Below, one piece after another: positions 1-64,000 of a DNA stretch of 64,000 bases. The position numbers and the translations under genes are program-made. The stretch is from Chitinophaga niabensis. GTDB taxonomy: Bacteria > Bacteroidota > Bacteroidia > Chitinophagales > Chitinophagaceae. The stretch lies in contig JAFIGY010000009.1 of assembly GCA_017849435.1 (NCBI GenBank), positions 372,001 to 436,000 on the forward strand, in the 5' to 3' direction. Position 1 is the stretch's first letter. Each line of letters starts with the position of its first letter. Below the pieces are notes generated by a model, which saw only the letters and a list, made by a program, of their open reading frames with translations, had not been told where the DNA came from and made no database searches.

Positions 1-1
1 T

Positions 2-3000
2 GGCGCATCGGTTCAGTCCCTTTTCAGGGCTATTGAGAAAAGAACATCCTATCGCTTCGTATACAGCAATGATATTATTCCTGAAGGCCTTAATGTGAGC
101 ATTGACGTGCAGAATACGGCGGTGTCTGAAGTGCTGGGTCATACGCTGGACCGCTTTAACCTTGATTTCCGGATGATGGACAAGGAGGTGATCGTGGTGG
201 CGGATCGGGCAACTATTCGTACCATCGCCGCTATCCGCGGAAAAGTGGCAGATGCGAACGGGGCGCCGCTGGAAGGGGTGAGCATTACAATCAAAGGCGC
301 CAGTGGCGGCGCTTTTTCAGATGCAGAAGGTAATTTTTCTATCAATATACCGGGCAAGACCGCTACGCTGGTGTTCAGTTATATTGGACTGGAAACACAG
401 TTGGTACCGGTGCGGGCGGAACAGAAAGATCCCCTGCAGGTTATCATGAAAGGGGCGCGGCAGTTAAGCACGGTAACAGTAGTGAACACCGGTTACCAGG
501 TGCTGAACAAAGAACGGGCCACCGGAGCATTCGGATATGTTAGCAGGGAACAGCTGGATAAACCCACTTCCAATATCGCCACCCGCATCATCGGAACCAA
601 TGCCGGTGTACAAGCGAAACTGGACGTAGACGGGAATCCTACTTTCGAGATACGCGGGCAGACCAGCCTGAATACTGTCGGCTCCGCCGCCGCACCACTG
701 GTGATCGTAGACGGTTTCCCCATCCAGGGAGATTTCAGTTCCATCAACCCGAATGATGTGGAAAGCATCACCATCCTGAAAGACGCGGCTGCAGCTTCCA
801 TTTGGGGAGCACGCTCGGGCAACGGAGTGATTGTGGTGGTAACAAAGAACGCCCGGCGCGGTACGCCGCTGCGCGTGGAATTTTCCGCCTTCACAAAGAT
901 CGGCAGCAAGTTTGATCTGGATTACGTGAATCCCCTTGCTACATCGGCTGAAACAGTGGACTACGAGAAAAGGGCGTTCAACAAATGGAGCGCGCAGACC
1001 AACTCCGGCTCCCTTACCGGGAACGTGGGCAAATCCTGGTCTCTGGCAACGATGGCGATGAGCGAACAATATCTTGGTTTTATTACCGCCGCGCAAAGGG
1101 ATGCTATCCTGGAGAAACTGAAAACACAAAGCAACAAACAGCAGATCAAAGACCTGCTGCTGGCTAACCCTGCTACGCAACAATACAATCTGAACATCTC
1201 CGGTTCTTCCGGCCGCATGAGTAATATACTTTCTCTGCTGTACGAAAGCAACCAAAGCAATTTCAAGGAAAGCCATGATAAAAAATACATGGCCAACCTG
1301 AAATCCATTGCCAATATCTTCCCCTGGCTGGATCTGCATTTTTCAAGCATGGTACAGTACAGGGATGTATGGAATAACGGCGTAAGTCTGCAGGACATCC
1401 AGAGCCTCTCGCCCTACGAACTCCTCAAGAACCCCGACGGGTCTCTGACCAACATCTATCAGTATTATACCCCCATCCTCGACAGGCTGGTGCCCACGCA
1501 GCTGTTCCCGTACAAGGACTGGACGTACAATCCTTTGCAGGAGATCGCGAACCGGGAGATCAGGACGAATTACCTGAACACCCGCCTGCAGGCAGGGCTT
1601 ACTTTCAAACTGATGAAAGGTCTCGCTTTCGACAGCAAGGTGCAATACGAGCTGTTCAATACATCTGATAAACAGTTCAATAACGAGAATACTTTTTACG
1701 TCAGGAATATCATCAATACATCCACCTCCTGGAACCAGGCTACGAACGTGATGACGCCTAATCTTCCCAAAGGCGGCATACTGGCACAGTCCCGTTCCAA
1801 AACACAGTCCTGGAACTTTCGTAACCAGTTGAGTTTTTCCCGCCGTTTTGGAAAGGATCATGAAGTGAACGCTACCGCAGGTATGGAAGCGAACAACCGG
1901 GTGTTGGAAGGCTTCGCTAACCCGAATACTTACGGATATAATGATCAGACACTTTCTGTAGGGCTCTTCCCCAACGGTCCCGGTGGTACGTTCAAAACCA
2001 TCCAGAACTGGCTGGGCAGTAATCAGACGTTCAATTACGTAAACTCCTTCAGCTATCGTACGGAAAGATTTTTATCCTATTTCGCAAACGCTGCATACAC
2101 CTACCGTTACAAGTACACCTTATCCGCCAGCTATCGCACGGATGCGAGCAATATGATCGCGGATGATCCCAAGTACCGCTATTCTCCTTTCTGGTCCGTT
2201 GGCGGAGCCTGGCAACTGCATAAGGAAGAACTGCTCAAAAACATTTCCTGGCTTGGCCGCCTCAACCTGAGGGCCACTTACGGCTACAACGGGAATGTGG
2301 ACCGTACAACCGCCTTCCAGCCGCTCATCGCTACCGGTGCTGCCGCTAATATCTACACCAATGAACAGACCGCAACGATCTCCAGCTTTGGTAATCCTAC
2401 CCTGCGCTGGGAAAAAACCGGCACCTGGAACCTGGGCGTAGATTACAGTCTCTTCTCCAACCGGCTGTTCGGTAAAGTGGATGTGTACAACAAGAAAGGA
2501 AAAGACCTCATCGCGCAGCTGTCTATCCCCGCTGTAAACGGTACTACCTCGCAGAAACTCAACAATGCGGAGATGGTGAACCGTGGGGTGGAAATAGAGC
2601 TGGGCTCTGTAATGCCGATTTCCGGCAGGAATATCGTGTGGGAAGGAAATCTGAATTTTTCTTATAACCGGAACCGGATCACCCGGTTGTTTGTTGCCAC
2701 CTATGCCGCTTCCACGCTTGTTGGTGGCGGATCCGGCGCTTATGTGGAAGGCGCAAACGCCACTTCGCTGTGGCGCTTTGAATACGCCGGTATTCAGAAT
2801 ACACAACCGATGGTGAAAGGGCCCAAAGGTACGATGTACGATTTCGGTGCCTTTACCCCCGGGGACGGAAGGGATTATCTGGTGAACACCGGTACTACAG
2901 TAGCGCCCTACACACTTGGTTTCATGAACGCCTTCAAGATCTACAACTTCGATCTTTCCTTTATCATCACCGGCAAATTCGGTCATGTGTTCCAGCGTCA

Positions 3001-3385
3001 GGCTTTCAACTATCCGCCTGTGTGGGGAGGCCGCGTGCTGCCGAACAGCAAGATCACGGAAGTGCTGAATGGCGATCCCAACAAGATCGTTCCGCTGCCG
3101 TATAATGATATAGAACCACGCTATTATTTCTGGGATCGCTTCCACCAATATCTCAGTTACCTGGTGGAGAACGCGTCACATGTCCGGATGCAGGAAGTGA
3201 ACCTGTCCTACAGTCTGGGCAGGCGTACATTGTCCAGGATCAACTTCTCCCGTCTGCAACTGTTTGTGCAGGGGAACGACCTGTTTACAGTTTACGCCAA
3301 TAAGGCCAAGGAAGACCCGGAATATCTCCGTGGCACGATGAAACCGAGACCGAAATTCACGTTCGGCCTTAAATGTGAACTTTAA
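2..3385 (+). CDS. SusC/RagA-type TonB-linked outer membrane transporter, 5' end cut by window edge
   Basis: This is the outer-membrane channel of a SusC/SusD nutrient importer, driven by TonB. The reading frame is open from base 2, so the signal peptide and first residues lie outside the window; the internal GTG at 95 is not the start. In order the 1127 visible residues show an STN (secretin/TonB N-terminal) domain in about the first 60, a carboxypeptidase-like beta-sandwich domain (IRGKVADANGAPLEGV), a plug with the SusC signature NPNDVESITILKDAAAASI and GARSGNGVIVV, and a long beta-barrel ending in KFTFGLKCEL. The STN domain suggests control through an anti-sigma factor, although no sigma/FecR pair is visible next to it here. 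The SusD partner starts 10 bp downstream. The substrate cannot be read from the sequence. Confidence 0.95.
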   Translation, partial: GASVQSLFRAIEKRTSYRFVYSNDIIPEGLNVSIDVQNTAVSEVLGHTLDRFNLDFRMMDKEVIVVADRATIRTIAAIRGKVADANGAPLEGVSITIKGASGGAFSDAEGNFSINIPGKTATLVFSYIGLETQLVPVRAEQKDPLQVIMKGARQLSTVTVVNTGYQVLNKERATGAFGYVSREQLDKPTSNIATRIIGTNAGVQAKLDVDGNPTFEIRGQTSLNTVGSAAAPLVIVDGFPIQGDFSSINPNDVESITILKDAAAASIWGARSGNGVIVVVTKNARRGTPLRVEFSAFTKIGSKFDLDYVNPLATSAETVDYEKRAFNKWSAQTNSGSLTGNVGKSWSLATMAMSEQYLGFITAAQRDAILEKLKTQSNKQQIKDLLLANPATQQYNLNISGSSGRMSNILSLLYESNQSNFKESHDKKYMANLKSIANIFPWLDLHFSSMVQYRDVWNNGVSLQDIQSLSPYELLKNPDGSLTNIYQYYTPILDRLVPTQLFPYKDWTYNPLQEIANREIRTNYLNTRLQAGLTFKLMKGLAFDSKVQYELFNTSDKQFNNENTFYVRNIINTSTSWNQATNVMTPNLPKGGILAQSRSKTQSWNFRNQLSFSRRFGKDHEVNATAGMEANNRVLEGFANPNTYGYNDQTLSVGLFPNGPGGTFKTIQNWLGSNQTFNYVNSFSYRTERFLSYFANAAYTYRYKYTLSASYRTDASNMIADDPKYRYSPFWSVGGAWQLHKEELLKNISWLGRLNLRATYGYNGNVDRTTAFQPLIATGAAANIYTNEQTATISSFGNPTLRWEKTGTWNLGVDYSLFSNRLFGKVDVYNKKGKDLIAQLSIPAVNGTTSQKLNNAEMVNRGVEIELGSVMPISGRNIVWEGNLNFSYNRNRITRLFVATYAASTLVGGGSGAYVEGANATSLWRFEYAGIQNTQPMVKGPKGTMYDFGAFTPGDGRDYLVNTGTTVAPYTLGFMNAFKIYNFDLSFIITGKFGHVFQRQAFNYPPVWGGRVLPNSKITEVLNGDPNKIVPLPYNDIEPRYYFWDRFHQYLSYLVENASHVRMQEVNLSYSLGRRTLSRINFSRLQLFVQGNDLFTVYANKAKEDPEYLRGTMKPRPKFTFGLKCEL

Positions 3386-3395
3386 AAATTATACG

Positions 3396-4928
3396 ATGAC
3401 AGCTACTTATAGATCATTCCTGAAATGGCCGCTGGCACTGATCATGCTGGCTTTCACTTCCTGCAGCAAATTCCTCGATGAACGTCCTTCCAAAACAACC
3501 GCACTGGAAGCGACCACCACCACGCAACTGGATGCGCTGTTGAATTCCTATTCCAGCTTTTATTCGGAAGGCAACAGAACCGTGATATTTGGCACAGATG
3601 ATAATGGTTTTTCCTCCGATCTGTATAATGCCCGCCCCGGAACGTTTACCATGGCTGCAGTGGAATTCTCCCTGTGGGACATTCAGTACCTCCCGGAGGA
3701 CACACGGGAGAATTTTTGGAGTGGCGAATACAAGAAGATCTTCACGGCCAACATGGTGTTGGGGTATGCGGACAAAGTGACCGGCACGCCGGAAGAAAAA
3801 GCGATCCTGAAAGCGGATGCGCATTTCATCAGAGCATATAGCTACTGGGTGCTGGCCAATACCTATTGCCTGCCCTATACTGCCGCTAATAAAGGTGAGA
3901 TGGGCCTTCCCATCAAAACCAGTGTAAGCTTCGATCAACCATTGGCCCGCCAGCCACTGGAGGCGGTTTACAACCTTATCGAATCCGATCTGAAAGAGGC
4001 ATTGAATATATCCTTACCGCTCGTACAAAATGGGAAAGCCCGTCACTGGAGAGCGAACAAGGCAGGTGTGAACGGTTTTGCCGCGCGGTATTATCTGCAT
4101 CGGAATAACTATACGGAAGCGCTGAAATATGCAAATGCGGCTTTGAGCGAATACAGCCAGCTGGTGGATTACAATACGGAGATGAAATATGGGCGGGATG
4201 TGAGTGTGGTGATCAATCCGGGTACGCCTGCTTCGAAGAACGTGGTGTTGAAATTCCCGTATACGCACGATAACCAGAGTGATTTCACGGACATGTTAGG
4301 CTGGAAGGAGTTCCTTTATTTCCGGATGCTCTACCACGAATCCTGGTGGTATATCCCCAGCAAACAATTGCTGGATCTGTATGACAAAGATCACGATCTG
4401 CGTTATAAATATCATATGGTGCAGGGGTACTCCTATGATAGGGGCATAACCTCCCCGGCCTACGATTATCCCGGGTATGTCTTCTTTTTCAAAGACCGCC
4501 TGCCTTCCGGTCCCACTACAGCCGAAATGCTGCTCATCAAAGCAGAATGCCTCGCCCGAACGGGGAATGTTCCGGATGCTCTCGCTGCTGTGAACACACT
4601 CCGCGCAAAGCGCCTCACACCCGGCACCTGGGTGAATCTTGCTGCAACTACCAAAGAAGAAGCGGTGAAAACGATACTGGAAGAAAGAAGGCGCGAGCTG
4701 CCCTTCACCCAGCGCTGGTTCGATATCCGCAGATTTAACAACAACGATGATCCGAATGATGATGTAGTGTTGTCTAAAACATTCTATCCATATACGATCG
4801 CAAATGTTACCGCCACAGAACCGTTGAAAACTTATACTTTGCCAAAGGATTCAAGACGTTTTGCGGCACCCATTCCCAAAACGGAAATGATCACCAGCAA
4901 TAATGAGATCCAGCAGAATACGTATTAA
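3396..4928 (+). CDS. SusD/RagB-family nutrient-binding lipoprotein
   Basis: This is the surface lipoprotein that caps the SusC barrel and captures substrate. I chose the ATG at 3396 because it gives a compact lipoprotein signal: a hydrophobic run, then LAFTSC with the lipidated Cys at about residue 23. An in-frame GTG at 3375 would overlap the SusC gene and add seven residues. The family is shown by the N-terminal SKFLDERPS segment, the helical TPR-like body, and the C-terminal block ILEERRRELPFTQRWFDIRR, which is typical of RagB/SusD. At 510 residues the length is normal. It is co-transcribed with the SusC gene upstream and probably with the thioredoxin-domain gene 24 bp downstream. Confidence 0.95.
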   Translation: MTATYRSFLKWPLALIMLAFTSCSKFLDERPSKTTALEATTTTQLDALLNSYSSFYSEGNRTVIFGTDDNGFSSDLYNARPGTFTMAAVEFSLWDIQYLPEDTRENFWSGEYKKIFTANMVLGYADKVTGTPEEKAILKADAHFIRAYSYWVLANTYCLPYTAANKGEMGLPIKTSVSFDQPLARQPLEAVYNLIESDLKEALNISLPLVQNGKARHWRANKAGVNGFAARYYLHRNNYTEALKYANAALSEYSQLVDYNTEMKYGRDVSVVINPGTPASKNVVLKFPYTHDNQSDFTDMLGWKEFLYFRMLYHESWWYIPSKQLLDLYDKDHDLRYKYHMVQGYSYDRGITSPAYDYPGYVFFFKDRLPSGPTTAEMLLIKAECLARTGNVPDALAAVNTLRAKRLTPGTWVNLAATTKEEAVKTILEERRRELPFTQRWFDIRRFNNNDDPNDDVVLSKTFYPYTIANVTATEPLKTYTLPKDSRRFAAPIPKTEMITSNNEIQQNTY

Positions 4929-4952
4929 TCCATCATTCTAAAACTTCCTTAT

Positions 4953-6461
4953 ATGCGTTTCAGATCAATCTTCATATGCCTGCTGCTGTTTTCCGGTGGC
5001 GTAATGGCGCAACTTTCCAAAAAAGAAACACAGGCAGACCCTGTAGAAGTGCAGCGTCTGAAAGTACAGGTGGAAAAGGATTTCAAGGACCTAAAAGCGC
5101 ATACAGCGTACATTAAAGCCGCAGGTCTGGAAAGTCCGGAACTGAAAAAACAGTACGATGCATGGATCAAAAAGAACCCCTCTGTGGCAGAAATCCCTTA
5201 CGCCTACGGAGAGGCCCTGACCAACCACGAATATCCCGAAGCCCGGGAGTACCTGCTGAAAACCGTCGCCATCAATCCGAAACAGGCGAAAGTGTACCAG
5301 ATGCTGGCATTTGATGCAGAGCGCTGGGGGGATTTTGACAAAGGGAGGGAATACCTGAAAAAAGCTTCGGAAACCGATCCCGCCAGTCCGGATTACGCTT
5401 TCTATTACGCCAGTTCGCTGAAGGAAAAGGATTCCGCCCTGCATCATAAACTGATGCTCTCCATTCCCGAGAGGTTCCCGGGCACGGAACGGGGTGCGCA
5501 GGCTTTGTACTGGCTGGCTTTCCGTACGGAAGACCCGAAGGTGAAAACAGAAGTCTATGAACTTGCGAGGAAAAAGTACAATCCTGCCAAATCAGGCTGG
5601 ACCTCCGGTACAATGAGCGGATACTATGATTTTCTGCTGCCTGATCAGCCGGGAAAGGCGCTGGAGCTGGCATCCGCACTGGTGAATGCTAAAGATACCA
5701 TGCAGGATGCCGCTGCCTGGAAGAAGCGGGAAGAGATCGCGAAGGTGATCGTAGAAGGCCGCAGGCTGCAGGCTTCTCAAAAAAATCAACAGGCCTTTGA
5801 TCTGTTGAATACGGTAGCGCCGTTGCGCTGGACCAGCACAGGGGCTGTACTCCTCCTCGAAAAATCAAAAGCGAATGCAGGAGCAGGAAACTATCGCGCT
5901 GCATACGATTCGCTCCTGTACGCTTACGCAATGGAACCTACGGATGAACTGAAGGGCAATATGCGAAAGTACGCAAACCGTCTTGGTAAGAAAGAAAAGG
6001 ACATTGATCGGGACGTTTGGGAGCGTAGGAAAACCAGCGCCAAACCGGCCACCGTATTTTCCCTGAATAATTATATGAGCGCTGGAAAAACCACGCTGTC
6101 CGACCTCAAAGGGAAAGTGGTACTGGTGACCTACTGGTTTCCCGGTTGTGGGCCCTGCCGCGGGGAATTCCCGCATTTCGAAAATGTGGTGCGGAAATTC
6201 AGCAAAACCCAACTGGCCTATGTGGGCATCAACGTTGCGCCGGAGCAGGACGCTTATGTAGTGCCCTTCATGAAGCAGAGCGGCTATTCCTTTGTGCCGG
6301 TAAAAGACGAACCGGAGAAACGCGGGAATCTCGTTTCAAGGGGGCAACCGACGAATTATTTGCTGGACAAGGAAGGAAATATTGTGTTCGCGAATTTCAG
6401 AACGGATGAACGGAATGAAAGAACACTGGAGCTGATGATAAAAGAGTTACTGGATAAATAG
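4953..6461 (+). CDS. Exported TPR protein with C-terminal TlpA-like thioredoxin domain
   Basis: The 502-residue protein has a Sec signal (about residues 1-20, ending VMAQ). Its long helical middle contains TPR-like units such as EYLLKTVAINPKQAKVYQ, and the C-terminal 140 residues form a TlpA/ResA-type thioredoxin fold. The redox motif is C399-G-P-C402 within WFPGCGPCRGEFP, and the expected cis-proline region is near RGQPTNYLLDKEG. A periplasmic thiol-disulfide role is likely, perhaps keeping cysteines of the neighbouring SusC/SusD system or its substrate in the right state, but the partner is unknown. It follows the SusD gene after 24 bp and ends at a strong bidirectional terminator, so it closes the operon. 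Confidence 0.85.
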   Translation: MRFRSIFICLLLFSGGVMAQLSKKETQADPVEVQRLKVQVEKDFKDLKAHTAYIKAAGLESPELKKQYDAWIKKNPSVAEIPYAYGEALTNHEYPEAREYLLKTVAINPKQAKVYQMLAFDAERWGDFDKGREYLKKASETDPASPDYAFYYASSLKEKDSALHHKLMLSIPERFPGTERGAQALYWLAFRTEDPKVKTEVYELARKKYNPAKSGWTSGTMSGYYDFLLPDQPGKALELASALVNAKDTMQDAAAWKKREEIAKVIVEGRRLQASQKNQQAFDLLNTVAPLRWTSTGAVLLLEKSKANAGAGNYRAAYDSLLYAYAMEPTDELKGNMRKYANRLGKKEKDIDRDVWERRKTSAKPATVFSLNNYMSAGKTTLSDLKGKVVLVTYWFPGCGPCRGEFPHFENVVRKFSKTQLAYVGINVAPEQDAYVVPFMKQSGYSFVPVKDEPEKRGNLVSRGQPTNYLLDKEGNIVFANFRTDERNERTLELMIKELLDK

Positions 6462-6496
6462 AAAAAAGCCCCCGGATATGTTCCGGGGGCTTTTTT
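6462..6496. terminator. Bidirectional intrinsic terminator
   Basis: A 15-bp perfect stem (AAAAAAGCCCCCGGA and its complement) encloses a 5-nt loop. It has A-runs on one side and T-runs on the other, so it can stop transcription from both convergent neighbours. It begins one base after the thioredoxin gene and covers the stop codon of the purine nucleoside phosphorylase gene. Confidence 0.9.
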
Positions 6497-7304
6497 ATAA
6501 TGCCGCGATCACCGTCGCAAAAATATCGCTTAACGTCTGATCCGCCTGAGCGGCCACTGCAATGATCTCCTCGATGGATACCGGTTTGAGAAAATCCGGA
6601 TCGCACTCATCCGTTACTACGGATACCGCCGCACAGGGCAATCCCACCTGATTGGCCACAATCACTTCCGGCACTGTGCTCATTCCCACTACATCCGCCC
6701 CGATCATCCGCAGGAAACGGTATTCCGCACGTGTTTCAAGATTTGGACCCATCACTGCCGCATATACGCCTTTGTGCATCCGGTTGCCGGAAGCGTGCTG
6801 CAGCTTGTCACTGAGAGCGGGGTCGTAGGGCCGGCTCATATCCGGGAAACGGGGCCCATATACGGGCGAATTCAATCCGCGTAAAGGATTCTCCGGTTGC
6901 AGGTTGATGTGATCTTCCAGCAGCACCAGTTCTCCCTTTTTGAAAGCGGGGTTCATGCTGCCCGCCGCATTGCTCAATAGCAGCTGCTGTATGCCCAGCG
7001 CTTTCAAGACGCGAATAGGGAAGGTGATCTGTTGCATCGTATAGCCTTCATAGTAATGAAAGCGTCCCTGCATGGCGATCACGGAAGTTGGGCCGATGTA
7101 TCCGAATAACAGCTGCCCTTTGTGCGATTCCACGGTGGATTCCGGGAAATGCGGGATGTGCCCGTAAGGAATGCTTTTACGCACGTCCATGCGATGGATG
7201 AGCGCACCCAGCCCGGTGCCGAGTACAATGCCGGCCCGTGCGGCTTCAAAGCCCTGCTGTTGCAGGTATGCAGTTGTTTCGGAAATCTGTTGCTGTAAGA
7301 TCAT
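6495..7304 (-). CDS. Purine nucleoside phosphorylase (trimeric, PNP-I type)
   Basis: The enzyme splits purine nucleosides with phosphate to free base and (deoxy)ribose-1-phosphate in cytoplasmic purine salvage. Seen here: the phosphate loop GTGLG (29-33), RFHYYEG (81-87), SNAAGSMN (111-118), the base-binding Glu190 in GPNLETRAEYR, and VGMSTVPEVIVA. Length (269) is normal for the trimeric class. Where mammalian enzymes have Asn243 (selective for 6-oxopurines) this protein has Asp232 (VVTDECDPD), so base preference may differ. The start at 7304 is fixed by a -7 box just 4 nt upstream. The gene is 14 bp downstream of the DUF1080 gene and may be read both with it and alone. Confidence 0.93.
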   Translation of the reverse strand: MILQQQISETTAYLQQQGFEAARAGIVLGTGLGALIHRMDVRKSIPYGHIPHFPESTVESHKGQLLFGYIGPTSVIAMQGRFHYYEGYTMQQITFPIRVLKALGIQQLLLSNAAGSMNPAFKKGELVLLEDHINLQPENPLRGLNSPVYGPRFPDMSRPYDPALSDKLQHASGNRMHKGVYAAVMGPNLETRAEYRFLRMIGADVVGMSTVPEVIVANQVGLPCAAVSVVTDECDPDFLKPVSIEEIIAVAAQADQTLSDIFATVIAAL

Positions 7305-7308
7305 GCCG

Positions 7309-7316
7309 CAAACTTA
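7309..7316 (-). promoter_or_regulatory. -7 promoter box (TAAGTTTG) of the PNP gene
   Basis: This matches TAnnTTTG, the primary-sigma -7 element known from Bacteroidota. Only 4 nt separate it from the ATG, so transcription would begin at about the start codon. It lies between the DUF1080 stop codon and the PNP start. I see no clear -33 TTG. Confidence 0.5.
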
Positions 7317-7318
7317 GA

Positions 7319-7924
7319 TCATTTCAGTTCCTTCACCTTAATATTCTTCCAGCGTACTTTGATGCCGCCGCCGGAGTGAATCTGCAACGCGATCTGCCCG
7401 TCTTTCGCCCCGATCTTCTCATCATTCAGCGTGATCATTTCCACACCGTTCAGGTAAGTGGCCACCTGGTTCCCTTTCACCACCACTTTCATCGTATTCC
7501 ACTCGCCCATTTTCAGCACTTTCTCTTTTTCCGCATCAGGTTTTATCAGCCAGCCGCGACCATAAGATTCGTAGATGCCACCGGTGTGAAGCCCCGGAGG
7601 CGCCACCTCCGCCTGCCAGCCGGCAATCTTTGTTCCTTCGAGGGAGGAATGGAAGAATACGCCGCTATTGCCGTTGGCTTCCTGCTTGAAATCTACAGTC
7701 AGTTCAAAGTCTTTGAAGTGCTTGTCAGTGGCCAGGTAGCCATATTCTTTATCCGGACCGCTTTCACATACCAGTTCCCCTTTCTCTACATACCATTTCT
7801 CTGTACCGTGGATCTTCCAGCCGTCCAGGTTCTTGCCATTAAAGAGTTTTTGTTGTTTTTGCGCAAATGCAGTGCTGATAAAGAGGGAGCACAGCACCAC
7901 CAGCATCGTGGATATTTTTTTCAT
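7319..7924 (-). CDS. Exported DUF1080 (3-keto-disaccharide hydrolase family) protein
   Basis: The family has a concanavalin-like jelly-roll fold and several members hydrolyse 3-keto-glycosides; the substrate here is unknown. The start at 7924 gives MKKISTMLVVLCSLFIS and a signal ending AFAQ; the frame runs open upstream to 8221, but that part would overlap the MauE-like gene and lacks a sensible start. Family hallmarks are the opening KLFNGKNLDGWKIHGTEKW, the LVCESG segment, NSGVFFHSSLEG, the GGIYESYGRGWL stretch, GEWNTMKVVVKGN and the closing GGGIKVRWKNIKVKEL. At 201 residues it is a single-domain member. It sits 38 bp after the MauE-like gene and 14 bp before PNP, probably as part of the same transcript. 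Confidence 0.9.
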   Translation of the reverse strand: MKKISTMLVVLCSLFISTAFAQKQQKLFNGKNLDGWKIHGTEKWYVEKGELVCESGPDKEYGYLATDKHFKDFELTVDFKQEANGNSGVFFHSSLEGTKIAGWQAEVAPPGLHTGGIYESYGRGWLIKPDAEKEKVLKMGEWNTMKVVVKGNQVATYLNGVEMITLNDEKIGAKDGQIALQIHSGGGIKVRWKNIKVKELK

Positions 7925-7962
7925 ACAGCATTGGTTTTTTTGATGCCGGTAAGATAGGGATT

Positions 7963-8394
7963 TCAAACCGGGCGTGCAATGTTCTCTTCTTTTTGCTGTA
8001 ATAATACCCCGGCAAAGGCGATCAGCGTGCACAGTACATTGAACACGATGTGTACGGGATAGCTCATCCGGCCGAGGATGCCGCCGCAGGAACAGGGGAT
8101 GTTGGTATAGAAGAAATATAACGTGAACATATATACGGAGAACAGCAGCATCAGGAATGCAGAGAGACAGAGCCCTGATTTTCGTGTAGCCGTGAACTGA
8201 AGTAACAGGGCGGTAATGCATTCCACGGTAAGCACGGAAGGGGCGATCAGCTTATTGCTGAAATTAGCCAGCAGTGGAGATTTGCTGATGTCCAGCAGGA
8301 ATTTTCCGTAGTCCGTCGCTTTCATGATGGCGGCGTAAAGGAAAAGGATGGATAATGCATAGCAAATGCCTTGCAGGATGGAAGCTCTTTTCAT
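7963..8394 (-). CDS. MauE/DoxX-like redox-associated membrane protein
   Basis: This 143-residue protein has four predicted membrane helices (about 8-26, 50-68, 75-97 and 112-132) and a conserved cysteine pair C101-S-C103 in NIPCSCGGILG, just before the last helix. This is the pattern of MauE/DoxX-like proteins, some of which assist disulfide formation or redox-cofactor proteins in the periplasm. Its start overlaps the end of the propeller-like gene by 4 bp (ATGA), so the two are translationally coupled. Two genes upstream lies a small exported peptide with four cysteines, a natural candidate substrate for a thiol-redox membrane protein. The link is inferred from gene order only. Confidence 0.8.
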   Translation of the reverse strand: MKRASILQGICYALSILFLYAAIMKATDYGKFLLDISKSPLLANFSNKLIAPSVLTVECITALLLQFTATRKSGLCLSAFLMLLFSVYMFTLYFFYTNIPCSCGGILGRMSYPVHIVFNVLCTLIAFAGVLLQQKEENIARPV

Positions 8395-9398
8395 GGTGTG
8401 CGAATGTTATAGATCAGGATATCGTTTTCATGTGAGATGTACAGGGTGTGATCCGCCGCATCGATATGCAGCAGTCCCTTCTTTTCATAAGGCGGCACAC
8501 GCATACTGCCGGCATATGCGCCGCCCGGCAGCCTGTACACATCCAGCACGGGCCCGCCGGTTTCACTGTCTTTCGATAGAGCGGCGGACAATACATACAG
8601 ATAATGCCCGTCTGCGGCGGCGGAAAGATTGATGAATGCGGATTTACTGGAGATGGAATAGGCTTTGCCCACGCGTACAACAGTATTCCGTGGCGGTGTT
8701 TTGTCGATGGTGGTGATGGTGGAGGTAGTATGGGTGGCCGGGTCCAGTTCAATGATCCCTGCGTTGTGCAGCGGGGTGAAGTAATATTTGCCGGTACTGG
8801 CATTCCGGGAGAAACCACCGTCCGCCATTATGCCGCGGTCATCAAAGCGGGGAAAGGAAAAGAGCTTTTGTGCCTGTTCGGGTTGATGGTAGTCGATCTT
8901 TTCAAGATGCACAACACCGGTGGCCGTGTCATAATGCTGGATCAGGAAATGCTGTTCCGTCTGGTAGCGACAGGCTTTCAGGAAAGGATGAGCATGTACA
9001 TCCATACTGTCTGCCTGCTGCCCCGCTTTGAAGATATAGATCATTTTCCGGTTAGCGAGGAAGAAGCAGGCTGATGCAGCATCAACATCGATGGATGTGG
9101 GAATTTCGGAGAAGTAAGGACGGGTGTGCAGGAAGGTATCCAGGCGCCGGGAAGCGGGATCATAACGGAAAAGCGCACCTCTCGTCTGATCGAACGCATA
9201 CACCTTGCCATCGGAGATGTTCATCTGGCTGACATATCCCGGAAAACGGATGGTGTCCGTTGCGGTAAGCTGAAAAGACCCGAAAGCACGGGGAATGCTG
9301 GTCATGATATGTTCCGTATCCGAATGCGGTACCAGTACCAGGAAAATGGAGGCGACTGCTGCAATGATCAGGGCAATTGCAATAAAGGCTTTTTTCAT
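8391..9398 (-). CDS. Membrane-anchored, probably beta-propeller protein of unknown function
   Basis: I chose the ATG at 9398 (MKKAFIAIALIIAAV) over the in-frame start at 9425, because it yields a clean N-terminal membrane or signal segment and leaves the upstream hairpin outside the gene. The remaining 310 residues show repeating beta-rich units (GKVYAFDQTRGALFRYDP, RKMIYIFKAG, AGIIELDPATH, HYLYVLSAAL, HTLYISHENDILIYNI) that look like blades of a six-bladed propeller of the BF3164/TolB-like kind. No catalytic residues are recognisable. It overlaps the MauE-like gene by 4 bp and follows the small cysteine peptide by 56 bp. A peptide-binding, display or maturation role for the peptide is possible but only inferred from position. 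Confidence 0.7.
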   Translation of the reverse strand: MKKAFIAIALIIAAVASIFLVLVPHSDTEHIMTSIPRAFGSFQLTATDTIRFPGYVSQMNISDGKVYAFDQTRGALFRYDPASRRLDTFLHTRPYFSEIPTSIDVDAASACFFLANRKMIYIFKAGQQADSMDVHAHPFLKACRYQTEQHFLIQHYDTATGVVHLEKIDYHQPEQAQKLFSFPRFDDRGIMADGGFSRNASTGKYYFTPLHNAGIIELDPATHTTSTITTIDKTPPRNTVVRVGKAYSISSKSAFINLSAAADGHYLYVLSAALSKDSETGGPVLDVYRLPGGAYAGSMRVPPYEKKGLLHIDAADHTLYISHENDILIYNIRTP

Positions 9399-9413
9399 AG
9401 CGGGGCTGGATGA

Positions 9414-9439
9414 GGTAGCCGGCACGCGGGCCGGCTACC
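9414..9439. other. Strong intercistronic hairpin without U-tract
   Basis: A perfect 10-bp GC-rich stem (GGTAGCCGGC with its complement, 6-nt loop) fills the gap between the peptide stop codon (9455) and the propeller start (9398). No T-run follows on either strand, so it is more likely an RNA stability or processing element, or a partial attenuator, than a full terminator. Such an element would let the peptide be made in excess over the downstream proteins. Confidence 0.6.
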
Positions 9440-9454
9440 GGATGAAGGTACAGG

Positions 9455-9646
9455 TCAGTTAACGGGACAGATCCGCTGTTGGGGGCCCCATTCATAAATA
9501 CCGCCGCCATCGGGCACGTATTTGCAGAAACTGGGTACCAGAAGGCAGCATTGGTAATCATCCGGACCTTGTGCGGCCTTCACCGCCACTGCGATGCATG
9601 CGCCAATAAAAAGGCTGCATCCGAGAAAGAAGAGTTTTCTTTTCAT
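9455..9646 (-). CDS. Small exported four-cysteine peptide, unknown family
   Basis: This 63-residue product starts MKRKLFFLGCSLFIGACI. It has a signal-like hydrophobic segment to about residue 22 and a likely cleavage near AVKAA. The predicted mature part is only about 38 residues, with cysteines at 33, 34, 41 and 60 (DDYQCC, SFCKY, QRICPVN), enough for two disulfides. Comparable tiny exported Cys peptides beside MauE/DoxX and propeller genes occur in Bacteroidota (families such as NVEALA and DUF6520), but this one lacks the NVEALA motif and I cannot place it in a family. It is the first gene of the minus-strand run that continues through the propeller and MauE-like genes. Confidence 0.65.
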   Translation of the reverse strand: MKRKLFFLGCSLFIGACIAVAVKAAQGPDDYQCCLLVPSFCKYVPDGGGIYEWGPQQRICPVN

Positions 9647-9760
9647 GATTGAGATTTTGGTGAGAGAATAAAAAGGGTTAAAAAAAGGGTTTAGATATTT
9701 GTTTCAATTAAGATAAAGGAATTTTGGACAGAAGACCATAACACTAAGGTGGGAAATGAA

Positions 9761-9791
9761 AACGCCGCAACAGGCTTACTGTTGCGGCGTT
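9761..9791 (-). terminator. Intrinsic terminator of rny
   Basis: A 13-bp perfect stem (AACGCCGCAACAG and complement) with a 5-nt loop lies 22 bp past the rny stop. Read on the minus strand it is followed by a T-rich stretch. Confidence 0.8.
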
Positions 9792-9812
9792 GCAGTATGT
9801 TTCGGAAAACGT

Positions 9813-11378
9813 TTATCTGGCTACGTTCACGGCTCTGCGTTCACGTATTACCGTTACCTTGATCTGGCCGGGATATTGCATTTCCGTTTGGATCTTGTTG
9901 GCGATCTCGAAGCTCAGGCGGTCTGCGTCGTTATCGGATACCTTGTCGCTTTCCACAATCACGCGCAGTTCGCGGCCTGCCTGGATAGCGTAGGCTTTTT
10001 CCACACCTTCGTAAGCCATGGCAAGGTTTTCCAGGTCTTTGATCCTTTGCAGATAGCTCTGCATGATCTCGCGGCGTGCGCCCGGGCGTGCGCCACTGAT
10101 GGCATCACAAGCCTGTACGATGGGAGAGATCACATAAGCCATTTCCATTTCATCGTGGTGTGCGCCAATGGCGTTCACGATAGCAGGATGTTCGCCGTAT
10201 TTCTCTGCGAGTTTGGCGCCCAGCAGTGCGTGGCTCAGTTCAGATTCCTCATCCGGTACCTTACCGATGTCATGCAGCAGACCTGCGCGTTTGGCGAGTT
10301 TGGGGTTCAGTCCCAGCTCGGCTGCCATCACGGCGCAAAGGTTCGCGGTTTCTTTGGAGTGCATCAGCAGGTTCTGGCCGTAAGAAGAGCGGAAACGCAT
10401 CTTGCCTACCATCCTTACCAGCTCTTTGTGCAGGCCGTGGATGCCCAGTTCGATCACCGTACGTTCCCCGATCTCCATTACCTGTTCTTCCAGCTGACGT
10501 TTGGTTTTTTCCACTACTTCCTCGATGCGGGCAGGGTGGATACGGCCGTCCTGTACAAGGCGCTGAAGGCTCAAACGAGCGATCTCGCGGCGCAGGGGGT
10601 CGAAAGAAGAAAGTACGATCGCTTCCGGGGTATCGTCAACGATCAGGTCTACGCCTGTAGCCGCTTCAATGGCACGGATGTTACGGCCTTCACGACCGAT
10701 GATCTGGCCCTTGATCTCATCGCTTTCCAGGTTGAACACCGTAATGGCGTTCTCGATGGTCTGCTCGGCAGCAGTACGCTGGATGGATTGTATGATGATC
10801 TTCTTGGCTTCTTTATTGGCTTTCAGCTTGGCATCTTCCACAATTTCCTGGATGTGGCTGAGGGCCTGTGTGCGGGCTTCCTCCTTCAGGCTTTCGATCA
10901 GCTGGTGACGCGCTTCTTCTGCAGTGAGCGCCGCTACTTTTTCAAGACGGCGGATATGCTCTTCCTGGTGCTTTTCCAGCTCGGAACGCTTGATGTTCAC
11001 CAGTTCTATCTGGCGGGCCAGGTTCTCCTTGATCGCTTCGTTCTCCGTGACCTGTTTCTGTAATTGCTCGTTCTTCTGATTGAGGCTTTGCTCTTTTTGT
11101 TTGATGCGGTTCTCGGACTCTGCGAGCTTCTGGTTGCGCTGCATTACTTCTTTCTCGTGCTCGGACTTCATCTGGAGATATTTCTCCTTTGCTTCCAGCA
11201 GTTTGTCCTTTTTGAGGTTCTCGGCAGATAACTGCCCTTCCGTGATGATCCGTTTGGCTTGTTCTTCCGCCTCCTGGATCTTTATCTGCGTATTTTTAGA
11301 AAAGATAAGTTTTCCGAGTAGTATACCTAATGCCAGTGCAACAACTCCGGCCACAACAATCATTAAAGGTTCAGTCAT
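9813..11378 (-). CDS. rny: Ribonuclease Y
   Basis: This membrane-anchored endoribonuclease starts mRNA decay. I place the start at 11378 ([17 protein letters not shown]), giving 521 residues, the normal length; the open frame upstream to 11462 lacks the family's N-terminal anchor. In order: an N-terminal membrane helix (about 5-22), a long coiled coil rich in Glu, Lys and Gln (about 25-200), a KH domain with [19 protein letters not shown], and an HD phosphohydrolase domain with LLHDIGK and [12 protein letters not shown]. Gene order pheT, coiled-coil gene, zapA, rny is familiar in Bacteroidota. Two competing hairpins precede it, so read-through from zapA may be controlled. Confidence 0.96.
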
Positions 11379-11410
11379 ATATCTGGATTTAAAAAATATT
11401 AATAAAAATA

Positions 11411-11451
11411 TTCCCTGCTCATTTTTGGCGAACGAGCGGGAACTGACCCGC
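11411..11451 (-). terminator. Terminator-like hairpin overlapping an alternative hairpin in the zapA-rny gap
   Basis: On the minus strand, TTCCCGCTC (11442-11434) pairs with GAGCAGGGAA (11420-11411), one A bulged, and is followed by TATTTTTATT: a plausible intrinsic terminator after zapA. The upstream GCGGG (11451-11447) can instead pair with CCCGC (11440-11436), which would break the terminator stem. The two folds exclude each other. Confidence 0.5.
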
Positions 11452-11531
11452 GAAAATAACAAAAAAAAGGGAGGAAAGCACGGATACCTTGTGAGAATGA
11501 ATTATTTAGGGATTTTAATATGGGTTGATCC

Positions 11532-11825
11532 TTATTTGAGATGCTCATCGAGCAGATTGTCAAGATGTTGCAACTTCTCCAGGAGAAAGGGCGCCACACC
11601 CGCCTGTGCCTTGCCGCCGCTGGTGGCAGGGTGGGTGGCGTACATGATTAGGGCCATGGCAATGTAATCCTGTATATCCTTTCCGGCGTAAGCCGCTTTG
11701 AATTCTATAATCTTTTCATTCACTTCCTTCATCACGCGGCGTACGTCCTCTTCTTCTTCCGCCCGGATCTTGATCCGGTAGGTGCGGTCGGCAACTACAA
11801 TATTAACGGGTATGAGCGGCTCCAT
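11532..11825 (-). CDS. zapA: Cell division protein ZapA
   Basis: ZapA binds FtsZ and cross-links Z-ring filaments. The 97-residue protein has the usual build: an N-terminal beta-hairpin domain (MEPLIPVNIVVADRTYRIKI) followed by a helix with EEEDVRRVMKEVNEKI and a C-terminal coiled coil (LLEKLQHLDNLLDEHL). A stretch GKDIQDYIAMALIMYA is close to the ZapA consensus. It lies between rny (153 bp downstream) and the Xre/RES module, which separates it from the coiled-coil gene it normally follows. It has its own -7 box 25 bp upstream of the ATG. Confidence 0.85.
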   Translation of the reverse strand: MEPLIPVNIVVADRTYRIKIRAEEEEDVRRVMKEVNEKIIEFKAAYAGKDIQDYIAMALIMYATHPATSGGKAQAGVAPFLLEKLQHLDNLLDEHLK

Positions 11826-11850
11826 ATATAATGCTGTATTGGTGTTGGTG

Positions 11851-11858
11851 CAAATGTA
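11851..11858 (-). promoter_or_regulatory. -7 box (TACATTTG) of zapA
   Basis: It lies 25 bp upstream of the zapA ATG on the minus strand, predicting a leader of roughly 22 nt. No -33 TTG is apparent at the usual distance. Confidence 0.45.
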
Positions 11859-12061
11859 ATGAAAGCGGGCTCATGCATAGGGAATTTTTGCAAGAGAAAA
11901 AACGAAAATATTCGATAAAGCAGGATGAAATTTTAGTAAATTGATTTACTTTAGTTTACGTAATTGTGCATTTTTGATTCTATTTCTATCATATTGATAA
12001 TCACTCATTCATGTGAAATCAAACAGTGGCGCAAACGAAAAAAATTGTTTTTTTATCTGAA

Positions 12062-12089
12062 TTGTTTATTCCAAATTAAACTATATTTG
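12062..12089 (+). promoter_or_regulatory. Promoter of the Xre/RES module
   Basis: TTG at 12062-12064 and TATATTTG at 12082-12089 are 17 bp apart. The box ends 3 nt before the antitoxin ATG at 12093, so the transcript would start at or beside the start codon. Confidence 0.6.
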
Positions 12090-12092
12090 CTC

Positions 12093-12572
12093 ATGGTATC
12101 TGCTAGCAGTCAGGAAAATGGTGGCAAAAAACAAAGAAACTCCCAAAATCCTTTAGTAGAAGGCCTCTTTCTTTCTTACGAATCCGTACTTAAAATGAAA
12201 AAAATTTCATTTACAAAAAAGATTGAAATTGTAAAGAAGGGCATTTCCAAAGACCAACTGGCTTCCCTCAAGGAGATATTTGACCTGGAGTATTCAATGC
12301 TCAGTAAAATATTGGGGGTCACGGACAGGACACTCTACCTTAAAAAGGGAGAAGAGGTCTTTAATCAGAGTGTTAGCGACAGGATTATGGCGCTTGCGGA
12401 ATTATACAGCTATGGGTATCGCCTGTTTAAAAGTAGAGGGCTATTCCATCACTGGATAAAAAGTACCAACAGGGCCTTGGGGGATGTGGCTCCTGTCTCC
12501 TTACTGGATACGCAGGTAGGGATGCAGGAAGTGAAGAATGAATTGCACAGGAAGGAATCGGGTATTTTTTAA
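12093..12572 (+). CDS. Xre/MbcA/ParS-type antitoxin of a RES toxin pair
   Basis: This antitoxin neutralises the RES toxin encoded 17 bp downstream and normally represses its own promoter. The ATG at 12093 gives 159 residues; the frame is open upstream to 11964, but that part would cross the promoter. Layout: a variable N-terminal tail with LFLSYESVL, an Xre-like helix-turn-helix region (about 42-95, ISKDQLASLKEIFDL, LSKILGVTDRTLYLKKGEE), and the C-terminal DUF2384 toxin-binding domain (about 95-159: SVSDRIMALAELYSYGY, WIKSTNRALGDVAPVSLLD, EVKNELHRKESGIF). The gene is visibly more A/T-rich than its neighbours, and it runs against the flanking cell-division genes, which suggests acquisition. 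Confidence 0.88.
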   Translation: MVSASSQENGGKKQRNSQNPLVEGLFLSYESVLKMKKISFTKKIEIVKKGISKDQLASLKEIFDLEYSMLSKILGVTDRTLYLKKGEEVFNQSVSDRIMALAELYSYGYRLFKSRGLFHHWIKSTNRALGDVAPVSLLDTQVGMQEVKNELHRKESGIF

Positions 12573-12589
12573 ACAGGAAATCAATTGAC

Positions 12590-13048
12590 ATGATTTTATA
12601 TCACATTAGTACCGTGGAACGTAGCGGGAGCTTTGCTGGTGGCGGATCCAGCTTCGTATCAGGCAGATGGCATGATGCCGGGGATATGTGTATTTATGGC
12701 TGTTTGAGTAAGTCGCAGACGTTGGTGGAGTATGCTTATGGAGACAATCCCTTTGATCCTGCTATTTCGGAGCTTGATCTGGTATTTACTGTATTCGAAG
12801 TGCCGGACAGAAGTTTGAAGGAGTTCTTTGAAGTAGATCTGCCATCGGACTGGAGAACCTGGCCACGACCTGTGTCTGCCATGGCTTTCGGATCGGAGGC
12901 ATTAAAGTTGACGGGGACGCTTTTGATATCCTATCCTTCAGTGGTTTACCCGGATGAACGCATTTACGTCATTAATGTCCGGCACCCGCTGATGAAAGTT
13001 GTAAAAGTCCTTGGAGTACAGAAAGCCTACCCCAGTAAGCTGATCTAG
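12590..13048 (+). CDS. RES-domain toxin (NAD+-depleting)
   Basis: RES toxins degrade NAD+ and stop growth unless bound by the Xre partner. In this 152-residue protein the family's conserved residues are all present: Arg26 (FVSGRWHDAG), Tyr36 (MCIYGC), Glu47 (TLVEYAYG) and Ser117 (ISYPSVVYPDERIYVIN). The Arg-Tyr and Tyr-Glu spacings of 10 and 11 match those I recall for characterised RES toxins, so the enzyme looks intact. It follows the antitoxin by 17 bp. Its stop codon overlaps that of the convergent coiled-coil gene in the palindrome CTAG (13045-13048), so the module fits with no spare base at this junction. Confidence 0.9.
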   Translation: MILYHISTVERSGSFAGGGSSFVSGRWHDAGDMCIYGCLSKSQTLVEYAYGDNPFDPAISELDLVFTVFEVPDRSLKEFFEVDLPSDWRTWPRPVSAMAFGSEALKLTGTLLISYPSVVYPDERIYVINVRHPLMKVVKVLGVQKAYPSKLI

Positions 13049-13350
13049 GAATTTAACAACGCAATACAACGATCAATCTCCTTAATATAATCGTTGATCT
13101 TTCCCCGCACTTCTTTCCGGAATGCGTCCTCTTCTTCGGGCAATCCGGTTCCCTGCGTCACTGTGGCGATCTTTGCGAGTTTGAGCTTCTCATCGAGGGA
13201 GGCAATGGTATCCTGTTGCTGCCGCAGTTCAGCCTGCCGCTGAAAAAGCTGCTCCCGCAGCACGGAATTGTCCGCCTGCGACTGTTGCAACTTCTTCAGC
13301 AGCAGCTGAAGCTTGTCTTCAATGCGTTGTATGTACTGTTCGATTTCCAT
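13045..13350 (-). CDS. Small coiled-coil protein downstream of pheT (ZapB-like position)
   Basis: The 101-residue protein is almost entirely heptad-like helix: IEQYIQRIEDKLQLLLKK, then Gln-rich NSVLREQLFQRQAELRQQQ, and a C-terminal EVRGKINDYIKEIDRCIALL. No domain is recognised. In Bacteroidota a gene of this kind sits between pheT and zapA; a role with ZapA at the division site is a fair guess from order and shape, but is not shown. Its ATG overlaps the pheT stop by one base (TAATG), so translation is coupled. Its 3' end overlaps that of the RES toxin gene. Confidence 0.75.
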   Translation of the reverse strand: MEIEQYIQRIEDKLQLLLKKLQQSQADNSVLREQLFQRQAELRQQQDTIASLDEKLKLAKIATVTQGTGLPEEEDAFRKEVRGKINDYIKEIDRCIALLNS

Positions 13351-15782
13351 TATTTCCGGATCTCGGCCTGTAACTGCGTTTCGAAAGCTTTCACGAGTTT
13401 GTTCATCAGCGCGTCCGTCTCCTGGTCCGTCAGTGTCTTTTGTTTATCCTGGAAGGTAAAACTCACTGCGTATGATTTCTTTCCAGCGCCGAGTTTTTCG
13501 CTTTCAAAAACGTCGAACAGGTTGATATGTTGCAGTAACGATGTTTTTACGGAACGGGCGGCTGCTTCCACTGCCGCAAAGTTAACCTGTTTATCCAGTA
13601 CCAGCGCCAGGTCCCGGCGCACGGCAGGGAATTTCGGGATCTCTTCAAAGAAAGTATCCTTCACCTGCAACTGTTGCAGGATAAGGCTCCAGTTAAAATC
13701 AGCATACCATACCGGCTGTTTGAGGTCAAACACCTTCAGTTTCGCACTGCTCACCCCGCCCAGAACGGCGACGGTTTTACCATTCACGCTGATCTCGAAA
13801 GCGGGCTGCAAACCATGCACAGTGGCGGCGGTCATCCGTGGGGCGGGCAATGCCAGCAATTGCAGGATGTTCTGCACGAAGCCCTTCAGATAATAGAAGT
13901 CTACGGGTTGGGCTTTGTGCATCCAGTTCTCGGCCAGCTTTTGTCCGGTGAGGTAAAGTCCCAGGTGCTCGGTTTCGGGATACTGCCCGGCGGCTTCCCG
14001 CTGGTAGGTTTTGCCGAACTCGAAGAAAAGAAGATCGTCGTTCCGGCGGTTGAGGTTGTAGGCGATGCGCTCCAGTCCGGATTCGAGCATGGAGGGCCGC
14101 ATCACGTCCAGTTCCGCGCTGAGGCTGTTGATCATCTTCACCAGGGTGTCCGCATCGAGGTGCTGGTAATATTGACTGTTGGTGATGGAATTGGTGAATA
14201 TTTCGGAAAACCCGTTGCCGGCGAGGTATTCGGCGATCTTTTCCTTCGCCTTTTCCTTGTCGGGCAGGCTTTGTGTGGAGGGGGCGATGTTAATGAATGA
14301 AGGGATGGGGATGTTATCCAGCCCGTCTATCCGCATGACCTCTTCCACAATGTCCGCCGGTATCCGGATGTCGGTTTTATGCGGCGGAACGGCTATACGA
14401 AGATGGTCATCCTGTTCGGCAGTGATGGTGAAGCCAAGGCTGCAGAGGATGTTCTTCACTTTCCCGGGTGCATATTTGTGGCCGCTGAGGCGGTTGATGT
14501 ATTCATAAGTGACATCGATCTGGTGTGCTGCTGCAGGTGAGGGATATGCATCGGTAACGCCGGAGGCCGGTTCCCCGTGGGCAAGTTCCCCGATGAGGGC
14601 GATGGCGCGTTCCAGGGCGAAGGGAGCGAGGCTGATATCCACGCCTTTCTCGAAACGTACTGCCGCATCCGTGCGGAGCCCGTGCCGGAGGGAGGTTCTG
14701 CGTACGCTCGTAGCATTGAAGCTGGCGCTTTCCAGGAAGATGTTGACGGTGCTGTCTTTTACGCCGGAGCCGATACCACCGAACACGCCGGCGATGCAAA
14801 GGCCATTCCCTTCTCCGTCGCAGATCATCAGGTCTTCTGCATCCAGCTTGCGTTCCCTGCCATCGAGGGTGAGGAAGGAGGTGCCGGTGGGAAGGTTCTG
14901 TATTATTACTTTTCCGCCTTTAATCTCGTTGGCATCAAAAGCATGCAACGGCTGGCCGGTTTCATGCAATACATAATTAGTGATGTCTACAATATTATTA
15001 ATGGGCCGTACCCCGATGGCGGAGAGGCGATGCTGCATCCAGGCGGGGGAGGGACCAACTTTCACGCCGGTGATGGTTTGGCCGCAGTAACGTGGACAGG
15101 CCTCCGTATTCCTCACTTCCACGCCTGTCTGTAAAGGCTGTTTCGCGTGGGCGGTGGTGTTAATGCCGGGCTTGCGCACATGATAGATCTGCGTGCCTTC
15201 CCGGTTATTGAGGTAAGCGCAAACGTCCCGTGCCACGCCCATGTGGCTCATCGCATCCATATGATTGGGGGTGAGCCCGATCTCGAATATCCAGTCCTGC
15301 ACAGGTTTGAACCATTCCCGGGCGGGAAGGCCGGGCTGCAGGGAAGAGTCGAGCACCATGATGCCGGCATGGCTGGTACCAAGACCAATCTCGTCTTCAG
15401 CACAGATCATACCCTGACTTTCTTCTCCGCGGATCTTTGCTTTCTTCATCGTCAGCGGTTCGCCGGAAGCAGGATAGATGGTGGCGCCGATGGGGGCTAC
15501 CACTACTTTCTGTCCGGCCGCTACGTTCGGCGCTCCGCATACGATGTGCAATGGCTCGCCGTTGCCAACGTTAACGCGGGTAAGGCTCAGTTTATCTGCA
15601 TTCGGGTGTTTTTCTACGCTCAGTACTTCGCCGATCACCAGCCCTTCCAGGCTGCCTTTCACGCTCTCGAACCGCTCCAGGCTCTCCACTTCCAGGCCTA
15701 CGGCCGTGAGGATGACTGAAAGTTCCTCCGGTGTGGGTTTCACCGGCAAATAATCACATAACCAGTTATACGAAATTGTCAT
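13350..15782 (-). CDS. pheT: Phenylalanine--tRNA ligase beta subunit
   Basis: This is the large subunit of the (alpha-beta)2 phenylalanyl-tRNA synthetase. The start at 15782 (MTISYNWLCDYLPVKPTPEE) gives 810 residues, the normal length; five extra residues would come from an upstream start. Domains in order: an EMAP-II-like tRNA-binding domain (about 40-155: VLSVEKHPNADKLSLTRVNVG, IVCGAPNVAAGQKV), B3/B4 editing region (INNIVDITNYVLHETGQPLHA), B5, a core catalytic-like fold, and a C-terminal anticodon-binding FDX-ACB domain (FPAVRRDLALVLDK to the end). The alpha subunit gene is not in the window. The next gene downstream overlaps by one base. Confidence 0.97.
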   Translation of the reverse strand: MTISYNWLCDYLPVKPTPEELSVILTAVGLEVESLERFESVKGSLEGLVIGEVLSVEKHPNADKLSLTRVNVGNGEPLHIVCGAPNVAAGQKVVVAPIGATIYPASGEPLTMKKAKIRGEESQGMICAEDEIGLGTSHAGIMVLDSSLQPGLPAREWFKPVQDWIFEIGLTPNHMDAMSHMGVARDVCAYLNNREGTQIYHVRKPGINTTAHAKQPLQTGVEVRNTEACPRYCGQTITGVKVGPSPAWMQHRLSAIGVRPINNIVDITNYVLHETGQPLHAFDANEIKGGKVIIQNLPTGTSFLTLDGRERKLDAEDLMICDGEGNGLCIAGVFGGIGSGVKDSTVNIFLESASFNATSVRRTSLRHGLRTDAAVRFEKGVDISLAPFALERAIALIGELAHGEPASGVTDAYPSPAAAHQIDVTYEYINRLSGHKYAPGKVKNILCSLGFTITAEQDDHLRIAVPPHKTDIRIPADIVEEVMRIDGLDNIPIPSFINIAPSTQSLPDKEKAKEKIAEYLAGNGFSEIFTNSITNSQYYQHLDADTLVKMINSLSAELDVMRPSMLESGLERIAYNLNRRNDDLLFFEFGKTYQREAAGQYPETEHLGLYLTGQKLAENWMHKAQPVDFYYLKGFVQNILQLLALPAPRMTAATVHGLQPAFEISVNGKTVAVLGGVSSAKLKVFDLKQPVWYADFNWSLILQQLQVKDTFFEEIPKFPAVRRDLALVLDKQVNFAAVEAAARSVKTSLLQHINLFDVFESEKLGAGKKSYAVSFTFQDKQKTLTDQETDALMNKLVKAFETQLQAEIRK

Positions 15783-16302
15783 CGGATGTACGCGCAAAGC
15801 CTCATTGGGCCGTGCTTAATTTTTTAAGGATCAATAGTTTATGAAAAAAGGCAAGCTTCGTGTAGTCACGGATCATGCCGCGTAAAGTTAACAACTTCTG
15901 CCGTACGGATCGGGGGAATTTTACGCAAGGAAAATGTGGAAAATCTTTTTGCACAAAAAATGTGAATAATCGGACCTTTGTTTGGGATTTTCGTCGTTTT
16001 TGGTGGATAATCATATGAAAAACGGTGGATAACCCGGGTTAGGCTGTGGCATAACCTGTGCGGGGAACACGGAAAAATATAGTTTTGGAAGAAAAAGGTT
16101 TTAATGAAAAAATGCCGTTACCTTAGTTTTCCCGGCTAAAAAAAATTTACAATTTCTTAAAGATGGAAGAATGTGTTCGGATACTGTGCGGGCCTGTTTA
16201 TGGAACATTCCATACCTCCCATTTCCTAAAACCTGTTGTAAATGCCAAAAACAGCCGAATCAGTTACCATTTTTCTTAACCTTATTAATGTTATTTTAAT
16301 AA
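15783..16302. other. Non-coding region between divergent pheT and dnaB, with DnaA-box-like cluster
   Basis: These 520 bp hold no convincing gene. They are A/T-rich and contain five same-direction matches to the DnaA box TGTGGATAA within 120 bp: TGTGGAAAA (15935-15943), TGTGAATAA (15961-15969), GGTGGATAA (16002-16010 and again 16024-16032), and TGTGGCATAA with one inserted base (16045-16054). A possible -7 box, TAGTTTTG, lies at 16080-16087, pointing to dnaB. The last 60 bp before dnaB are very A/T-rich and could melt easily. Either an origin-like site or DnaA control of dnaB would fit. Confidence 0.5.
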
Positions 16303-17877
16303 ATGGATCTCAATCTTAAGAAAGACCGTAATACACGACGGAAGCCGGGTATAGATATCTCTACCATGGTGTATGGAAAAGTGCCACCCCAGGCTAAGGA
16401 GCTGGAAGAAGCTGTGCTGGGCGCACTCATGCTGGAAAAAGGGGCGTTCGATACGGTCGTAGAGATCCTGAAACCCGAATGTTTCTACGTGGAGGCGCAT
16501 CAGCGCATCTTTGCGTCTATGCAGCGGCTGGCCGCGAAATCCATGCCGGTGGACATTCTGACAGTAGTGGAAGAGCTGAAATCTTCTGCCGAGCTGGAAA
16601 TGGTAGGCGGACCTTTCTATGTGACGAGGCTGACCAATATGGTGGTATCCTCCGCCAACATCGAAGCCCACGCGCGCATCGTGCTGCAGAAGTTCATCCA
16701 GCGGGAACTGATCCGCATCTCCGGCGAGATCATCAGCGAAGCGTATGAAGATACGGCTGATGTATTTGATCTGCTGGATCAGGCGGAATCCAAACTCTTT
16801 GAAGTCACCAATAATCATCTTCGTAAAAATTACGATTCCATCGACCGTGTGCTGGTGAATACGATCAAACGGATCGAAGACCTGCGCAACAAAGGCGACG
16901 ATATCACCGGTGTACCTTCCGGCTTCCCGACGCTGGACAAGATCACATACGGCTGGCAGCCTTCTGACCTGATTATCCTTGCAGCACGTCCATCCGTGGG
17001 TAAAACCGCGTTCGCGCTCAACCTCGCACGGAACGCGGCCCTGCACCCGAAGTTCCCGAAAGGTGCTGCGGTGTTCTCGCTGGAAATGTCCAGCGGACAG
17101 ATCGTACAACGTATCCTGTCTGCCGAATCGGAAATCAAACTGGAAAAGATCACCCGGGGGAAACTCGAAGAGCATGAAATGCGCAAGCTGATGACGCATG
17201 GTATCGAAAGGCTCGCCAAGGCGCCCATCTTCATTGACGATACGCCCGGTCTTAACATCTTTGAGCTGCGCGCCAAATGCCGCAGGCTGGTACATAACCA
17301 CGGCGTGGGCATCATCATCATCGACTATCTGCAATTAATGAGCGGCGCTAACGATGGCCGCAATACCAACCGTGAACAGGAGATCAGTAAGATCTCCCGC
17401 GACCTGAAAGGACTTGCCAAAGAGCTGCACGTACCGGTGATCGCGCTTTCCCAGTTAAGTCGTGATGTGGAAAAACGTAAAGACGGGAATAAGATGCCGC
17501 AGTTGAGCGACTTGCGCGAATCCGGCGCTATCGAGCAGGATGCGGACATGGTAATGTTCATCTATCGTCCTGAATACTACGAGATCACCACCAACGAAAT
17601 GGGAGAATCCAACAAAGGAGAAACCCACGTGCGTATCGCGAAGCACCGTAACGGTCAGCTCGATACCGTGAAACTCCGCGCCGTACTGGAATTCCAGCGG
17701 TTTGAAGATGACGGGTATGTGGACGGGCCTCCGCAAACATCCAGCAGTCCGTTTGCAGGCATGAAAGGCCGCGGCACGGGCGGCGATCATGATGAGGCGA
17801 AGATCTTCATCCAGAAAGGTTCCAAGATGAATGACATGGATTTTGATGATGACGCATTCGGAGATGCGCCGTTTTAA
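16303..17877 (+). CDS. dnaB: Replicative DNA helicase DnaB
   Basis: This hexameric 5'-3' helicase opens the replication fork. The 524-residue protein has the N-terminal helical domain (about 25-130: PPQAKELEEAVLGALMLEKG), a linker, and the RecA-like motor: Walker A ARPSVGKTAFALNLA (about 228-242), H1a FSLEMSSGQIVQRI, Walker B IIIIDYLQLMSG, LSQLSRDVEKR with SDLRESGAIEQDADMVMFI, and an arginine-finger region near VRIAKHRNGQ. No intein is present. The tail is short and acidic (MDFDDDAFGDAPF). It stands alone, with a 520-bp upstream region containing DnaA-box-like sites and a terminator directly after it. Confidence 0.97.
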   Translation: MDLNLKKDRNTRRKPGIDISTMVYGKVPPQAKELEEAVLGALMLEKGAFDTVVEILKPECFYVEAHQRIFASMQRLAAKSMPVDILTVVEELKSSAELEMVGGPFYVTRLTNMVVSSANIEAHARIVLQKFIQRELIRISGEIISEAYEDTADVFDLLDQAESKLFEVTNNHLRKNYDSIDRVLVNTIKRIEDLRNKGDDITGVPSGFPTLDKITYGWQPSDLIILAARPSVGKTAFALNLARNAALHPKFPKGAAVFSLEMSSGQIVQRILSAESEIKLEKITRGKLEEHEMRKLMTHGIERLAKAPIFIDDTPGLNIFELRAKCRRLVHNHGVGIIIIDYLQLMSGANDGRNTNREQEISKISRDLKGLAKELHVPVIALSQLSRDVEKRKDGNKMPQLSDLRESGAIEQDADMVMFIYRPEYYEITTNEMGESNKGETHVRIAKHRNGQLDTVKLRAVLEFQRFEDDGYVDGPPQTSSSPFAGMKGRGTGGDHDEAKIFIQKGSKMNDMDFDDDAFGDAPF

Positions 17878-17902
17878 GATATAGCTTATTGTACATCACT
17901 GG

Positions 17903-17935
17903 AAAGCCGGCGTCACACCTGAATGCCGGCTTTTT
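17903..17935 (+). terminator. Intrinsic terminator after dnaB
   Basis: A 9-bp stem (AAAGCCGGC and complement) with a 13-nt loop runs into TTTTT, 25 bp past the dnaB stop. Confidence 0.85.
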
Positions 17936-18001
17936 AATTTCTTGTTATCAATGACGAATGCCGGTTGTCATTCTCTACAAAGGCGACAGCAGCGCATTTG
18001 G

Positions 18002-18009
18002 TATTTTTG
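18002..18009 (+). promoter_or_regulatory. -7 box (TATTTTTG) of the MATE gene
   Basis: It lies 24 bp before the ATG at 18034. This favours that start over an upstream in-frame start at 17965, which would precede the promoter. No -33 TTG at the right distance. Confidence 0.4.
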
Positions 18010-18033
18010 CAGGATTTTGGAGGAATACGAGCT

Positions 18034-19395
18034 ATGAGAAAGATATACGATCGGTATAGATCACATTACAAAGATAATTTTCATCTGGCCTATCCGGTGG
18101 TGATCTCCCAGTTGGGGCATACGCTGGTGGCGCTGAGCGACAGTATCATTATCGGACATACCGGCAAAGTGCCGCTGGCAGCGGTTTCCCTTGGTAACAG
18201 CATATTCACCATTTTCATGGTAACGGGTATCGGCATGTCTTACGGCCTCACTCCGCTCATCGCGCAGGAGAATGGTCGTGGTAACCGCGCCCGATGCGGG
18301 CATCTGCTGGCGCATAGCTTCGTGATCAACATGCTCACGGGCATTTTGCTGTTTGGCGGCATTCTGCTGGTAGGGCATTATCTCACGCATCTCGGCCAGA
18401 GTGCGGATGTGGCGGCGCAGGCGAAAATATTCCTGCGCTACCTTGCTTTCTCCTTTATCCCGCTGATGTTGTTCCTGACGTTCAAACAGTTCGCGGAGGG
18501 CCTGGGGTTTACGCGCCAGGCGATGAACATCAGTATCATCGGTAATATTCTCAACGTGCTTCTTGGTATTACGCTGGTATACGGACTATTCGGGTTACCG
18601 CGCATGGGCGTGGCCGGTGTAGGTATTGCCACGTTCACAGACCGCCTGTTGATGGGGATCACCATGACCATATATGTGCTGCGTTCCCCACGTTTTAAAG
18701 CGTATTTACGGGAGTTCAACCTGAAAGCGATACAGGCGGCCACGCTCAAAAAGATCGCGGGATTGGGCACGCCTGTGGCCTTGCAATACATCTTTGAAGT
18801 GAGCGCTTTCAGTGGCGCTGCCATTATGGTAGGATGGATCGGTGCGGCGGAACTGGCGGCGCATCAGATCGCGATCAGCCTGGCGGCCATGACCTATATG
18901 ATGGCCAGCGGAATTTCTGCAGCGGCAGGGATCAGAAGCGGCAATAATTTCGGGAAAGGGAATTTCACAGACCTGCGCCGTTCTGCCATCGCCAGCTATC
19001 ACATGGTGCTGGTGCTGATGGGCGGGGCTGCGCTCCTGTTCCTGTTTGGGAACAGGCTGTTACCGGCTTTCTATATCAATGATCCTGCAGTGATCCATAT
19101 TGCATCCGGCCTGTTACTGATCGCCGCATTCTTCCAGCTTTTTGACGGCACACAGGTGGTAGGGCTGGGGATTTTGCGTGGACTGGGAGATGTGAAAGTT
19201 CCCACGCTTATCACCATGCTGGCTTACTGGGGATTGGGGTTGCCGGTCGGGTACCTGCTGGGGAACCGGTTGGGGTTTGGGGTTGAGGGGATCTGGTGGG
19301 GCCTGTTGCTAGGCCTGTTGGGAGCCTCCATCCTGCTCTTCTTCCGCTTCCAGGCCATCACCCGCCGTTTGGAACAACAAGGTGAAATGCAGTAA
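18034..19395 (+). CDS. MATE-family multidrug/organic cation antiporter
   Basis: This inner-membrane exporter uses a Na+ or H+ gradient to push out drugs or metabolites. From the ATG at 18034 (MRKIYDRYRSHYKDN) the protein has 453 residues and twelve predicted helices in two MatE halves. The halves begin at about residue 15 (LAYPVVISQLGHTLVALSDS, IIGHTGKVPLAAVSLGNSI) and about residue 240 (KIAGLGTPVALQYIFEVSAF, GWIGAAELAAHQIAISLAAM), as in NorM/DinF-like proteins. A purine-rich AGGAAT lies about 12 nt upstream of the start. rsmE begins 9 bp after the stop, so the two are probably co-transcribed. Substrate unknown. Confidence 0.92.
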   Translation: MRKIYDRYRSHYKDNFHLAYPVVISQLGHTLVALSDSIIIGHTGKVPLAAVSLGNSIFTIFMVTGIGMSYGLTPLIAQENGRGNRARCGHLLAHSFVINMLTGILLFGGILLVGHYLTHLGQSADVAAQAKIFLRYLAFSFIPLMLFLTFKQFAEGLGFTRQAMNISIIGNILNVLLGITLVYGLFGLPRMGVAGVGIATFTDRLLMGITMTIYVLRSPRFKAYLREFNLKAIQAATLKKIAGLGTPVALQYIFEVSAFSGAAIMVGWIGAAELAAHQIAISLAAMTYMMASGISAAAGIRSGNNFGKGNFTDLRRSAIASYHMVLVLMGGAALLFLFGNRLLPAFYINDPAVIHIASGLLLIAAFFQLFDGTQVVGLGILRGLGDVKVPTLITMLAYWGLGLPVGYLLGNRLGFGVEGIWWGLLLGLLGASILLFFRFQAITRRLEQQGEMQ

Positions 19396-19404
19396 TTTTA
19401 CGGG

Positions 19405-20112
19405 ATGGAGTTACCGGTATTCTACGCAAAAGACCTTCAGCCCGGAGATGGCTTTTATACAATGGATGAACCCACATCCAAATATTGCATCCAGGTATTA
19501 CGCAAGGAAAAAGGCGATGCGGTGCTGCTGGCGGATGGCAGAGGGTATCGCTATGAAGCCCGTATCACGGACGATCACCGGAAGAAGTGCGTAGTGCAGA
19601 TACAAACATATGCCCTCACCCCCACGCCCGCTCCACAACTTCGTATAGCCATTGCCTTTACAAAGCATGCGCCCCGGATGGAATGGTTCCTGGAAAAGGC
19701 CGTGGAGATCGGTATACAGGAGATCATCCCGCTGGTCACCCATCGGACTGAAAAAGAAAAACTGAAGATGGAGCGACTGGAAAATATACTGGTATCTGCC
19801 ATGCTGCAATCCCGGCAATGGTATCTGCCGCGGCTGACAGAACCGGAACCGTTCGAGAAACTGGTGAGCTGGCATGCAGGACAGCGTTTCATCGCACATT
19901 GCCTGCCGGAAAACAAATCCCATCTCCTGGATGCGATGCAGCCGGCTGTTGACACACTCCTGCTGGTAGGACCGGAAGGGGATTTCACGCCGGAAGAGGT
20001 TGCATTGGGGCTGCAAAACGGATTTAAACCCATATCATTGGGAAATACGCGCCTGCGAACGGAAACAGCGGGAGTGGTGGCCTGTACTCTAATGGCTGCC
20101 GTCAACAGGTGA
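19405..20112 (+). CDS. rsmE: 16S rRNA (uracil(1498)-N(3))-methyltransferase RsmE
   Basis: RsmE methylates N3 of U1498 in 16S rRNA at the decoding centre, using S-adenosylmethionine. The 235-residue protein has the N-terminal PUA-like domain (HYCIQV-type segment near residue 30) and a SPOUT methyltransferase domain with a knotted C-terminus: KHAPRMEWFLEKAVEIGIQE, THRTEKEK, LLVGPEGDFTPEEVALG and ISLGNTRLRTETAGVVA, the last two forming the SAM site. Length is normal. It starts 9 bp after the MATE gene. Its last 24 bp overlap the 3' end of the convergent TerC gene. Confidence 0.95.
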   Translation: MELPVFYAKDLQPGDGFYTMDEPTSKYCIQVLRKEKGDAVLLADGRGYRYEARITDDHRKKCVVQIQTYALTPTPAPQLRIAIAFTKHAPRMEWFLEKAVEIGIQEIIPLVTHRTEKEKLKMERLENILVSAMLQSRQWYLPRLTEPEPFEKLVSWHAGQRFIAHCLPENKSHLLDAMQPAVDTLLLVGPEGDFTPEEVALGLQNGFKPISLGNTRLRTETAGVVACTLMAAVNR

Positions 20113-20883
20113 GTCCTGCTGCTTTTTGAGTTGCGGTTCCCTCAGCTCAACGGGGGCTGACTTCTTCCGCATGCGCATGTTCAGCAGCTCCACACCGAAA
20201 GAAAATACCATCGCGAAATACACGTAGTTCTTCAGATGCAGGCTGTGCGCGGCCTCTGCGTCCCATCCTTCGATGATCAATATACCGCCGACCATAATCA
20301 GGAATGACAGGGCCAGCATTTTAAGTGTAGGATGTTTATGAATGAAATTGCTGATGGCCGGTGCGAACATGAACATCACGAACATGGCGATGATCACGGC
20401 AACGATCATGATCTCCACATGTTTTGCAAGGCCCACGGCAGTGATGATACTGTCGAATGAGAACACCATATCGATAAGGATGATCTGCCCGACTACATTC
20501 AGCAGCGTAGCGCCGCCCTTGCCGGCGGTTTGGGGAGTGGTTTCTTCTTCGCCTTCCAGTTTGTGATGTATTTCCAGCGTAGTTTTGATCAGGAGAAATA
20601 ACCCGCCTGCCAGCATGATCAAATCCCTCAGGCTAAACCCCTTCCCGAACACCGTGAATAACGGATGCACCGCCCGCACGATATAACCGATGCACAACAG
20701 CAATATAACGCGAACGGCTATACCGGTGAACATCCAGATGCGTCGTGCCTGCAGCCGCTTGTGCTCCGGCAGCCGGTTCATGACAATGGACACGAAAATA
20801 ACGTTGTCGATACCCAGCACCACTTCCATGATGGTAAGGGTAAGCAGGCTGATGAGAGCGTCAAGGGTCAGTAAGTCTTGCAT
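20089..20883 (-). CDS. TerC-family integral membrane protein
   Basis: The 264-residue protein has seven or more predicted membrane helices and the TerC signature acidic motifs: TIMEVVLGIDNVIFVS near residue 20 and ILIDMVFSFDSIITAVG near residue 140. TerC proteins are linked to tellurite resistance and, in better studied cases (Alx, MeeF/MeeY), to Mn2+ export, often to metallate secreted proteins. The C-terminal tail after the last helix is basic then polar (MRMRKKSAPVELREPQLKKQ). Its 3' end overlaps rsmE by 24 bp. It follows pyrD after 12 bp on the same strand, so it is probably read from the pyrD promoter. Confidence 0.92.
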   Translation of the reverse strand: MQDLLTLDALISLLTLTIMEVVLGIDNVIFVSIVMNRLPEHKRLQARRIWMFTGIAVRVILLLCIGYIVRAVHPLFTVFGKGFSLRDLIMLAGGLFLLIKTTLEIHHKLEGEEETTPQTAGKGGATLLNVVGQIILIDMVFSFDSIITAVGLAKHVEIMIVAVIIAMFVMFMFAPAISNFIHKHPTLKMLALSFLIMVGGILIIEGWDAEAAHSLHLKNYVYFAMVFSFGVELLNMRMRKKSAPVELREPQLKKQQDSPVDGSH

Positions 20884-20895
20884 ATAAGGTGCTGG

Positions 20896-21930
20896 CTATT
20901 TGGAAGAAGAAGACAGTCCTGCACAGATCTTTTTCACAATGGCCGGGCCTTCATAAATGAATCCGGTATACACCTGTACGAGCGATGCACCGGCATCCAG
21001 TTTTTCCTGTGCGTCTGCCGCCGTGAAGATGCCGCCTACGGCAATGATGGGTATCTTGCCGCCGGAGCGCTGATGGATGTATCGGATCACTTCAGTGGCG
21101 CGTTGTTTCACCGGAAGCCCGCTCAAACCGCCCGCGCCTATTTGCTCCAGTGTTTCCTGGCTGGTCTGCAATCCGTTCCGGCTGATGGTGGTATTCGTTG
21201 CTACGATCCCCGCCAGTCCCGTTTCCTGTACGATCTCCACGATATCATCCAGTTGTTCATCCGTCAGGTCCGGTGCTATTTTCAGCAGGATGGGTTTGGG
21301 TCGGCTCTTTTGTGCGTTCAGTGTCTGCAAATGATGCAGCAATTGCTTTAACGGCTCTTTTTCCTGCAGGGCCCGCAGATTGGGGGTATTGGGAGAACTC
21401 ACGTTCACAACGAAATAATCCACCCCGTCAAAGAGGGTATGAAAACATTTCTCATAATCGCTCACGGCATCTTCGTTAGGCGTGAGCTTGTTCTTCCCGA
21501 TGTTCCCGCCAATGATGATATTGTTGGGCCGTTTCTGCAATCGCTTCGCAGCGGCACGGGCGCCTTCGTTATTGAACCCCATGCGGTTGATAAGCGCCTG
21601 ATCTTCCGGAAGCCTGAAAAGGCGGGGTTGATCATTGCCCGGCTGCGGGAGCGGCGTAACAGTACCGATCTCCACGAACCCGAAGCCGAGATGGGCCAGT
21701 TCATCAAGGTATTTGGCGTCTTTGTCAAAGCCGGCGGCGAGCCCCACCGGGTTACGGAAAGTGAGTCCCCATAACTTGCGCTCCAGTCCGTTATTCCTGG
21801 GCTGGCAAAATGCATCGAGCATGTTCTTCCCAAAGGGGAGGGCGTTCACGATCTTTAGTCCACGCATGACGCCATGATGAATGCTTTCAGGAGGAAAGCC
21901 AAAAAGTATTTTCTTGATAAATCCGTACAT
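20896..21930 (-). CDS. pyrD: Dihydroorotate dehydrogenase (quinone), class 2
   Basis: The membrane-associated flavoenzyme oxidises dihydroorotate to orotate with menaquinone in pyrimidine synthesis. The ATG at 21930 ([19 protein letters not shown]) gives 344 residues with the N-terminal helical quinone tunnel typical of class 2; a TTG three codons upstream is less likely and would run into the promoter. Motifs: [47 protein letters not shown], the catalytic-base region [25 protein letters not shown], and FMN phosphate binding [15 protein letters not shown]. TerC follows after 12 bp. pyrC, another pathway gene, is 21 kb away in this window. Confidence 0.96.
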
Positions 21931-21936
21931 GTGGGG

Positions 21937-21944
21937 CAAAGATA
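21937..21944 (-). promoter_or_regulatory. -7 box (TATCTTTG) of pyrD
   Basis: It ends 6 nt upstream of the pyrD ATG and lies back to back with the -7 box of the sigma factor gene, only 9 bp away. Confidence 0.5.
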
Positions 21945-21953
21945 TAAAAAAGC

Positions 21954-21961
21954 TAATTTTG
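21954..21961 (+). promoter_or_regulatory. -7 box (TAATTTTG) of the ECF sigma gene
   Basis: It ends 13 nt before the sigma factor ATG at 21975. The -33 region shows no TTG. Confidence 0.4.
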
Positions 21962-21974
21962 CCCCCGTTACATC

Positions 21975-22481
21975 ATGTTGGAACTCCGCTCCTTCGAAAG
22001 GATATTTAAAGAGCATCATGCCCACTGCCTTGCATTCGCCATTCATTATACGGGTGATCCGTATGAAGCGGAAGAAGTGGTGCAGCTTGTTTTCTCACAG
22101 CTTTGGGAGAAACGGGCGCATATTGTGATCACGGGATCGGAAAGGTCTTATCTTTTTACGGCTATCCGGAATACGGCCATCAGCCAGTGGCGCAAGCAGC
22201 AGGTAAGATCGGAAAAGGAAAATTCGTTTGGCAGGATGCAGGACGAGGAAGTACATATGTCCATGCAGGCCCGGGAACTGGAGGCCAAATTGCACCAGGC
22301 CCTGGAAAAGCTGCCGGAACGCTGCCGGGAGGTGTTTATCCTCAGCCGCAGGCAGCAATTGAAATACGCAGAGATCGCCAGCGTGATGAATATTTCGGTC
22401 AAAACCGTTGAGAATCAAATGGGGAAAGCACTTCGGATACTCCATGAAGAGCTGAGGGAGTACCTGAATTTGTTTTTGTAG
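21975..22481 (+). CDS. ECF sigma factor (FecI-like)
   Basis: This is the sigma factor of a trans-envelope signalling cassette: FecR downstream holds or activates it in response to the STN-type TonB receptor. The 168 residues carry region 2 (RSFERIFKEHHAHCLAFAIH, DPYEAEEVVQLVFSQLWEKR, ERSYLFTAIRNTAISQWRK) and region 4 (ALEKLPERCREVFILSRRQQ, KYAEIASVMNISVKTVENQM) and nothing else, as expected for this class. The order sigma, FecR, TonB receptor is complete downstream. It is divergent from pyrD with a 44-bp gap that holds both promoters. Confidence 0.94.
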   Translation: MLELRSFERIFKEHHAHCLAFAIHYTGDPYEAEEVVQLVFSQLWEKRAHIVITGSERSYLFTAIRNTAISQWRKQQVRSEKENSFGRMQDEEVHMSMQARELEAKLHQALEKLPERCREVFILSRRQQLKYAEIASVMNISVKTVENQMGKALRILHEELREYLNLFL

Positions 22482-22543
22482 GATAGGGGGACGGAAACAT
22501 CGCACGCGTCCTCTTGTTGAAACTGATAACTTTACAACTGTTC

Positions 22544-23488
22544 ATGAGCATTTTGCAACCTGATGAGGCGTTATATTCCCTGCTCTGCAAGTATCTGCTG
22601 AATGAAGCGGATACGGTGGAGCGGCAGTGGGTGGACTCCTGGAGGCAACAACACCCCGCCAACGAGGAAACCCTCTCGGCCATCCGCAAAATGCTGGAAG
22701 TGCCGCTGCCAGAGGTGGCATATCCCGGGCTGGATACCGAATCCAGCTGGCAGCGTCTCAAAATGCAGATTCAGCCTCCGTTCCGGCAACGGTATCTCTG
22801 GATGAAGATCGCCGCCGTGCTGGTGCTTGCGCTTGGAGTCACTTTATGGTTTACCCTGTGGCAGGCGTCACCGCAGGAACAAACTTTCGCCGGCGCCCAG
22901 CAGGCAAAACTCCCGGACGGCAGCCATGTGGCGATGGAAGGAAATGCACAGCTGAAGCTGCTGAAGGGTTTTGACAGATCAGGACGCACCGTGCATTTCT
23001 CCGGTAAAGCAGTATTCGATATTGCACAAAATGCGGAACATCCTTTTGTGATTGTGATGGGACATACGGAGGTAAAGGTATTGGGAACCCGTTTCCTCGT
23101 AGATTATCATCCGGAAGATAGCAGCCTTACCGTGCATGTGACCAGCGGAAAAATAATGGTCACCGATCTGCGGCAGGGCGACAGTGTGGTACTTTCCCAG
23201 GGGATGTTGTTGCATAGCGGGCACCAGCAGCCTTTTGTGGTAGCGGATTATGTGAAAGATATTACCCGCAGGCAACTGGTGTTTAATAATGTACCCCTGC
23301 AAAAAGTATTGCAAACCGTTGAAGCCGTGTACGGTGTGAAAGTGGAAGTGACAGATTCTATCGTGTTACAAAAAGCAGTGACAGCCAATTTTGAGAATGA
23401 GACCATTGATAATGTTCTGGCTTCCATCGCTTTTATGACCAATACGGAAACTTCTGCCGCCGGGCCGCAACGCTACACTATTCATTGA
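22544..23488 (+). CDS. FecR-family anti-sigma / signal transducer
   Basis: FecR spans the inner membrane and passes the signal from the receptor's STN domain to the sigma factor. From the ATG at 22544 (MSILQPDEALYSLLCKYLLN) the protein has 314 residues. It has a cytoplasmic N-terminal part (1-80), one membrane helix (about 86-105, MKIAAVLVLALGVTLWFTLW), the FecR domain (about 115-215, AKLPDGSHVAMEGNAQLKL, VKVLGTRFLVDYH, VTSGKIMVTD) and a C-terminal STN-like DUF4974 domain (RRQLVFNNVPLQKVLQTVEA to the end). An upstream TTG at 22514 is less likely. The receptor gene starts 25 bp downstream. Confidence 0.93.
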   Translation: MSILQPDEALYSLLCKYLLNEADTVERQWVDSWRQQHPANEETLSAIRKMLEVPLPEVAYPGLDTESSWQRLKMQIQPPFRQRYLWMKIAAVLVLALGVTLWFTLWQASPQEQTFAGAQQAKLPDGSHVAMEGNAQLKLLKGFDRSGRTVHFSGKAVFDIAQNAEHPFVIVMGHTEVKVLGTRFLVDYHPEDSSLTVHVTSGKIMVTDLRQGDSVVLSQGMLLHSGHQQPFVVADYVKDITRRQLVFNNVPLQKVLQTVEAVYGVKVEVTDSIVLQKAVTANFENETIDNVLASIAFMTNTETSAAGPQRYTIH

Positions 23489-23513
23489 CCTGATTGTATT
23501 AAAACCTTATAGC

Positions 23514-26156
23514 ATGTCGTTGGCCAGGAAACTCCTGCCGGGATTGCTGTTGATATGCATCCCTCTGCAGGTTTTGGCGTGGAATTGGCGCACCAGGATC
23601 ACCTTATCGTTAAAAGACCAACCCCTTTTTACTGCCTGCGAAAAAATTGAAAAAGCCTACGGTATTCATTTTTCTTATAGTCGCGATGTGGTGAAAATGA
23701 ATCAGCGCGTCACCATAGACGCGAAGGAGATGTCTTTGCGCCGGGTGATGGAGATACTGTTCTCGGAGAACGGCATCCAGTATAAACGCATCGGGGACCA
23801 GCTGGTGCTGACTGTCAAACAAAGCAATACCCGCACCATCAGTGGTTTTGTGGAAGATGCCCGCTCCGGCGAAAAACTGATCGGCGCAACGGTCTATTCA
23901 CCGCAGCAGCGCATCGGTACGGTCACCAATCAGTACGGATTCTACAGTCTGACCGTTCCCCGCGACAGTATCAGTCTGCTCGTTTCCTACACCGGCTACC
24001 TCTCCACGCCCGCCACGCTGAAAGACAAAGAGAACAGGCAGGTACATTTCAAACTAAATCCTTCCAACACCCTGCAGGAAGTGGAGATCACGGAGAATCT
24101 GCCGAAGCTCCAGGAGCAAACCCAGATGAGTAAAGTAAACCTGGCGGTGAGCCAGGTGAAAGCCATGCCCCGCATGCTCGGCGAGGAAGATGTGTTGCGC
24201 ACGATACAGGCCATGCCCGGTGTAAGCGGTGGAACAGAAGGGTCCAGCAATATCCATGTGCGGGGCGGAAGCCCGGATCAAAACCTGATTCTGCTGGATG
24301 GCACACCGGTATATAATTCCTCGCATCTTTTCGGCATCTTCTCCGTTTTCAATCCGGATATCATCAAAAATGTAGATCTCTACAAAGGCGCATTCCCGGC
24401 CCGTTACGGAGGGAGGCTGTCGTCTGTGGTGGATATTTCGATGAAAGACGGGGATATGTACAATTACCATGGGGAAATATCCGTGGGACTGCTGGCCTCC
24501 CGCGGTATGCTGGAAGGCCCTATCGTAAAGGGAAAAACATCTTTCATCATTACCGGTCGCCGTACGTACGCGGACATGTTCCTGCAGGATGCCGCCCGGA
24601 ACGGGATGAAGCTTGGGGACAAGGGCAGCCTCTGGGCGTATTTTTATGATGCCAACATCAAGGTCAATCATATTTTTTCCGACCGCGACCGGATCTACCT
24701 CAGCGCATACGGTGGGCAGGATAACATGAAGCTCACGCGGGACAAGCAGTTTGACAGCGTTGGTATAACGCCCAAACGTTATCATGAACAGATCAACTTC
24801 CGGCTCGGATGGGGTAACCAGGCATATTCGCTGCGTTGGAACCACATCTTCAATCCGCGGCTTTTCTCTAATCTTACCCTGAACTATTCGCAGTTTTATT
24901 TCCTTACCGATTACCGGTACAAATACGAAGCGCTCGACAGTATCCGGGAAAAGGACAATATGTTCGGCCGGTATTATTCCAAAGTGCATAATGCCGGCGG
25001 CAGGATCGATTTCGATTACCGTCCCAATCCCAGGCATGCCGTGCGTTTCGGGATGCAGGCCATATCGCACATTTTTCAACCGGGGATCACGCGCTTTAAC
25101 AATGTTTCAGACGATCAGCTGTTAACGGATACCATGTACAACAATAGAACCTCCGCCGGGGTAGAGTTGTCGCTGTATATCGAAGATGACTGGCGGATAG
25201 GGGATTCCATGCATCTTAACCTGGGGGTGCATACTTCCGGGTTCCTGGTGCCGTCTTCCGCGTACATTTCTGTTCAGCCGAGGCTGGGCTTCCGGTACCT
25301 GTTGCCGCGGAAATGGGCTTTCAAGATATCTTATACCCAGATGACCCAGTACATCCACCTGTTATCCAACAGTGCTACTTTTTTGCCGACGGATCTTTGG
25401 GTAGCGGCTACCAACAAAGTGCCGCCGATGTTCTCTACGCAGGTGGCCATCGGTCTGGCCAAAACCTTCCAGGGAGAGCAATTTGAAATATCCCTCGAAG
25501 GATATAAGAAAACCATGCACAACGTGATCGAATATGTGGAAGCATCCGGCAACTTTCAATCCGCTACCAGTAACTGGGAGGACAATGTGATCATTGGCCG
25601 TGGCTGGAGCTATGGGGGAGAGCTGTTGCTGCAGAAAAAGAAAGGCAGCCTGCGGGGCTGGATCGGTTATACGCTGGCATGGTCTGAGCGGGCATTTCCC
25701 AATGTGAATCACGGCCGTGTTTTCCCCTACAAGTATGATCGCCGGCATGATATAGAGATCGTGCTCACGCAGCGTCTTGGGAAAAGGTGGGAGCTCTCTG
25801 CCCAGTGGGAATTCGCTACCGGTACGCCGCTCACCCTGCCCACAGCAAGCTACGAGCAGATCGTGGATGTTTCTCCCCATCTGCCTCCCAGCCGCCAGGA
25901 CCCCTCGGAGGTAGACCTCGTAGGGGACCGCAACACGCTTCGGATGCAGAACACGCACCGGTTGGATATAGGTGCTACTTACACCGTGATACGCAGGAAA
26001 AGAAGGCATATGCTGAACCTCAGTTTTTACAACGTGTATAATCAGCAGAATCCTTTCTTCTATTACTATAAAAGGAACGGAGCGCAGCAGCGGGAACTGA
26101 CGATGGTCAGCCTGCTGCCTATCCTGCCCAGCATTGCTTACGCCATAAGATTTTGA
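23514..26156 (+). CDS. STN-domain TonB-dependent receptor (FecA-like signalling receptor)
   Basis: This 880-residue outer-membrane receptor both imports a ligand and signals through FecR. Order: signal peptide (about 1-22), STN domain (about 30-100, TACEKIEKAYGIHFSYSRDV, MSLRRVMEILFSENGIQYKR), a carboxypeptidase-like domain (ISGFVEDARSGEKLIGATVY), a plug (MPRMLGEEDVLRTIQAMPGV, SNIHVRGGSPDQNLILLDGT, GAFPARYGGRLSSVVDI) and the 22-strand barrel. It is followed after one base by a DUF4249 lipoprotein, a usual companion of such receptors in Bacteroidota. The length and single-receptor layout differ from SusC, and there is no SusD partner. Ligand unknown. Confidence 0.94.
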   Translation: MSLARKLLPGLLLICIPLQVLAWNWRTRITLSLKDQPLFTACEKIEKAYGIHFSYSRDVVKMNQRVTIDAKEMSLRRVMEILFSENGIQYKRIGDQLVLTVKQSNTRTISGFVEDARSGEKLIGATVYSPQQRIGTVTNQYGFYSLTVPRDSISLLVSYTGYLSTPATLKDKENRQVHFKLNPSNTLQEVEITENLPKLQEQTQMSKVNLAVSQVKAMPRMLGEEDVLRTIQAMPGVSGGTEGSSNIHVRGGSPDQNLILLDGTPVYNSSHLFGIFSVFNPDIIKNVDLYKGAFPARYGGRLSSVVDISMKDGDMYNYHGEISVGLLASRGMLEGPIVKGKTSFIITGRRTYADMFLQDAARNGMKLGDKGSLWAYFYDANIKVNHIFSDRDRIYLSAYGGQDNMKLTRDKQFDSVGITPKRYHEQINFRLGWGNQAYSLRWNHIFNPRLFSNLTLNYSQFYFLTDYRYKYEALDSIREKDNMFGRYYSKVHNAGGRIDFDYRPNPRHAVRFGMQAISHIFQPGITRFNNVSDDQLLTDTMYNNRTSAGVELSLYIEDDWRIGDSMHLNLGVHTSGFLVPSSAYISVQPRLGFRYLLPRKWAFKISYTQMTQYIHLLSNSATFLPTDLWVAATNKVPPMFSTQVAIGLAKTFQGEQFEISLEGYKKTMHNVIEYVEASGNFQSATSNWEDNVIIGRGWSYGGELLLQKKKGSLRGWIGYTLAWSERAFPNVNHGRVFPYKYDRRHDIEIVLTQRLGKRWELSAQWEFATGTPLTLPTASYEQIVDVSPHLPPSRQDPSEVDLVGDRNTLRMQNTHRLDIGATYTVIRRKRRHMLNLSFYNVYNQQNPFFYYYKRNGAQQRELTMVSLLPILPSIAYAIRF

Positions 26157-26157
26157 T

Positions 26158-27000
26158 ATGAGAAAGATCAGATGGATAATAGGGTCGCTATTGATACTAA
26201 CGGCCTGCGAGAAGAAGGTGGACATTACTGTTCCGTATAGTGGTGATAAGATCGTGGTGAACAGTTTCGTGCAGCCGGACAGTACCGTCTATATCCGTGT
26301 TACCCGTTCACAACCGCCCGGGAGTAATGCCTTTCCCGAGGTACCTGACGCCACGGTCTCCCTCACTGCCTCCGGAATCCCGGTGCAAACGCAATGGCAG
26401 GTGATCGGGGGGCGAGGGTATTTCGTTTCCCGAACCCCCGCTGCGAAGGGAATGATGTACCGCATCCAGGTGTCCGCCGCCGGGCTGGATACGGTGTCCG
26501 CCTCCGATACCCTGCCCCGCGCACCTCTCCTGAAAGAAGCGTTTGCCCAGGCCGGAGGCAACAGGGTGAAGTTTGTGCTGAAAGACCTGCCCGGAAAGGA
26601 TTTTTACCGGTTCCGCCTGTATGCCGCCGCTCCGGATAATAAAGAGCTGCCCCTGCGGCGGGAGTTGTTCCGCTTCGATCCTTCCTACAATAACAGCTTC
26701 ACGGATGTGGCGACCGAAAATTTCCTGGAAACCGCGCTTGTCAGCGATGAGCGGTTCGATGGCCGGGAGATCACCATCGTGATGCAAACGCAGGACGTGA
26801 ATATGAAAGACGAACATCTCATCCTGGAAGTCACAAGTCTTACCAACGCCTCCTGGCAATATCTCAAAACCCTCGAGCTCCAGACCGCCAACAAAGGTAA
26901 CGCGCTCGTAGACCTGAGCCGTGTGTACACCAATGTGGTAAAGGGTTACGGCATCCTCGGCGGAGTGAATGCCGCCAATCTTTACATACAGATAAAATAA
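26158..27000 (+). CDS. DUF4249 outer-membrane lipoprotein
   Basis: The 280-residue protein starts with a lipoprotein signal, LLILTACEKK, with Cys at about residue 17. The rest is a beta-rich extracellular or periplasmic domain: VDITVPYSGDKIVVNSFVQP, VYIRVTRSQPPGS, PDATVSLTASG, FYRFRLYAAAP and LEVTSLTNASWQYLKTLELQ. This matches DUF4249 proteins, which are nearly always paired with a TonB receptor in Bacteroidota and probably sit on it as an accessory subunit. The gene begins one base after the receptor stop, so expression is surely linked. The DUF4249 function is not established. Confidence 0.85.
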   Translation: MRKIRWIIGSLLILTACEKKVDITVPYSGDKIVVNSFVQPDSTVYIRVTRSQPPGSNAFPEVPDATVSLTASGIPVQTQWQVIGGRGYFVSRTPAAKGMMYRIQVSAAGLDTVSASDTLPRAPLLKEAFAQAGGNRVKFVLKDLPGKDFYRFRLYAAAPDNKELPLRRELFRFDPSYNNSFTDVATENFLETALVSDERFDGREITIVMQTQDVNMKDEHLILEVTSLTNASWQYLKTLELQTANKGNALVDLSRVYTNVVKGYGILGGVNAANLYIQIK

Positions 27001-27013
27001 GCGCCAAATTCCT

Positions 27014-27021
27014 TAAATTTG
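27014..27021 (+). promoter_or_regulatory. -7 box (TAAATTTG) of the thiolase gene
   Basis: It lies 25 bp before the thiolase ATG, in the 46-bp gap after the DUF4249 gene. It suggests that the thiolase is transcribed separately from the signalling cassette. Confidence 0.4.
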
Positions 27022-27046
27022 GTCAACACCAAACAAAGGATGGATC

Positions 27047-28225
27047 ATGCAGGAAGCATATATCGTGGCGGGGTTCAGAACTGCCGTCACCAAGTCGAAG
27101 AAGGGAGGTTTCCGCTTTTACAGGCCCGATGACCTCGCAGTGGACGTGATCACAGGATTGCTGCAATCAATACCGCAGCTGGACCCGCGCCGGGTGGATG
27201 ATCTGATCGTTGGAAATGCCGTGCCGGAAGCCGAACAGGGCTTGCAGATCGGCCGGATGATCTCCGTACGTGCGCTGGGGATCGAAGTGCCGGGGATGAC
27301 CGTGAACCGGTATTGCGCATCCGGCCTTGAAACTATTGCTATCGCTACTGCCAAGATACGGACCGGACAGGCGGACTGTATCATAGCCGGCGGAACGGAA
27401 AGCATGAGCCTCGTGCCTACCGTCGGCTGGAAAACAGTGCCCGCTTACAGTGTAGCCTCCACCACGCCTGATTATTACCTCAGCATGGGCCTCACCGCAG
27501 AGGCGGTGGCGAAGGAGTATTCCGTTAGCCGGGAAGATCAGGATCAGTTCTCGCTGCGCTCCCATCAGAGAGCACTCGAAGCCATCCGGAACGGGTATTT
27601 CAAACCGGGTATCCTCCCCATCCAGGTAGAAGAAGTTTATCTCAACGAAAAAGGCAGGAAGCAAACCCGCACCTTTACGGTGGATACGGACGAAGGTCCG
27701 CGTGCAGATACATCCATAGAGGCATTGGGAAAACTGAAGCCCGTATTTGCCGCAGGAGGAAGTGTTACCGCTGGTAACTCCTCTCAAACCAGTGACGGCG
27801 CTGCATTTGTAGTGGTGATGAGCGAGGCCATGGTGAAGGAGCTGAACCTTCAACCAGTCGGTCGCCTCGTAGCCTGCGCTGCTGCGGGAGTGCATCCCCG
27901 TATCATGGGCATCGGTCCCGTTGCCGCTGTGCCTAAAGCCCTGAAGCTGGCCGGTAAAACATTGCAGAACATCGACCTGATCGAGCTCAACGAAGCCTTC
28001 GCTTCCCAGTCCCTGGCCGTGATCCGCCAGCTGAATATGGACCCGGAAACCGTGAATATCAACGGAGGGGCCATCGCGTTAGGGCATCCGCTTGGGTGCA
28101 CGGGCGCCAAACTCACCATCCAGCTGCTCAACGACATGCACCGGCTAAAAAAGAAGTACGGCATCGTAACCGCGTGTGTCGGCGGCGGACAGGGTATTGC
28201 AGGCGTCATTGAAAACCTGGCGTGA
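27047..28225 (+). CDS. Acetyl-CoA C-acyltransferase (thiolase)
   Basis: The enzyme cleaves 3-ketoacyl-CoA with CoA in fatty acid oxidation, or condenses two acetyl-CoA. At 392 residues it has the full thiolase build: nucleophile Cys90 in VNRYCASGLETIAIA, the loop ECGGTESM-like segment here reading IAGGTESMSLVP, NEAFASQSLAVIR, the general-base His in GGAIALGHPLGCTGAKL, and the second Cys in TACVGGGQGIAGV. FadA-like degradative activity is more likely than biosynthetic, given the long N-terminal segment and the sequence around NEAF, but I cannot separate them with certainty. No fadB partner lies alongside. A terminator follows. Confidence 0.92.
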   Translation: MQEAYIVAGFRTAVTKSKKGGFRFYRPDDLAVDVITGLLQSIPQLDPRRVDDLIVGNAVPEAEQGLQIGRMISVRALGIEVPGMTVNRYCASGLETIAIATAKIRTGQADCIIAGGTESMSLVPTVGWKTVPAYSVASTTPDYYLSMGLTAEAVAKEYSVSREDQDQFSLRSHQRALEAIRNGYFKPGILPIQVEEVYLNEKGRKQTRTFTVDTDEGPRADTSIEALGKLKPVFAAGGSVTAGNSSQTSDGAAFVVVMSEAMVKELNLQPVGRLVACAAAGVHPRIMGIGPVAAVPKALKLAGKTLQNIDLIELNEAFASQSLAVIRQLNMDPETVNINGGAIALGHPLGCTGAKLTIQLLNDMHRLKKKYGIVTACVGGGQGIAGVIENLA

Positions 28226-28263
28226 CAGGTAATATTTTAGTTATCAGCTTGCTCCCAATATTC

Positions 28264-28300
28264 AGCCGCCGTTGTGTCACTCACTTCGGCGGCTTTTTCT
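28264..28300 (+). terminator. Intrinsic terminator after the thiolase gene
   Basis: An 8-bp stem (AGCCGCCG and complement) with a 15-nt loop runs into TTTTTCTTT. Confidence 0.8.
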
Positions 28301-28434
28301 TTACTCGATTCATATAAAATAATATAAATGAATTAAACTTTTTGCTAATTTGCTACAGGAAAACCGGCTATGGCTTCGTGTAGCCGTGCTCTTCCTGATT
28401 TTCATATTTATTGAACGTCTCAACCGTATCTCAG

Positions 28435-30090
28435 ATGGACCGTAGAGAATTTTTTGCATTAGCCCCTTCCCGCAAAAAGACGGTGAAAGTGAACGTTGCC
28501 AGAACCGATACCGGCCTGAATCCTTATACAGGTACCTGGGGAACCGCGCAAGTAGTGCATTTGCTGAAGAGAACCATGTTTGGCGCTGTTCCGGCGGATG
28601 TAAGGCATTTTGAAGGTATGACGATGGATGCAGCAGTGGAAGAACTGTTACAGACCAATGTAAACATACCTGCTCCCCCGGTGAACAATTATAACACCGG
28701 CGGCTATACGGATCCCACCGGCGTTGCCCCGGGGGCGCCGTGGGTAACGGCCCCCGAAGGAGACAATATGCTTGACGACAAGCGGCGCTTCTCTTATAAA
28801 GCCTGGTGGACAGGTGTAATGCTCAACCAGGAACGGAACATGCATGAGAAACTTGTGCTTTTCTGGCATAATCATTTCGCAACAGAAACATACACCATCA
28901 AGGATGCGCGTTTCATGTACGCACATAATGTGATGCTGCGCCAGAACGCCATGGGCAACTTCAAAGCCCTCACCAAGGCTGTGACCCTGGATCCCGGTAT
29001 GCTCGTATATCTCAATGGTTACCTGAATGAAAAGACCGCTGCGGATGAGAACTATGCCCGGGAGCTGATGGAGCTCTTCACCTGCGGGAAAGGACCGGAT
29101 TCCCAATACACGGAGCTGGACGTACGTGCCGCTGCGCGCGTGCTTACGGGGTACAGAGTGGATAAAGTGAACATCAAATCTTACTTCGATCCCACAAAGC
29201 ACGATATCAACAACAAGCAATTCTCCAGCTGGTTCTCCAATAAAGTGATCACCGGTAAAACCGGCGATATGGGTACTACGGAGCTGGATGATCTGCTGAA
29301 TATCATTTTCCTGCAACAGGAAGTGGCAAAATTCATCTGCCGTAAATTCTACCAGTTCTTCATTTATTACGAAATAGACGCCGCCACGGAAGCCAACGTG
29401 ATCACTCCGCTGGCAGACGTTTTCCGGAGCAATAACTATGAGGTCAAAGCCTTGCTGCGGGCGTTGTTTAAAAGCGAGCATTTTTACGACCCCCTCAACA
29501 TGTCGTGCCTCATCAAAAGCCCGGTGGACTTCACCGTAGGCCTGTGCCGCGAGTATGGCGTACAATTCGCGCCGGCATCTGACTATGCCAAGGCATACGC
29601 CCAATGGAGGGCTTTACAGGCAGCCGCCAGTTCACAGCAACAAAATATCGGCGATCCGCCGAGTGTTTCCGGATGGGATGCCTATCATCTCGCGCCGCAG
29701 TTCCACGAGCTGTGGATCAATACCGATACCCTGCCCAAACGCAACATGCTCACGGATCTGATGATCAGCACCGGGTATACCTACGGCGGAGCAACGCTCA
29801 GCATAGATGCCATCGCTTTTGCGGATCGCCTTCCTAATCCTTCGGACCCCATCGCACTGATCAGGGATTCACTGGCCATCCTCTACCGTATGGATGTTTC
29901 GGATGCCACCAAAACTTTCCTGAAAGACAAGATACTCTTACAGGGCCAGCAACAGGATTACTACTGGACAACCGCCTGGAATGCCTACAAAGCAGATACA
30001 ACCAATGCGATGAACAAGAACACTGTGCTGAAGCTGCTGAATCCGCTGTACAAATACATCATGAATCTTTCTGAATATCATTTAGCCTGA
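28435..30090 (+). CDS. DUF1800 family protein
   Basis: Starting at the ATG at 28435 (MDRREFFALAPSRKKTVKVN) the protein has 551 residues; a TTG eight codons upstream is unlikely. DUF1800 hallmarks are VVHLLKRTMFGAVPADVRHF near the N-terminus, MHEKLVLFWHNHFATET, DENYARELMELFTCG, VRAAARVLTGY and IGDPPSVSGWDAY. The family is widespread and almost always encoded just before a DUF1501 protein, as here with a 23-bp gap. The biochemical role is unknown. The MDRREFF opening resembles the start of a twin-arginine signal, but no clear hydrophobic stretch follows, so export cannot be decided from this sequence. Confidence 0.88.
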   Translation: MDRREFFALAPSRKKTVKVNVARTDTGLNPYTGTWGTAQVVHLLKRTMFGAVPADVRHFEGMTMDAAVEELLQTNVNIPAPPVNNYNTGGYTDPTGVAPGAPWVTAPEGDNMLDDKRRFSYKAWWTGVMLNQERNMHEKLVLFWHNHFATETYTIKDARFMYAHNVMLRQNAMGNFKALTKAVTLDPGMLVYLNGYLNEKTAADENYARELMELFTCGKGPDSQYTELDVRAAARVLTGYRVDKVNIKSYFDPTKHDINNKQFSSWFSNKVITGKTGDMGTTELDDLLNIIFLQQEVAKFICRKFYQFFIYYEIDAATEANVITPLADVFRSNNYEVKALLRALFKSEHFYDPLNMSCLIKSPVDFTVGLCREYGVQFAPASDYAKAYAQWRALQAAASSQQQNIGDPPSVSGWDAYHLAPQFHELWINTDTLPKRNMLTDLMISTGYTYGGATLSIDAIAFADRLPNPSDPIALIRDSLAILYRMDVSDATKTFLKDKILLQGQQQDYYWTTAWNAYKADTTNAMNKNTVLKLLNPLYKYIMNLSEYHLA

Positions 30091-30113
30091 TCATTGCTGA
30101 AAACCTAACCAAG

Positions 30114-31694
30114 ATGAAACGTAGAGATTTCCTCAAATTCACCGCTCCCGCAGCCATCCTGCCATCGTTCATCAATGGCTTTTCCATCCAGGCTTTCGGG
30201 TCGTCTCCCTTGCTGGCAGCACTGGAAGGCGCTGCAACGGATAATGATCACGTGCTGGTGATGATCCAGCTGGTTGGCGGTAATGACGGACTGAACATGG
30301 TAATCCCGCTGGATCAGTACGGTAAGTACCAGGCTGCCCGCACCAATATCGCGATACCGGAAGGGAAAGTGTTGCGGCTGGCGGGACAAACCAAAACAGG
30401 TATCCATCCTTCCATGACGGGCATTCAGCAATTATATAACGATGGACACGTAGCGCTGATCCACAGCGTAGGGTATCCCTCTCCCAACTTCTCACATTTC
30501 CGCGCCACCGATATCTGGCTCACCGGCTCCGATGCCAATCAGGTACTGGCTACCGGGTGGACGGGGCGCTATCTGAACTACGATTATCCCAATTATCCCG
30601 TGGGCTATCCCAATGCGGATATGCCGGATCCGCTGGCTATCCAGATCGGTTCCATTGTATCGCCCGCTTTCCAGGGGCCTGCCGTGAATATGGGAATGGC
30701 CGTGACCAGCGCCACCAGCTTCTATAACCTGCTCGATGGCGTGGAAGATCCCGTGCCGAATACCAAGGCCGGCAAGGAACTCAAATACATCCGGCTCATT
30801 CAGCAACAGACCAATAAATTCGCGGATTCCATCAAAGCCGCTGCGGCAAGGGTGCCTAACCAGGGCGCTTATCCTGCCAATAACCACCTCGCGGATCAAT
30901 TGAAGATCGTAGCGCGACTGGTGGCAGGCGGATTAAAAACGCGTGTATACATGGTGAGCATGGGCGGGTTTGATACACATGCCAGCCAGGTGAATGCCGG
31001 TGATACCACCACCGGGGAACATGCGGACCTGCTGGAGAAAGTATCCTCGGCCATCAAAGCCTTTGTGGACGACCTGAAAGGACTGAAGAAATCGCAACGC
31101 GTAGTAGGGATGACCTTCTCCGAGTTCGGCCGCCGCATCAAATCCAATGGCAGCACAGGCACCGACCATGGCGCTGCCGCTCCCATGATCGTATTCGGAG
31201 ATTACGTGAACCAGCAGGTATTGGGTAATACGCCCACCCTGCCGGACAACGCGACCGTTGCAGATAACGTCCCGATGCAGTACGATTTTCGTTCCGTATA
31301 TGCGTCCCTGTTAGAGCAGTGGTTCTGTGTGAAGAATGCAGACCTTAATTCCATCCTGCTGAACAACTACCAGAGCCTGCCGCTCGTGAACGGCCTGGCT
31401 TGCGGCGTGGTGACCAATCTGCCGGATATCAACAACGAGAATACGCTCATCACCAACTATCCCAACCCCTTCTCTTCCAAAACCGTTATCACCTACAAAA
31501 CCCGCGGAGGACATACACTGCTCCAGGTGTTCGATACCATGGGCCGCCTGATCCGGTCGCTCGTGGATAAAGACCATGCGGCGGGTACTTATACCGTTAC
31601 CTTTGACGGGGAGGCGCTGCCCAATGGTGTTTATTACGCCCGCCTCCAGAACGGCGTTACGCAGCAGGTGAGAACGATGATGAAGGTCCGTTAA
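30114..31694 (+). CDS. DUF1501 family protein with Tat-like signal and type IX sorting tail
   Basis: The 526-residue protein begins MKRRDFLKFTAPAAILP, a twin-arginine-type signal. A DUF1501 (sulfatase-like fold) domain follows, with VLVMIQLVGGNDGLNMVIPL, SYPSPNFSHFRATDIW-like text (GYPSPNFSHFRATDIW), MGGFDTHASQVN and MTFSEFGRRIKSNGSTGTDH. The last 80 residues form a type A sorting domain of the type IX secretion system: ITNYPNPFSSKTVITYKT, VFDTMGRLIRSL and LPNGVYYARLQNG. A Tat signal with a T9SS tail implies passage through both membranes to the surface or outside. It pairs with the DUF1800 gene 23 bp upstream. Activity unknown. Confidence 0.9.
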   Translation: MKRRDFLKFTAPAAILPSFINGFSIQAFGSSPLLAALEGAATDNDHVLVMIQLVGGNDGLNMVIPLDQYGKYQAARTNIAIPEGKVLRLAGQTKTGIHPSMTGIQQLYNDGHVALIHSVGYPSPNFSHFRATDIWLTGSDANQVLATGWTGRYLNYDYPNYPVGYPNADMPDPLAIQIGSIVSPAFQGPAVNMGMAVTSATSFYNLLDGVEDPVPNTKAGKELKYIRLIQQQTNKFADSIKAAAARVPNQGAYPANNHLADQLKIVARLVAGGLKTRVYMVSMGGFDTHASQVNAGDTTTGEHADLLEKVSSAIKAFVDDLKGLKKSQRVVGMTFSEFGRRIKSNGSTGTDHGAAAPMIVFGDYVNQQVLGNTPTLPDNATVADNVPMQYDFRSVYASLLEQWFCVKNADLNSILLNNYQSLPLVNGLACGVVTNLPDINNENTLITNYPNPFSSKTVITYKTRGGHTLLQVFDTMGRLIRSLVDKDHAAGTYTVTFDGEALPNGVYYARLQNGVTQQVRTMMKVR

Positions 31695-31715
31695 GAGCCC
31701 GGGATATTAATAGTG

Positions 31716-31732
31716 CTGCAACATTGTTGCAA
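31716..31732 (+). promoter_or_regulatory. Nur/Zur-like palindromic operator
   Basis: The sequence holds a perfect 7-1-7 inverted repeat, TGCAACA-T-TGTTGCA (31717-31731). Read as cTGCAA-N5-TTGCAA (31716-31732), it is one base from the actinobacterial Nur box tTGCaa-N5-ttGCAA of the Fur superfamily. It covers the -33 TTG (31727-31729) of the next promoter, the position expected for a repressor site. Confidence 0.55.
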
Positions 31733-31755
31733 ATAGTCGTTTTTTGCTACCTTTG
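31727..31755 (+). promoter_or_regulatory. Promoter of the His/Cys-rich protein and TonB receptor genes
   Basis: TTG at 31727-31729 and TACCTTTG at 31748-31755 are separated by 18 bp. The box ends 4 nt before the GTG at 31760. Confidence 0.6.
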
Positions 31756-31759
31756 TTCC

Positions 31760-32092
31760 GTGTATAGGAAGTATCTGCATAAAATACTAGCGGTCATCCT
31801 CCTGGGAGTATTTGCCATCAATACGGCCCCGAGGGAATTTATACACGAATTTGCAGGCCACCATGATACCGACGATGCCGTCTATTACCACGACGGGCCT
31901 ATTGTTTCCACGCAACACCGTCACTGCGATTTCCTGCAGATAGCCATCGAACCATACGATATATTTGTTACTGCATATATAGCCCCCGTTCAGCAATTGA
32001 GCTGGGTGTTTTATCCCCTTCCCCTCACAGTGCTCGCCACGGCAGCCTGTTATAACCTCACGCCCAGGGCGCCTCCTGCAACAGCCGTATGA
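31760..32092 (+). CDS. Small His/Cys-rich membrane-associated protein, unknown
   Basis: The frame contains no ATG; the GTG at 31760 (VYRKYLHKILAVILLGVFAI), 4 nt after a good promoter box, is the most sensible start and gives 110 residues. An N-terminal hydrophobic helix (about 6-20) is followed by a histidine-rich stretch, EFIHEFAGHHDTDDAVYYHD and TQHRHCDFL, with seven His and one Cys within about 40 residues, then a second hydrophobic segment (VFYPLPLTVLATAACY). This looks metal-binding. It lies 92 bp before a TonB receptor gene and behind a Fur/Nur-like palindrome, so a part in zinc or other metal uptake is plausible. I do not recognise the family. Confidence 0.6.
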   Translation: MYRKYLHKILAVILLGVFAINTAPREFIHEFAGHHDTDDAVYYHDGPIVSTQHRHCDFLQIAIEPYDIFVTAYIAPVQQLSWVFYPLPLTVLATAACYNLTPRAPPATAV

Positions 32093-32184
32093 ACCGTCTT
32101 TTATTGTAACGTGAACACAACGAACACGTGTGTTATGATTATTGGCAACAGGCCAATGTTTTATTGATTCTATATTATTCTGAT

Positions 32185-34641
32185 ATGCATTATCTGCGTG
32201 TATTTATACTCGGGCTTTGGAGCGCTATGCTGCTCGTTCTGCCCGCTGCTCAGGCAAGCGCCCATCCGGCGGATGGCGACTATTCCAACTCATTGTCCGG
32301 TAAGGTAGTGGACAAGGCAACACACACTCCTTTGCCCGGCGCTACCGTATACCTGCCTGACCTCCGCGTGGGAGCGGCGGCGGATGCCCAGGGAAACTAT
32401 GTTATCAACAACCTGCCGAAAGGCAAATATGTGGTGGATGTTCATTATATCGGCTATGCCGCATATACCGCATCTGTCGCTATTTCCGGCACTACTAACC
32501 AGGATTTTGAACTCTCCGAAACACTGATAGAAAAGAATGAAGTAGTGATCACAGGAGCCAGTCTGGTTACCCTGGCCAAAAAAACACCTACGCCTATCAG
32601 CGTTATCCGTCGCGATTACCTGGATCAGAGCATCTCTACCAACATTATTGATGCTATCGCTAAAATACCCGGTGTTACGCAACTGGCCACCGGTCCCGCT
32701 ATTTCAAAGCCATTTATTCGCGGGCTTGGCTATAACCGTGTGGTGGTGGTAGGCGATGGCGTTCGCCAGGAAGGGCAGCAGTGGGGAGATGAGCATGGTA
32801 TTGAAGTGGATGATTATAACGTGAGCCGGATCGAAGTGCTGAAAGGCCCCGCTTCCCTGATCTACGGCTCCGATGCGCTGGCCGGTGTGGTGAACATTGT
32901 ACCGCCTGCCCCGCTGCCGTTGGGCAAAATAAAGGGTAACCTGGAAGGCAACTATCAAACCAATGGCGGGCTGTTCGCCTATCATGCTGATATTGCCGGT
33001 AACAACAACGGGTTCAGCTGGGGGGCATATGTAACACGGAAGCAGGCGCATGACTACGAGAATAAATACGATGGTCATGTATTCAATTCCCGTTTCAACA
33101 ACACCAACTTCGGCGCGAATATCGGTATCAATAAACAATGGGGATATTCTCACCTGAGCTTCACCTCTTTCAATCAGCATCTTGGACTGGTGGAAGGTAA
33201 CCGGGACAGTCATGGTAATTTCCTGAAACAGGTCAATAACAACGGTACGGCAGATAAGGCCCCCGTTACCTCCGATGATAATACATCTTACAGTATGACG
33301 GTACCCAAACAACAGATCAATCACCAGAAGATCGTTTGGGACAACAGTCTGTATCTGCACAACGGCGGCCGCATCGGGCTTACATTAGGTTATCAGCTGA
33401 ACCAGCGCCGGGAATACGGAAATGTGCTGGAACCGAATACCCCCGGCCTTTACCTTTATCTGCAAACATTCAACTATGGATTGAAATATTACCTGCCTGA
33501 AATGAACGGATGGCAAACCACCGTAGGAGTGAATGGTATGCAGCAGACCAATCAGAACAAAGGAGATGATTTCCTGATCCCTGCATATGATCTGTTCGAC
33601 CTCGGTGCATTTGCCGTTACCAGCAAAACGTTCAACAAACTTACGCTCAGCGGCGGCCTGCGTTTCGATAACCGTTCTCTGAAATCCAAACCACTCTTCC
33701 TGGATGCGCAGGGTAAACCCGCTCCCAGTGGTGAAACGAAATTCGAATCGTTCAAGCGGGATTTCAGCAATGTATCCGGCAGCGTAGGACTTAGCTATGA
33801 AGCCAGCAATCGCGTAGTGCTCAAGCTGAATGCCGCGCGTGGGTTCCGTGCACCGAACATCGCTGAACTTTCCGCCAATGGCGTACACGAAGGCACGATC
33901 AAGTATGAATACGGTAACCAGGATCTGAAGCCGGAGATAAGCACGCAGGTGGATGCCGGTATCGACTTCAATACGCAGCACGTATCTATTACTGCCAACG
34001 TATTCTACAATCATATCAACAACTTCATTTTCTCCCGCAAGCTGTTCAATGCCGCCGGAAGGGATTCCATCCCGGCTGAGGATAACCCGGAAGGATTTGC
34101 GGCCTTCAAATACCAGCAGGCCAATGCACATTTGTATGGTGGGGAATTCATGATGGATATTCATCCCCATCCTATCGACTGGTTGCATTTTGAGAATACT
34201 TTTTCTTATGTAAGAGGGGTCGCTGCTAACGCTACCGACTCTACGAAATACCTGCCACGCATTCCTGCTGCCCGCTGGCTGTCTGAATTGAAAGGTAAGT
34301 TCAAGAAGGTAGGCAAAGGTCCATTGCAGAACGCATACGCAGGTGTGCAGATGGATCTGAACTTTGCGCAGAATGATGTTTTCTCCGCGTATGAAACAGA
34401 AACGGCCACTCCCGGTTACACGCTTTTCAATGCCGGTGTGGGCGCTGATTTCATGAACAGGAAGAACAGGAAATTATTTTCCCTGCATTTCATGGTGAAT
34501 AACATTGCAGATGTTGCGTACCAGAATCACCTCAGCAGGTTGAAATATGCTCCTGTGAATGAAGCGACAGGCAGAGCCGGCGTATATAACGTCGGGCGGA
34601 ATTTCAGTGTGAAACTGGCTATACCTATCGATTTCAAATAA
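32185..34641 (+). CDS. TonB-dependent outer-membrane receptor, possibly for metal uptake
   Basis: The ATG at 32185 (MHYLRVFILGLWSAMLLVLP) gives 818 residues with a signal peptide ending near AQASA. A carboxypeptidase-like domain (LSGKVVDKATHTPLPGATVY) precedes the plug (VVITGASLVTLAKKTPTPIS, IPGVTQLATG, FIRGLGYNRVVVVGDGVR, WGDEHGIEVDDYNVSRIEVL, GSDALAGVVNIV) and the barrel, which ends VGRNFSVKLAIPIDFK. There is no STN domain. The GDEHGIEVDDYN segment and a HLYGGEFMMDIHPHPIDWLH stretch resemble those of ZnuD-like zinc and other small-ligand receptors, and the His-rich neighbour and upstream palindrome point the same way. The ligand remains an inference. Confidence 0.9.
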   Translation: MHYLRVFILGLWSAMLLVLPAAQASAHPADGDYSNSLSGKVVDKATHTPLPGATVYLPDLRVGAAADAQGNYVINNLPKGKYVVDVHYIGYAAYTASVAISGTTNQDFELSETLIEKNEVVITGASLVTLAKKTPTPISVIRRDYLDQSISTNIIDAIAKIPGVTQLATGPAISKPFIRGLGYNRVVVVGDGVRQEGQQWGDEHGIEVDDYNVSRIEVLKGPASLIYGSDALAGVVNIVPPAPLPLGKIKGNLEGNYQTNGGLFAYHADIAGNNNGFSWGAYVTRKQAHDYENKYDGHVFNSRFNNTNFGANIGINKQWGYSHLSFTSFNQHLGLVEGNRDSHGNFLKQVNNNGTADKAPVTSDDNTSYSMTVPKQQINHQKIVWDNSLYLHNGGRIGLTLGYQLNQRREYGNVLEPNTPGLYLYLQTFNYGLKYYLPEMNGWQTTVGVNGMQQTNQNKGDDFLIPAYDLFDLGAFAVTSKTFNKLTLSGGLRFDNRSLKSKPLFLDAQGKPAPSGETKFESFKRDFSNVSGSVGLSYEASNRVVLKLNAARGFRAPNIAELSANGVHEGTIKYEYGNQDLKPEISTQVDAGIDFNTQHVSITANVFYNHINNFIFSRKLFNAAGRDSIPAEDNPEGFAAFKYQQANAHLYGGEFMMDIHPHPIDWLHFENTFSYVRGVAANATDSTKYLPRIPAARWLSELKGKFKKVGKGPLQNAYAGVQMDLNFAQNDVFSAYETETATPGYTLFNAGVGADFMNRKNRKLFSLHFMVNNIADVAYQNHLSRLKYAPVNEATGRAGVYNVGRNFSVKLAIPIDFK

Positions 34642-34656
34642 ATAACGCTTAATGGC

Positions 34657-35100
34657 TTAGAAGCTCTCCATGATCTCATGGGGAGCTTTTTTATTGTCCT
34701 CCCCGCCGTCTTTCGAATGTACAGCCTTGCCATTCTTTATTTTGAAGACGATGTGTTGCAGCAGGATGGAGGTGTCAGTGCCGGCTATCAGCAGTTGCGG
34801 TACAGGAATCTCTATGCGGCCGGAGTCCACCGCCCGTATATAATTGATCAGGCGTTTCCCCTGACGTGTGATATGAATCGTTTGTGTGCCCGCTCCGGAA
34901 TTGGTGATGGCAGTAGTGATATCCGCTGCTTCGAATACGGCGCTGTCTCCTGCGGTACTGCCGCTGATCAGCCGGAAGGGGTGGGGCGATGCCGTGCCGG
35001 ATGGCCGGGTTCCGGGATTTTTCCCGGTATGTGGGGTGGGAGATGGCTGACATCCGATGAGCAGCAATAGTATGAGTAAAAGTCTATGCACTTCAATCAT
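34657..35100 (-). CDS. Small lipoprotein, unknown
   Basis: The 147-residue protein has a lipoprotein signal, LLLILLLLIGCQPSP, with the lipidated Cys at about residue 17, then a Pro/Ser/Thr-rich linker (PTPHTGKNPGTRPSGTASPH). A compact beta-rich domain follows (FRLISGSTAGDSAVFEAADI, IHITRQGKRLINYIRAVDSG, RIEIPVPQLLIAGTD). I recognise no family. It is convergent with the TonB receptor gene, and the terminator between them lies inside its last codons. It has its own -7 box 31 bp upstream, so it is probably a single-gene unit. Confidence 0.65.
   Translation of the reverse strand: MIEVHRLLLILLLLIGCQPSPTPHTGKNPGTRPSGTASPHPFRLISGSTAGDSAVFEAADITTAITNSGAGTQTIHITRQGKRLINYIRAVDSGRIEIPVPQLLIAGTDTSILLQHIVFKIKNGKAVHSKDGGEDNKKAPHEIMESF
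34661..34692 (+). terminator. Intrinsic terminator after the TonB receptor gene
   Basis: A 13-nt arm (AAGCTCTCCATGA) pairs with TCATGGGGAGCTT through one G-U pair and a short loop, and runs into TTTTTT. It overlaps the last codons of the convergent lipoprotein gene. Confidence 0.75.
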
Positions 35101-35131
35101 TGGTTGGATGAGTAAAGCTATCGATTTCCTT

Positions 35132-35139
35132 CAAATATA
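35132..35139 (-). promoter_or_regulatory. -7 box (TATATTTG) of the small lipoprotein gene
   Basis: It lies 31 bp upstream of the lipoprotein ATG on the minus strand; leader of about 28 nt predicted. Confidence 0.45.
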
Positions 35140-35450
35140 AACTTATCATGTGTGCTTTGCTGGTACTTTTTTAACATCCACAAAGGTTTTGCCGCTCATA
35201 ACTAAATCTGATTAGCAAAGGCAAGTCTGCCGACCATTCACATAAACAGGTGATGAAAAATTCGTCTTGAAAGGATATATTTGGGCGTTATAACTAAACG
35301 TTTCGGGAAGCCTTTTTTTACATGTTGGAACCACGTGCAAAGGGAGCGATCTCTTTAAAGGGTTCATTTGATCATTGAAATATAACATTACACAGATAAA
35401 CGTACTAAAGATGATCTGACATACTGCTCAGATTTTGGATGAAAAGCAAA

Positions 35451-35472
35451 AAGGGCCGTCTTCACGGCCCTT
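35451..35472 (-). terminator. Intrinsic terminator of the DUF983 gene
   Basis: A 9-bp stem (AAGGGCCGT and complement) with a 4-nt CTTC/GAAG loop; on the minus strand it is followed by TTTTTGCTTTTC. Confidence 0.85.
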
Positions 35473-35500
35473 GATAAAATAAGATCCACTTTAGTTTTTA

Positions 35501-35968
35501 TCAATGTGAATGCCCTGCCGGATGCGGACGGGAGTGTTCACCATGCTTATGATCTGCATCCGGCAGGTGCGCCGTATCTTCGTCGTAGTAAACGAAGAAG
35601 TAGAGGTAAAGGGTGCGCGAAAAGCGCATCAGCCAGGGCTGGGCTACAGTCAGTATAACCCCGTTTACCCCAAGCCAGTAAATAATACTATTATCCCGCC
35701 ATGATATGCCGAATATCAACCAGTACCAGATGAGGTTGAATACGGATAATGCTACGCTGAGCACATAGCTCACATAACCGGTGCCGAACCAGAACCCGGT
35801 TTCGAGTTCGAATTTCTGCCCGCATACGGGGCAGTGGTCGTGCATATCGAATATTTTCGAAAGACGCCAATGGAAAGGGTTTTTGGTACGATACATATGG
35901 CCCCTTCTGCATTTGGGGCACTTCATGGTCAATAGACTGAGGAAGTAGTTCGGTTTTTTCTTCGTCAT
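35501..35968 (-). CDS. DUF983 membrane protein with zinc-ribbon-like cysteines
   Basis: The 155-residue protein opens with two CxxC pairs, MKCPKCRRGHM and HDHCPVCGQKFE, as in a zinc ribbon. The DUF983 core follows (ETGFWFGTGYVSYVLSVALS) with two membrane helices (about 65-85 and 95-115), and then a histidine-rich tail (DADHKHGEHSRPHPAGHSH). The family is found across Bacteroidota and alphaproteobacteria without a firm function. The His tail could bind metal. A -7 box ends 4 nt before the ATG, and a terminator follows the gene, so it is expressed alone although the ABC transporter gene ends only 28 bp upstream. Confidence 0.88.
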   Translation of the reverse strand: MTKKKPNYFLSLLTMKCPKCRRGHMYRTKNPFHWRLSKIFDMHDHCPVCGQKFELETGFWFGTGYVSYVLSVALSVFNLIWYWLIFGISWRDNSIIYWLGVNGVILTVAQPWLMRFSRTLYLYFFVYYDEDTAHLPDADHKHGEHSRPHPAGHSH

Positions 35969-35972
35969 CCCG

Positions 35973-35980
35973 CAAAGTTA
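35973..35980 (-). promoter_or_regulatory. -7 box (TAACTTTG) of the DUF983 gene
   Basis: It ends 4 nt before the ATG at 35968; transcription would begin next to the start codon. Confidence 0.55.
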
Positions 35981-35995
35981 CGATTCTGCCGGTTA

Positions 35996-37789
35996 TCAGG
36001 CGGGCGTTGTTTCCAATGTTTTCCGTTCGCCGATCTGCTGGCGCCACATAGCGTAGTACAGGCCTTTTTCGGCGAGGAGCTCGCGGTGTGTACCGGTTTC
36101 CACGATCCTGCCTTTTTCCAGTACAAAGATGCGGTCTGCATGCATGATGGTAGACAGGCGGTGTGCGATCATGACGGTGATATGTTCTTTGGTGGAGGTA
36201 ACGTTCCTGACGGTTTGAGTGATTTCCTCTTCCGTGATGGAGTCCAGGGCCGAGGTGGCTTCATCGAACACCAGCAGCCGCGGCTGGCGCAGTAATGCGC
36301 GCGCGATGGACAAGCGTTGTTTCTCCCCGCCGGATATCTTGATCCCTCCTTCTCCGATTACCGTATCCACCCCTTTTTCCGCTCTGGCAAGCAGGCTGTA
36401 GCAGGAGGCGCGTTGCAGGGCGCTCATCAGCTCTTCTTCCGTGGCGCGGGGATTCACGAAAAGCAGGTTCTCTCGGATGGTGCCGGAAAAGAGCTGGGTA
36501 TCCTGCGTCACAAACCCGATCTGGTGGCGCAATTCCTCGATATCTATACTGGATGCGTCCATGTTGTTGTACAGGATACGGCCTTCGCCGGGTTTATAAA
36601 GACCTACCAGCAGTTTTACAAGCGTTGTTTTACCACTCCCGGACGGGCCCACGAAGGCGACGGTTTCCCCCACATGTACCCTGAAGCTGATTTCTTCCAG
36701 TGCCTTGTTCAGGGCCGTCAGATGTTTGAAACCTACATTTTCAAAAGTGAGATCGCGGATCAGGGAGAGTTTCAATGGATCGGCAGGGGTTGCTTCCACC
36801 GGCGTTTGCATGATCTTCTGGAAGTTCGCCAGCGATACTTCCGCCTCGCGGTAGGCCAGGATGATATTGCCCAATTCCTGCAGAGGGCCGAACAGGAAGA
36901 AAGAGTAAAGCTGCAGGGTAAATATCTGGCCCAGCGTAGCTGTTTTATGATATACCAGGTATAGCAGTATGAAGAGGATGCTGGAACGCAGGAGGTTCAC
37001 AAAAGTACCCTGCACGAACGCAATGGTGCGCACGCTGCGCACTTTCCGCAGCTCCAGCAACAATATCTTCATCGTATTGGAATTCAACCGCCTGATCTCC
37101 TGGTGGGTGAGACCCAGGCTTTTCACGAGCTCGATGTTCCGGAGAGATTCTGTGGTGGCGCCTGCCAGCATAGTGGTTTCTTTCACAATGCTCTTCTGGA
37201 TGAACTTGATCTTTTTACTAAGCACATTCATGAGCCAGCCCAGCAGCAAACAGCCCCCGAAATAAACGAACACCAGCGACCAGTGCACACTGTAAGCGAA
37301 GATCATCACGAATACCACGCCTACCAGGGTCGTGAAGAGGATATTGATGAACTGGGTAATGAACTTCTCGCAATCCAGCCGCACTTTCTGCAATACCGCC
37401 AGTGTTTCCCCGGAGCGCTGGTCTTCGAACTCCTGGTAAGGCAGCCGCATGGAATGCCGCAACCCGTCCGTATACACTTTGGCGCCGAACTTCTGGATGA
37501 TCACGTTCACAAAATAGTCCTGGAACGCTTTCGCGATCCTGGAGATCATGGCCACGCCAATGGATGCCAGCAGCAACATTACCACCCCGTAGAGGTACTC
37601 ATGCTGCGAACGGGGTATCAGCGCTTCCCCGGTCTTACTGAAAGATTGCGGGTGCGATGCGAACCGATCCACGATCTTCCCGAAGATCCAGGGGTCCATC
37701 AGCGAGAACACCTGGTTCACGGTGGCCAGCAGCAACGCAAACACAATGAGCCATTTATAGTTTTTGAGGTAGTTGAGCAACACTTTCAT
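35996..37789 (-). CDS. ABC exporter with fused permease and ATPase (MsbA/MdlB-like)
   Basis: This is a half-transporter that dimerises in the inner membrane to export lipids, peptides or drugs. The start at 37789 (MKVLLNYLKNYKWLIVFALL) gives 597 residues, the normal length; the open frame upstream would add 45 unlikely residues. The first 320 residues hold six helices with the inter-helix segments of an exporter (GETLAVLQKVRLDCEKFITQ). The nucleotide-binding domain has Walker A GPSGSGKTTLVK, Q-loop IGFVTQDTQLFSG, signature ISGGEKQRLSIARALL, Walker B LLVFDEATSALD and H-loop VMIAHRLST. A -7 box lies 5 nt before the ATG. The substrate is not predictable. Confidence 0.94.
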   Translation of the reverse strand: MKVLLNYLKNYKWLIVFALLLATVNQVFSLMDPWIFGKIVDRFASHPQSFSKTGEALIPRSQHEYLYGVVMLLLASIGVAMISRIAKAFQDYFVNVIIQKFGAKVYTDGLRHSMRLPYQEFEDQRSGETLAVLQKVRLDCEKFITQFINILFTTLVGVVFVMIFAYSVHWSLVFVYFGGCLLLGWLMNVLSKKIKFIQKSIVKETTMLAGATTESLRNIELVKSLGLTHQEIRRLNSNTMKILLLELRKVRSVRTIAFVQGTFVNLLRSSILFILLYLVYHKTATLGQIFTLQLYSFFLFGPLQELGNIILAYREAEVSLANFQKIMQTPVEATPADPLKLSLIRDLTFENVGFKHLTALNKALEEISFRVHVGETVAFVGPSGSGKTTLVKLLVGLYKPGEGRILYNNMDASSIDIEELRHQIGFVTQDTQLFSGTIRENLLFVNPRATEEELMSALQRASCYSLLARAEKGVDTVIGEGGIKISGGEKQRLSIARALLRQPRLLVFDEATSALDSITEEEITQTVRNVTSTKEHITVMIAHRLSTIMHADRIFVLEKGRIVETGTHRELLAEKGLYYAMWRQQIGERKTLETTPA

Positions 37790-37794
37790 AAGAA

Positions 37795-37802
37795 CAAAGT
37801 TA
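37795..37802 (-). promoter_or_regulatory. -7 box (TAACTTTG) of the ABC exporter gene
   Basis: It ends 5 nt before the ATG at 37789, which supports this start over the longer frame. Confidence 0.55.
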
Positions 37803-38007
37803 GGGGAAAAAAGGGGCTGTAAAGATGTTGAAACATCAATTTTAGCTGTACTTATCACGGTATTTACGGCAAAAAAACCGTAATTTAATAGTAAGCGCCG
37901 GAAAGCAGTGTACCAGCATGTCATAAGCCTGAAAAATTGATACTATTCCCCCGATAGGCATACGCATCCGACCCGGCGTATCTCACACCACCCAAAACCG
38001 GTTACCG

Positions 38008-40146
38008 ATGAAAACGTATGATGAAAAACACCTTAAAAATGTCGTGCTCATTGGCGCTGCCAAGAGCGGCAAAACAACGCTGGCCGAGGACATGTTGTTC
38101 GAGGCCGGCATCATATCCAAAAGGGGAACGGTGGAAGAGCGGAATACCGTTTCCGACTATCATGAAGTAGAATATGAACGGGGAAACTCCGTATATGCGA
38201 CAACGTTACATACGGAGTGGAAGGATTACAAGATCAACATCATAGACACCCCGGGACTGGAGGATTTTGTGGGGGAGGTCATTTCTTCCATCCGCGTTTG
38301 CGATACGGCAGTAATGCTGCTGCATGCGTATAACGGGGTGGAAGTAGGTACTGAGCTGATATGGGATTATGTGGACCGTTATAGTAAGCCAACCATCCTG
38401 GCCATCAATCACCTGGATCATGAGAATGCCAACTATAACCAGGTGCTGGACCAGGCAAAATTTTTTTTCGGGCCGGCCGTTACCGTGATGCAGTATCCGG
38501 TGAACCAGGGGACCAGCTTCAATGCGATCATCGACCTGTTAAAAATGACCATGTACCGCTTCCCCGCGGGCGGCGGCAAACCGGAAAAACTGCCGATCCC
38601 TGACGAGGAGCGGGCGCAGGCGGACCGGCTGCATAATGAGCTGGTGGAGAAAGCTGCGGAGAATGATGACGCTCTTATGGAAATGTTCTTTGAAAAAGGC
38701 AGTCTGGATGAAGACGAACTGCGGCAGGGTCTGAAGATCGGGATGATGAAACACCAGGTATTCCCCGTGTTCTGCCTCAGCGCCCGCAACAATATGGGAA
38801 GCGGCCGGTTGATGGGGTTCATTGATAATGTGGCGCCGTCTGCCATAGAGATGCCTGCGGAACAAACGGAAGACGGGAAAACAATTCCCTGTGATCCGGC
38901 CGGGCCTACCTGTATTTTTGTGTTCAAAACCCTGCTGGAACCGCATATCGGAAAGTTGTCTTTTTTCAAGGTGATGAGTGGAGAAGTGAGAACGGGACAT
39001 GAACTGTTCAACGAAAAAGGCAATACGGTAGAGCGCCTGAACCAGTTGTTCATTGCAGACGGCAGGAATCGTCAACCTGTGGAGCGCCTGCGTTCCGGCG
39101 ATATCGGCTGTACGCTGAAACTGAAAAACACACTCACCAATCATACACTCAACGAGAAAAATTTTACCGCACAGGTTGATCCCATTCATTTCCCGCCGCC
39201 GAAAGTGCGCGTAGCCATTATTGCGAAAAATAAAGGAGATGATGAGAAACTGGGAGAGGTGTTGAACGAGATCCATATGGAAGATCCCACACTGGAAATA
39301 GAATACAACCGGGAGCTAAAGCAGGTGATCCTGCATGGGCAGGGCGACCTCCACCTCGCGGTCACAAAATGGCGGCTGGAGAACATCTACAACATGCAGG
39401 TGGAGTATCTGCCCGCCCGCATCCCCTATCGTGAAACCATTCAGAAACCGGCCATGGCGTCCTATCGTCATAAAAAACAATCCGGCGGTGCCGGCCAGTT
39501 CGGAGAGGTGTTCATGAAGATCGAGCCCTACTACGAAGGCATGCCGCCTTCCAAAGAATTCCCCGTCCGCGAAACGGAGGAGATCGAACTGAACTGGGGC
39601 GGAAAGCTGGTGTTCAACAATTGCATCGTGGGCGGCGCCATCGACGCCCGTTTCCTGCCATCGATCCTGAAAGGTGTGATGGAAAAAATGCAGGAAGGAC
39701 CGCTAACGGGATCGTATGTACGAGATGTGCGCGTGAGCGTGTATGATGGCAAGATGCATCCGGTAGACAGTAACGATATCTCTTTCAAGATCGCCGGGAT
39801 GATGGCTTTCCGCGAAGCATTCCATCAGGCCGCTCCACAACTCCTGGAGCCGGTATACGACCTGGAAGCAACCGCGCCGGATATGATGATGGGCGATATC
39901 ATGAGCGAATTGCAAAGCCATCGCAGCGTAATCACGGGAATGGACTCCGGACATGCCAGCCAGGTGATCAAGGCTCGTACGCCGCAGGCGGAGCTGGACA
40001 AACTCTTTGCGGCCCTGCGGAATGTTACACAGGGGAAAGCAAAGGTAAGAGCCGTGTTTGCTGAATACGCGCCGGTTCCACCGGAAGTGCAGAAGAAGCT
40101 GAGCGAGGACTATAAGAAAACGGAACAGCCCAATGGTCAGCATTGA
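38008..40146 (+). CDS. fusA2: EF-G2-type elongation factor G paralogue with degenerate GTPase centre
   Basis: The 712-residue protein has all EF-G domains: G domain (1-270), domain II, III, IV (RETIQKPAMASYRHKKQSGG, GAGQFGEVFMKIEP) and V (EPVYDLEATAPDMMMGDIMS). The P-loop GAAKSGKT (16-23) is intact. But the switch II motif reads D80-T-P-G-L-E-D-F, with Leu84 in place of the catalytic His; G4 reads NHLDHE instead of NKxD; and switch I has ERGNSV for ERGITI. Bacteroides EF-G2, which has been reported to support translation without GTP hydrolysis during starvation, shows the same type of changes. A function in slow or starved growth is therefore likely but not shown. Its end overlaps ComM by 10 bp. 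Confidence 0.9.
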   Translation: MKTYDEKHLKNVVLIGAAKSGKTTLAEDMLFEAGIISKRGTVEERNTVSDYHEVEYERGNSVYATTLHTEWKDYKINIIDTPGLEDFVGEVISSIRVCDTAVMLLHAYNGVEVGTELIWDYVDRYSKPTILAINHLDHENANYNQVLDQAKFFFGPAVTVMQYPVNQGTSFNAIIDLLKMTMYRFPAGGGKPEKLPIPDEERAQADRLHNELVEKAAENDDALMEMFFEKGSLDEDELRQGLKIGMMKHQVFPVFCLSARNNMGSGRLMGFIDNVAPSAIEMPAEQTEDGKTIPCDPAGPTCIFVFKTLLEPHIGKLSFFKVMSGEVRTGHELFNEKGNTVERLNQLFIADGRNRQPVERLRSGDIGCTLKLKNTLTNHTLNEKNFTAQVDPIHFPPPKVRVAIIAKNKGDDEKLGEVLNEIHMEDPTLEIEYNRELKQVILHGQGDLHLAVTKWRLENIYNMQVEYLPARIPYRETIQKPAMASYRHKKQSGGAGQFGEVFMKIEPYYEGMPPSKEFPVRETEEIELNWGGKLVFNNCIVGGAIDARFLPSILKGVMEKMQEGPLTGSYVRDVRVSVYDGKMHPVDSNDISFKIAGMMAFREAFHQAAPQLLEPVYDLEATAPDMMMGDIMSELQSHRSVITGMDSGHASQVIKARTPQAELDKLFAALRNVTQGKAKVRAVFAEYAPVPPEVQKKLSEDYKKTEQPNGQH

Positions 40147-41636
40147 AACCGGCCCCATTCTTCCCGGTCCAGCGTTCTGAACTGAATAGCCTCCGCGAGA
40201 TGTTCCGCAGTGATATGCCCGCTGCCGGACAAGTCAGCGATCGTGCGGCTGATCTTGAGGATACGGTCATAGGCGCGGGCGGAGAGGTGGAGGTGGTTCA
40301 TGGCGGAGGCCAGTAATTGCCGGGATGTGGCCTCCAACGCACAATGATCACGCATTTCCCGGATGTTCATTTGTGCATTACAGCGTCCCGAGCGCGCCAT
40401 TTGTATGGCCCTCGCAATCATTACCCTCTCCCGGACCATTTGACTGGATTCGCCCGTAGCAGCGGCAGCGGGGGACACCGGTGTAACTTCCACATGCAGA
40501 TCGATCCGATCCATCAATGGCCCTGATACCCTGTTCAGATATTTTTGTACTACACCCGGCGCGCAGGTACAATTCTTCTCGGGATGATTGAAGTACCCGC
40601 AGGGGCAGGGATTCATAGAAGCGATGAGCATGAACCCTGCCGGAAAATCCAATGCTATCCGGGCGCGTGAAATGGTTACTTTTCTTTCTTCCATCGGCTG
40701 CCGCAGGACTTCCAGTACGGATCTTTTGTATTCCGGAAATTCATCGAGGAACAACACACCGTTATGCGCAAGTGATATTTCACCGGGCTGAGGAGGGTTT
40801 CCCCCTCCTACCAACGCCACATCGCTGATCGTATGGTGTGGTGCGCGAAAGGGCCGCTGTCCGGTCACACCCAGTTTTCCTGCTACGGAATGTATCTTGG
40901 TGGTCTCCAGTATTTCTTCCACATTCAATGGTGGAAGGATGGTGGGCAAACGCCGGGCGAGCATGGTTTTCCCCGCTCCGGGCGGGCCGATCAGGATGAT
41001 ATTATGCCCGCCTGCCGCAGCAATTTCCAGAGCCCGTTTAACAGGTTGCTGACCTTTGACTTCGGAAAGATCGATATCGAAATGATGAGGTGATGCGTAT
41101 GAACCGGGAGAAGTGGTTTGCAATGGCGTACCTGTCAGGAATGCCAGTACTTCGTTGATGTGCCGTACGCCGTAAACTTCCAGATTATTCACCATCGCAG
41201 CTTCTGAGGCATTCTGTATGGGAAGGATCATTCCTTTGAACCCTTCTTTTGCGGCCTGTAACGCCATGGGGAGGGCGCCGCGTATGGGGCGGAGAGTGCC
41301 GTCCAGCGAGAGTTCGCCCATGATCACGAATTGTTCGGGAGGCAGAGTGTAATGGATCTGCCGTGAAGCGGCGAGAATGCCGATGGCAATGGGAAGATCG
41401 TAAGCCGCGCCCACCTTGCGGATATCCGCAGGCGCCATGTTCACTACGGTGCGGAGACGTGGCATTTTGAAACCGGTGTTCTTGATCACGGTTTCAATCC
41501 GGTATTCACTTTCCTTGACGGCATTATCGGGCAGGCCTACCAGACAGAATTTCGTTCCCTGGCCTACATTGACCTCTATCGTGATGGTGATTGCTTCCAC
41601 GCCGTGCACGGCGCTTCCGAATATTTTGATGAGCAT
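40137..41636 (-). CDS. YifB/ComM-type Mg-chelatase-like AAA+ ATPase
   Basis: ComM is a hexameric helicase that promotes branch migration during natural transformation; the wider YifB family is found in nearly all bacteria. The 499-residue protein shows the N-terminal ChlI domain (FGSAVHGVEAITITIEVNVG, VNMAPADIRKVGAAYDLPIA), Walker A LIGPPGAGKTMLARRLPT (about 214-231), GEISLAHNGVLFLDEFPEYK as Walker B, sensor segment LIASMNPCPCGYF with a Cys cluster (CPCGYFNHPEKNCTC), and the C-terminal Mg_chelatase_C region (DRILKISRTIADLSGSGHIT). It ends inside the EF-G2 gene and follows the MutS-like gene by 32 bp. Confidence 0.94.
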   Translation of the reverse strand: MLIKIFGSAVHGVEAITITIEVNVGQGTKFCLVGLPDNAVKESEYRIETVIKNTGFKMPRLRTVVNMAPADIRKVGAAYDLPIAIGILAASRQIHYTLPPEQFVIMGELSLDGTLRPIRGALPMALQAAKEGFKGMILPIQNASEAAMVNNLEVYGVRHINEVLAFLTGTPLQTTSPGSYASPHHFDIDLSEVKGQQPVKRALEIAAAGGHNIILIGPPGAGKTMLARRLPTILPPLNVEEILETTKIHSVAGKLGVTGQRPFRAPHHTISDVALVGGGNPPQPGEISLAHNGVLFLDEFPEYKRSVLEVLRQPMEERKVTISRARIALDFPAGFMLIASMNPCPCGYFNHPEKNCTCAPGVVQKYLNRVSGPLMDRIDLHVEVTPVSPAAAATGESSQMVRERVMIARAIQMARSGRCNAQMNIREMRDHCALEATSRQLLASAMNHLHLSARAYDRILKISRTIADLSGSGHITAEHLAEAIQFRTLDREEWGRFQC

Positions 41637-41668
41637 GGGACAAACAATGGTTCGCTCATCAAGTTACA

Positions 41669-42997
41669 TCATTTCATATTCTCCAGCAATTCAATCACTT
41701 TTTCTTTTTTCAGGATGAGGAAGCCGATCTTTTCTTTTGCTATGCCGTCTTTCAGTTCATACGTGAATTGCAGATCGTCGTCGATCACTTCCGACTGAAA
41801 ATATTTGAAGATGATCTGGTCTTCTCCCTGCAGTTCTTCCGCGATCTCGTAGAGGTGTGTGGACAAAATAAAAAGACAGTTGTGGTTTTGCAGCAATCCC
41901 CTGATCACGGCCAGTGAGCAGTTCTTGGCGTCTTCCACATTCGTACCCTTGAACATTTCATCGATCAGTATCAGCCAGTTCTTTTGATCGCTGATCTTGA
42001 TGATGGTGTTCTTGATGCGTTGTACTTCGTTGTAGAAATAACTTTCTCCTTTAAAGATGTTGTCCTTCACATCGATGTTGCTCAGGATGCCATGGAAGAA
42101 GGTGAGCCGCATGGCCTGTGCCGGAACCCCCATCCCCAGGTGCGCCAGAAAAACGGCAATACCCACGGCCTTGATGAAAGTGGTTTTCCCGGCCATGTTG
42201 GCGCCTGTCAGGAAAATAAAATGACGGTGCGGATCCATGGCGATATCGTAAGCTACCGGCTCGGCGAGGATGAGGTGGTAGAGTTGTTGGATATCGATGT
42301 GCGGCTTTTGTTCTTCGGAGAAAACAGGGAATTGCAGAGAGAAATGCCGCATAGCCATCGCCATGCTGTGATAGGCATCCAGACGGGTGTAAAGTTCCGT
42401 CAGTTCCCAGAGCACTTTTTTATGTTTCCGCCGGATCAGCCGGTCGTACCGCAATATCTGCACAAAATTGAGTTTGCCGCGTTCATGCAGTTCCACGATA
42501 TCCCGGAACTCCTGGTGTACGATCAACACTTTGGCCCTTTCGAGCATGGAGCGCAGGGTGAGCGGTGCGGAGGCGATATCAAAAGTTTGTGTGAGGTATC
42601 GGAAGCCGTTGATCAGGTTCAGCAGCTGATCGAAGGAAAATCTGATGAACCCGAAATCAGGTGCATAGATCGTTTTGGTAAGCACGGCGTTGATGTAAAG
42701 CGGAATACCCTCAGAGCTGGAGATCGGCTCGATCTCGGCGTCGAGATAGTTCTCCACTACCACGATGGTACCGTTGCTGATCATCGGTGGCCAGGCCTCG
42801 TCATGTTCCTGGAGGAATTGCAGGGTCTGCTGGCGTGCCTGGATAGCCGCGATGTCTTTCAGCGGCGTGCTGAACAGTGTGCGGAGATATTCCCTGCCTC
42901 CGGAGGTGGTGGTGAAGTCCAGTTTATGAAAGAGCGAATATTCATCGTCCCGGTTAAAGATGGATAGGTCGAGATAGGTTGTTTTGTCCAGCTCCAT
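41669..42997 (-). CDS. Short MutS-like ATPase (no mismatch-recognition domain)
   Basis: The start at 42997 (MELDKTTYLDLSIFNRDDE) gives 442 residues, about half the length of MutS. It has the lever/core region (LFHKLDFTTTSGGREYLRTL) and the MutS ATPase: Walker A FLTGANMAGKTTFIKAVG, the MutS block GESYFYNEVQRIKNTI, Walker B WLILIDEMFKGTNVEDA, and LFILSTHLYEIAEEL. The N-terminal mismatch-binding and connector domains are absent, and no Smr nuclease tail is present. Such truncated MutS relatives are common in Bacteroidota and their role is unknown, with structure-specific DNA or RNA binding suspected. It is 71 bp downstream of pyrC and 32 bp upstream of comM. Confidence 0.88.
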   Translation of the reverse strand: MELDKTTYLDLSIFNRDDEYSLFHKLDFTTTSGGREYLRTLFSTPLKDIAAIQARQQTLQFLQEHDEAWPPMISNGTIVVVENYLDAEIEPISSSEGIPLYINAVLTKTIYAPDFGFIRFSFDQLLNLINGFRYLTQTFDIASAPLTLRSMLERAKVLIVHQEFRDIVELHERGKLNFVQILRYDRLIRRKHKKVLWELTELYTRLDAYHSMAMAMRHFSLQFPVFSEEQKPHIDIQQLYHLILAEPVAYDIAMDPHRHFIFLTGANMAGKTTFIKAVGIAVFLAHLGMGVPAQAMRLTFFHGILSNIDVKDNIFKGESYFYNEVQRIKNTIIKISDQKNWLILIDEMFKGTNVEDAKNCSLAVIRGLLQNHNCLFILSTHLYEIAEELQGEDQIIFKYFQSEVIDDDLQFTYELKDGIAKEKIGFLILKKEKVIELLENMK

Positions 42998-43067
42998 TCG
43001 CAGAATTTTTAGTGAATTTACAGTGTTCTGACGTAGATGCAGCATCCGGGAAATTCCATAAAGGATG

Positions 43068-44405
43068 TTACGCCTGGAATAACAGCCGTTGCCCGTTCTG
43101 CGTTTCGTTGAACGTTCCGTTTTCGTATGCCAGGTGTCCGTTCACGAAAGTATGTGTGATGGCGGCAGGGAAGGTGTGGCCTTCAAACGGGCTCCAGCCG
43201 CAGTGATAGTAAATGTTCTGTTTGTTGACGGTGATCTGTTGTTGCAGGTCCACGATCATGCAGTCTGCAAAATATCCTTCCCGCAGGTATCCTCTTTCCC
43301 GGATGCGGAAACAATCCGCCGGTGCATGGCTCATCTTCTGCACGAGTTTTTCGAGGGAGAAGCGGCCGGCTTTCACCTGTTCGAGCATCATGAGCAGACT
43401 GTGCTGCACGAGCGGCACGCCTGACGGTGCCTGCAGGTAAGGTTGTTGTTTTTCCTCCAGGGTATGGGGAGCGTGGTCTGTGGCGATGATATCCAGGCGA
43501 TCGTCGAGGAGGCCCTGCCAGAGGGCTTCCCGGTTATGCGGGGCCTTGATGGCGGGATTGCATTTGATAAGATTGCCGTATTTCGTATAGTCGTCAGCGG
43601 TAAACCAAAGATGGTGTACACAAACTTCCGCGGTGATGCGTTTTTCTTTCAGGGGCAGCAGGTTGCCGAAAAGCTGTAATTCCTTTTCCGTGGAAATATG
43701 CAGGATATGCAGGCGGGAATTGTGCTTCTTGGCAAACTGCACGGCCACGAGGGAAGACTCAAAGCAGGCTTCTTCGTTGCGGATCAGCGGATGATCGGCG
43801 GCGGAGAGGGCATCACCTTTTTCCTGTTTGTATTTTTCCATATTGGCGCGGATGATCTTTTCATCTTCGCAATGTGTGGCGATCAGCAGTTCGGTTTCGG
43901 AGAAGATTTTTTCGAGGGTAAGATAATTATCCACCAGCATATTCCCGGTGGAGGAGCCCATGAATATCTTCACGCCGCAGACCCGGTCTTTTTTGGCATT
44001 GGTTTTCAGCACTTCTTCTGCGTTGTCGTTGGCTACGCCCATAAAAAAGGAGTAGTTGGCGAGGGAGCCCTGCGCAGCAATATCGTATTTGGCTTCCAGC
44101 CGTTCCTGTGTCACTGCTTCGGGCTTAGTGTTGGGCATCTCCATGAAACTGGTGGTGCCTCCGGCAACGGCGGCGCGGGCTTCGGAGCGGATGGTGGCTT
44201 TGTGGGTGAGGCCGGGTTCACGGAAATGCACCTGATCGTCAATCACGCCGGGGAGCAGAAATTTCCCTTCCCCATTGATCTCTTTCCCTTCTGCACTGAT
44301 CTGTGGCGCTATCTTTTCGATCCTGCCCTGGCGGATCAGCACGTCCTGTACGGTAGTAATGCCTTCGTTTACAACGGATATATTTTTGATGAGGATATTT
44401 TGCAT
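43068..44405 (-). CDS. pyrC: Dihydroorotase
   Basis: This zinc enzyme cyclises carbamoyl aspartate to dihydroorotate in pyrimidine synthesis. The 445-residue protein belongs to the long, PyrC/allantoinase-like type: metal ligands DQVHFREPGLTHK, carboxylated Lys in VCGVKIFMGSSTGN, ATHCED, LHILHIST and catalytic ATDHAPHTLEEK. The ligand set is complete, which argues against an inactive paralogue. An allantoinase cannot be excluded by motifs alone, but DHOase is the usual call in this group. A -7 box ends 4 nt before the ATG. Confidence 0.92.
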   Translation of the reverse strand: MQNILIKNISVVNEGITTVQDVLIRQGRIEKIAPQISAEGKEINGEGKFLLPGVIDDQVHFREPGLTHKATIRSEARAAVAGGTTSFMEMPNTKPEAVTQERLEAKYDIAAQGSLANYSFFMGVANDNAEEVLKTNAKKDRVCGVKIFMGSSTGNMLVDNYLTLEKIFSETELLIATHCEDEKIIRANMEKYKQEKGDALSAADHPLIRNEEACFESSLVAVQFAKKHNSRLHILHISTEKELQLFGNLLPLKEKRITAEVCVHHLWFTADDYTKYGNLIKCNPAIKAPHNREALWQGLLDDRLDIIATDHAPHTLEEKQQPYLQAPSGVPLVQHSLLMMLEQVKAGRFSLEKLVQKMSHAPADCFRIRERGYLREGYFADCMIVDLQQQITVNKQNIYYHCGWSPFEGHTFPAAITHTFVNGHLAYENGTFNETQNGQRLLFQA

Positions 44406-44409
44406 GTCG

Positions 44410-44417
44410 CAAAGGTA
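44410..44417 (-). promoter_or_regulatory. -7 box (TACCTTTG) of pyrC
   Basis: It ends 4 nt before the pyrC ATG, directly after the porT stop codon region. Confidence 0.55.
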
Positions 44418-44423
44418 ACAAAC

Positions 44424-45128
44424 TTACCCTTGCAGATGGATGGAAAACACGAACATACGTGCGTTGAGCTGGTCGATCACGTTGGAATAACGCAGGTTCG
44501 GATCTTTTACATGCACATTATTCACGCCGTTGCTGATCTTGAATTCGGGCGTGAAGATGAAGCTGGGGAAGTAAAATTCAAAACCTGCACCGAGCTCAAA
44601 CCCGTAGCTGGTTTTCCCGATCTTCACAAGATCTTCCGCGCGGCGGGCGGCTTTGTTAGAGGCAAGGTCATGATCCAGCTTCATTCCCGCAATCGTATAT
44701 ACGCGCATGTTACCGATACGGTCTGATTTGAATTTCAGCTGGAAGGGAAAGCTGACCATGATGGATTCTATTTTCTTTTCCGTATCCCGCGGCGGGTAAT
44801 TTTCCCGGAAATAGAGGTTCTTGTTGGCGAACAACAGCTGTGGATTGAACCGGAAGTCGAAGCGGTTGCTAATGCGGACATTGGCAAGCAGACCGAGATT
44901 GAAACCGACGGTTTTCAGAGGTTCCGCCACGAGGATGGAATCCTGGTGCAGGAAAATATCAGAATGGGTCAACCGCATGTACGATTGATTGGCGGCGAGG
45001 GTGATACCGAAGTAATAGGGTTTCCGGTCATGCTCCTCCATGTTAAGATTGATATGTTGTGCGCCTGCTGATAAACTCAACAGGAGCAGAAAGGCTCCCG
45101 TCAGCGGGTAGCGCAGTAAATGGAACAT
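44424..45128 (-). CDS. porT: PorT-family outer-membrane protein (type IX secretion)
   Basis: PorT is needed for the type IX secretion system, which exports proteins with sorting tails such as the DUF1501 protein in this window. From the ATG at 45128 (MFHLLRYPLTGAFLLLLSL) the protein has 234 residues and a signal peptide ending SAGAQ. An eight-strand-like outer-membrane beta barrel follows: PYYFGITLAANQSYMRLTHS, FNLGLLANVRISNRFDFRFN, YTIAGMKLDHDLASN, YGFELGAGFEFYFPSFIFTP, and the terminal MFVFSIHLQG. The start overlaps ubiE by 28 bp; an upstream start at 45152 would overlap more. The ubiE-porT order is typical of Bacteroidota. Confidence 0.85.
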   Translation of the reverse strand: MFHLLRYPLTGAFLLLLSLSAGAQHINLNMEEHDRKPYYFGITLAANQSYMRLTHSDIFLHQDSILVAEPLKTVGFNLGLLANVRISNRFDFRFNPQLLFANKNLYFRENYPPRDTEKKIESIMVSFPFQLKFKSDRIGNMRVYTIAGMKLDHDLASNKAARRAEDLVKIGKTSYGFELGAGFEFYFPSFIFTPEFKISNGVNNVHVKDPNLRYSNVIDQLNARMFVFSIHLQG

Positions 45129-45844
45129 ATACCGAAAGTAAGCGTTTTGCATGTAACAGCCTGGAAGCCAACTTTATGTAAAATATCGCACATGGCCTGG
45201 CTCTGGGGGAATGCTTTTACGGAATTCGGCAGATAACAGTATGCTGCTTTATTGCGTGCGATCCATTTCCCAATCCAGGGCGTAATGTAGCGAAAATAAA
45301 AATTATATAACTGTTTGACGGGCGTCTTCGTGGGATTGGAGAACTCCAGAATCACCGCTTTGCCGCCCGGTTTCAGCACCCTGCACATTTCCGACAACCC
45401 TTTTTCCAGGTTCTCGAAGTTCCTGACCCCGAAAGCCGCCGTTATGGCATCAAACGTTGCATCCGGGAAACTTATTGTTTCGCTGTCGCCCTGCTGAAGG
45501 GTAATTTTATCGCTTAAACCGGCTTTGGCCACCTTTTCCCGGCCAATGGCCAGCATGCCTTCGGAGATATCGATGCCGGTCACTTTTTCGGGATGAAGCC
45601 TGCGCTGGGCCATGATGGCAAGGTCCCCTGTACCCGTGGCCACATCCAATATGGTAGCGGGTTTCAGTGGCTTTAGCAAATTGAGCGCCTTCTTCCGCCA
45701 TGTCACATCAATACCCATACTCATGAAGTGGTTGAGGAAATCATATCGACTCGCAATATCATCGAACATATGGGCGATCTGCTCCTTCTTGCTTAATTTT
45801 GACCCTTCAAAAGGCACCACTTTCTGTACGTCTTTGCTTGCCAT
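45101..45844 (-). CDS. ubiE: Demethylmenaquinone methyltransferase (UbiE/MenG)
   Basis: The SAM-dependent enzyme adds the last methyl group to the menaquinone ring. The 247-residue protein shows the family order: FDDIASRYDFLNHFMSMGID, WRKKALNLL, motif I ILDVATGTGDLAIMA, TGIDISEGMLAIGREK, PDATFDAITAAFGVRNFENL, RVLKPGGKAVILEFSNPTKT and YCYLPNSVKAFPQSQAM. The organism is expected to respire with menaquinone, so the MenG function is the natural one. PorT overlaps its 3' end. A promoter with TTG, 21-bp spacer and TAACTTTG lies 7 nt before the ATG; engB is divergent. Confidence 0.95.
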   Translation of the reverse strand: MASKDVQKVVPFEGSKLSKKEQIAHMFDDIASRYDFLNHFMSMGIDVTWRKKALNLLKPLKPATILDVATGTGDLAIMAQRRLHPEKVTGIDISEGMLAIGREKVAKAGLSDKITLQQGDSETISFPDATFDAITAAFGVRNFENLEKGLSEMCRVLKPGGKAVILEFSNPTKTPVKQLYNFYFRYITPWIGKWIARNKAAYCYLPNSVKAFPQSQAMCDILHKVGFQAVTCKTLTFGICSIYCATR

Positions 45845-45851
45845 AGTGCCG

Positions 45852-45883
45852 CAAAGTTAATAGAATTAGTTGAGGGGCCGCAA
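45852..45883 (-). promoter_or_regulatory. Promoter of ubiE/menG
   Basis: On the minus strand TTG (45883-45881) and TAACTTTG (45859-45852) are 21 bp apart; the box ends 7 nt before the ATG at 45844. Confidence 0.6.
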
Positions 45884-45893
45884 ATGGAAAATT

Positions 45894-46502
45894 ATGGTGA
45901 TCAAATCTGCTGAATACCTGATCAGTAATGTGGACTGGCAAAAATGCCCTAACCCCGACAAGCCTGAGTATGCCTTCATCGGCCGCTCGAACGTCGGCAA
46001 ATCCAGCCTGATCAATATGCTTACGAATCACGACAAGCTCGCGAAAACCTCCGGAACTCCCGGCAAAACACAACTGATCAACCATTTTCTCATCAACGGG
46101 GAATGGTATATCGTGGATTTGCCGGGTTATGGCTTTGCGAAGGTCTCCCAAAGCCAGCGCCGCGGATGGGAGCAGATGATCGAGAACTATTTGCGGAAAC
46201 GCTCCAACCTCGTGAATGTTTTCGTACTGATCGACAGCAGGCTTACGCCCCAGAAGATCGACATCGATTTTATCAATCAGCTGGGAGAATGGCATATCCC
46301 CTTCCAGATTGTATTTACGAAAGCAGACAAGAACACGCAGCTGGAAACGAGCCGGAATGTGAAGGCTTTCCTGAACAAACTGCGGGAAACCTGGGAATTC
46401 CTGCCGGCCAATTACGTGACCTCGACAGTGAAAAAAACAGGCAGAGATAAGATACTGGAGTTTATAGATGAGATGAACGGGCGGTTTCAGCGGATAGCAT
46501 GA
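45894..46502 (+). CDS. engB: Ribosome biogenesis GTPase EngB/YsxC
   Basis: This essential small GTPase assists 50S subunit assembly. The ATG at 45894 (MVIKSAEYLISNVDWQKCPN) gives 202 residues; an in-frame upstream start at 45870 would overlap the divergent ubiE promoter. G motifs are complete: G1 FIGRSNVGKSSLINML (about 30-45), G2 around TSGTPGKTQLINHF, G3 VDLPGYGFAKVS, G4 FTKADK, G5 near VTSTVKKTG. The family's DLPGYG is intact. A terminator follows, shared with the convergent YkuK-like gene. Confidence 0.96.
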   Translation: MVIKSAEYLISNVDWQKCPNPDKPEYAFIGRSNVGKSSLINMLTNHDKLAKTSGTPGKTQLINHFLINGEWYIVDLPGYGFAKVSQSQRRGWEQMIENYLRKRSNLVNVFVLIDSRLTPQKIDIDFINQLGEWHIPFQIVFTKADKNTQLETSRNVKAFLNKLRETWEFLPANYVTSTVKKTGRDKILEFIDEMNGRFQRIA

Positions 46503-46550
46503 GGGAAAGGCTTCAACGGAAGGAGATCTATTGGGGGAAAAATCCCCTTT

Positions 46551-46572
46551 AACGGGCGGGGAGCCCGTTTTT
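46551..46572. terminator. Intrinsic terminator between engB and the YkuK-like gene
   Basis: A 7-bp stem (AACGGGC and complement) with a 5-nt loop is followed by T-runs on the plus strand. Confidence 0.7.
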
Positions 46573-46594
46573 ACCTTTTATGCGGATGGCTTCC

Positions 46595-47068
46595 CTAGTT
46601 CACGATCTTGTTCGCGCAACTACTGCTGGCAAAGGCTTCCGGCTTGGCTTTGAAGGCAAAGCCCATACCGAGGATATAGCCCATGGCTTCCCGTAAGGCG
46701 AGGTTGCTTTTGAACTGGGGATTGGTATTGATGTCCGCATGCACTTCCATATCCACGTCATACTCCGTGAACAGGTCACACAGTTCGTATGCGATCTCAA
46801 TACTTTTCGCCACTTCCACCAGCATCCTTTCCTTGATGGAATAAACGTCCCGCGTTTTTTCGTTGTGGATGAACATGAATCCACCGTGTCCTTCGCGGAG
46901 GAACACAATAACGGTGGCAAACTCCGTTTCAAGCCCTTTCACCTGGGAATCGGTGCCTATGCAAACCTTTAAACGGTAGCCAACGCCGGTCTCCCGGACA
47001 ATGGCCTGCCGCACCTCCTCCTTGATGGGCAAATGAATGAGATCGCCATTGAATCTTCTCCATTTCAT
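46595..47068 (-). CDS. YkuK-family (DUF458) ribonuclease H-like protein
   Basis: The 157-residue protein matches the YkuK family, whose fold resembles RNase H: VCIGTDSQVKGLETEFATVI (first acidic strand), KERMLVEVAKSIEIAYELCD, and VEVHADINTNPQFKSNLALR with the conserved HADIN, then GYILGMGFAFKAKPEAFASS. Asp46 in GTDSQ and the Asp of HADIN look like the acidic residues of an RNase H centre. No activity has been firmly assigned to the family. The gene stands alone between the engB terminator and an empty stretch. Confidence 0.85.
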   Translation of the reverse strand: MKWRRFNGDLIHLPIKEEVRQAIVRETGVGYRLKVCIGTDSQVKGLETEFATVIVFLREGHGGFMFIHNEKTRDVYSIKERMLVEVAKSIEIAYELCDLFTEYDVDMEVHADINTNPQFKSNLALREAMGYILGMGFAFKAKPEAFASSSCANKIVN

Positions 47069-47246
47069 GGGTTCTGATTTTAAGAAATGAATACTAACGG
47101 TAACGGATATATGAATTATGCCTGTCTGTCGGGTCTTTGGCCGTTGGGGTTAACAGGATGTATGAAGTATGAACCGAATATACGAAAAATTACGGCTGTT
47201 GTCGTTAGGGGTGGGTTAAGTTTCGGGGTTGGGGAAAACGCGTGGA

Positions 47247-47615
47247 TTAAAACTGGCCCGTGCTGAGCAATACCAGCGTGCAGGCCTCTTTGGCTTCGAT
47301 GCCGTTCTCCGTGGCCAGTTGGGCCAGTTCCATATTTTCGGTACCCGGATTGAAAATGATCCGTTTCGGATGCAGGCTGAGGATGTAATCATAGTATTCA
47401 GGCTGCAGCGTAGGGTTGAGATATAACGATACCGTATCAACGTTTTCTGTATCCGGATGTTCGGTAATGATGGGCGTATCCGCCACCATACCCATTCTCT
47501 TGCCGATTGCGACTACAGGATGACCGTTTGCGCGCAGGCGGGTCACGGCCAGGAAGCTGTATCGTTCCGGATGGTCGGAAGCGCCGATAACAACTGTAAG
47601 TTTGGGCGTATTCAT
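47247..47615 (-). CDS. CoA-binding domain protein
   Basis: This 122-residue protein is a single Rossmann-like CoA-binding domain of the YccU kind: TVVIGASDHPERYSFLAVTR at the N-terminus with the nucleotide loop, HPVVAIGKRMGMVADTPI, TVSLYLNPTLQPEYYDYI and IIFNPGTENMELAQLATENG. Full-length succinyl-CoA or acetyl-CoA ligases have this domain plus others; this stand-alone form is common and of unknown function, perhaps binding or sensing a CoA ester. It is flanked by unrelated genes and short gaps on both sides. Confidence 0.85.
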   Translation of the reverse strand: MNTPKLTVVIGASDHPERYSFLAVTRLRANGHPVVAIGKRMGMVADTPIITEHPDTENVDTVSLYLNPTLQPEYYDYILSLHPKRIIFNPGTENMELAQLATENGIEAKEACTLVLLSTGQF

Positions 47616-47752
47616 GTTGTAAAAGTAAGGAATTTCAGGATGAGGGGTCGGGGATGAAATGCCGGCTGTTGCCGATATTGGGAATTTCAGGACAAGCGGC
47701 TTGCGAAAACCTTCTCCTTGCCATATTTTAGCATCCTCTCAATACCGCTGCC

Positions 47753-48700
47753 ATGAAAAAAACAGGATTGCTTCTTTTACTGCTGCTCCCCGCTTTACTG
47801 AAAGCCGCTCCCGGGCGGGATACGCTGCCGATGATACTGGCGGACCCCACCATATTCGCGGATAAAGGGCAGTATTATGTTTATGGAACGGATGGAGTGA
47901 ATGCGGGCCTGGGGTTCAGGGTGTACACATCTACTGATCTTGTACACTGGACCGGTGGCGGATTTGCGCTGAAGAAAGGAGAATCCTTCGGGAACAAAGG
48001 ATTTTGGGCGCCGCAGGTGTTTACGTACCGGCAGAAATATTATATGGCGTATACCGCCAACGAATCCATCGCTATTGCCGTGAGCGACCATCCTGCCGGG
48101 CCTTTCAGGCAAACGGTGATGCGGGCGCTCAGCGGGCAGACGAAGCAGATCGATCCCTTCGTGTTGTTTGACAAGGGGAAGATTTATCTCTACCATGTTC
48201 GTTTGGATAGCGGGAATAGGGTTTTTGTCGCGCAATTGAAAAATGATCTTTCCGATATCATCCCCGGTACCCTGCAGGAATGCATTGGCAGAGGTACCGG
48301 CTGGGAGAATACGGGCAATGTGCCATGGTCTGTAACGGAAGGCCCGACAGTGGTAAAGCGGAACGGGAAATACTACCTCTTCTATTCCTGCAATGATTTC
48401 AGAAGCAGGGATTATGCAGTGGGGATTGCCACGGGTAACAGTCCGACCGGCCCTTGGGAACGCGCGGAGAACAATCCTTTCATCAGCCGGAAGAATACCG
48501 GCGAGAACGGGTCCGGACATGGAGATGTATTACACACGGCAGACGGCAAATGGTATTACGTTTTTCATACGCATCACAGCGCGCAGCAGGTAGGGCCACG
48601 CAGAACGGTGATCATGCAACTGGACTGGAGCAACCTGCTGCCGGTAGCGCTGCCTGCCACTTTCCGCAAACTGTACATCTATCCTGATCAGAACAAATGA
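47753..48700 (+). CDS. Exported GH43-like glycoside hydrolase (five-bladed propeller)
   Basis: The 315-residue protein has a Sec signal (MKKTGLLLLLLLPALLKAAP) and a five-bladed propeller of the GH43 clan: LADPTIFADKGQYYVYGTDG with the catalytic-base Asp, DLVHWTGGGFALKKGES, GFWAPQVFTYRQKYYMAYTA, QIDPFVLFDKGKIYLYHVRL with the transition-state Asp, WSVTEGPTVVKRNGKYYLFY with the proton-donor Glu, and SGHGDVLHTADGKWYYVFHT. These three acidic residues suggest an active enzyme, probably on arabinose- or xylose-containing glycans. No SusC/SusD pair is beside it. Its last 13 bp overlap the convergent TIGR01777 gene. Confidence 0.9.
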   Translation: MKKTGLLLLLLLPALLKAAPGRDTLPMILADPTIFADKGQYYVYGTDGVNAGLGFRVYTSTDLVHWTGGGFALKKGESFGNKGFWAPQVFTYRQKYYMAYTANESIAIAVSDHPAGPFRQTVMRALSGQTKQIDPFVLFDKGKIYLYHVRLDSGNRVFVAQLKNDLSDIIPGTLQECIGRGTGWENTGNVPWSVTEGPTVVKRNGKYYLFYSCNDFRSRDYAVGIATGNSPTGPWERAENNPFISRKNTGENGSGHGDVLHTADGKWYYVFHTHHSAQQVGPRRTVIMQLDWSNLLPVALPATFRKLYIYPDQNK

Positions 48701-49620
48701 TACTGCCTCCCCGGCATGTCGTTAACAATATTCCGCACGGCTTCCCGCAGCACCGGGTAACGGAATGTAAAGCCTGCCTGCGTGATGCGGGTAGGCACTA
48801 CCCATCTGCTCTTCAATAATAATTCTGCTTCCGTTCCCAATAAAGCCGCACCGATTCTCAACATCCAGGGGTAAGCACGGAGACCGAAAACCATACCGGT
48901 CTCCTCACGGAGCGTCCGCATGAAAGCCTTGTTGGTGACAGGTTCAGGAGCACTGCAATTGTAGGTGCCGCTGCATTCGGGATGTTCATACAACCACTCC
49001 GTCATCCGCGCCACATCCGTGATATGTATCCAGCTGAAATACTGACGGCCGCTACCTTGTGCACCACCCAAACCGAATTTCACAAGGTTCAGGTAGGGGA
49101 TCATCACGCTGCCCTGCCTGCCCAGTGTAATGGCAATGCGAAGCACCACCTTGCGCGTATGTGGCAAAGCAATATCATGGAAAGCTTCTTCCCAGCGTTT
49201 GCATACCTGCACGGAGAAATCATCTTCGATCTCGCCGCTGAACTCATCCATAGGCCGGTCTTCCGCGTGACGGTAAATGGTGGCGGAAGCAGCATTGATC
49301 CATAAAGCGGGCGGGGTTTTAAGCTGCTTTACAGCTTCACCGAGTACGCGGGTACTATTCACCCGGCTGGAGAAGATAGCGGCCTTATTCGCTTCTGTAT
49401 AGCGGCAATTCACACTTTTACCGGCGAGATTGATGAGCAGATCGGCGCCCTCAAGGCTGGAAACCCATTCCCCGGTAGTGGTGCCGTCCCAGTACACTTC
49501 ATGGGCCATTTTGGGTTGACGGGTGAGAACGATGACCGTGTTATCATCCCCGAAATATTCCATCAGTCCTTTCCCGATAAACCCGCTTCCCCCTGCGATC
49601 ACGATCTTTTTATTTTTCAT
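48688..49620 (-). CDS. TIGR01777-family SDR epimerase-like protein
   Basis: The 310-residue protein is an extended short-chain dehydrogenase of the TIGR01777 type (E. coli YfcH relatives). N-terminal NAD(P) loop VIAGGSGFIGKGLMEYF; LINLAGKSVNCRYTEANKAA; INAASATIYRHAEDRPMDE; VCKRWEEAFHD with a family Trp-Glu; RIAITLGRQGSVMIPYL; YFSWIHITDVARMTEWLYEH; and the C-terminal DUF1731 segment LGTEAELLLKSRWVVPTRIT. The substrate is unknown. A 23-bp site nearly identical to one in front of the GbsR/MarR-type gene lies 15 bp before the start, so the regulator 78 bp upstream probably controls it. It overlaps the GH43 gene by 13 bp at the 3' ends. Confidence 0.92.
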   Translation of the reverse strand: MKNKKIVIAGGSGFIGKGLMEYFGDDNTVIVLTRQPKMAHEVYWDGTTTGEWVSSLEGADLLINLAGKSVNCRYTEANKAAIFSSRVNSTRVLGEAVKQLKTPPALWINAASATIYRHAEDRPMDEFSGEIEDDFSVQVCKRWEEAFHDIALPHTRKVVLRIAITLGRQGSVMIPYLNLVKFGLGGAQGSGRQYFSWIHITDVARMTEWLYEHPECSGTYNCSAPEPVTNKAFMRTLREETGMVFGLRAYPWMLRIGAALLGTEAELLLKSRWVVPTRITQAGFTFRYPVLREAVRNIVNDMPGRQYHLF

Positions 49621-49634
49621 TGCATCATTATTTT

Positions 49635-49657
49635 GAACTTTCAGAAAATATTGAAAT
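49635..49657. promoter_or_regulatory. Putative GbsR/MarR operator, site 1 (TIGR01777 gene)
   Basis: A 23-bp element starting GAACTTTCA and ending ATTGAAAT has the inverted repeat TTTCA-N8-TGAAA (49639-49656). It matches site 2 in front of the regulator at 20 of 23 positions. It lies 15-37 bp upstream of the TIGR01777 ATG. Confidence 0.65.
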
Positions 49658-49698
49658 ATATTGATTTGAAAAAAAATGAAAGTAACGAGTTAAAAGAT

Positions 49699-50205
49699 TT
49701 AACGGATCACTTTCAGCAACGTGCTGTAAAACCAGTTCTCTTCGGATTTGATGAATGCGTTGAGGGCGGAATCCGTTTGCTGTGCGAACTTCTGGATATT
49801 CTGGATGGCTTCTTTGAAAGCTTTTACGTGTTTATCTTTCTGATCGCCTTCAACTTTATTCAGCTGCAGCAATACTTTGAGAATGGGATCGAGCTCCCGT
49901 TTTTTCCTTTCCCTGGCAATGGCGGTGCCTACTTTCCAGATATCTTTCTCGGCTATGAAGAATTCTTTCCGCTCACCGGGGACGAGCACTTTTTCCACGA
50001 TCCCCCAGTTCATGAGCTCGCGCACATTCATATTGGCGTTGCCCCTGGAAATATCCAGTCCTTCCATGATCTCTTCCGCACTCATAGGGTCAGGGGAGAT
50101 GAGGAGCAGGGCGTGGATCTGGGCCATAGTGCGGTTAACACCCCATTGCGCGCCTAACAATCCCCATGCCTGTATGAATTGTGCTTTGGCTTCTGACAAT
50201 TTCAT
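49699..50205 (-). CDS. GbsR/MarR-family transcriptional regulator
   Basis: This 168-residue winged-helix regulator resembles GbsR-type members of the MarR superfamily: QAWGLLGAQWGVNRTMAQIH, ALLLISPDPMSAEEIMEGLD, recognition region ISRGNANMNVRELMNWGIVE, wing VPGERKEFFIAEKDIWK and a long C-terminal dimerisation helix region. Such proteins are repressors, GbsR itself sensing choline. Two near-identical palindromic sites, one before this gene and one before the TIGR01777 gene 78 bp downstream, are the natural targets, so it probably represses itself and its neighbour. The -7 box ends 4 nt before the ATG. Confidence 0.92.
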   Translation of the reverse strand: MKLSEAKAQFIQAWGLLGAQWGVNRTMAQIHALLLISPDPMSAEEIMEGLDISRGNANMNVRELMNWGIVEKVLVPGERKEFFIAEKDIWKVGTAIARERKKRELDPILKVLLQLNKVEGDQKDKHVKAFKEAIQNIQKFAQQTDSALNAFIKSEENWFYSTLLKVIR

Positions 50206-50209
50206 GCCT

Positions 50210-50239
50210 CAAAGCTATATAAAGTTTCCGAACTTTCAA
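50210..50239 (-). promoter_or_regulatory. Promoter of the GbsR/MarR-type gene
   Basis: On the minus strand TTG (50239-50237) and TAGCTTTG (50217-50210) are 19 bp apart. The TTG lies inside operator site 2, so bound regulator would block polymerase. Confidence 0.65.
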
Positions 50240-50252
50240 AACTTATTGAAAT
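50230..50252. promoter_or_regulatory. Putative GbsR/MarR operator, site 2 (autoregulation)
   Basis: The same 23-bp element as site 1, with TTTCA-N8-TGAAA at 50234-50251, covers the -33 region of the regulator's own promoter. Confidence 0.65.
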
Positions 50253-50261
50253 TTAAGTGAC

Positions 50262-50657
50262 TTACTTTCGGGAGCGCAACCCGATGCGGTTGCCTTCTGA
50301 GTCGAGGAATATAGCATGGTAACCGAGGTCGGTATCAGGGGAAACGGGTGTTTTATCGCGTTCAATGCGGCCGCCGGCGGCGGGTATCCTGGCCAGCACT
50401 TCCGTCAGATCATCCCCGCAATCCAGGTAAATAACGCATCCGCGCTGGCTGGGCAGGTAATCGGTTCCTTCCACGATAGCACCACTGGCACCGTTGTTGT
50501 CAAAAGCCAGCAATCCCAGCCGGTTGCCTTCCATCTGCAGTTCGCGGATCGCGATGTTGAGGATGGCGCTGTAAAATTCCCTGGCCCTGTTGAACTGCGA
50601 GACAGGGATCTCAAACCAGCTGATCGCATTTCTCGGCATGTGCATGTTCAATTGCAT
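50262..50657 (-). CDS. VOC-family (glyoxalase-like) protein
   Basis: The 131-residue protein is a single vicinal-oxygen-chelate unit with two beta-alpha-beta-beta-beta modules: ISWFEIPVSQFNRAREFYSA and NIAIRELQ in the first, GCVIYLDCGDDLTEVLARIP, GGRIERDKTPVSPDTDLGYH and AIFLDSEGNRIGLRS in the second. Glu in WFEIPV and the ending IFLDSEGN are usual metal or substrate positions. The family includes glyoxalase I, dioxygenases and resistance proteins; the reaction here is unknown. An alternative ATG lies at 50645. It is 56 bp upstream of the regulator gene on the same strand. Confidence 0.85.
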   Translation of the reverse strand: MQLNMHMPRNAISWFEIPVSQFNRAREFYSAILNIAIRELQMEGNRLGLLAFDNNGASGAIVEGTDYLPSQRGCVIYLDCGDDLTEVLARIPAAGGRIERDKTPVSPDTDLGYHAIFLDSEGNRIGLRSRK

Positions 50658-50713
50658 TTTGGGGGTACGCTATAAATTTAATCAATTTTGCCGTTTTGGG
50701 GAAGGGGTGAAAT

Positions 50714-50753
50714 GCAAAAGAGGTTGTATCGTTTCGGATACAACCTCTTTTGC
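50714..50753 (-). terminator. Intrinsic terminator of pdhC
   Basis: A 17-bp perfect stem (GCAAAAGAGGTTGTATC and complement) with a 6-nt loop lies 18 bp past the pdhC stop. It is the longest perfect stem I noted in the window. Confidence 0.88.
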
Positions 50754-50771
50754 TTATAAAGTAAAGCCGGA

Positions 50772-52403
50772 TTAAACCAGCATTGTTACCGGGTTTTCCA
50801 TGAAACCTTTGAATGTTACAAGGAAGCGGGAGCCTACAGCGCCGTCTACGGTACGGTGGTCGCAGCTCATGGTCACTTTCATGATATTGGTGGTTTTGAA
50901 CTGGCCGTTCTCTGCCACCACGGTTTCCTTGATGGCCCCTACTGCGAGGATGGCGGAATCCGGCGGGTTGATGATGGCAGTGAATTGTTCGATGCCCATC
51001 ATGCCGAGGTTGGAAACAGTGAAAGTATTGCCGGTGTAGTCATTCGGCTGCAGTTTTTTGTTCTTGGCTTTGTCATTCAGCACTTTCGTTTCTGCTGCGA
51101 TCTGGGAGAAGCTCTTCTGATCAGCAAAGCGAACTACCGGTACGATCAGGCCTTCATCTACTGCCACTGCGGAACCGATGTGGATGTGCTGGTTGTGGCG
51201 AATGAAGTCACCCATCCAGCTGCTGTTCACGTCCGGATGCAGGCGCAGGGCCATGGCAGCGGCTTTGATCACCATATCGTTGAAGGATACCTTCACGGGA
51301 GAAACTTTATTGATGGCCTCACGGGATTCGATCGCCTTATCCATATTGATCTCCATCGTAAGGTAGAAGTGTGGTGCGCTGAATTTGCTTTCCCCGAGGC
51401 GGCGTGCGATAGCTTTCCGCATTTGGGAAACCGGTGTATCCGTATGCCCTTCCTGGCCTGCAGGTGCAAACGCGGCCACCTGTGCGGCGGGAGCGCTGGC
51501 CACCGCCGGAGCAGCAGCAGGAGCGGCTTTGGAAGGAACAAAACTGTCAACATCTTTTTTAACGATCCGTCCGCCGTCGCCGCTACCGGTTACCTGGCGG
51601 ATATCGATCCCCTTTTCTTCCGCCAGCTTTTTGGCGAGGGGAGAAGCTTTAACGCGACCGTTGGCATCTGCGGAAACCTCGGCAGCTGCCGGAGCAGATG
51701 TTGCTGCAGTAGCGGCGGATGCTGTGGCAGCGGCAGGAGTGGCCTGTCCGTTACCGGATTTTTCTGCGGCGAGGATCGCCTCTATGTTTGCTTCTTTCTT
51801 GCCTATGATAGCGATAATACCGTTCACTTTGGCTACATCGCCGGCGGGAACGCCGATGTAAAGCAGGGTACCGTCCACATAACCGATCACTTCCATCGTG
51901 GCCTTGTCGGTTTCTACTTCCGCCAGTACGTCGTCGCTTTTCACGGTATCACCCACCTGTTTATTCCAGGTGACGATCTTGCCTTCCGTCATGGTATCGC
52001 TGAGCAGCGGCATGCGGATCACGGTAGCGTCTTTGAGTGCTTTTTCCAGTGCAGCACTGTCAGCCGGAGCGGCCGCTGGTGCGACGGGAGCGGTTTCGGC
52101 TTTAGGGGCCGGAGCTGCTGCAGCCTGTGTTGCGCCGCCTGCCAGCAAGGGTTTGTAGTCCTCACCGGGTTTGCCAACGATGGCAATGATATCATTTACC
52201 TTAGCTGCTTTTCCCTTATCCACACCTACATATAGCAACGTTCCATCCGCATACGCCATCACCTCCATGGTGGCCTTGTCGGTCTCCACTTCCGCAATTA
52301 CATCATCGGACTTTACGGTATCGCCTACCTTCTTGTGCCATTCCGCAATGACCCCTTCCGTCATCGTATCACTTAAAAGGGGCATTCTGATAACTTCTGC
52401 CAT
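50772..52403 (-). CDS. pdhC: Pyruvate dehydrogenase E2 (dihydrolipoamide acetyltransferase), two lipoyl domains
   Basis: E2 forms the core of the pyruvate dehydrogenase complex and passes acetyl groups to CoA. The 543 residues hold two lipoyl domains (about 1-77 and 128-205), each with PLLSDTMTEG and the lipoyl-lysine motif ETDKATMEV, an Ala/Pro-rich linker, the E1/E3-binding domain (about 250-290: KASPLAKKLAEEKGIDIRQV, GSGDGGRIVKKDV) and the catalytic domain with TVSNLGMMGIEQFTAIINPP and catalytic His in SCDHRTVDGAVG. The two lipoyl domains are close to each other in sequence, pointing to duplication within the gene. E1 and E3 genes are not in the window. A promoter with a 20-bp spacer lies 22 bp upstream. 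Confidence 0.95.
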   Translation of the reverse strand: MAEVIRMPLLSDTMTEGVIAEWHKKVGDTVKSDDVIAEVETDKATMEVMAYADGTLLYVGVDKGKAAKVNDIIAIVGKPGEDYKPLLAGGATQAAAAPAPKAETAPVAPAAAPADSAALEKALKDATVIRMPLLSDTMTEGKIVTWNKQVGDTVKSDDVLAEVETDKATMEVIGYVDGTLLYIGVPAGDVAKVNGIIAIIGKKEANIEAILAAEKSGNGQATPAAATASAATAATSAPAAAEVSADANGRVKASPLAKKLAEEKGIDIRQVTGSGDGGRIVKKDVDSFVPSKAAPAAAPAVASAPAAQVAAFAPAGQEGHTDTPVSQMRKAIARRLGESKFSAPHFYLTMEINMDKAIESREAINKVSPVKVSFNDMVIKAAAMALRLHPDVNSSWMGDFIRHNQHIHIGSAVAVDEGLIVPVVRFADQKSFSQIAAETKVLNDKAKNKKLQPNDYTGNTFTVSNLGMMGIEQFTAIINPPDSAILAVGAIKETVVAENGQFKTTNIMKVTMSCDHRTVDGAVGSRFLVTFKGFMENPVTMLV

Positions 52404-52425
52404 AGTGTTTCTTCGAAATTTTGCC

Positions 52426-52456
52426 CAAACCTACAAGTTTTTGCGCAAAAACGCAA
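52426..52456 (-). promoter_or_regulatory. Promoter of pdhC
   Basis: On the minus strand TTG (52456-52454) and TAGGTTTG (52433-52426) are 20 bp apart; the -7 box ends 22 nt before the ATG. Confidence 0.55.
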
Positions 52457-52511
52457 CGCATGCGGCGGGCGGGTGTTTAAAAAATGCACGTTACCCGGCC
52501 CGGGTAACGGT

Positions 52512-54353
52512 TTAGAAATCAAGTTCCATGTTCAATCTGTCTTTCAGCTCCTTCACAAGCGGGTACTTTTCGATCATGCGGGCAAACTGTTCCCTGCTGG
52601 AGAGCGGCGCGGGGCCGATATCCTTGTTCTGTTGCTGGCTTTCGTCCAGCAGCAGCGTAAGAACGAGCGCATTGTTCCGGAATTTTCCCTTGAAGAACTC
52701 AGATATTTCCAGCTTTTCTTCCTCCATAAAGCGGAACTGTACAATGTTCCGGCTGGTGATGCCAATCTCTTCGGGCGCGAGCAGGGATACCTGCGCCAGT
52801 TGCAGATTGCTCACAACGGTCATTTTATTGGCCTGCCGGAAGCGGTCTACGAATTCATCCCAATATACGGATAACGCCCCCGCTGTCAACGGGATAGCGT
52901 CGTTGATGACCGTGGAACCCTGCTGCTGTTTGGCGGCGAGGGCTTCTTTCATGGCGGCAAGACCGGTGAGCTTGGTGCCGGCTTTTCCCGCTGCAGGTGT
53001 GGCCGGAGTGGTTGGAGCGACGGCCGGTGCCGGCTTTTCAGCGGCGGGTGGAGGGGCTGCTGCCGGTTTTTGCACTGGCGGAGGTGCTTTCTCCACTTCT
53101 ATGGTCAATTTCGGCGCTTGCGCTTCAATGGTCTTCGTAGTGGCGGGTTTCCCGTAGATCGGCTGTGGCAACGGAGCCCTCAGCCGTTGGGGACTTCCCT
53201 CAGGGACCAGGTTTTTTTTTACCACTTCCCCCGTCTGGTCATTACTCACCAGGTTCACGGCCTGCTGCAGGTAGCAAAGGCGGATCAGCGCCATTTCCAC
53301 ATGGAGGCGCTTGTTACGCGCCATGCGGTAACCGATCTCTGTTTCGTTCAGCAGATGGAGGGCGGTAACGAGGTACGCCGGGCTCACGCGGCCGCTCATC
53401 TGCCGGTAGCGGTCCTTCAGGTTAGCGCTTACCTCCATGAGGTGCAGTACTTTCTCTTCCTTGCACACGAGCAGGTTCCGCAGGAACTCCGCCCAGCCAC
53501 CCAGGAAATTATCGCCTTCAAACCCTTTCTGCAGGATCTCGTCGAATATCAGCAGGGCGCCGGCTATATCCTGCGCCAGCACAGCGTCCATGACTTTGAA
53601 AAAATAATCGTAATCGAGGATGTTGAGATGCTCGAGCGTATTCTGATATGTGAGTTTACCCCCGGTAAAGCTTACGATCTTGTCCAGCGTACTGAGCGAA
53701 TCCCGCATACAGCCGTCGGTTTTTTGCGCAATGAGGTGCAGGGCGTCCGGTTCGGCGCTCATGTGCTCTTTGGTCACAATTTCCTGGAGATGGTCTACCG
53801 TATCCTGTATGGTGATGCGCTTGAAATCAAATATCTGGCAACGGCTCAGGATGGTGGGCAATATTTTGTGCTTTTCCGTAGTGGCAAGGATGAAGATCGC
53901 GTAGGAGGGCGGTTCTTCCAGCGTTTTCAGGAAAGCGTTGAATGCCGAGGAGCTGAGCATGTGCACCTCATCTATGATATAGATCTTGTATTTACCGGCC
54001 TGTGGTGCAAAACGTACCTGGTCTACCAGCGTACGGATATCGTCCACGGAGTTATTGGAGGCCGCATCCAGTTCATGAATGTTGAATGAACTGCCTTCGT
54101 TGAAACTGCGGCAGGAATGACACTCGTTACAGGCCTCGCCATCCGGTTGCAGGTTCTCGCAGTTGATGGTTTTAGCCAGGATACGCGCACAGGTGGTTTT
54201 TCCCACGCCACGCGGACCGCAAAACAGGAAAGCATGCGCCAACTGGTTGTTGCGAATGGCATTCTTGAGCGTTGTTGTTATATGGGCTTGCCCAACTACC
54301 GTGGAGAAGTTCTGCGGACGGTACTTTCGGGCGGATACAATAAAATTTTCCAT
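52512..54353 (-). CDS. dnaX: DNA polymerase III tau (and probably gamma) subunit
   Basis: DnaX is the clamp-loader motor of the replisome. The ATG at 54353 (MENFIVSARKYRPQNFSTVV) gives 613 residues; a GTG four codons upstream is less likely. Domain I has Walker A FCGPRGVGKTTCARILAK, a four-Cys zinc site (NCENLQ, ACNECHSCRSF), Walker B IYIIDEVHMLSSSAFNAFL and the SRC arginine finger LPTILSRCQIFDF. Domain III ends near residue 375, then a Pro/Ala-rich linker and the tau-specific C-terminus. At codons 378-381 the frame crosses a run of nine A (53220-53212). One extra A, or a -1 ribosomal shift, would end the protein at 384 residues, close to a gamma form. Confidence 0.95.
   Translation of the reverse strand: MENFIVSARKYRPQNFSTVVGQAHITTTLKNAIRNNQLAHAFLFCGPRGVGKTTCARILAKTINCENLQPDGEACNECHSCRSFNEGSSFNIHELDAASNNSVDDIRTLVDQVRFAPQAGKYKIYIIDEVHMLSSSAFNAFLKTLEEPPSYAIFILATTEKHKILPTILSRCQIFDFKRITIQDTVDHLQEIVTKEHMSAEPDALHLIAQKTDGCMRDSLSTLDKIVSFTGGKLTYQNTLEHLNILDYDYFFKVMDAVLAQDIAGALLIFDEILQKGFEGDNFLGGWAEFLRNLLVCKEEKVLHLMEVSANLKDRYRQMSGRVSPAYLVTALHLLNETEIGYRMARNKRLHVEMALIRLCYLQQAVNLVSNDQTGEVVKKNLVPEGSPQRLRAPLPQPIYGKPATTKTIEAQAPKLTIEVEKAPPPVQKPAAAPPPAAEKPAPAVAPTTPATPAAGKAGTKLTGLAAMKEALAAKQQQGSTVINDAIPLTAGALSVYWDEFVDRFRQANKMTVVSNLQLAQVSLLAPEEIGITSRNIVQFRFMEEEKLEISEFFKGKFRNNALVLTLLLDESQQQNKDIGPAPLSSREQFARMIEKYPLVKELKDRLNMELDF
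53212..53220 (-). promoter_or_regulatory. A9 slippery run in dnaX (putative programmed frameshift/slippage site)
   Basis: On the coding strand GTA-AAA-AAA-AAC contains nine A. A purine-rich GGGGGAAG lies just upstream and CAACGG-N9-CCGTTG can form a hairpin downstream. The -1 frame stops 7 codons after V377; the +1 frame stops within about 15 codons. Confidence 0.55.
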
Positions 54354-54555
54354 GATGGGAGTCACTCCTTTCCAAACACCGAAAGTAACGCAAAAAGTAA
54401 GAATTAAAAAGTAAAGATATTGGCAGGGATGACAGCATGCTGCTCCCGGTTCAACCTATTTAAAATTAGTACAATATAATTTTTATTTATGTATGTGGAT
54501 GTTGTTCGCGATTGGGGATTGTTAGTTAAATTGGATGTATTAAAGTTCAATTGAT

Positions 54556-56874
54556 TTGACCATACCTGGCGAAAACTACAAGATGTTCAGGGCGATCAAC
54601 GATGCGCTGCCGGTTGGCATTTTTGTTCTGGACAGTAATCTGAGATGTATCTACATAAACCCCCGTTGCCAGCAGATCACCGGCTTGTCTCTCGAGCAAA
54701 GTGCGAATGATGGCTGGTTGCGCATTGTGCCGGAGGATGTGCGCAGCAATATTCTGGAAAAATGGCCGGAGGAGCTTCCTTATAGAGGAGAGATGCAGCT
54801 TATGCTGCCGGATCATTCTGTGATTTGGGTGAATGTGTTGGTGACGGCCTTTGAAGAAGACCCGGCATCCGGCTATCTGGGTACACTGGAGGACATAACA
54901 GAAAGGAAAGCAACGGAAGCCACCAGGTTGCGCAGGCTGCGGCGGGATAACCGGGACAAATCCCGGATACTCAATAGTATTACCAGTACCCTGCCTCTCA
55001 TCATCTACAAAGTGAACGCCAAAGGTATTGTAACCTCTTCCATCGGCGCTGGTTTAAAGAGCTTTGGCTTTCATGATCACGAGATAGTAGGAAGAAACTT
55101 TTTTGAGATGTATCCGGAAACGGCGGACATCTTCCGCCGCGCGATGGCCGGAGAGGTGGTGAGGGATGTGAGCTCTTATATAATTGACGGGAAAGAAGCC
55201 TTTTTCCATAACAATGTTTTTCCTGATCCCAATAACAAAGGCGGCATCATCGGCTTCGTGCTGGATATCACCAGTGTGAGGCAGGCGGAAAGGGAACTGA
55301 TGGAAACCAATGCAGATCTGCAGAAAGCGCGCCGCCGCCTGGAACGTGCCAATCTGTTGCTGGACGCCAGCCAGGACCTTAGCAAGGTAGGCGGATGGGA
55401 ATACAATTTCAAAACCGGAAAGGCCTACGGTACCAAACAAATGTTTGCGATCTATGAGGTGCCGGAAGATTTTGTGGCTACCTACGATAATATGTTCGAT
55501 TTCTATGAAGAAGACGAACGACGCATATTGAAAGAGAAGCTTGCAATAGCGCTGGAAACGCAGATGCCGGTCGTTTTTGAACAAAGACTGATCACGTACA
55601 AAAAGAACAGGAAATGGATCAGCGGCACTTTTCTGCCGATGGTGGAGAACGGACAGGTAATGATGATGCGAGGCGCTGTGATGGACATTACAAAAAGGAA
55701 GGAAGACGAGCTGGAGCTTGTGAAAGCGAAGAATACCGCGGAAGTGGCTGCACTGGCCAAGCAACAGTTCCTCTCCAACATGAGCCACGAGATCCGTACG
55801 CCTATAAATGCGATCATCGGGATGACGCACCTCCTTATCCAGGAGCAACCCAAACCTGAACAAAAGGAAATGCTGGAGGCGCTGAAATTTTCAGGAGACA
55901 ACCTGCTGTCCCTGATCAACGACATCCTGGATTACAGCAAGATAGAGTCCGGCAAGATCGTGTTTGAAGAAGTGGATTTCAACCTGCGTGTTTTTTTGGA
56001 CGGCATCCGTCAGTCGCACAACCTGCAGGCGGAAGAAAAGGGCATCCGGTTTGAGGTGAGGCTGGACGATACGTTGCCGTCCGTTATTGTAGGCGACTCA
56101 GTGCGGTTAGCACAGATATTGAACAATCTTATCAGCAATGCCGTAAAATTCACGCAAAAAGGATCCGTGGAGGTAAACATCCGGCAGTACAAGCAACAAG
56201 GCTCGGATGTGTGGATCGATTTTTCTGTGGCAGACACCGGCATCGGCATCGATCCTTCTGTTCACGATCATATCTTCGAAAGCTTTACTCAGGCAAGCGC
56301 CGATACCACGCGCCGGTTTGGCGGTACGGGCCTCGGGCTTGCGATCACCAAACGGCTTCTGCAGTTGCAGGATAGTGATATTTCGCTGGATAGTGCTCAG
56401 GGCAAGGGTTCTGTATTTTCCTTCCGCCTTGTATTCGGGATCAGCGCTCAACAGCATACAAAGAACTTTAGCAGCATCGTTACGCAGTATGATAGTCTGA
56501 AGGGCCATTCGGTACTGCTGGCAGAAGATAATGAAGTGAATGTACTGGTCGCCACCCGTTTTATGCAAAAATGGGAAATGGACATCGACCTTGCCAGTAA
56601 CGGGCAGGAGGCCGTGAGCAAAGTATTGCAGCAACACTATGACATTGTATTGATGGACCTTCAGATGCCCGTAATGGATGGCTACGAAGCTTGCAGGCTG
56701 ATAAGGGCCATGCCCGAGCCGCGATTCAAAGAGATTCCCATCATCGCGCTCACCGCATCTGCTATGGCGGAGATCAAAGGAAAGGTGATAGGGGCAGGGA
56801 TGAATGATTATGTGACCAAGCCGTTCAATCCTGCTGAACTATATTCCCAGATCAGAAAATACCTTACCATATAA
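54556..56874 (+). CDS. PAS-containing hybrid histidine kinase with receiver domain
   Basis: This cytoplasmic sensor has no membrane helix. Layout of 772 residues: PAS 1 (about 9-115, MFRAINDALPVGIFVLDSNL), a coiled segment, PAS 2 (about 140-250), PAS 3 (about 270-380), HisKA with the phospho-acceptor His in FLSNMSHEIRTPINAIIGM, HATPase with NLISNAVKFT, DTGIGIDPSV and FGGTGLGLAIT, and a receiver domain (VLLAEDNEVNV, phospho-acceptor Asp in YDIVLMDLQMPVMDG, Lys in VTKPFN). I use the TTG at 54556, because its residues seem to belong to the PAS cap helix; the ATG at 54583 is the alternative. No output regulator is beside it, so the partner is unknown. Confidence 0.9.
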   Translation: MTIPGENYKMFRAINDALPVGIFVLDSNLRCIYINPRCQQITGLSLEQSANDGWLRIVPEDVRSNILEKWPEELPYRGEMQLMLPDHSVIWVNVLVTAFEEDPASGYLGTLEDITERKATEATRLRRLRRDNRDKSRILNSITSTLPLIIYKVNAKGIVTSSIGAGLKSFGFHDHEIVGRNFFEMYPETADIFRRAMAGEVVRDVSSYIIDGKEAFFHNNVFPDPNNKGGIIGFVLDITSVRQAERELMETNADLQKARRRLERANLLLDASQDLSKVGGWEYNFKTGKAYGTKQMFAIYEVPEDFVATYDNMFDFYEEDERRILKEKLAIALETQMPVVFEQRLITYKKNRKWISGTFLPMVENGQVMMMRGAVMDITKRKEDELELVKAKNTAEVAALAKQQFLSNMSHEIRTPINAIIGMTHLLIQEQPKPEQKEMLEALKFSGDNLLSLINDILDYSKIESGKIVFEEVDFNLRVFLDGIRQSHNLQAEEKGIRFEVRLDDTLPSVIVGDSVRLAQILNNLISNAVKFTQKGSVEVNIRQYKQQGSDVWIDFSVADTGIGIDPSVHDHIFESFTQASADTTRRFGGTGLGLAITKRLLQLQDSDISLDSAQGKGSVFSFRLVFGISAQQHTKNFSSIVTQYDSLKGHSVLLAEDNEVNVLVATRFMQKWEMDIDLASNGQEAVSKVLQQHYDIVLMDLQMPVMDGYEACRLIRAMPEPRFKEIPIIALTASAMAEIKGKVIGAGMNDYVTKPFNPAELYSQIRKYLTI

Positions 56875-56880
56875 AAACAA

Positions 56881-56915
56881 TACGGGCCGGTCTTGCAAAA
56901 GAACACCGGCCCGTA
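56881..56915. terminator. Hairpin terminator between the kinase and thioredoxin genes
   Basis: An 11-bp perfect GC-rich stem (TACGGGCCGGT and complement) with a 13-nt loop separates these convergent genes. T-runs are weak, so efficiency is uncertain. Confidence 0.7.
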
Positions 56916-56934
56916 TAATATGAATGGCTTTCGT

Positions 56935-58176
56935 TTATTCCCAGTATTTTCCGCCCTTCTTCATTTTCTCCAGTGTTTCCGAGTAGGTTTTCTTTTCGCC
57001 TTCCATCGCGAGATTTACGGCTTTTTCCTGCCATGTGATGGCTTCGCTTTGTTTGCCTGATTTATAGAGCAGGTTGGCGTAGGTATCAATGAAGGCAGGT
57101 ACTTCCTTGTCCTTGAACGACCGTTTGCTCCACTGCAATGCCTGTTCCACACATTTCATATCATTGCATTTTTCGAAGATGGTCCATGCATATTGATTTA
57201 ATTCTTCCGGAGAAGCCTTGTGGCCAAATTTCTTCATATATGCCACAATGTTCGCTACCGCATTATCCGCATCCTGCTTGAACATGAAATACTGCACTTT
57301 GGTTTTCAGGAGCATTTCTTCCACCATGCCCTTTTTGGCCATCTGCGGATATTTGGCGGAAACGGCTTTATCAATGGCTGTCCAGTCAGGAGCCGCGTCT
57401 TTCTTCATCAGGTTCGGGAATACTTCTTCCTGCGCTACGATGGCGGTCAGTTTCTTTTCCGCGGCGCCGGCGCCGAGTGTTTTATTCACTTTGTCCATAT
57501 TATCCATGAACATCTGGAAGCCTTTATCCTTGCTGCTGTTGGTGAACTGGTTCACGAATTTCAGATTCTCTTCCGTGAACAGGTCCTTCTGCTGATCGAG
57601 GTAAAGTTTGGAGAAGGCAGCGGCATTTTTCTGATCGTATTTGGATTGTGCCATCATGGCGAGTTCCTTGATGAAAGCGGGATCTTTCCTGCCTTTATCA
57701 TAGGCTGCAAGCTGTGTGTAGTATTGCTTTTCAGGCTTTAATGCATTTTCGAACCGGGTAACGAACTCCTTGGCGTCTGAACCGCCCACCAGTCTGTCTG
57801 CAATGCTGCCGTCCGGCGCAAAAACGAGGAAGGTCGGATAGGCGCGAACGCTGTACTTCTCTTCGAGCATCTTAGCATCATCGTACCATTTCTTCACTTC
57901 TTCATTATCCTTATCTGTTTTATCCATCTGCACTTTTACGTTGATGTACTTGCTGTTCATAAAAGTGCCTACCTCTTCAAGGGGAAAGATGTTGGCGGAC
58001 ATATACTTGCAGGGACCGCACCAGGTGGTGAAGCAATCCATGAAAATATATTTGTTCTCGGCCTTTGCTTTGGCCTGTACTTCGGCCCAGCTGAGGCCGT
58101 GTTCGAAATGCATGCCTTTGTCCTGCGCCATGGCAAACACAGGAAGCAGCAACAAAAGGAAGAATGCTTTTTTCAT
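56935..58176 (-). CDS. Exported thioredoxin-fold protein with helical C-terminal region
   Basis: The 413-residue protein has a signal peptide (MKKAFFLLLLLPVFAMAQ) and a DsbD-gamma/thioredoxin-7-like domain (about 20-140): ENKYIFMDCFTTWCGPCKYM with the CGPC active site, and YPTFLVFAPDGSIADRLVGG with the cis-Pro. The remaining 270 residues are helical and TPR-like (ALQWSKRSFKDKEVPAFIDT, YANLLYKSGKQSEAITWQEK). It is a mirror image of the 4953-6461 protein, where the helical part comes first. It is probably a periplasmic thiol reductase or chaperone of unknown client. It is transcribed alone, after the shared terminator on its 3' side. Confidence 0.9.
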   Translation of the reverse strand: MKKAFFLLLLLPVFAMAQDKGMHFEHGLSWAEVQAKAKAENKYIFMDCFTTWCGPCKYMSANIFPLEEVGTFMNSKYINVKVQMDKTDKDNEEVKKWYDDAKMLEEKYSVRAYPTFLVFAPDGSIADRLVGGSDAKEFVTRFENALKPEKQYYTQLAAYDKGRKDPAFIKELAMMAQSKYDQKNAAAFSKLYLDQQKDLFTEENLKFVNQFTNSSKDKGFQMFMDNMDKVNKTLGAGAAEKKLTAIVAQEEVFPNLMKKDAAPDWTAIDKAVSAKYPQMAKKGMVEEMLLKTKVQYFMFKQDADNAVANIVAYMKKFGHKASPEELNQYAWTIFEKCNDMKCVEQALQWSKRSFKDKEVPAFIDTYANLLYKSGKQSEAITWQEKAVNLAMEGEKKTYSETLEKMKKGGKYWE

Positions 58177-58300
58177 AATGGTCTGTATTAGTTTTTGATT
58201 GATCCGGGATTAAAGACGGATTAACGGTTCCCTAAATATAAAAGTTAGTTACGAAGAAAACGTAGCAGGCGGGAAAGTTTTTTACTAGATAAGTTTGTTG

Positions 58301-60403
58301 TTAATGCTGCATCAGCTCTGCCACATATTCCAGGTAGGCTTTCTTATGCAGTACGGTAACATCCGTATAATTCCCTACCGCACGGTGGGTGAGGCGGTAA
58401 AGATGGATGATCTCCTGCTGCTGCACCTCCAGATTGTGCAGGTACCGGTGATCTGCAGTGAGGAACTGCTGCACGTCCGGCGCAAAGGTTTCATCCACTT
58501 CTTTGGGGATGGAGGTATTATCGAGCATCTTTCGCAGGAGGGGTTTGAGTTGTTGTTCTTCCTCCTTGATGGCCCTGATCAGGCTTTCCAGGGTTTCTAC
58601 TGTCATCTGGCCCGTGTTGTAGAGGAGTTGTACCTGGTAGATGACTTTGGTGGCCTGGGATTCCATTTCGGCGGTCATTTGCTGGTGGAGAATGACCGTA
58701 TGGTGCAGTTCCCGGAGTTTTTCTCCATGGCCCTGTGCTTCCGCCTGCCGGAGATGATAATGGAATACAGTGGCATCCAGTTCGTTGAGCCAGGTTTCCT
58801 GGGCGGTTATTTCTTTTTCCAGTGCGGTGGCCAGTGAAACGGCTTCCGTTCGGGAATGTTTTTGATTGTCGAACTCGAAATGGCGGCTGTCAATCTGTTT
58901 GGCGGCGATCGCTTTCAGGATCTCCAGGTCGTTTTTATTCTGAAAGTACCGCTTGATCTTCTGGATCACGTCGTTATGGTAGAGCTCTGCGGCGGGTACG
59001 TTCGGTATGGCTGTGCTGCAGGTAACATGGCTCATGTCTGCAAAGGGCCGGTTCTTGTAGAAATCCGCGAATACGGAAGGGAAGAGATAGAGATTGTGCT
59101 GGGATTCGATGTTGCCGATGAAAGTAGCCGTGGGCTCGAATTCCCGGATATTGTTTTTCTCCGGAAAAGTTACGAAGTAATAATGCTTCGTCATTTCCAG
59201 CTGAAGGCCGGGCGCATCGTCAAACAGCTCCCAGGCGCCGGTGGTAATGAAAGGTGCTGCTATTGCCGCGCTTTTATACCGCGCTTCCCGTTCTTCATCG
59301 GAGGGGTGGGAGGCCCATTGATCTTTGTATTGTACGCGACTGTTGGTAACGGTGCTGAGATAAGCGTCTGAGATCACCGGCAGACCGTTGAGCATCTCCA
59401 GTTTGTTGAGGCGGGAAAGATAGTTGACCAGCGCGGTTTGCGCTTCGTAGAGATTTTGCAGGCAGACGTCTTTTTCCGCGGTTTGGGAGATGTGTTGGCA
59501 GCAGTGCATGAAACAATGCGCGCTCAGTTCCATCCTGCGCATGATGGAAATAGCGGCTTCGCTGCCGGCCACGGAAATGGCTACTGCGTCCGCATGAAAT
59601 TCCATCTCACGGGAAAGCCCCATGTATTGCCGGTTGATGAGGCTGTAGAGCAGCCGCAGGATACCCTGAATGCCCTTTACGATCCAGGTGGTGACATGCG
59701 CCATAAGCGTGAATATCCACGAGAGTTTCGCCCACCTCGTCAAAGCGTTGCCATATCCTTCGTTCTCATACAGCATGTTGTAGATCGCCTTGTTCATGGT
59801 ATATACATAGCTGCCCAGCTTCATGCTGCTTTGGGAAAAATGTCCGAACTCATGTGCCAGCACCATTTTCAACTCGCTCAGGCTGGCCGTGTTCACGAGT
59901 CCCAGCCCGATCTCGAGGTTTTTACGAACGGGCCAGATCATGCTCCAGAAACTGGAATGATAGCTGACGGCGGCATTCACATCCGGTACCACAAATACTT
60001 TACGGGGCATGGCCGTCTGTGTATCAATGCTTAACTGGCGAATAAAAGCGAAGAGACGGGGATGCTGTTCTTCGTATATCTGTATCCGGTAGGGATTCCC
60101 TTTGCCTGCCGGTGTAAAAAGGAATTTGACCAGGAAGATGAACACCATCACTCCCAGACCTATGATGCCTCCTCCTAATACGATGGTGAGGGCGGAGGGG
60201 GCAGACACGATAAGGGAGATGCCGCCTACAACGGATGTGGCAGCCAGTGCAAAAGCCGCCAGCAGCAACACAAGGTATATCAGGAAGAAAAGGAGAAGAC
60301 TGGCAATCACCCTCCCTACCTGCTTTTTAAAGCTGGATGCCGGTTGCGTAAGTGCGGGAGGCACTTTTTCAGGATTCGGCGGGTAGTATGGGAGATGGTT
60401 CAT
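58301..60403 (-). CDS. M48-family membrane metallopeptidase (HtpX/Ste24-like)
   Basis: This zinc protease of 700 residues has two membrane segments near the N-terminus (about 30-60 and 70-98). The M48 site is MVLAHEFGHFSQSSMKLGSY with the zinc ligands His184 and His188 and catalytic Glu185, and the third ligand Glu in LSREMEFHADAVAISVAG. Two further hydrophobic stretches (WIFTLMAHVTTWIV and nearby) follow the HEFGH motif. The last 350 residues are a long helical extension without a recognised domain, making it about twice the size of HtpX. A role in membrane-protein quality control is likely for the family. It is 124 bp upstream of the thioredoxin gene end and separately promoted as far as I can tell. 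Confidence 0.9.
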   Translation of the reverse strand: MNHLPYYPPNPEKVPPALTQPASSFKKQVGRVIASLLLFFLIYLVLLLAAFALAATSVVGGISLIVSAPSALTIVLGGGIIGLGVMVFIFLVKFLFTPAGKGNPYRIQIYEEQHPRLFAFIRQLSIDTQTAMPRKVFVVPDVNAAVSYHSSFWSMIWPVRKNLEIGLGLVNTASLSELKMVLAHEFGHFSQSSMKLGSYVYTMNKAIYNMLYENEGYGNALTRWAKLSWIFTLMAHVTTWIVKGIQGILRLLYSLINRQYMGLSREMEFHADAVAISVAGSEAAISIMRRMELSAHCFMHCCQHISQTAEKDVCLQNLYEAQTALVNYLSRLNKLEMLNGLPVISDAYLSTVTNSRVQYKDQWASHPSDEEREARYKSAAIAAPFITTGAWELFDDAPGLQLEMTKHYYFVTFPEKNNIREFEPTATFIGNIESQHNLYLFPSVFADFYKNRPFADMSHVTCSTAIPNVPAAELYHNDVIQKIKRYFQNKNDLEILKAIAAKQIDSRHFEFDNQKHSRTEAVSLATALEKEITAQETWLNELDATVFHYHLRQAEAQGHGEKLRELHHTVILHQQMTAEMESQATKVIYQVQLLYNTGQMTVETLESLIRAIKEEEQQLKPLLRKMLDNTSIPKEVDETFAPDVQQFLTADHRYLHNLEVQQQEIIHLYRLTHRAVGNYTDVTVLHKKAYLEYVAELMQH

Positions 60404-60481
60404 AGATCAGGCATGGTTACGGCTGTTGCGCAGCAATATACGCTAATCCCCTTTTCAGGGCATCCCCCGTAAATGCTATGT

Positions 60482-61654
60482 CTAACTGATCATCGGGTGC
60501 GGTTTGAAAACCTGCTGCCGGTCAAAAAGATAACGGTAAGTGGTGAGTACGCGACTCCGGTATGAGCCGAGACTCTCCGCGATGTTGATCATCTTGGGAT
60601 TGAAATCGCCGATCCACTGCATCTCATAATCAATATAGCGTTTGGAAGCCTGCACCACTTTGGCGCCTTCCACAATGAGGTAAGCATCCACTCCTTTTCC
60701 CTGGAACTCCGGTATCACGCCAAAGACGAGGCCGGTGAACTTCCGGCAGCTGCCGGTCAGTTTCAGCCACAGGAACTGTAATTTTTGCAACAACCCGAAC
60801 TGGCCGTTCATATGTTTGAAGTACTGGTTCAGTTCCGGAAGGTTCAGCCAGCAGGCAATCGGCTCGTCCCTGTAATATACAAACCATACGATCTTCTCAT
60901 CCATCACAGGTTTCATTTTCCGGAAAGTGAGCAGCGCCTGCTCCTTCGCAATTTCCTTCCCACCGCCATGACCTGCCCAGGCTTTGTTATAGATCGTCGT
61001 GAAATCCTGTGCGAACTTGTCAAGCTGATCTTTTCGTATATGCTTCGCCGTATAATTGGGGTCTTTCGTCAATGCGGCGTGCCGGGCATAGAACTTTTCC
61101 TGCAACCGCTTATGTACTGTCAATCCGAAACAGATCTGCTGAAAGAAGGTCTCGAACCCGTAGTTCTCGAAAAGGGTCTGGTAGTAGGGAGGATTGTAAT
61201 TCATGCCGTAAGGCGGGTTCACATATCCCTTTACCTGCAATCCCCACCAGCGATCCCTGTCCCCGAAGTTGATCGGTCCGTCCATGGCGCCCATCCCCCT
61301 TTCTGCGAGCCAGTTGCGGGCTGTGTCGAAAAGCAGGTTGGCTGCAGCCTGGTCGTTAATGCAATCGAAGAAGCCAACCCCGCCTACAGGCTGTTCATCT
61401 CCTTTTGTTTTATATCGTTTGTTAACAAATGCGGCTATACGTCCGGTCAGTCTGCCACTGCTGTCTTTCATCACCCATCTTATACATTCGCCAAAACGGA
61501 AGGTCTTATTCTTTTCTTTGTCGAAGACTTCTTCGATATCCTTGTCCAGCGGCCTTATCCAGCCCTCTTTATCTTTGTTCAGCTGCACGTGCACGTCCAG
61601 GAATTGCCTGGCGGTTGCCGCATCGTTTACAATAAATAATTCCATCTCGGTCAT
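60482..61654 (-). CDS. YghO-like GNAT-fold protein
   Basis: The 390-residue protein resembles the YghO group of GNAT-like proteins (distant N-acyltransferase fold): WIRPLDKDIEEVFDKEKNK, GRIAAFVNKRYK, GGVGFFDCINDQAAANLLFD, GMGAMDGPINFGDRDRWWGL, GYVNPPYGMNYNPPYYQTLF, and FGVIPEFQGKGVDAYLIVEG, where EFQGKGVDA stands at the acetyl-CoA loop. No enzyme activity is firmly assigned to the family; an aminoacyl or lipid acyltransferase function is conceivable. The -7 box at 61660-61667 ends 5 nt before the ATG at 61654; an alternative ATG lies three codons downstream at 61645. Confidence 0.8.
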   Translation of the reverse strand: MTEMELFIVNDAATARQFLDVHVQLNKDKEGWIRPLDKDIEEVFDKEKNKTFRFGECIRWVMKDSSGRLTGRIAAFVNKRYKTKGDEQPVGGVGFFDCINDQAAANLLFDTARNWLAERGMGAMDGPINFGDRDRWWGLQVKGYVNPPYGMNYNPPYYQTLFENYGFETFFQQICFGLTVHKRLQEKFYARHAALTKDPNYTAKHIRKDQLDKFAQDFTTIYNKAWAGHGGGKEIAKEQALLTFRKMKPVMDEKIVWFVYYRDEPIACWLNLPELNQYFKHMNGQFGLLQKLQFLWLKLTGSCRKFTGLVFGVIPEFQGKGVDAYLIVEGAKVVQASKRYIDYEMQWIGDFNPKMINIAESLGSYRSRVLTTYRYLFDRQQVFKPHPMIS

Positions 61655-61659
61655 TTGTA

Positions 61660-61667
61660 CAAAAATA
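61660..61667 (-). promoter_or_regulatory. -7 box (TATTTTTG) of the YghO-like gene
   Basis: It ends 5 nt before the ATG at 61654. No -33 TTG in the usual place. Confidence 0.45.
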
Positions 61668-61912
61668 AATGTTAATCAGCTACGTTTAATAGGTCGTCAT
61701 GAAATTGAGCACATGGCGAGACGCTCATCATCTGTTTATATTCGTTCAAATGGAATTACCCATCATCCGTCACAATTAACATTTCGTTTAGTATTCCGCG
61801 TATATTTTTATGGAAAAGAGGAAGATCTGCATCTCGGAAGGAAACCGAAAACAAGTTAACTGATCTGTATTTAGAGCTATTCAACCTTGATTCATACACA
61901 CACTTGTAACCT

Positions 61913-63178
61913 ATGTTAAAGAAAAAATGGTGGCTTATTGCCGTATTGCTGATCGTTTGCTGCGCTATACTCTATTATGTGTTTGCTAACAAACCCGCTG
62001 GTATAGACATTGTTGCCGAAGCAAAGAAAGGTGTTTTCAAAGATATTGTGGTGAGCCCCGGCGAGCTGATGGCGGAAAATACCGTTTATATCCAGGCTCC
62101 TTCCGGTCTCCAGTCCAACCAGATCTATGAAGATATCAAGATTCAGGACATGGTGGCGGAAGGCATCACCGTGAAAGAGGGCGATTACATTGCCACGCTG
62201 GACCCTGCGGTGGTCAATAAAAAGATCGGGGACATCCAGATGGATTTGGACAGAGCAGTGTCTACCCAGGCGCAAACTGCGCTGGACACTGCTTTGCAAA
62301 TGCGGGAGGCCCGGGATAATATGACCAATCTTAGCTTCCAGATGGAACAAAAGCGCCTCGCCCTTCAGCTCAGCAAGTATGAGCCGCCTGCTACCATCCG
62401 CCAGGCGGAGATAGACCTGGAGAAGGCGCAGCGCGATCTCAAGCAGATGGCGGAGAATTACAAGATCAAACAAAGGCAGGCCGCCACCAAAATGGAACAG
62501 GCCGGGCGTGAGGTACAGCGGAGGCAGGAACAGCTGACCAGCCTGGAAGAGCTGCGCGGCAAATTCAAGATCACAGCGCCCAAGAACGGGCTGCTGGTAT
62601 ACATCATAGATTACAATGCCGGTGGTAAAAAGAAAGCAGGCTCCGCGATCCGTTCCTGGGATCCCAAGCTGGCCATGCTGCCTGACCTTTCCAGCATGCT
62701 CTCCAAAACTTATATCAACGAAGTAGACGTCAGCAAGATCAAAAAGGACCAGACCGTGACCATGGGACTGGACGCTTTCCCGGAAGTGAAGCTCACCGGC
62801 AAGGTTACCTCCGTGGCCAATATCGGCGAGAACCGTCCCGGCTCCAATGCGAAAGTGTTTGAAGTGATGATCAAGCTGGATAAAGTGGACTCCATCCTCA
62901 AACCCGGGATGACCACCTCCAATAACATCCTCATCAACCAGGTGCCGGACCGGCTGATCATTCCGCTGGAATCCGTATTCAGTGAGAAGGTTGGTGACAA
63001 GACGCACAGCTTCGTTTATCAACGCAGAGGCAACGCCATCGAGAAGCAGGAAGTGAAACTGGGACGCAGTAATGATGAGGAAGTGATCGTGGAACAGGGA
63101 TTGGAACCCGGTGACAGGGTGTTGATGGCCGAGCCCGCTTCCGCGAAGAACAACAAGCTGAATCTCTTAAAAAAATAA
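61913..63178 (+). CDS. Periplasmic adaptor (HlyD/MFP) of a MacAB-like efflux system
   Basis: The adaptor bridges an inner-membrane pump and an outer-membrane channel. The 421-residue protein has one N-terminal membrane helix (KKKWWLIAVLLIVCCAILYY) and a first lipoyl-like strand set (EGITVKEGDYIATLDP). A long coiled-coil hairpin follows (about 115-205, AEIDLEKAQRDLKQMAENYK, AGREVQRRQEQLTSLEELRG), then the second lipoyl half (FKITAPKNGLLVYII) and the beta-barrel and proximal domains (YINEVDVSKIKKDQTVTMGL, LKPGMTTSNNILI, VKLGRSNDEEVIVEQGLEPG). A MacB-type permease starts 17 bp downstream, so this is MacA-like. Substrate unknown. Confidence 0.92.
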   Translation: MLKKKWWLIAVLLIVCCAILYYVFANKPAGIDIVAEAKKGVFKDIVVSPGELMAENTVYIQAPSGLQSNQIYEDIKIQDMVAEGITVKEGDYIATLDPAVVNKKIGDIQMDLDRAVSTQAQTALDTALQMREARDNMTNLSFQMEQKRLALQLSKYEPPATIRQAEIDLEKAQRDLKQMAENYKIKQRQAATKMEQAGREVQRRQEQLTSLEELRGKFKITAPKNGLLVYIIDYNAGGKKKAGSAIRSWDPKLAMLPDLSSMLSKTYINEVDVSKIKKDQTVTMGLDAFPEVKLTGKVTSVANIGENRPGSNAKVFEVMIKLDKVDSILKPGMTTSNNILINQVPDRLIIPLESVFSEKVGDKTHSFVYQRRGNAIEKQEVKLGRSNDEEVIVEQGLEPGDRVLMAEPASAKNNKLNLLKK

Positions 63179-63195
63179 CCCCTAAAACCTGTTGC

Positions 63196-64000
63196 ATGCG
63201 AAAGATATGGGGTACCCGTAACCTGAACAATCTCACCATTGCCCTGGATTCCCTGCTGGCGCACCGGCTGCGGTCTTTTCTCACCGCACTGGGGATCATT
63301 TTCGGGGTAGGCGCCGTGATAGCCATGCTGGCCATCGGTAAGGGCGCCAAGGAAGAGATCATGAACCAGATGAAACTGGTAGGGGTGAATAACATCGTGA
63401 TTAAACCCGTTACGGAAGAGAAGAAAGATGAAGAAGAGAATAAGAAGAAAACGAACGGGAAAGCAGGAGAGGACAAGAAAAAGTTCTCCAAAGGACTGAG
63501 TCTGCAAGACGCACACAGTATCATCAAAATGGTACCAACCGTGGAAGCGATCAGCCCTGAAATGATCATTGAACATGACGTGATCTACAACGGAAAAAGC
63601 AAGCGGCTGAAAATGGTAGGTGTGGAGCCCGCTTTTTTCGAACTCAACAACATCGGCCTGTCCCAGGGCAAGATGTTCAATTCCACGCAGATGACCGGCG
63701 GTGAAGGCGTATGTGTCATTGGCGCGGGGGTGAAGCGGAAATTCTTTTTATCAGAAGACCCGCTGGGTAAAACCATCAAATGCGGTCAGCAATGGCTGAA
63801 AGTGATCGGTGTTACCGATGAAAAGCTGATCAGCAGCGCAACCAAGAGCAACCTGGGGATCAGGGATTACAACATGGATATCTATGTGCCTATCCAAACC
63901 ACGCTTGTCCGCTATAAAAATCCGGCTATCCGTATCGAACACCGCAGCTGGTGGGAGGATGACGGCAGCGGCCAGGGAGACGGCGGTGGCAGTAATGCCA
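63196..64000 (+). CDS. MacB/FtsX-type ABC transporter permease, 3' end cut by window edge
   Basis: Open from the ATG at 63196 to the window end, 268 residues are visible. They show the MacB N-terminal helix and periplasmic domain: MRKIWGTRNLNNLTIALDSL, LLAHRLRSFLTALGIIFGVG with GAVIAMLAIGKGAKEEIMNQ, then LVGVNNIVIKP, MVPTVEAISPEMI, GVCVIGAGVKRKFF and DIYVPIQTTLVRY. There is no N-terminal ATPase, so a separate ATPase gene is expected downstream. Between the second strand and LSLQDAHSIIKMVP there is an unusual insert of about 30 residues made almost only of Lys, Glu, Asp, Asn and Gly (about 63415-63500). It follows the adaptor gene by 17 bp. Confidence 0.9.
   Translation, partial: MRKIWGTRNLNNLTIALDSLLAHRLRSFLTALGIIFGVGAVIAMLAIGKGAKEEIMNQMKLVGVNNIVIKPVTEEKKDEEENKKKTNGKAGEDKKKFSKGLSLQDAHSIIKMVPTVEAISPEMIIEHDVIYNGKSKRLKMVGVEPAFFELNNIGLSQGKMFNSTQMTGGEGVCVIGAGVKRKFFLSEDPLGKTIKCGQQWLKVIGVTDEKLISSATKSNLGIRDYNMDIYVPIQTTLVRYKNPAIRIEHRSWWEDDGSGQGDGGGSNA

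What the first reader, a model, noticed from the sequence alone, without database searches (positions are those of the whole stretch)
7963..9646. Small four-cysteine exported peptide with propeller-like and MauE/DoxX-like partners: candidate uncharacterised peptide system
Seen: a 63-residue secreted peptide (mature Cys at 33, 34, 41, 60), a membrane-anchored propeller-like protein and a four-helix membrane protein with a CSC pair lie in order on one strand. The last two overlap by 4 bp. A 10-bp hairpin without U-run separates the peptide gene from the rest, as expected if the peptide is needed in excess. Established: MauE/DoxX-like proteins are linked to periplasmic thiol redox. Inference: the membrane protein oxidises or protects the peptide disulfides and the propeller binds, displays or matures it. 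The peptide lacks the NVEALA motif and may be a new family.
Basis: partly seen in the sequence, partly recalled or inferred. Interest (0 to 1): 0.72.

Follow-up and report, generated by a model that had tools for sequence, protein, structure and literature searches.

The report
Exported cysteine peptide with redox-membrane partner
Three neighbouring genes of a Bacteroidota bacterium make a tiny exported four-cysteine peptide, a membrane-anchored propeller protein and a MauE-type membrane protein; the trio recurs in related bacteria and looks like a unit that makes and oxidises a small peptide, whose job is still unknown.

Summary
The trio is a subtype of a wider Bacteroidota module: MauE, exported Cys peptide (elsewhere Pfam DUF6520 or like it) and the same propeller. 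Of 47 named MauE loci 43 have such a peptide nearby (opposite strand 2 of 47), 37 have the propeller, and in 8 MauE and propeller are one polypeptide. A hairpin follows the last peptide gene in 17 of 17 four-Cys junctions and in 0 of 5 junctions between tandem copies. Best reading: MauE oxidises the peptide, the propeller holds it, and the hairpin favours peptide over machine. Parts, order, conservation and fusions are shown; oxidation, binding and excess are inferred; target and activity of the peptide are unknown.

The parts
9455..9646 (-). 63-aa exported four-Cys peptide gene; signal region residues 1-24 (about 9575-9646) by inspection, mature part about 39 aa, 4.31 kDa if two disulfides form
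   Evidence: purifying selection in relatives
9414..9439 (-). stem-loop with 10-bp arms between peptide and propeller genes
   Evidence: MFE -21.5, z -2.9; a hairpin in this position in 17 of 17 four-Cys junctions folded
8391..9398 (-). membrane-anchored beta-propeller, 335 aa (helix residues 2-25; periplasmic side inferred)
   Evidence: no Pfam family
7963..8394 (-). MauE-family four-helix membrane protein, 143 aa; CSC pair at residues 101-103 (8086-8094)
   Evidence: 82.3 bits; both Cys invariant in the 16 aligned sequences of A1
9761..9791 (-). terminator-like hairpin after the upstream gene (rny, named by eye); context, not part of the unit
   Evidence: 13 pairs, then TTCATTTCCC; the scan found 3 such sites against 2.2 expected in shuffles

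Best explanation
A periplasmic peptide-maturation unit. The peptide is exported by Sec and cut after about residue 24 (inferred from the sequence). MauE, through its periplasmic CxC pair, forms the disulfides of the roughly 39-aa product (inferred). The membrane-anchored propeller sits beside or is joined to MauE and binds the peptide while it is oxidised or presented (inferred from natural MauE-propeller fusions). A stem-loop directly after the peptide gene or genes ends or protects transcripts there, so that peptide is made in excess over the two machine proteins (structure shown, effect inferred). The product is more likely a conserved structural, signalling or subunit-like peptide than a fast-diversifying toxin, because in one clade it is better conserved than the propeller. 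Its target is unknown.
For: Linkage: a peptide in 43 of 47 named MauE loci; opposite strand 2 of 47, distal flanks 2 of 43 and 2 of 43. In 68 loci of the genus picked by homology and not by CxC, 51 have a peptide, opposite strand 6. Propeller in 37 of 47 loci, 8 of them MauE-propeller fusions scored by a profile built without any fusion. All 12 DUF6520 hits over cut-off in 148 phylum genomes lie within about 150 bp of a propeller hit. Cysteines: even number in 58 of 66, 25 of 25 and 32 of 34 mature peptides (the finder itself asked for at least two); no invariant or nearly invariant Cys in the propeller. Two MauE of 68 lack CxC and have neither peptide nor propeller (they are near-identical, so perhaps one event). 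Stem-loop: 17 of 17 four-Cys junctions, 0 of 5 junctions between tandem peptide genes (a sixth too short to fold); other units 11 of 11 and 15 of 15 after the peptide, while no z fell below -1.3 in 15 MauE-to-peptide junctions; automatic count 46 of 66 after peptides against 53 of 166 after genes of at least 300 aa. Mean identity over pairs of eight loci: mature peptide 80%, propeller 63%, MauE 74%.
Against: No experiment. 17 of 68 MauE loci have no detected peptide and 22 have a peptide but no propeller, so the propeller is not essential to the wider module. 11 CxC-bearing MauE loci have neither partner. The peptide model is poor (pLDDT 68.8), so no disulfide pattern is supported. A CxC pair does not prove oxidase activity. 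In the automatic count 20 of 66 peptides have no 8-bp stem behind them, and about a third of other gene ends do. Tandem copies differ much from each other, which also suits a diversifying product.
Confidence: 0.5

Rival explanations
1. The peptide is a small disulfide-rich subunit of a propeller-based periplasmic enzyme, by analogy with methylamine dehydrogenase (propeller, small Cys-rich subunit, MauE; this make-up is recalled).
For: Same three kinds of part; MauE family membership; mature peptide more conserved than the propeller in one clade.
Against: No methylamine dehydrogenase chain family among Pfam matches up to E 1 for propeller or peptide; none in the 50 Foldseek rows shown; Trp not conserved in the peptides, so no cofactor of the TTQ type (recalled). 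Up to four tandem peptide genes ahead of one propeller fit a subunit poorly.
Confidence: 0.2
2. The peptide is a released signal or bacteriocin-like product; MauE and propeller mature it or give immunity.
For: Export signal; tandem, varied copies in some loci (six peptides around two propeller/MauE pairs in L130); regulator-like genes, named by eye, beside many paralogous units; stem-loop after the peptide gene.
Against: Even conservation of the mature peptide across species of one clade, pN/pS 0.17; no transporter or peptidase among the three genes.
Confidence: 0.2
3. The peptide is a thiol redox or metal shuttle for MauE and not its product.
For: CC or CHC pair at the start of the mature Cys region; no thioredoxin-like gene among the three.
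Against: Multiplied peptide genes and a hairpin behind them suit a product better than a catalyst; between subtypes little but the Cys and one Gly is kept.
Confidence: 0.1

Closest known systems
DUF6520 (Pfam PF20130)
   Same: Small exported peptide with paired Cys beside MauE and the same propeller family; of four paralogous units in this genome three peptides match it, one over the cut-off
   Different: Window peptide is shorter, has a C-x(0-1)-C, C, G, C pattern and does not match the model; its order is peptide-propeller-MauE, while in DUF6520-type loci MauE usually comes first
MauE / methylamine dehydrogenase maturation (PF07291)
   Same: MauE is a clear member; a propeller plus a small Cys-rich exported protein also occur there (recalled)
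   Different: No dehydrogenase chain families, no conserved Trp in the peptide, no MauD-like gene in the trio
DsbB and VKOR membrane thiol oxidases (recalled)
   Same: Four helices and a periplasmic Cys pair (periplasmic side inferred here)
   Different: Only one invariant Cys pair in the 16 aligned MauE sequences; no activity shown
NVEALA peptides (PF14055)
   Same: Small exported peptides of Bacteroidota; a link with propellers is recalled only
   Different: No match for the window peptide; 0 of 148 phylum genomes over cut-off, 2 weak hits

Membership tests
MauE (PF07291) | score over the curated cut-off | tested here: met
   82.3 bits, cut-off 27
MauE (PF07291) | role in forming disulfides of a partner protein (recalled) | not testable with these tools
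   needs biochemistry
DUF6520 (PF20130) | peptide scores over the curated cut-off | tested here: not met
   no match at E <= 1 for the window peptide or two relatives of its subtype
DUF6520 (PF20130) | neighbourhood of MauE and this propeller family | tested here: met
NVEALA (PF14055) | NVEALA motif or model match | tested here: not met
Methylamine dehydrogenase | heavy- and light-chain sequence families | tested here: not met
   neither among matches up to E 1
Methylamine dehydrogenase | two cofactor Trp in the small subunit (recalled) | tested here: not met
   one Trp in the window peptide, not conserved
Beta-propeller fold | confident model and structural matches to propellers | tested here: met
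   1156 PDB matches at E <= 0.001, the 50 shown are mostly WD40, NHL and similar propellers, query TM 0.43-0.57 with large rmsd; blade number (6 or 7) not settled

The most novel reading that the evidence does not exclude
MauE, the propeller and the peptide make a phylum-wide, dedicated oxidation machine for a large, undescribed class of small exported disulfide peptides in Bacteroidota, with multiplied peptide genes, a recurrent 3' stem-loop and, in part of the DUF6520 branch, a DUF805b leader RNA; the window holds a new four-Cys subtype of it.
Probability: 0.5. Interest if true: 0.78.

Novelty: new variant of a known kind. Interest (0 to 1): 0.62.

Why it matters
It would give three poorly annotated parts (a DUF6520-like peptide class, a propeller family that matched no Pfam entry, and many MauE proteins) one shared, testable job, and would point to a regulated class of exported disulfide peptides in environmental Bacteroidota.

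Tried and rejected
Lipoprotein reading: IGAC at residues 14-17 resembles a lipobox, but most relatives lack that Cys and keep a cleavage-like site near residue 24 (motif judged by eye, no signal predictor was at hand). Methylamine dehydrogenase membership: not met. NVEALA: not met. Peptide fold: too weak to use; peptide profile without a significant PDB match. Propeller profile: no PDB sequence match, no Pfam family beyond two weak single-member hits. Rfam: nothing at gathering score in 7000-11600. DUF805b in the four-Cys subtype: none found in L001 or six loci and no core in 25 peptide leaders. Papers: nine searches listed no title about the unit; I saw listings only (10 of 67 papers) and read no paper. 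The library holds open-licence papers only.

Corrections made on checking: a first count of three MauE without CxC was a fault of my pattern; L106 has CGC, so it is two of 68. This weakens a minor point; four more junctions folded strengthen the hairpin; odds left as they were.

Rows left out: a MauE with an internal stop (L027) was not put in A1. L137, L138 and the decayed L144 were not put in A2. Of 20 loci fetched, one search took 16; L124-L126 have no such peptide and L127 has a different, longer one. One search did not print 13 Chitinophaga loci, which are. L145 and L159 carry a peptide seen but count as misses. Some small ORFs counted (L149_612, L156_-1214, L167_2002) may be chance, and one DUF805b site (L149) is counted twice. 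Named and unnamed sets overlap in genomes, and sequences are related, so the P values are only indicative. The control (63 of 180) held spurious frames; one search gives a cleaner one.

Full report
What is there. On the minus strand, between a gene that reads as rny (named by eye; terminator-like hairpin at 9791-9761) and a 3-keto-disaccharide-hydrolase-family gene (7319-7924, PF06439), lie a 63-aa peptide gene (9646-9455), a propeller gene (9398-8391) and a MauE gene (8394-7963); the last two overlap by 4 bp.

The parts. MauE scores 82.3 bits against PF07291 (cut-off 27); C101 and C103 are invariant in the 16 aligned sequences. Hydropathy peaks and the positive residues between helices 2 and 3 put the CSC loop in the periplasm (inference). 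The propeller has no significant Pfam or NCBIfam match but folds with confidence as a propeller behind one N-terminal helix (pLDDT 89.7, pTM 0.87); the 50 Foldseek rows shown are generic propellers (query TM 0.43-0.57). The peptide has no family and its own model is weak (pLDDT 68.8).

Conservation of the four-Cys subtype. Searches covered 99 genomes (this one, 59 of the same genus, 39 of the order). Matches to the peptide were weak (best 22 bits outside this genome, many of them chance), but those beside propeller and MauE matches were then read directly: in 16 of 20 fetched loci a four-Cys peptide precedes the propeller, 25 peptides in all, with two to four in tandem in G055, G058, G036 and G003, next to the rny-like gene as in the window. 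In the named collection 17 loci have MauE at 51% identity or more: 15 carry intact four-Cys peptides, L144 is decayed, L143 has none and sits elsewhere. These are Chitinophaga, [Flexibacter] sp. ATCC 35208, Flavitalea and one Pedobacter; the Pedobacter copy is as close to some Chitinophaga copies as these are to each other, which suggests transfer (inference). The pattern is C-x(0-1)-C, C, a Gly in YGP- or WGI-like context and a last Cys. Over pairs of eight loci pN/pS is 0.21 for the peptide, 0.17 for the mature part, 0.32 for the propeller, 0.21 for MauE.

The wider module. This genome has five further MauE genes well over the cut-off and one marginal. Four (L102-L105) are followed by an exported Cys peptide; three of these peptides match DUF6520, one over its cut-off, and one unit also has the propeller; the fifth, L106, has neither. 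Across 47 named loci 43 have a peptide against 2 of 47, 2 of 43 and 2 of 43 in controls; 37 have the propeller, 8 of them fused to MauE. In 68 loci of the genus 51 have a peptide (opposite strand 6) and 33 the propeller; 66 have CxC. In the phylum the propeller profile matches 37 of 296 genomes at E <= 1e-5, some weakly; DUF6520 is over cut-off in 9 of 148, and all 12 hits lie within about 150 bp of a propeller hit. Of 15 further loci read, two distant ones (L195, L196) keep the order peptide-propeller-MauE with CxC; the weaker propeller matches L197-L204 showed no CxC-bearing MauE in their short flanks, though L200 and L202 have a Cys-rich small ORF ahead of the propeller.

RNA signals. A hairpin follows the last peptide gene in 17 of 17 four-Cys junctions (13 with z -1.9 to -6.2; four without shuffles), with arms that differ in sequence between groups, and there is none in 5 of 5 foldable junctions between tandem peptides. 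In other units it follows the peptide in 11 of 11 and 15 of 15 cases, while no z fell below -1.3 in 15 MauE-to-peptide junctions. An automatic count is less sharp: stems of 8 bp or more in 46 of 66 after peptides, 12 of 66 before, 17 of 68 after MauE, 53 of 166 after genes of 300 aa or more. The DUF6520 branch often has the Rfam motif DUF805b in the peptide leader (7 of 13 sources at gathering score; core in 17 of 34 and 16 of 66 peptides); the four-Cys branch does not (0 of 25).

How it probably works. Within the trio only MauE and the peptide have conserved Cys; peptide Cys numbers are even in 58 of 66, 25 of 25 and 32 of 34; MauE and propeller are fused in 8 loci. The simplest reading is a membrane-bound complex that oxidises and holds an exported peptide made in excess. 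Shown: parts, order, conservation, fusions, hairpins. Inferred: cleavage, oxidation, binding, excess. Unknown: where the peptide goes and what it does. Against it: many MauE loci lack one or both partners, and no activity has been measured.

Verdict. A real, conserved unit for which nine paper searches listed no description; a new subtype of a wider module made of a known membrane family, a DUF peptide class and an unnamed propeller family. Rated a new variant of a known kind because MauE-dependent maturation of small Cys-rich exported proteins is known in principle (recalled).

Noticed in passing
L103:7659-7693, L146:5464-5498, L149:5460-5494, L154:5381-5415, L155:5565-5600, L166:5385-5419, L171:5412-5449: Rfam DUF805b RNA (RF02914) lies between MauE and a DUF6520-type peptide gene, just upstream of the peptide: 7 of 13 sources at gathering score. 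These peptides may be regular targets of that cis-regulatory RNA.
   Followed up: partly
upstream of DUF805b cores, e.g. L146, L158, L167, L171, L173: A perfect palindrome of varying sequence (such as ATTGGCCAAT or TTATTGCGCAATAA) often sits about 20 nt before the RNA core: 19 of 33 have 8 bp or more against 14% of shuffles (one site counted twice). Unexplained.
   Followed up: partly
L144: Decayed copy of the unit in Chitinophaga sp. E66: shortened propeller frame and peptides without the four-Cys pattern.
   Followed up: no
L124 (same place as L143), L125, L126: A MauE relative in another neighbourhood without peptide or propeller; in two of the three genomes the CxC pair is lost.
   Followed up: partly
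L105: A MauE-peptide unit of the same genome lies beside a transposase-like and a TlpA-like ORF (named by eye).
   Followed up: no
L130: Two propeller/MauE pairs with six four-Cys peptides in one stretch in Chitinophaga pinensis isolate 3.
   Followed up: partly
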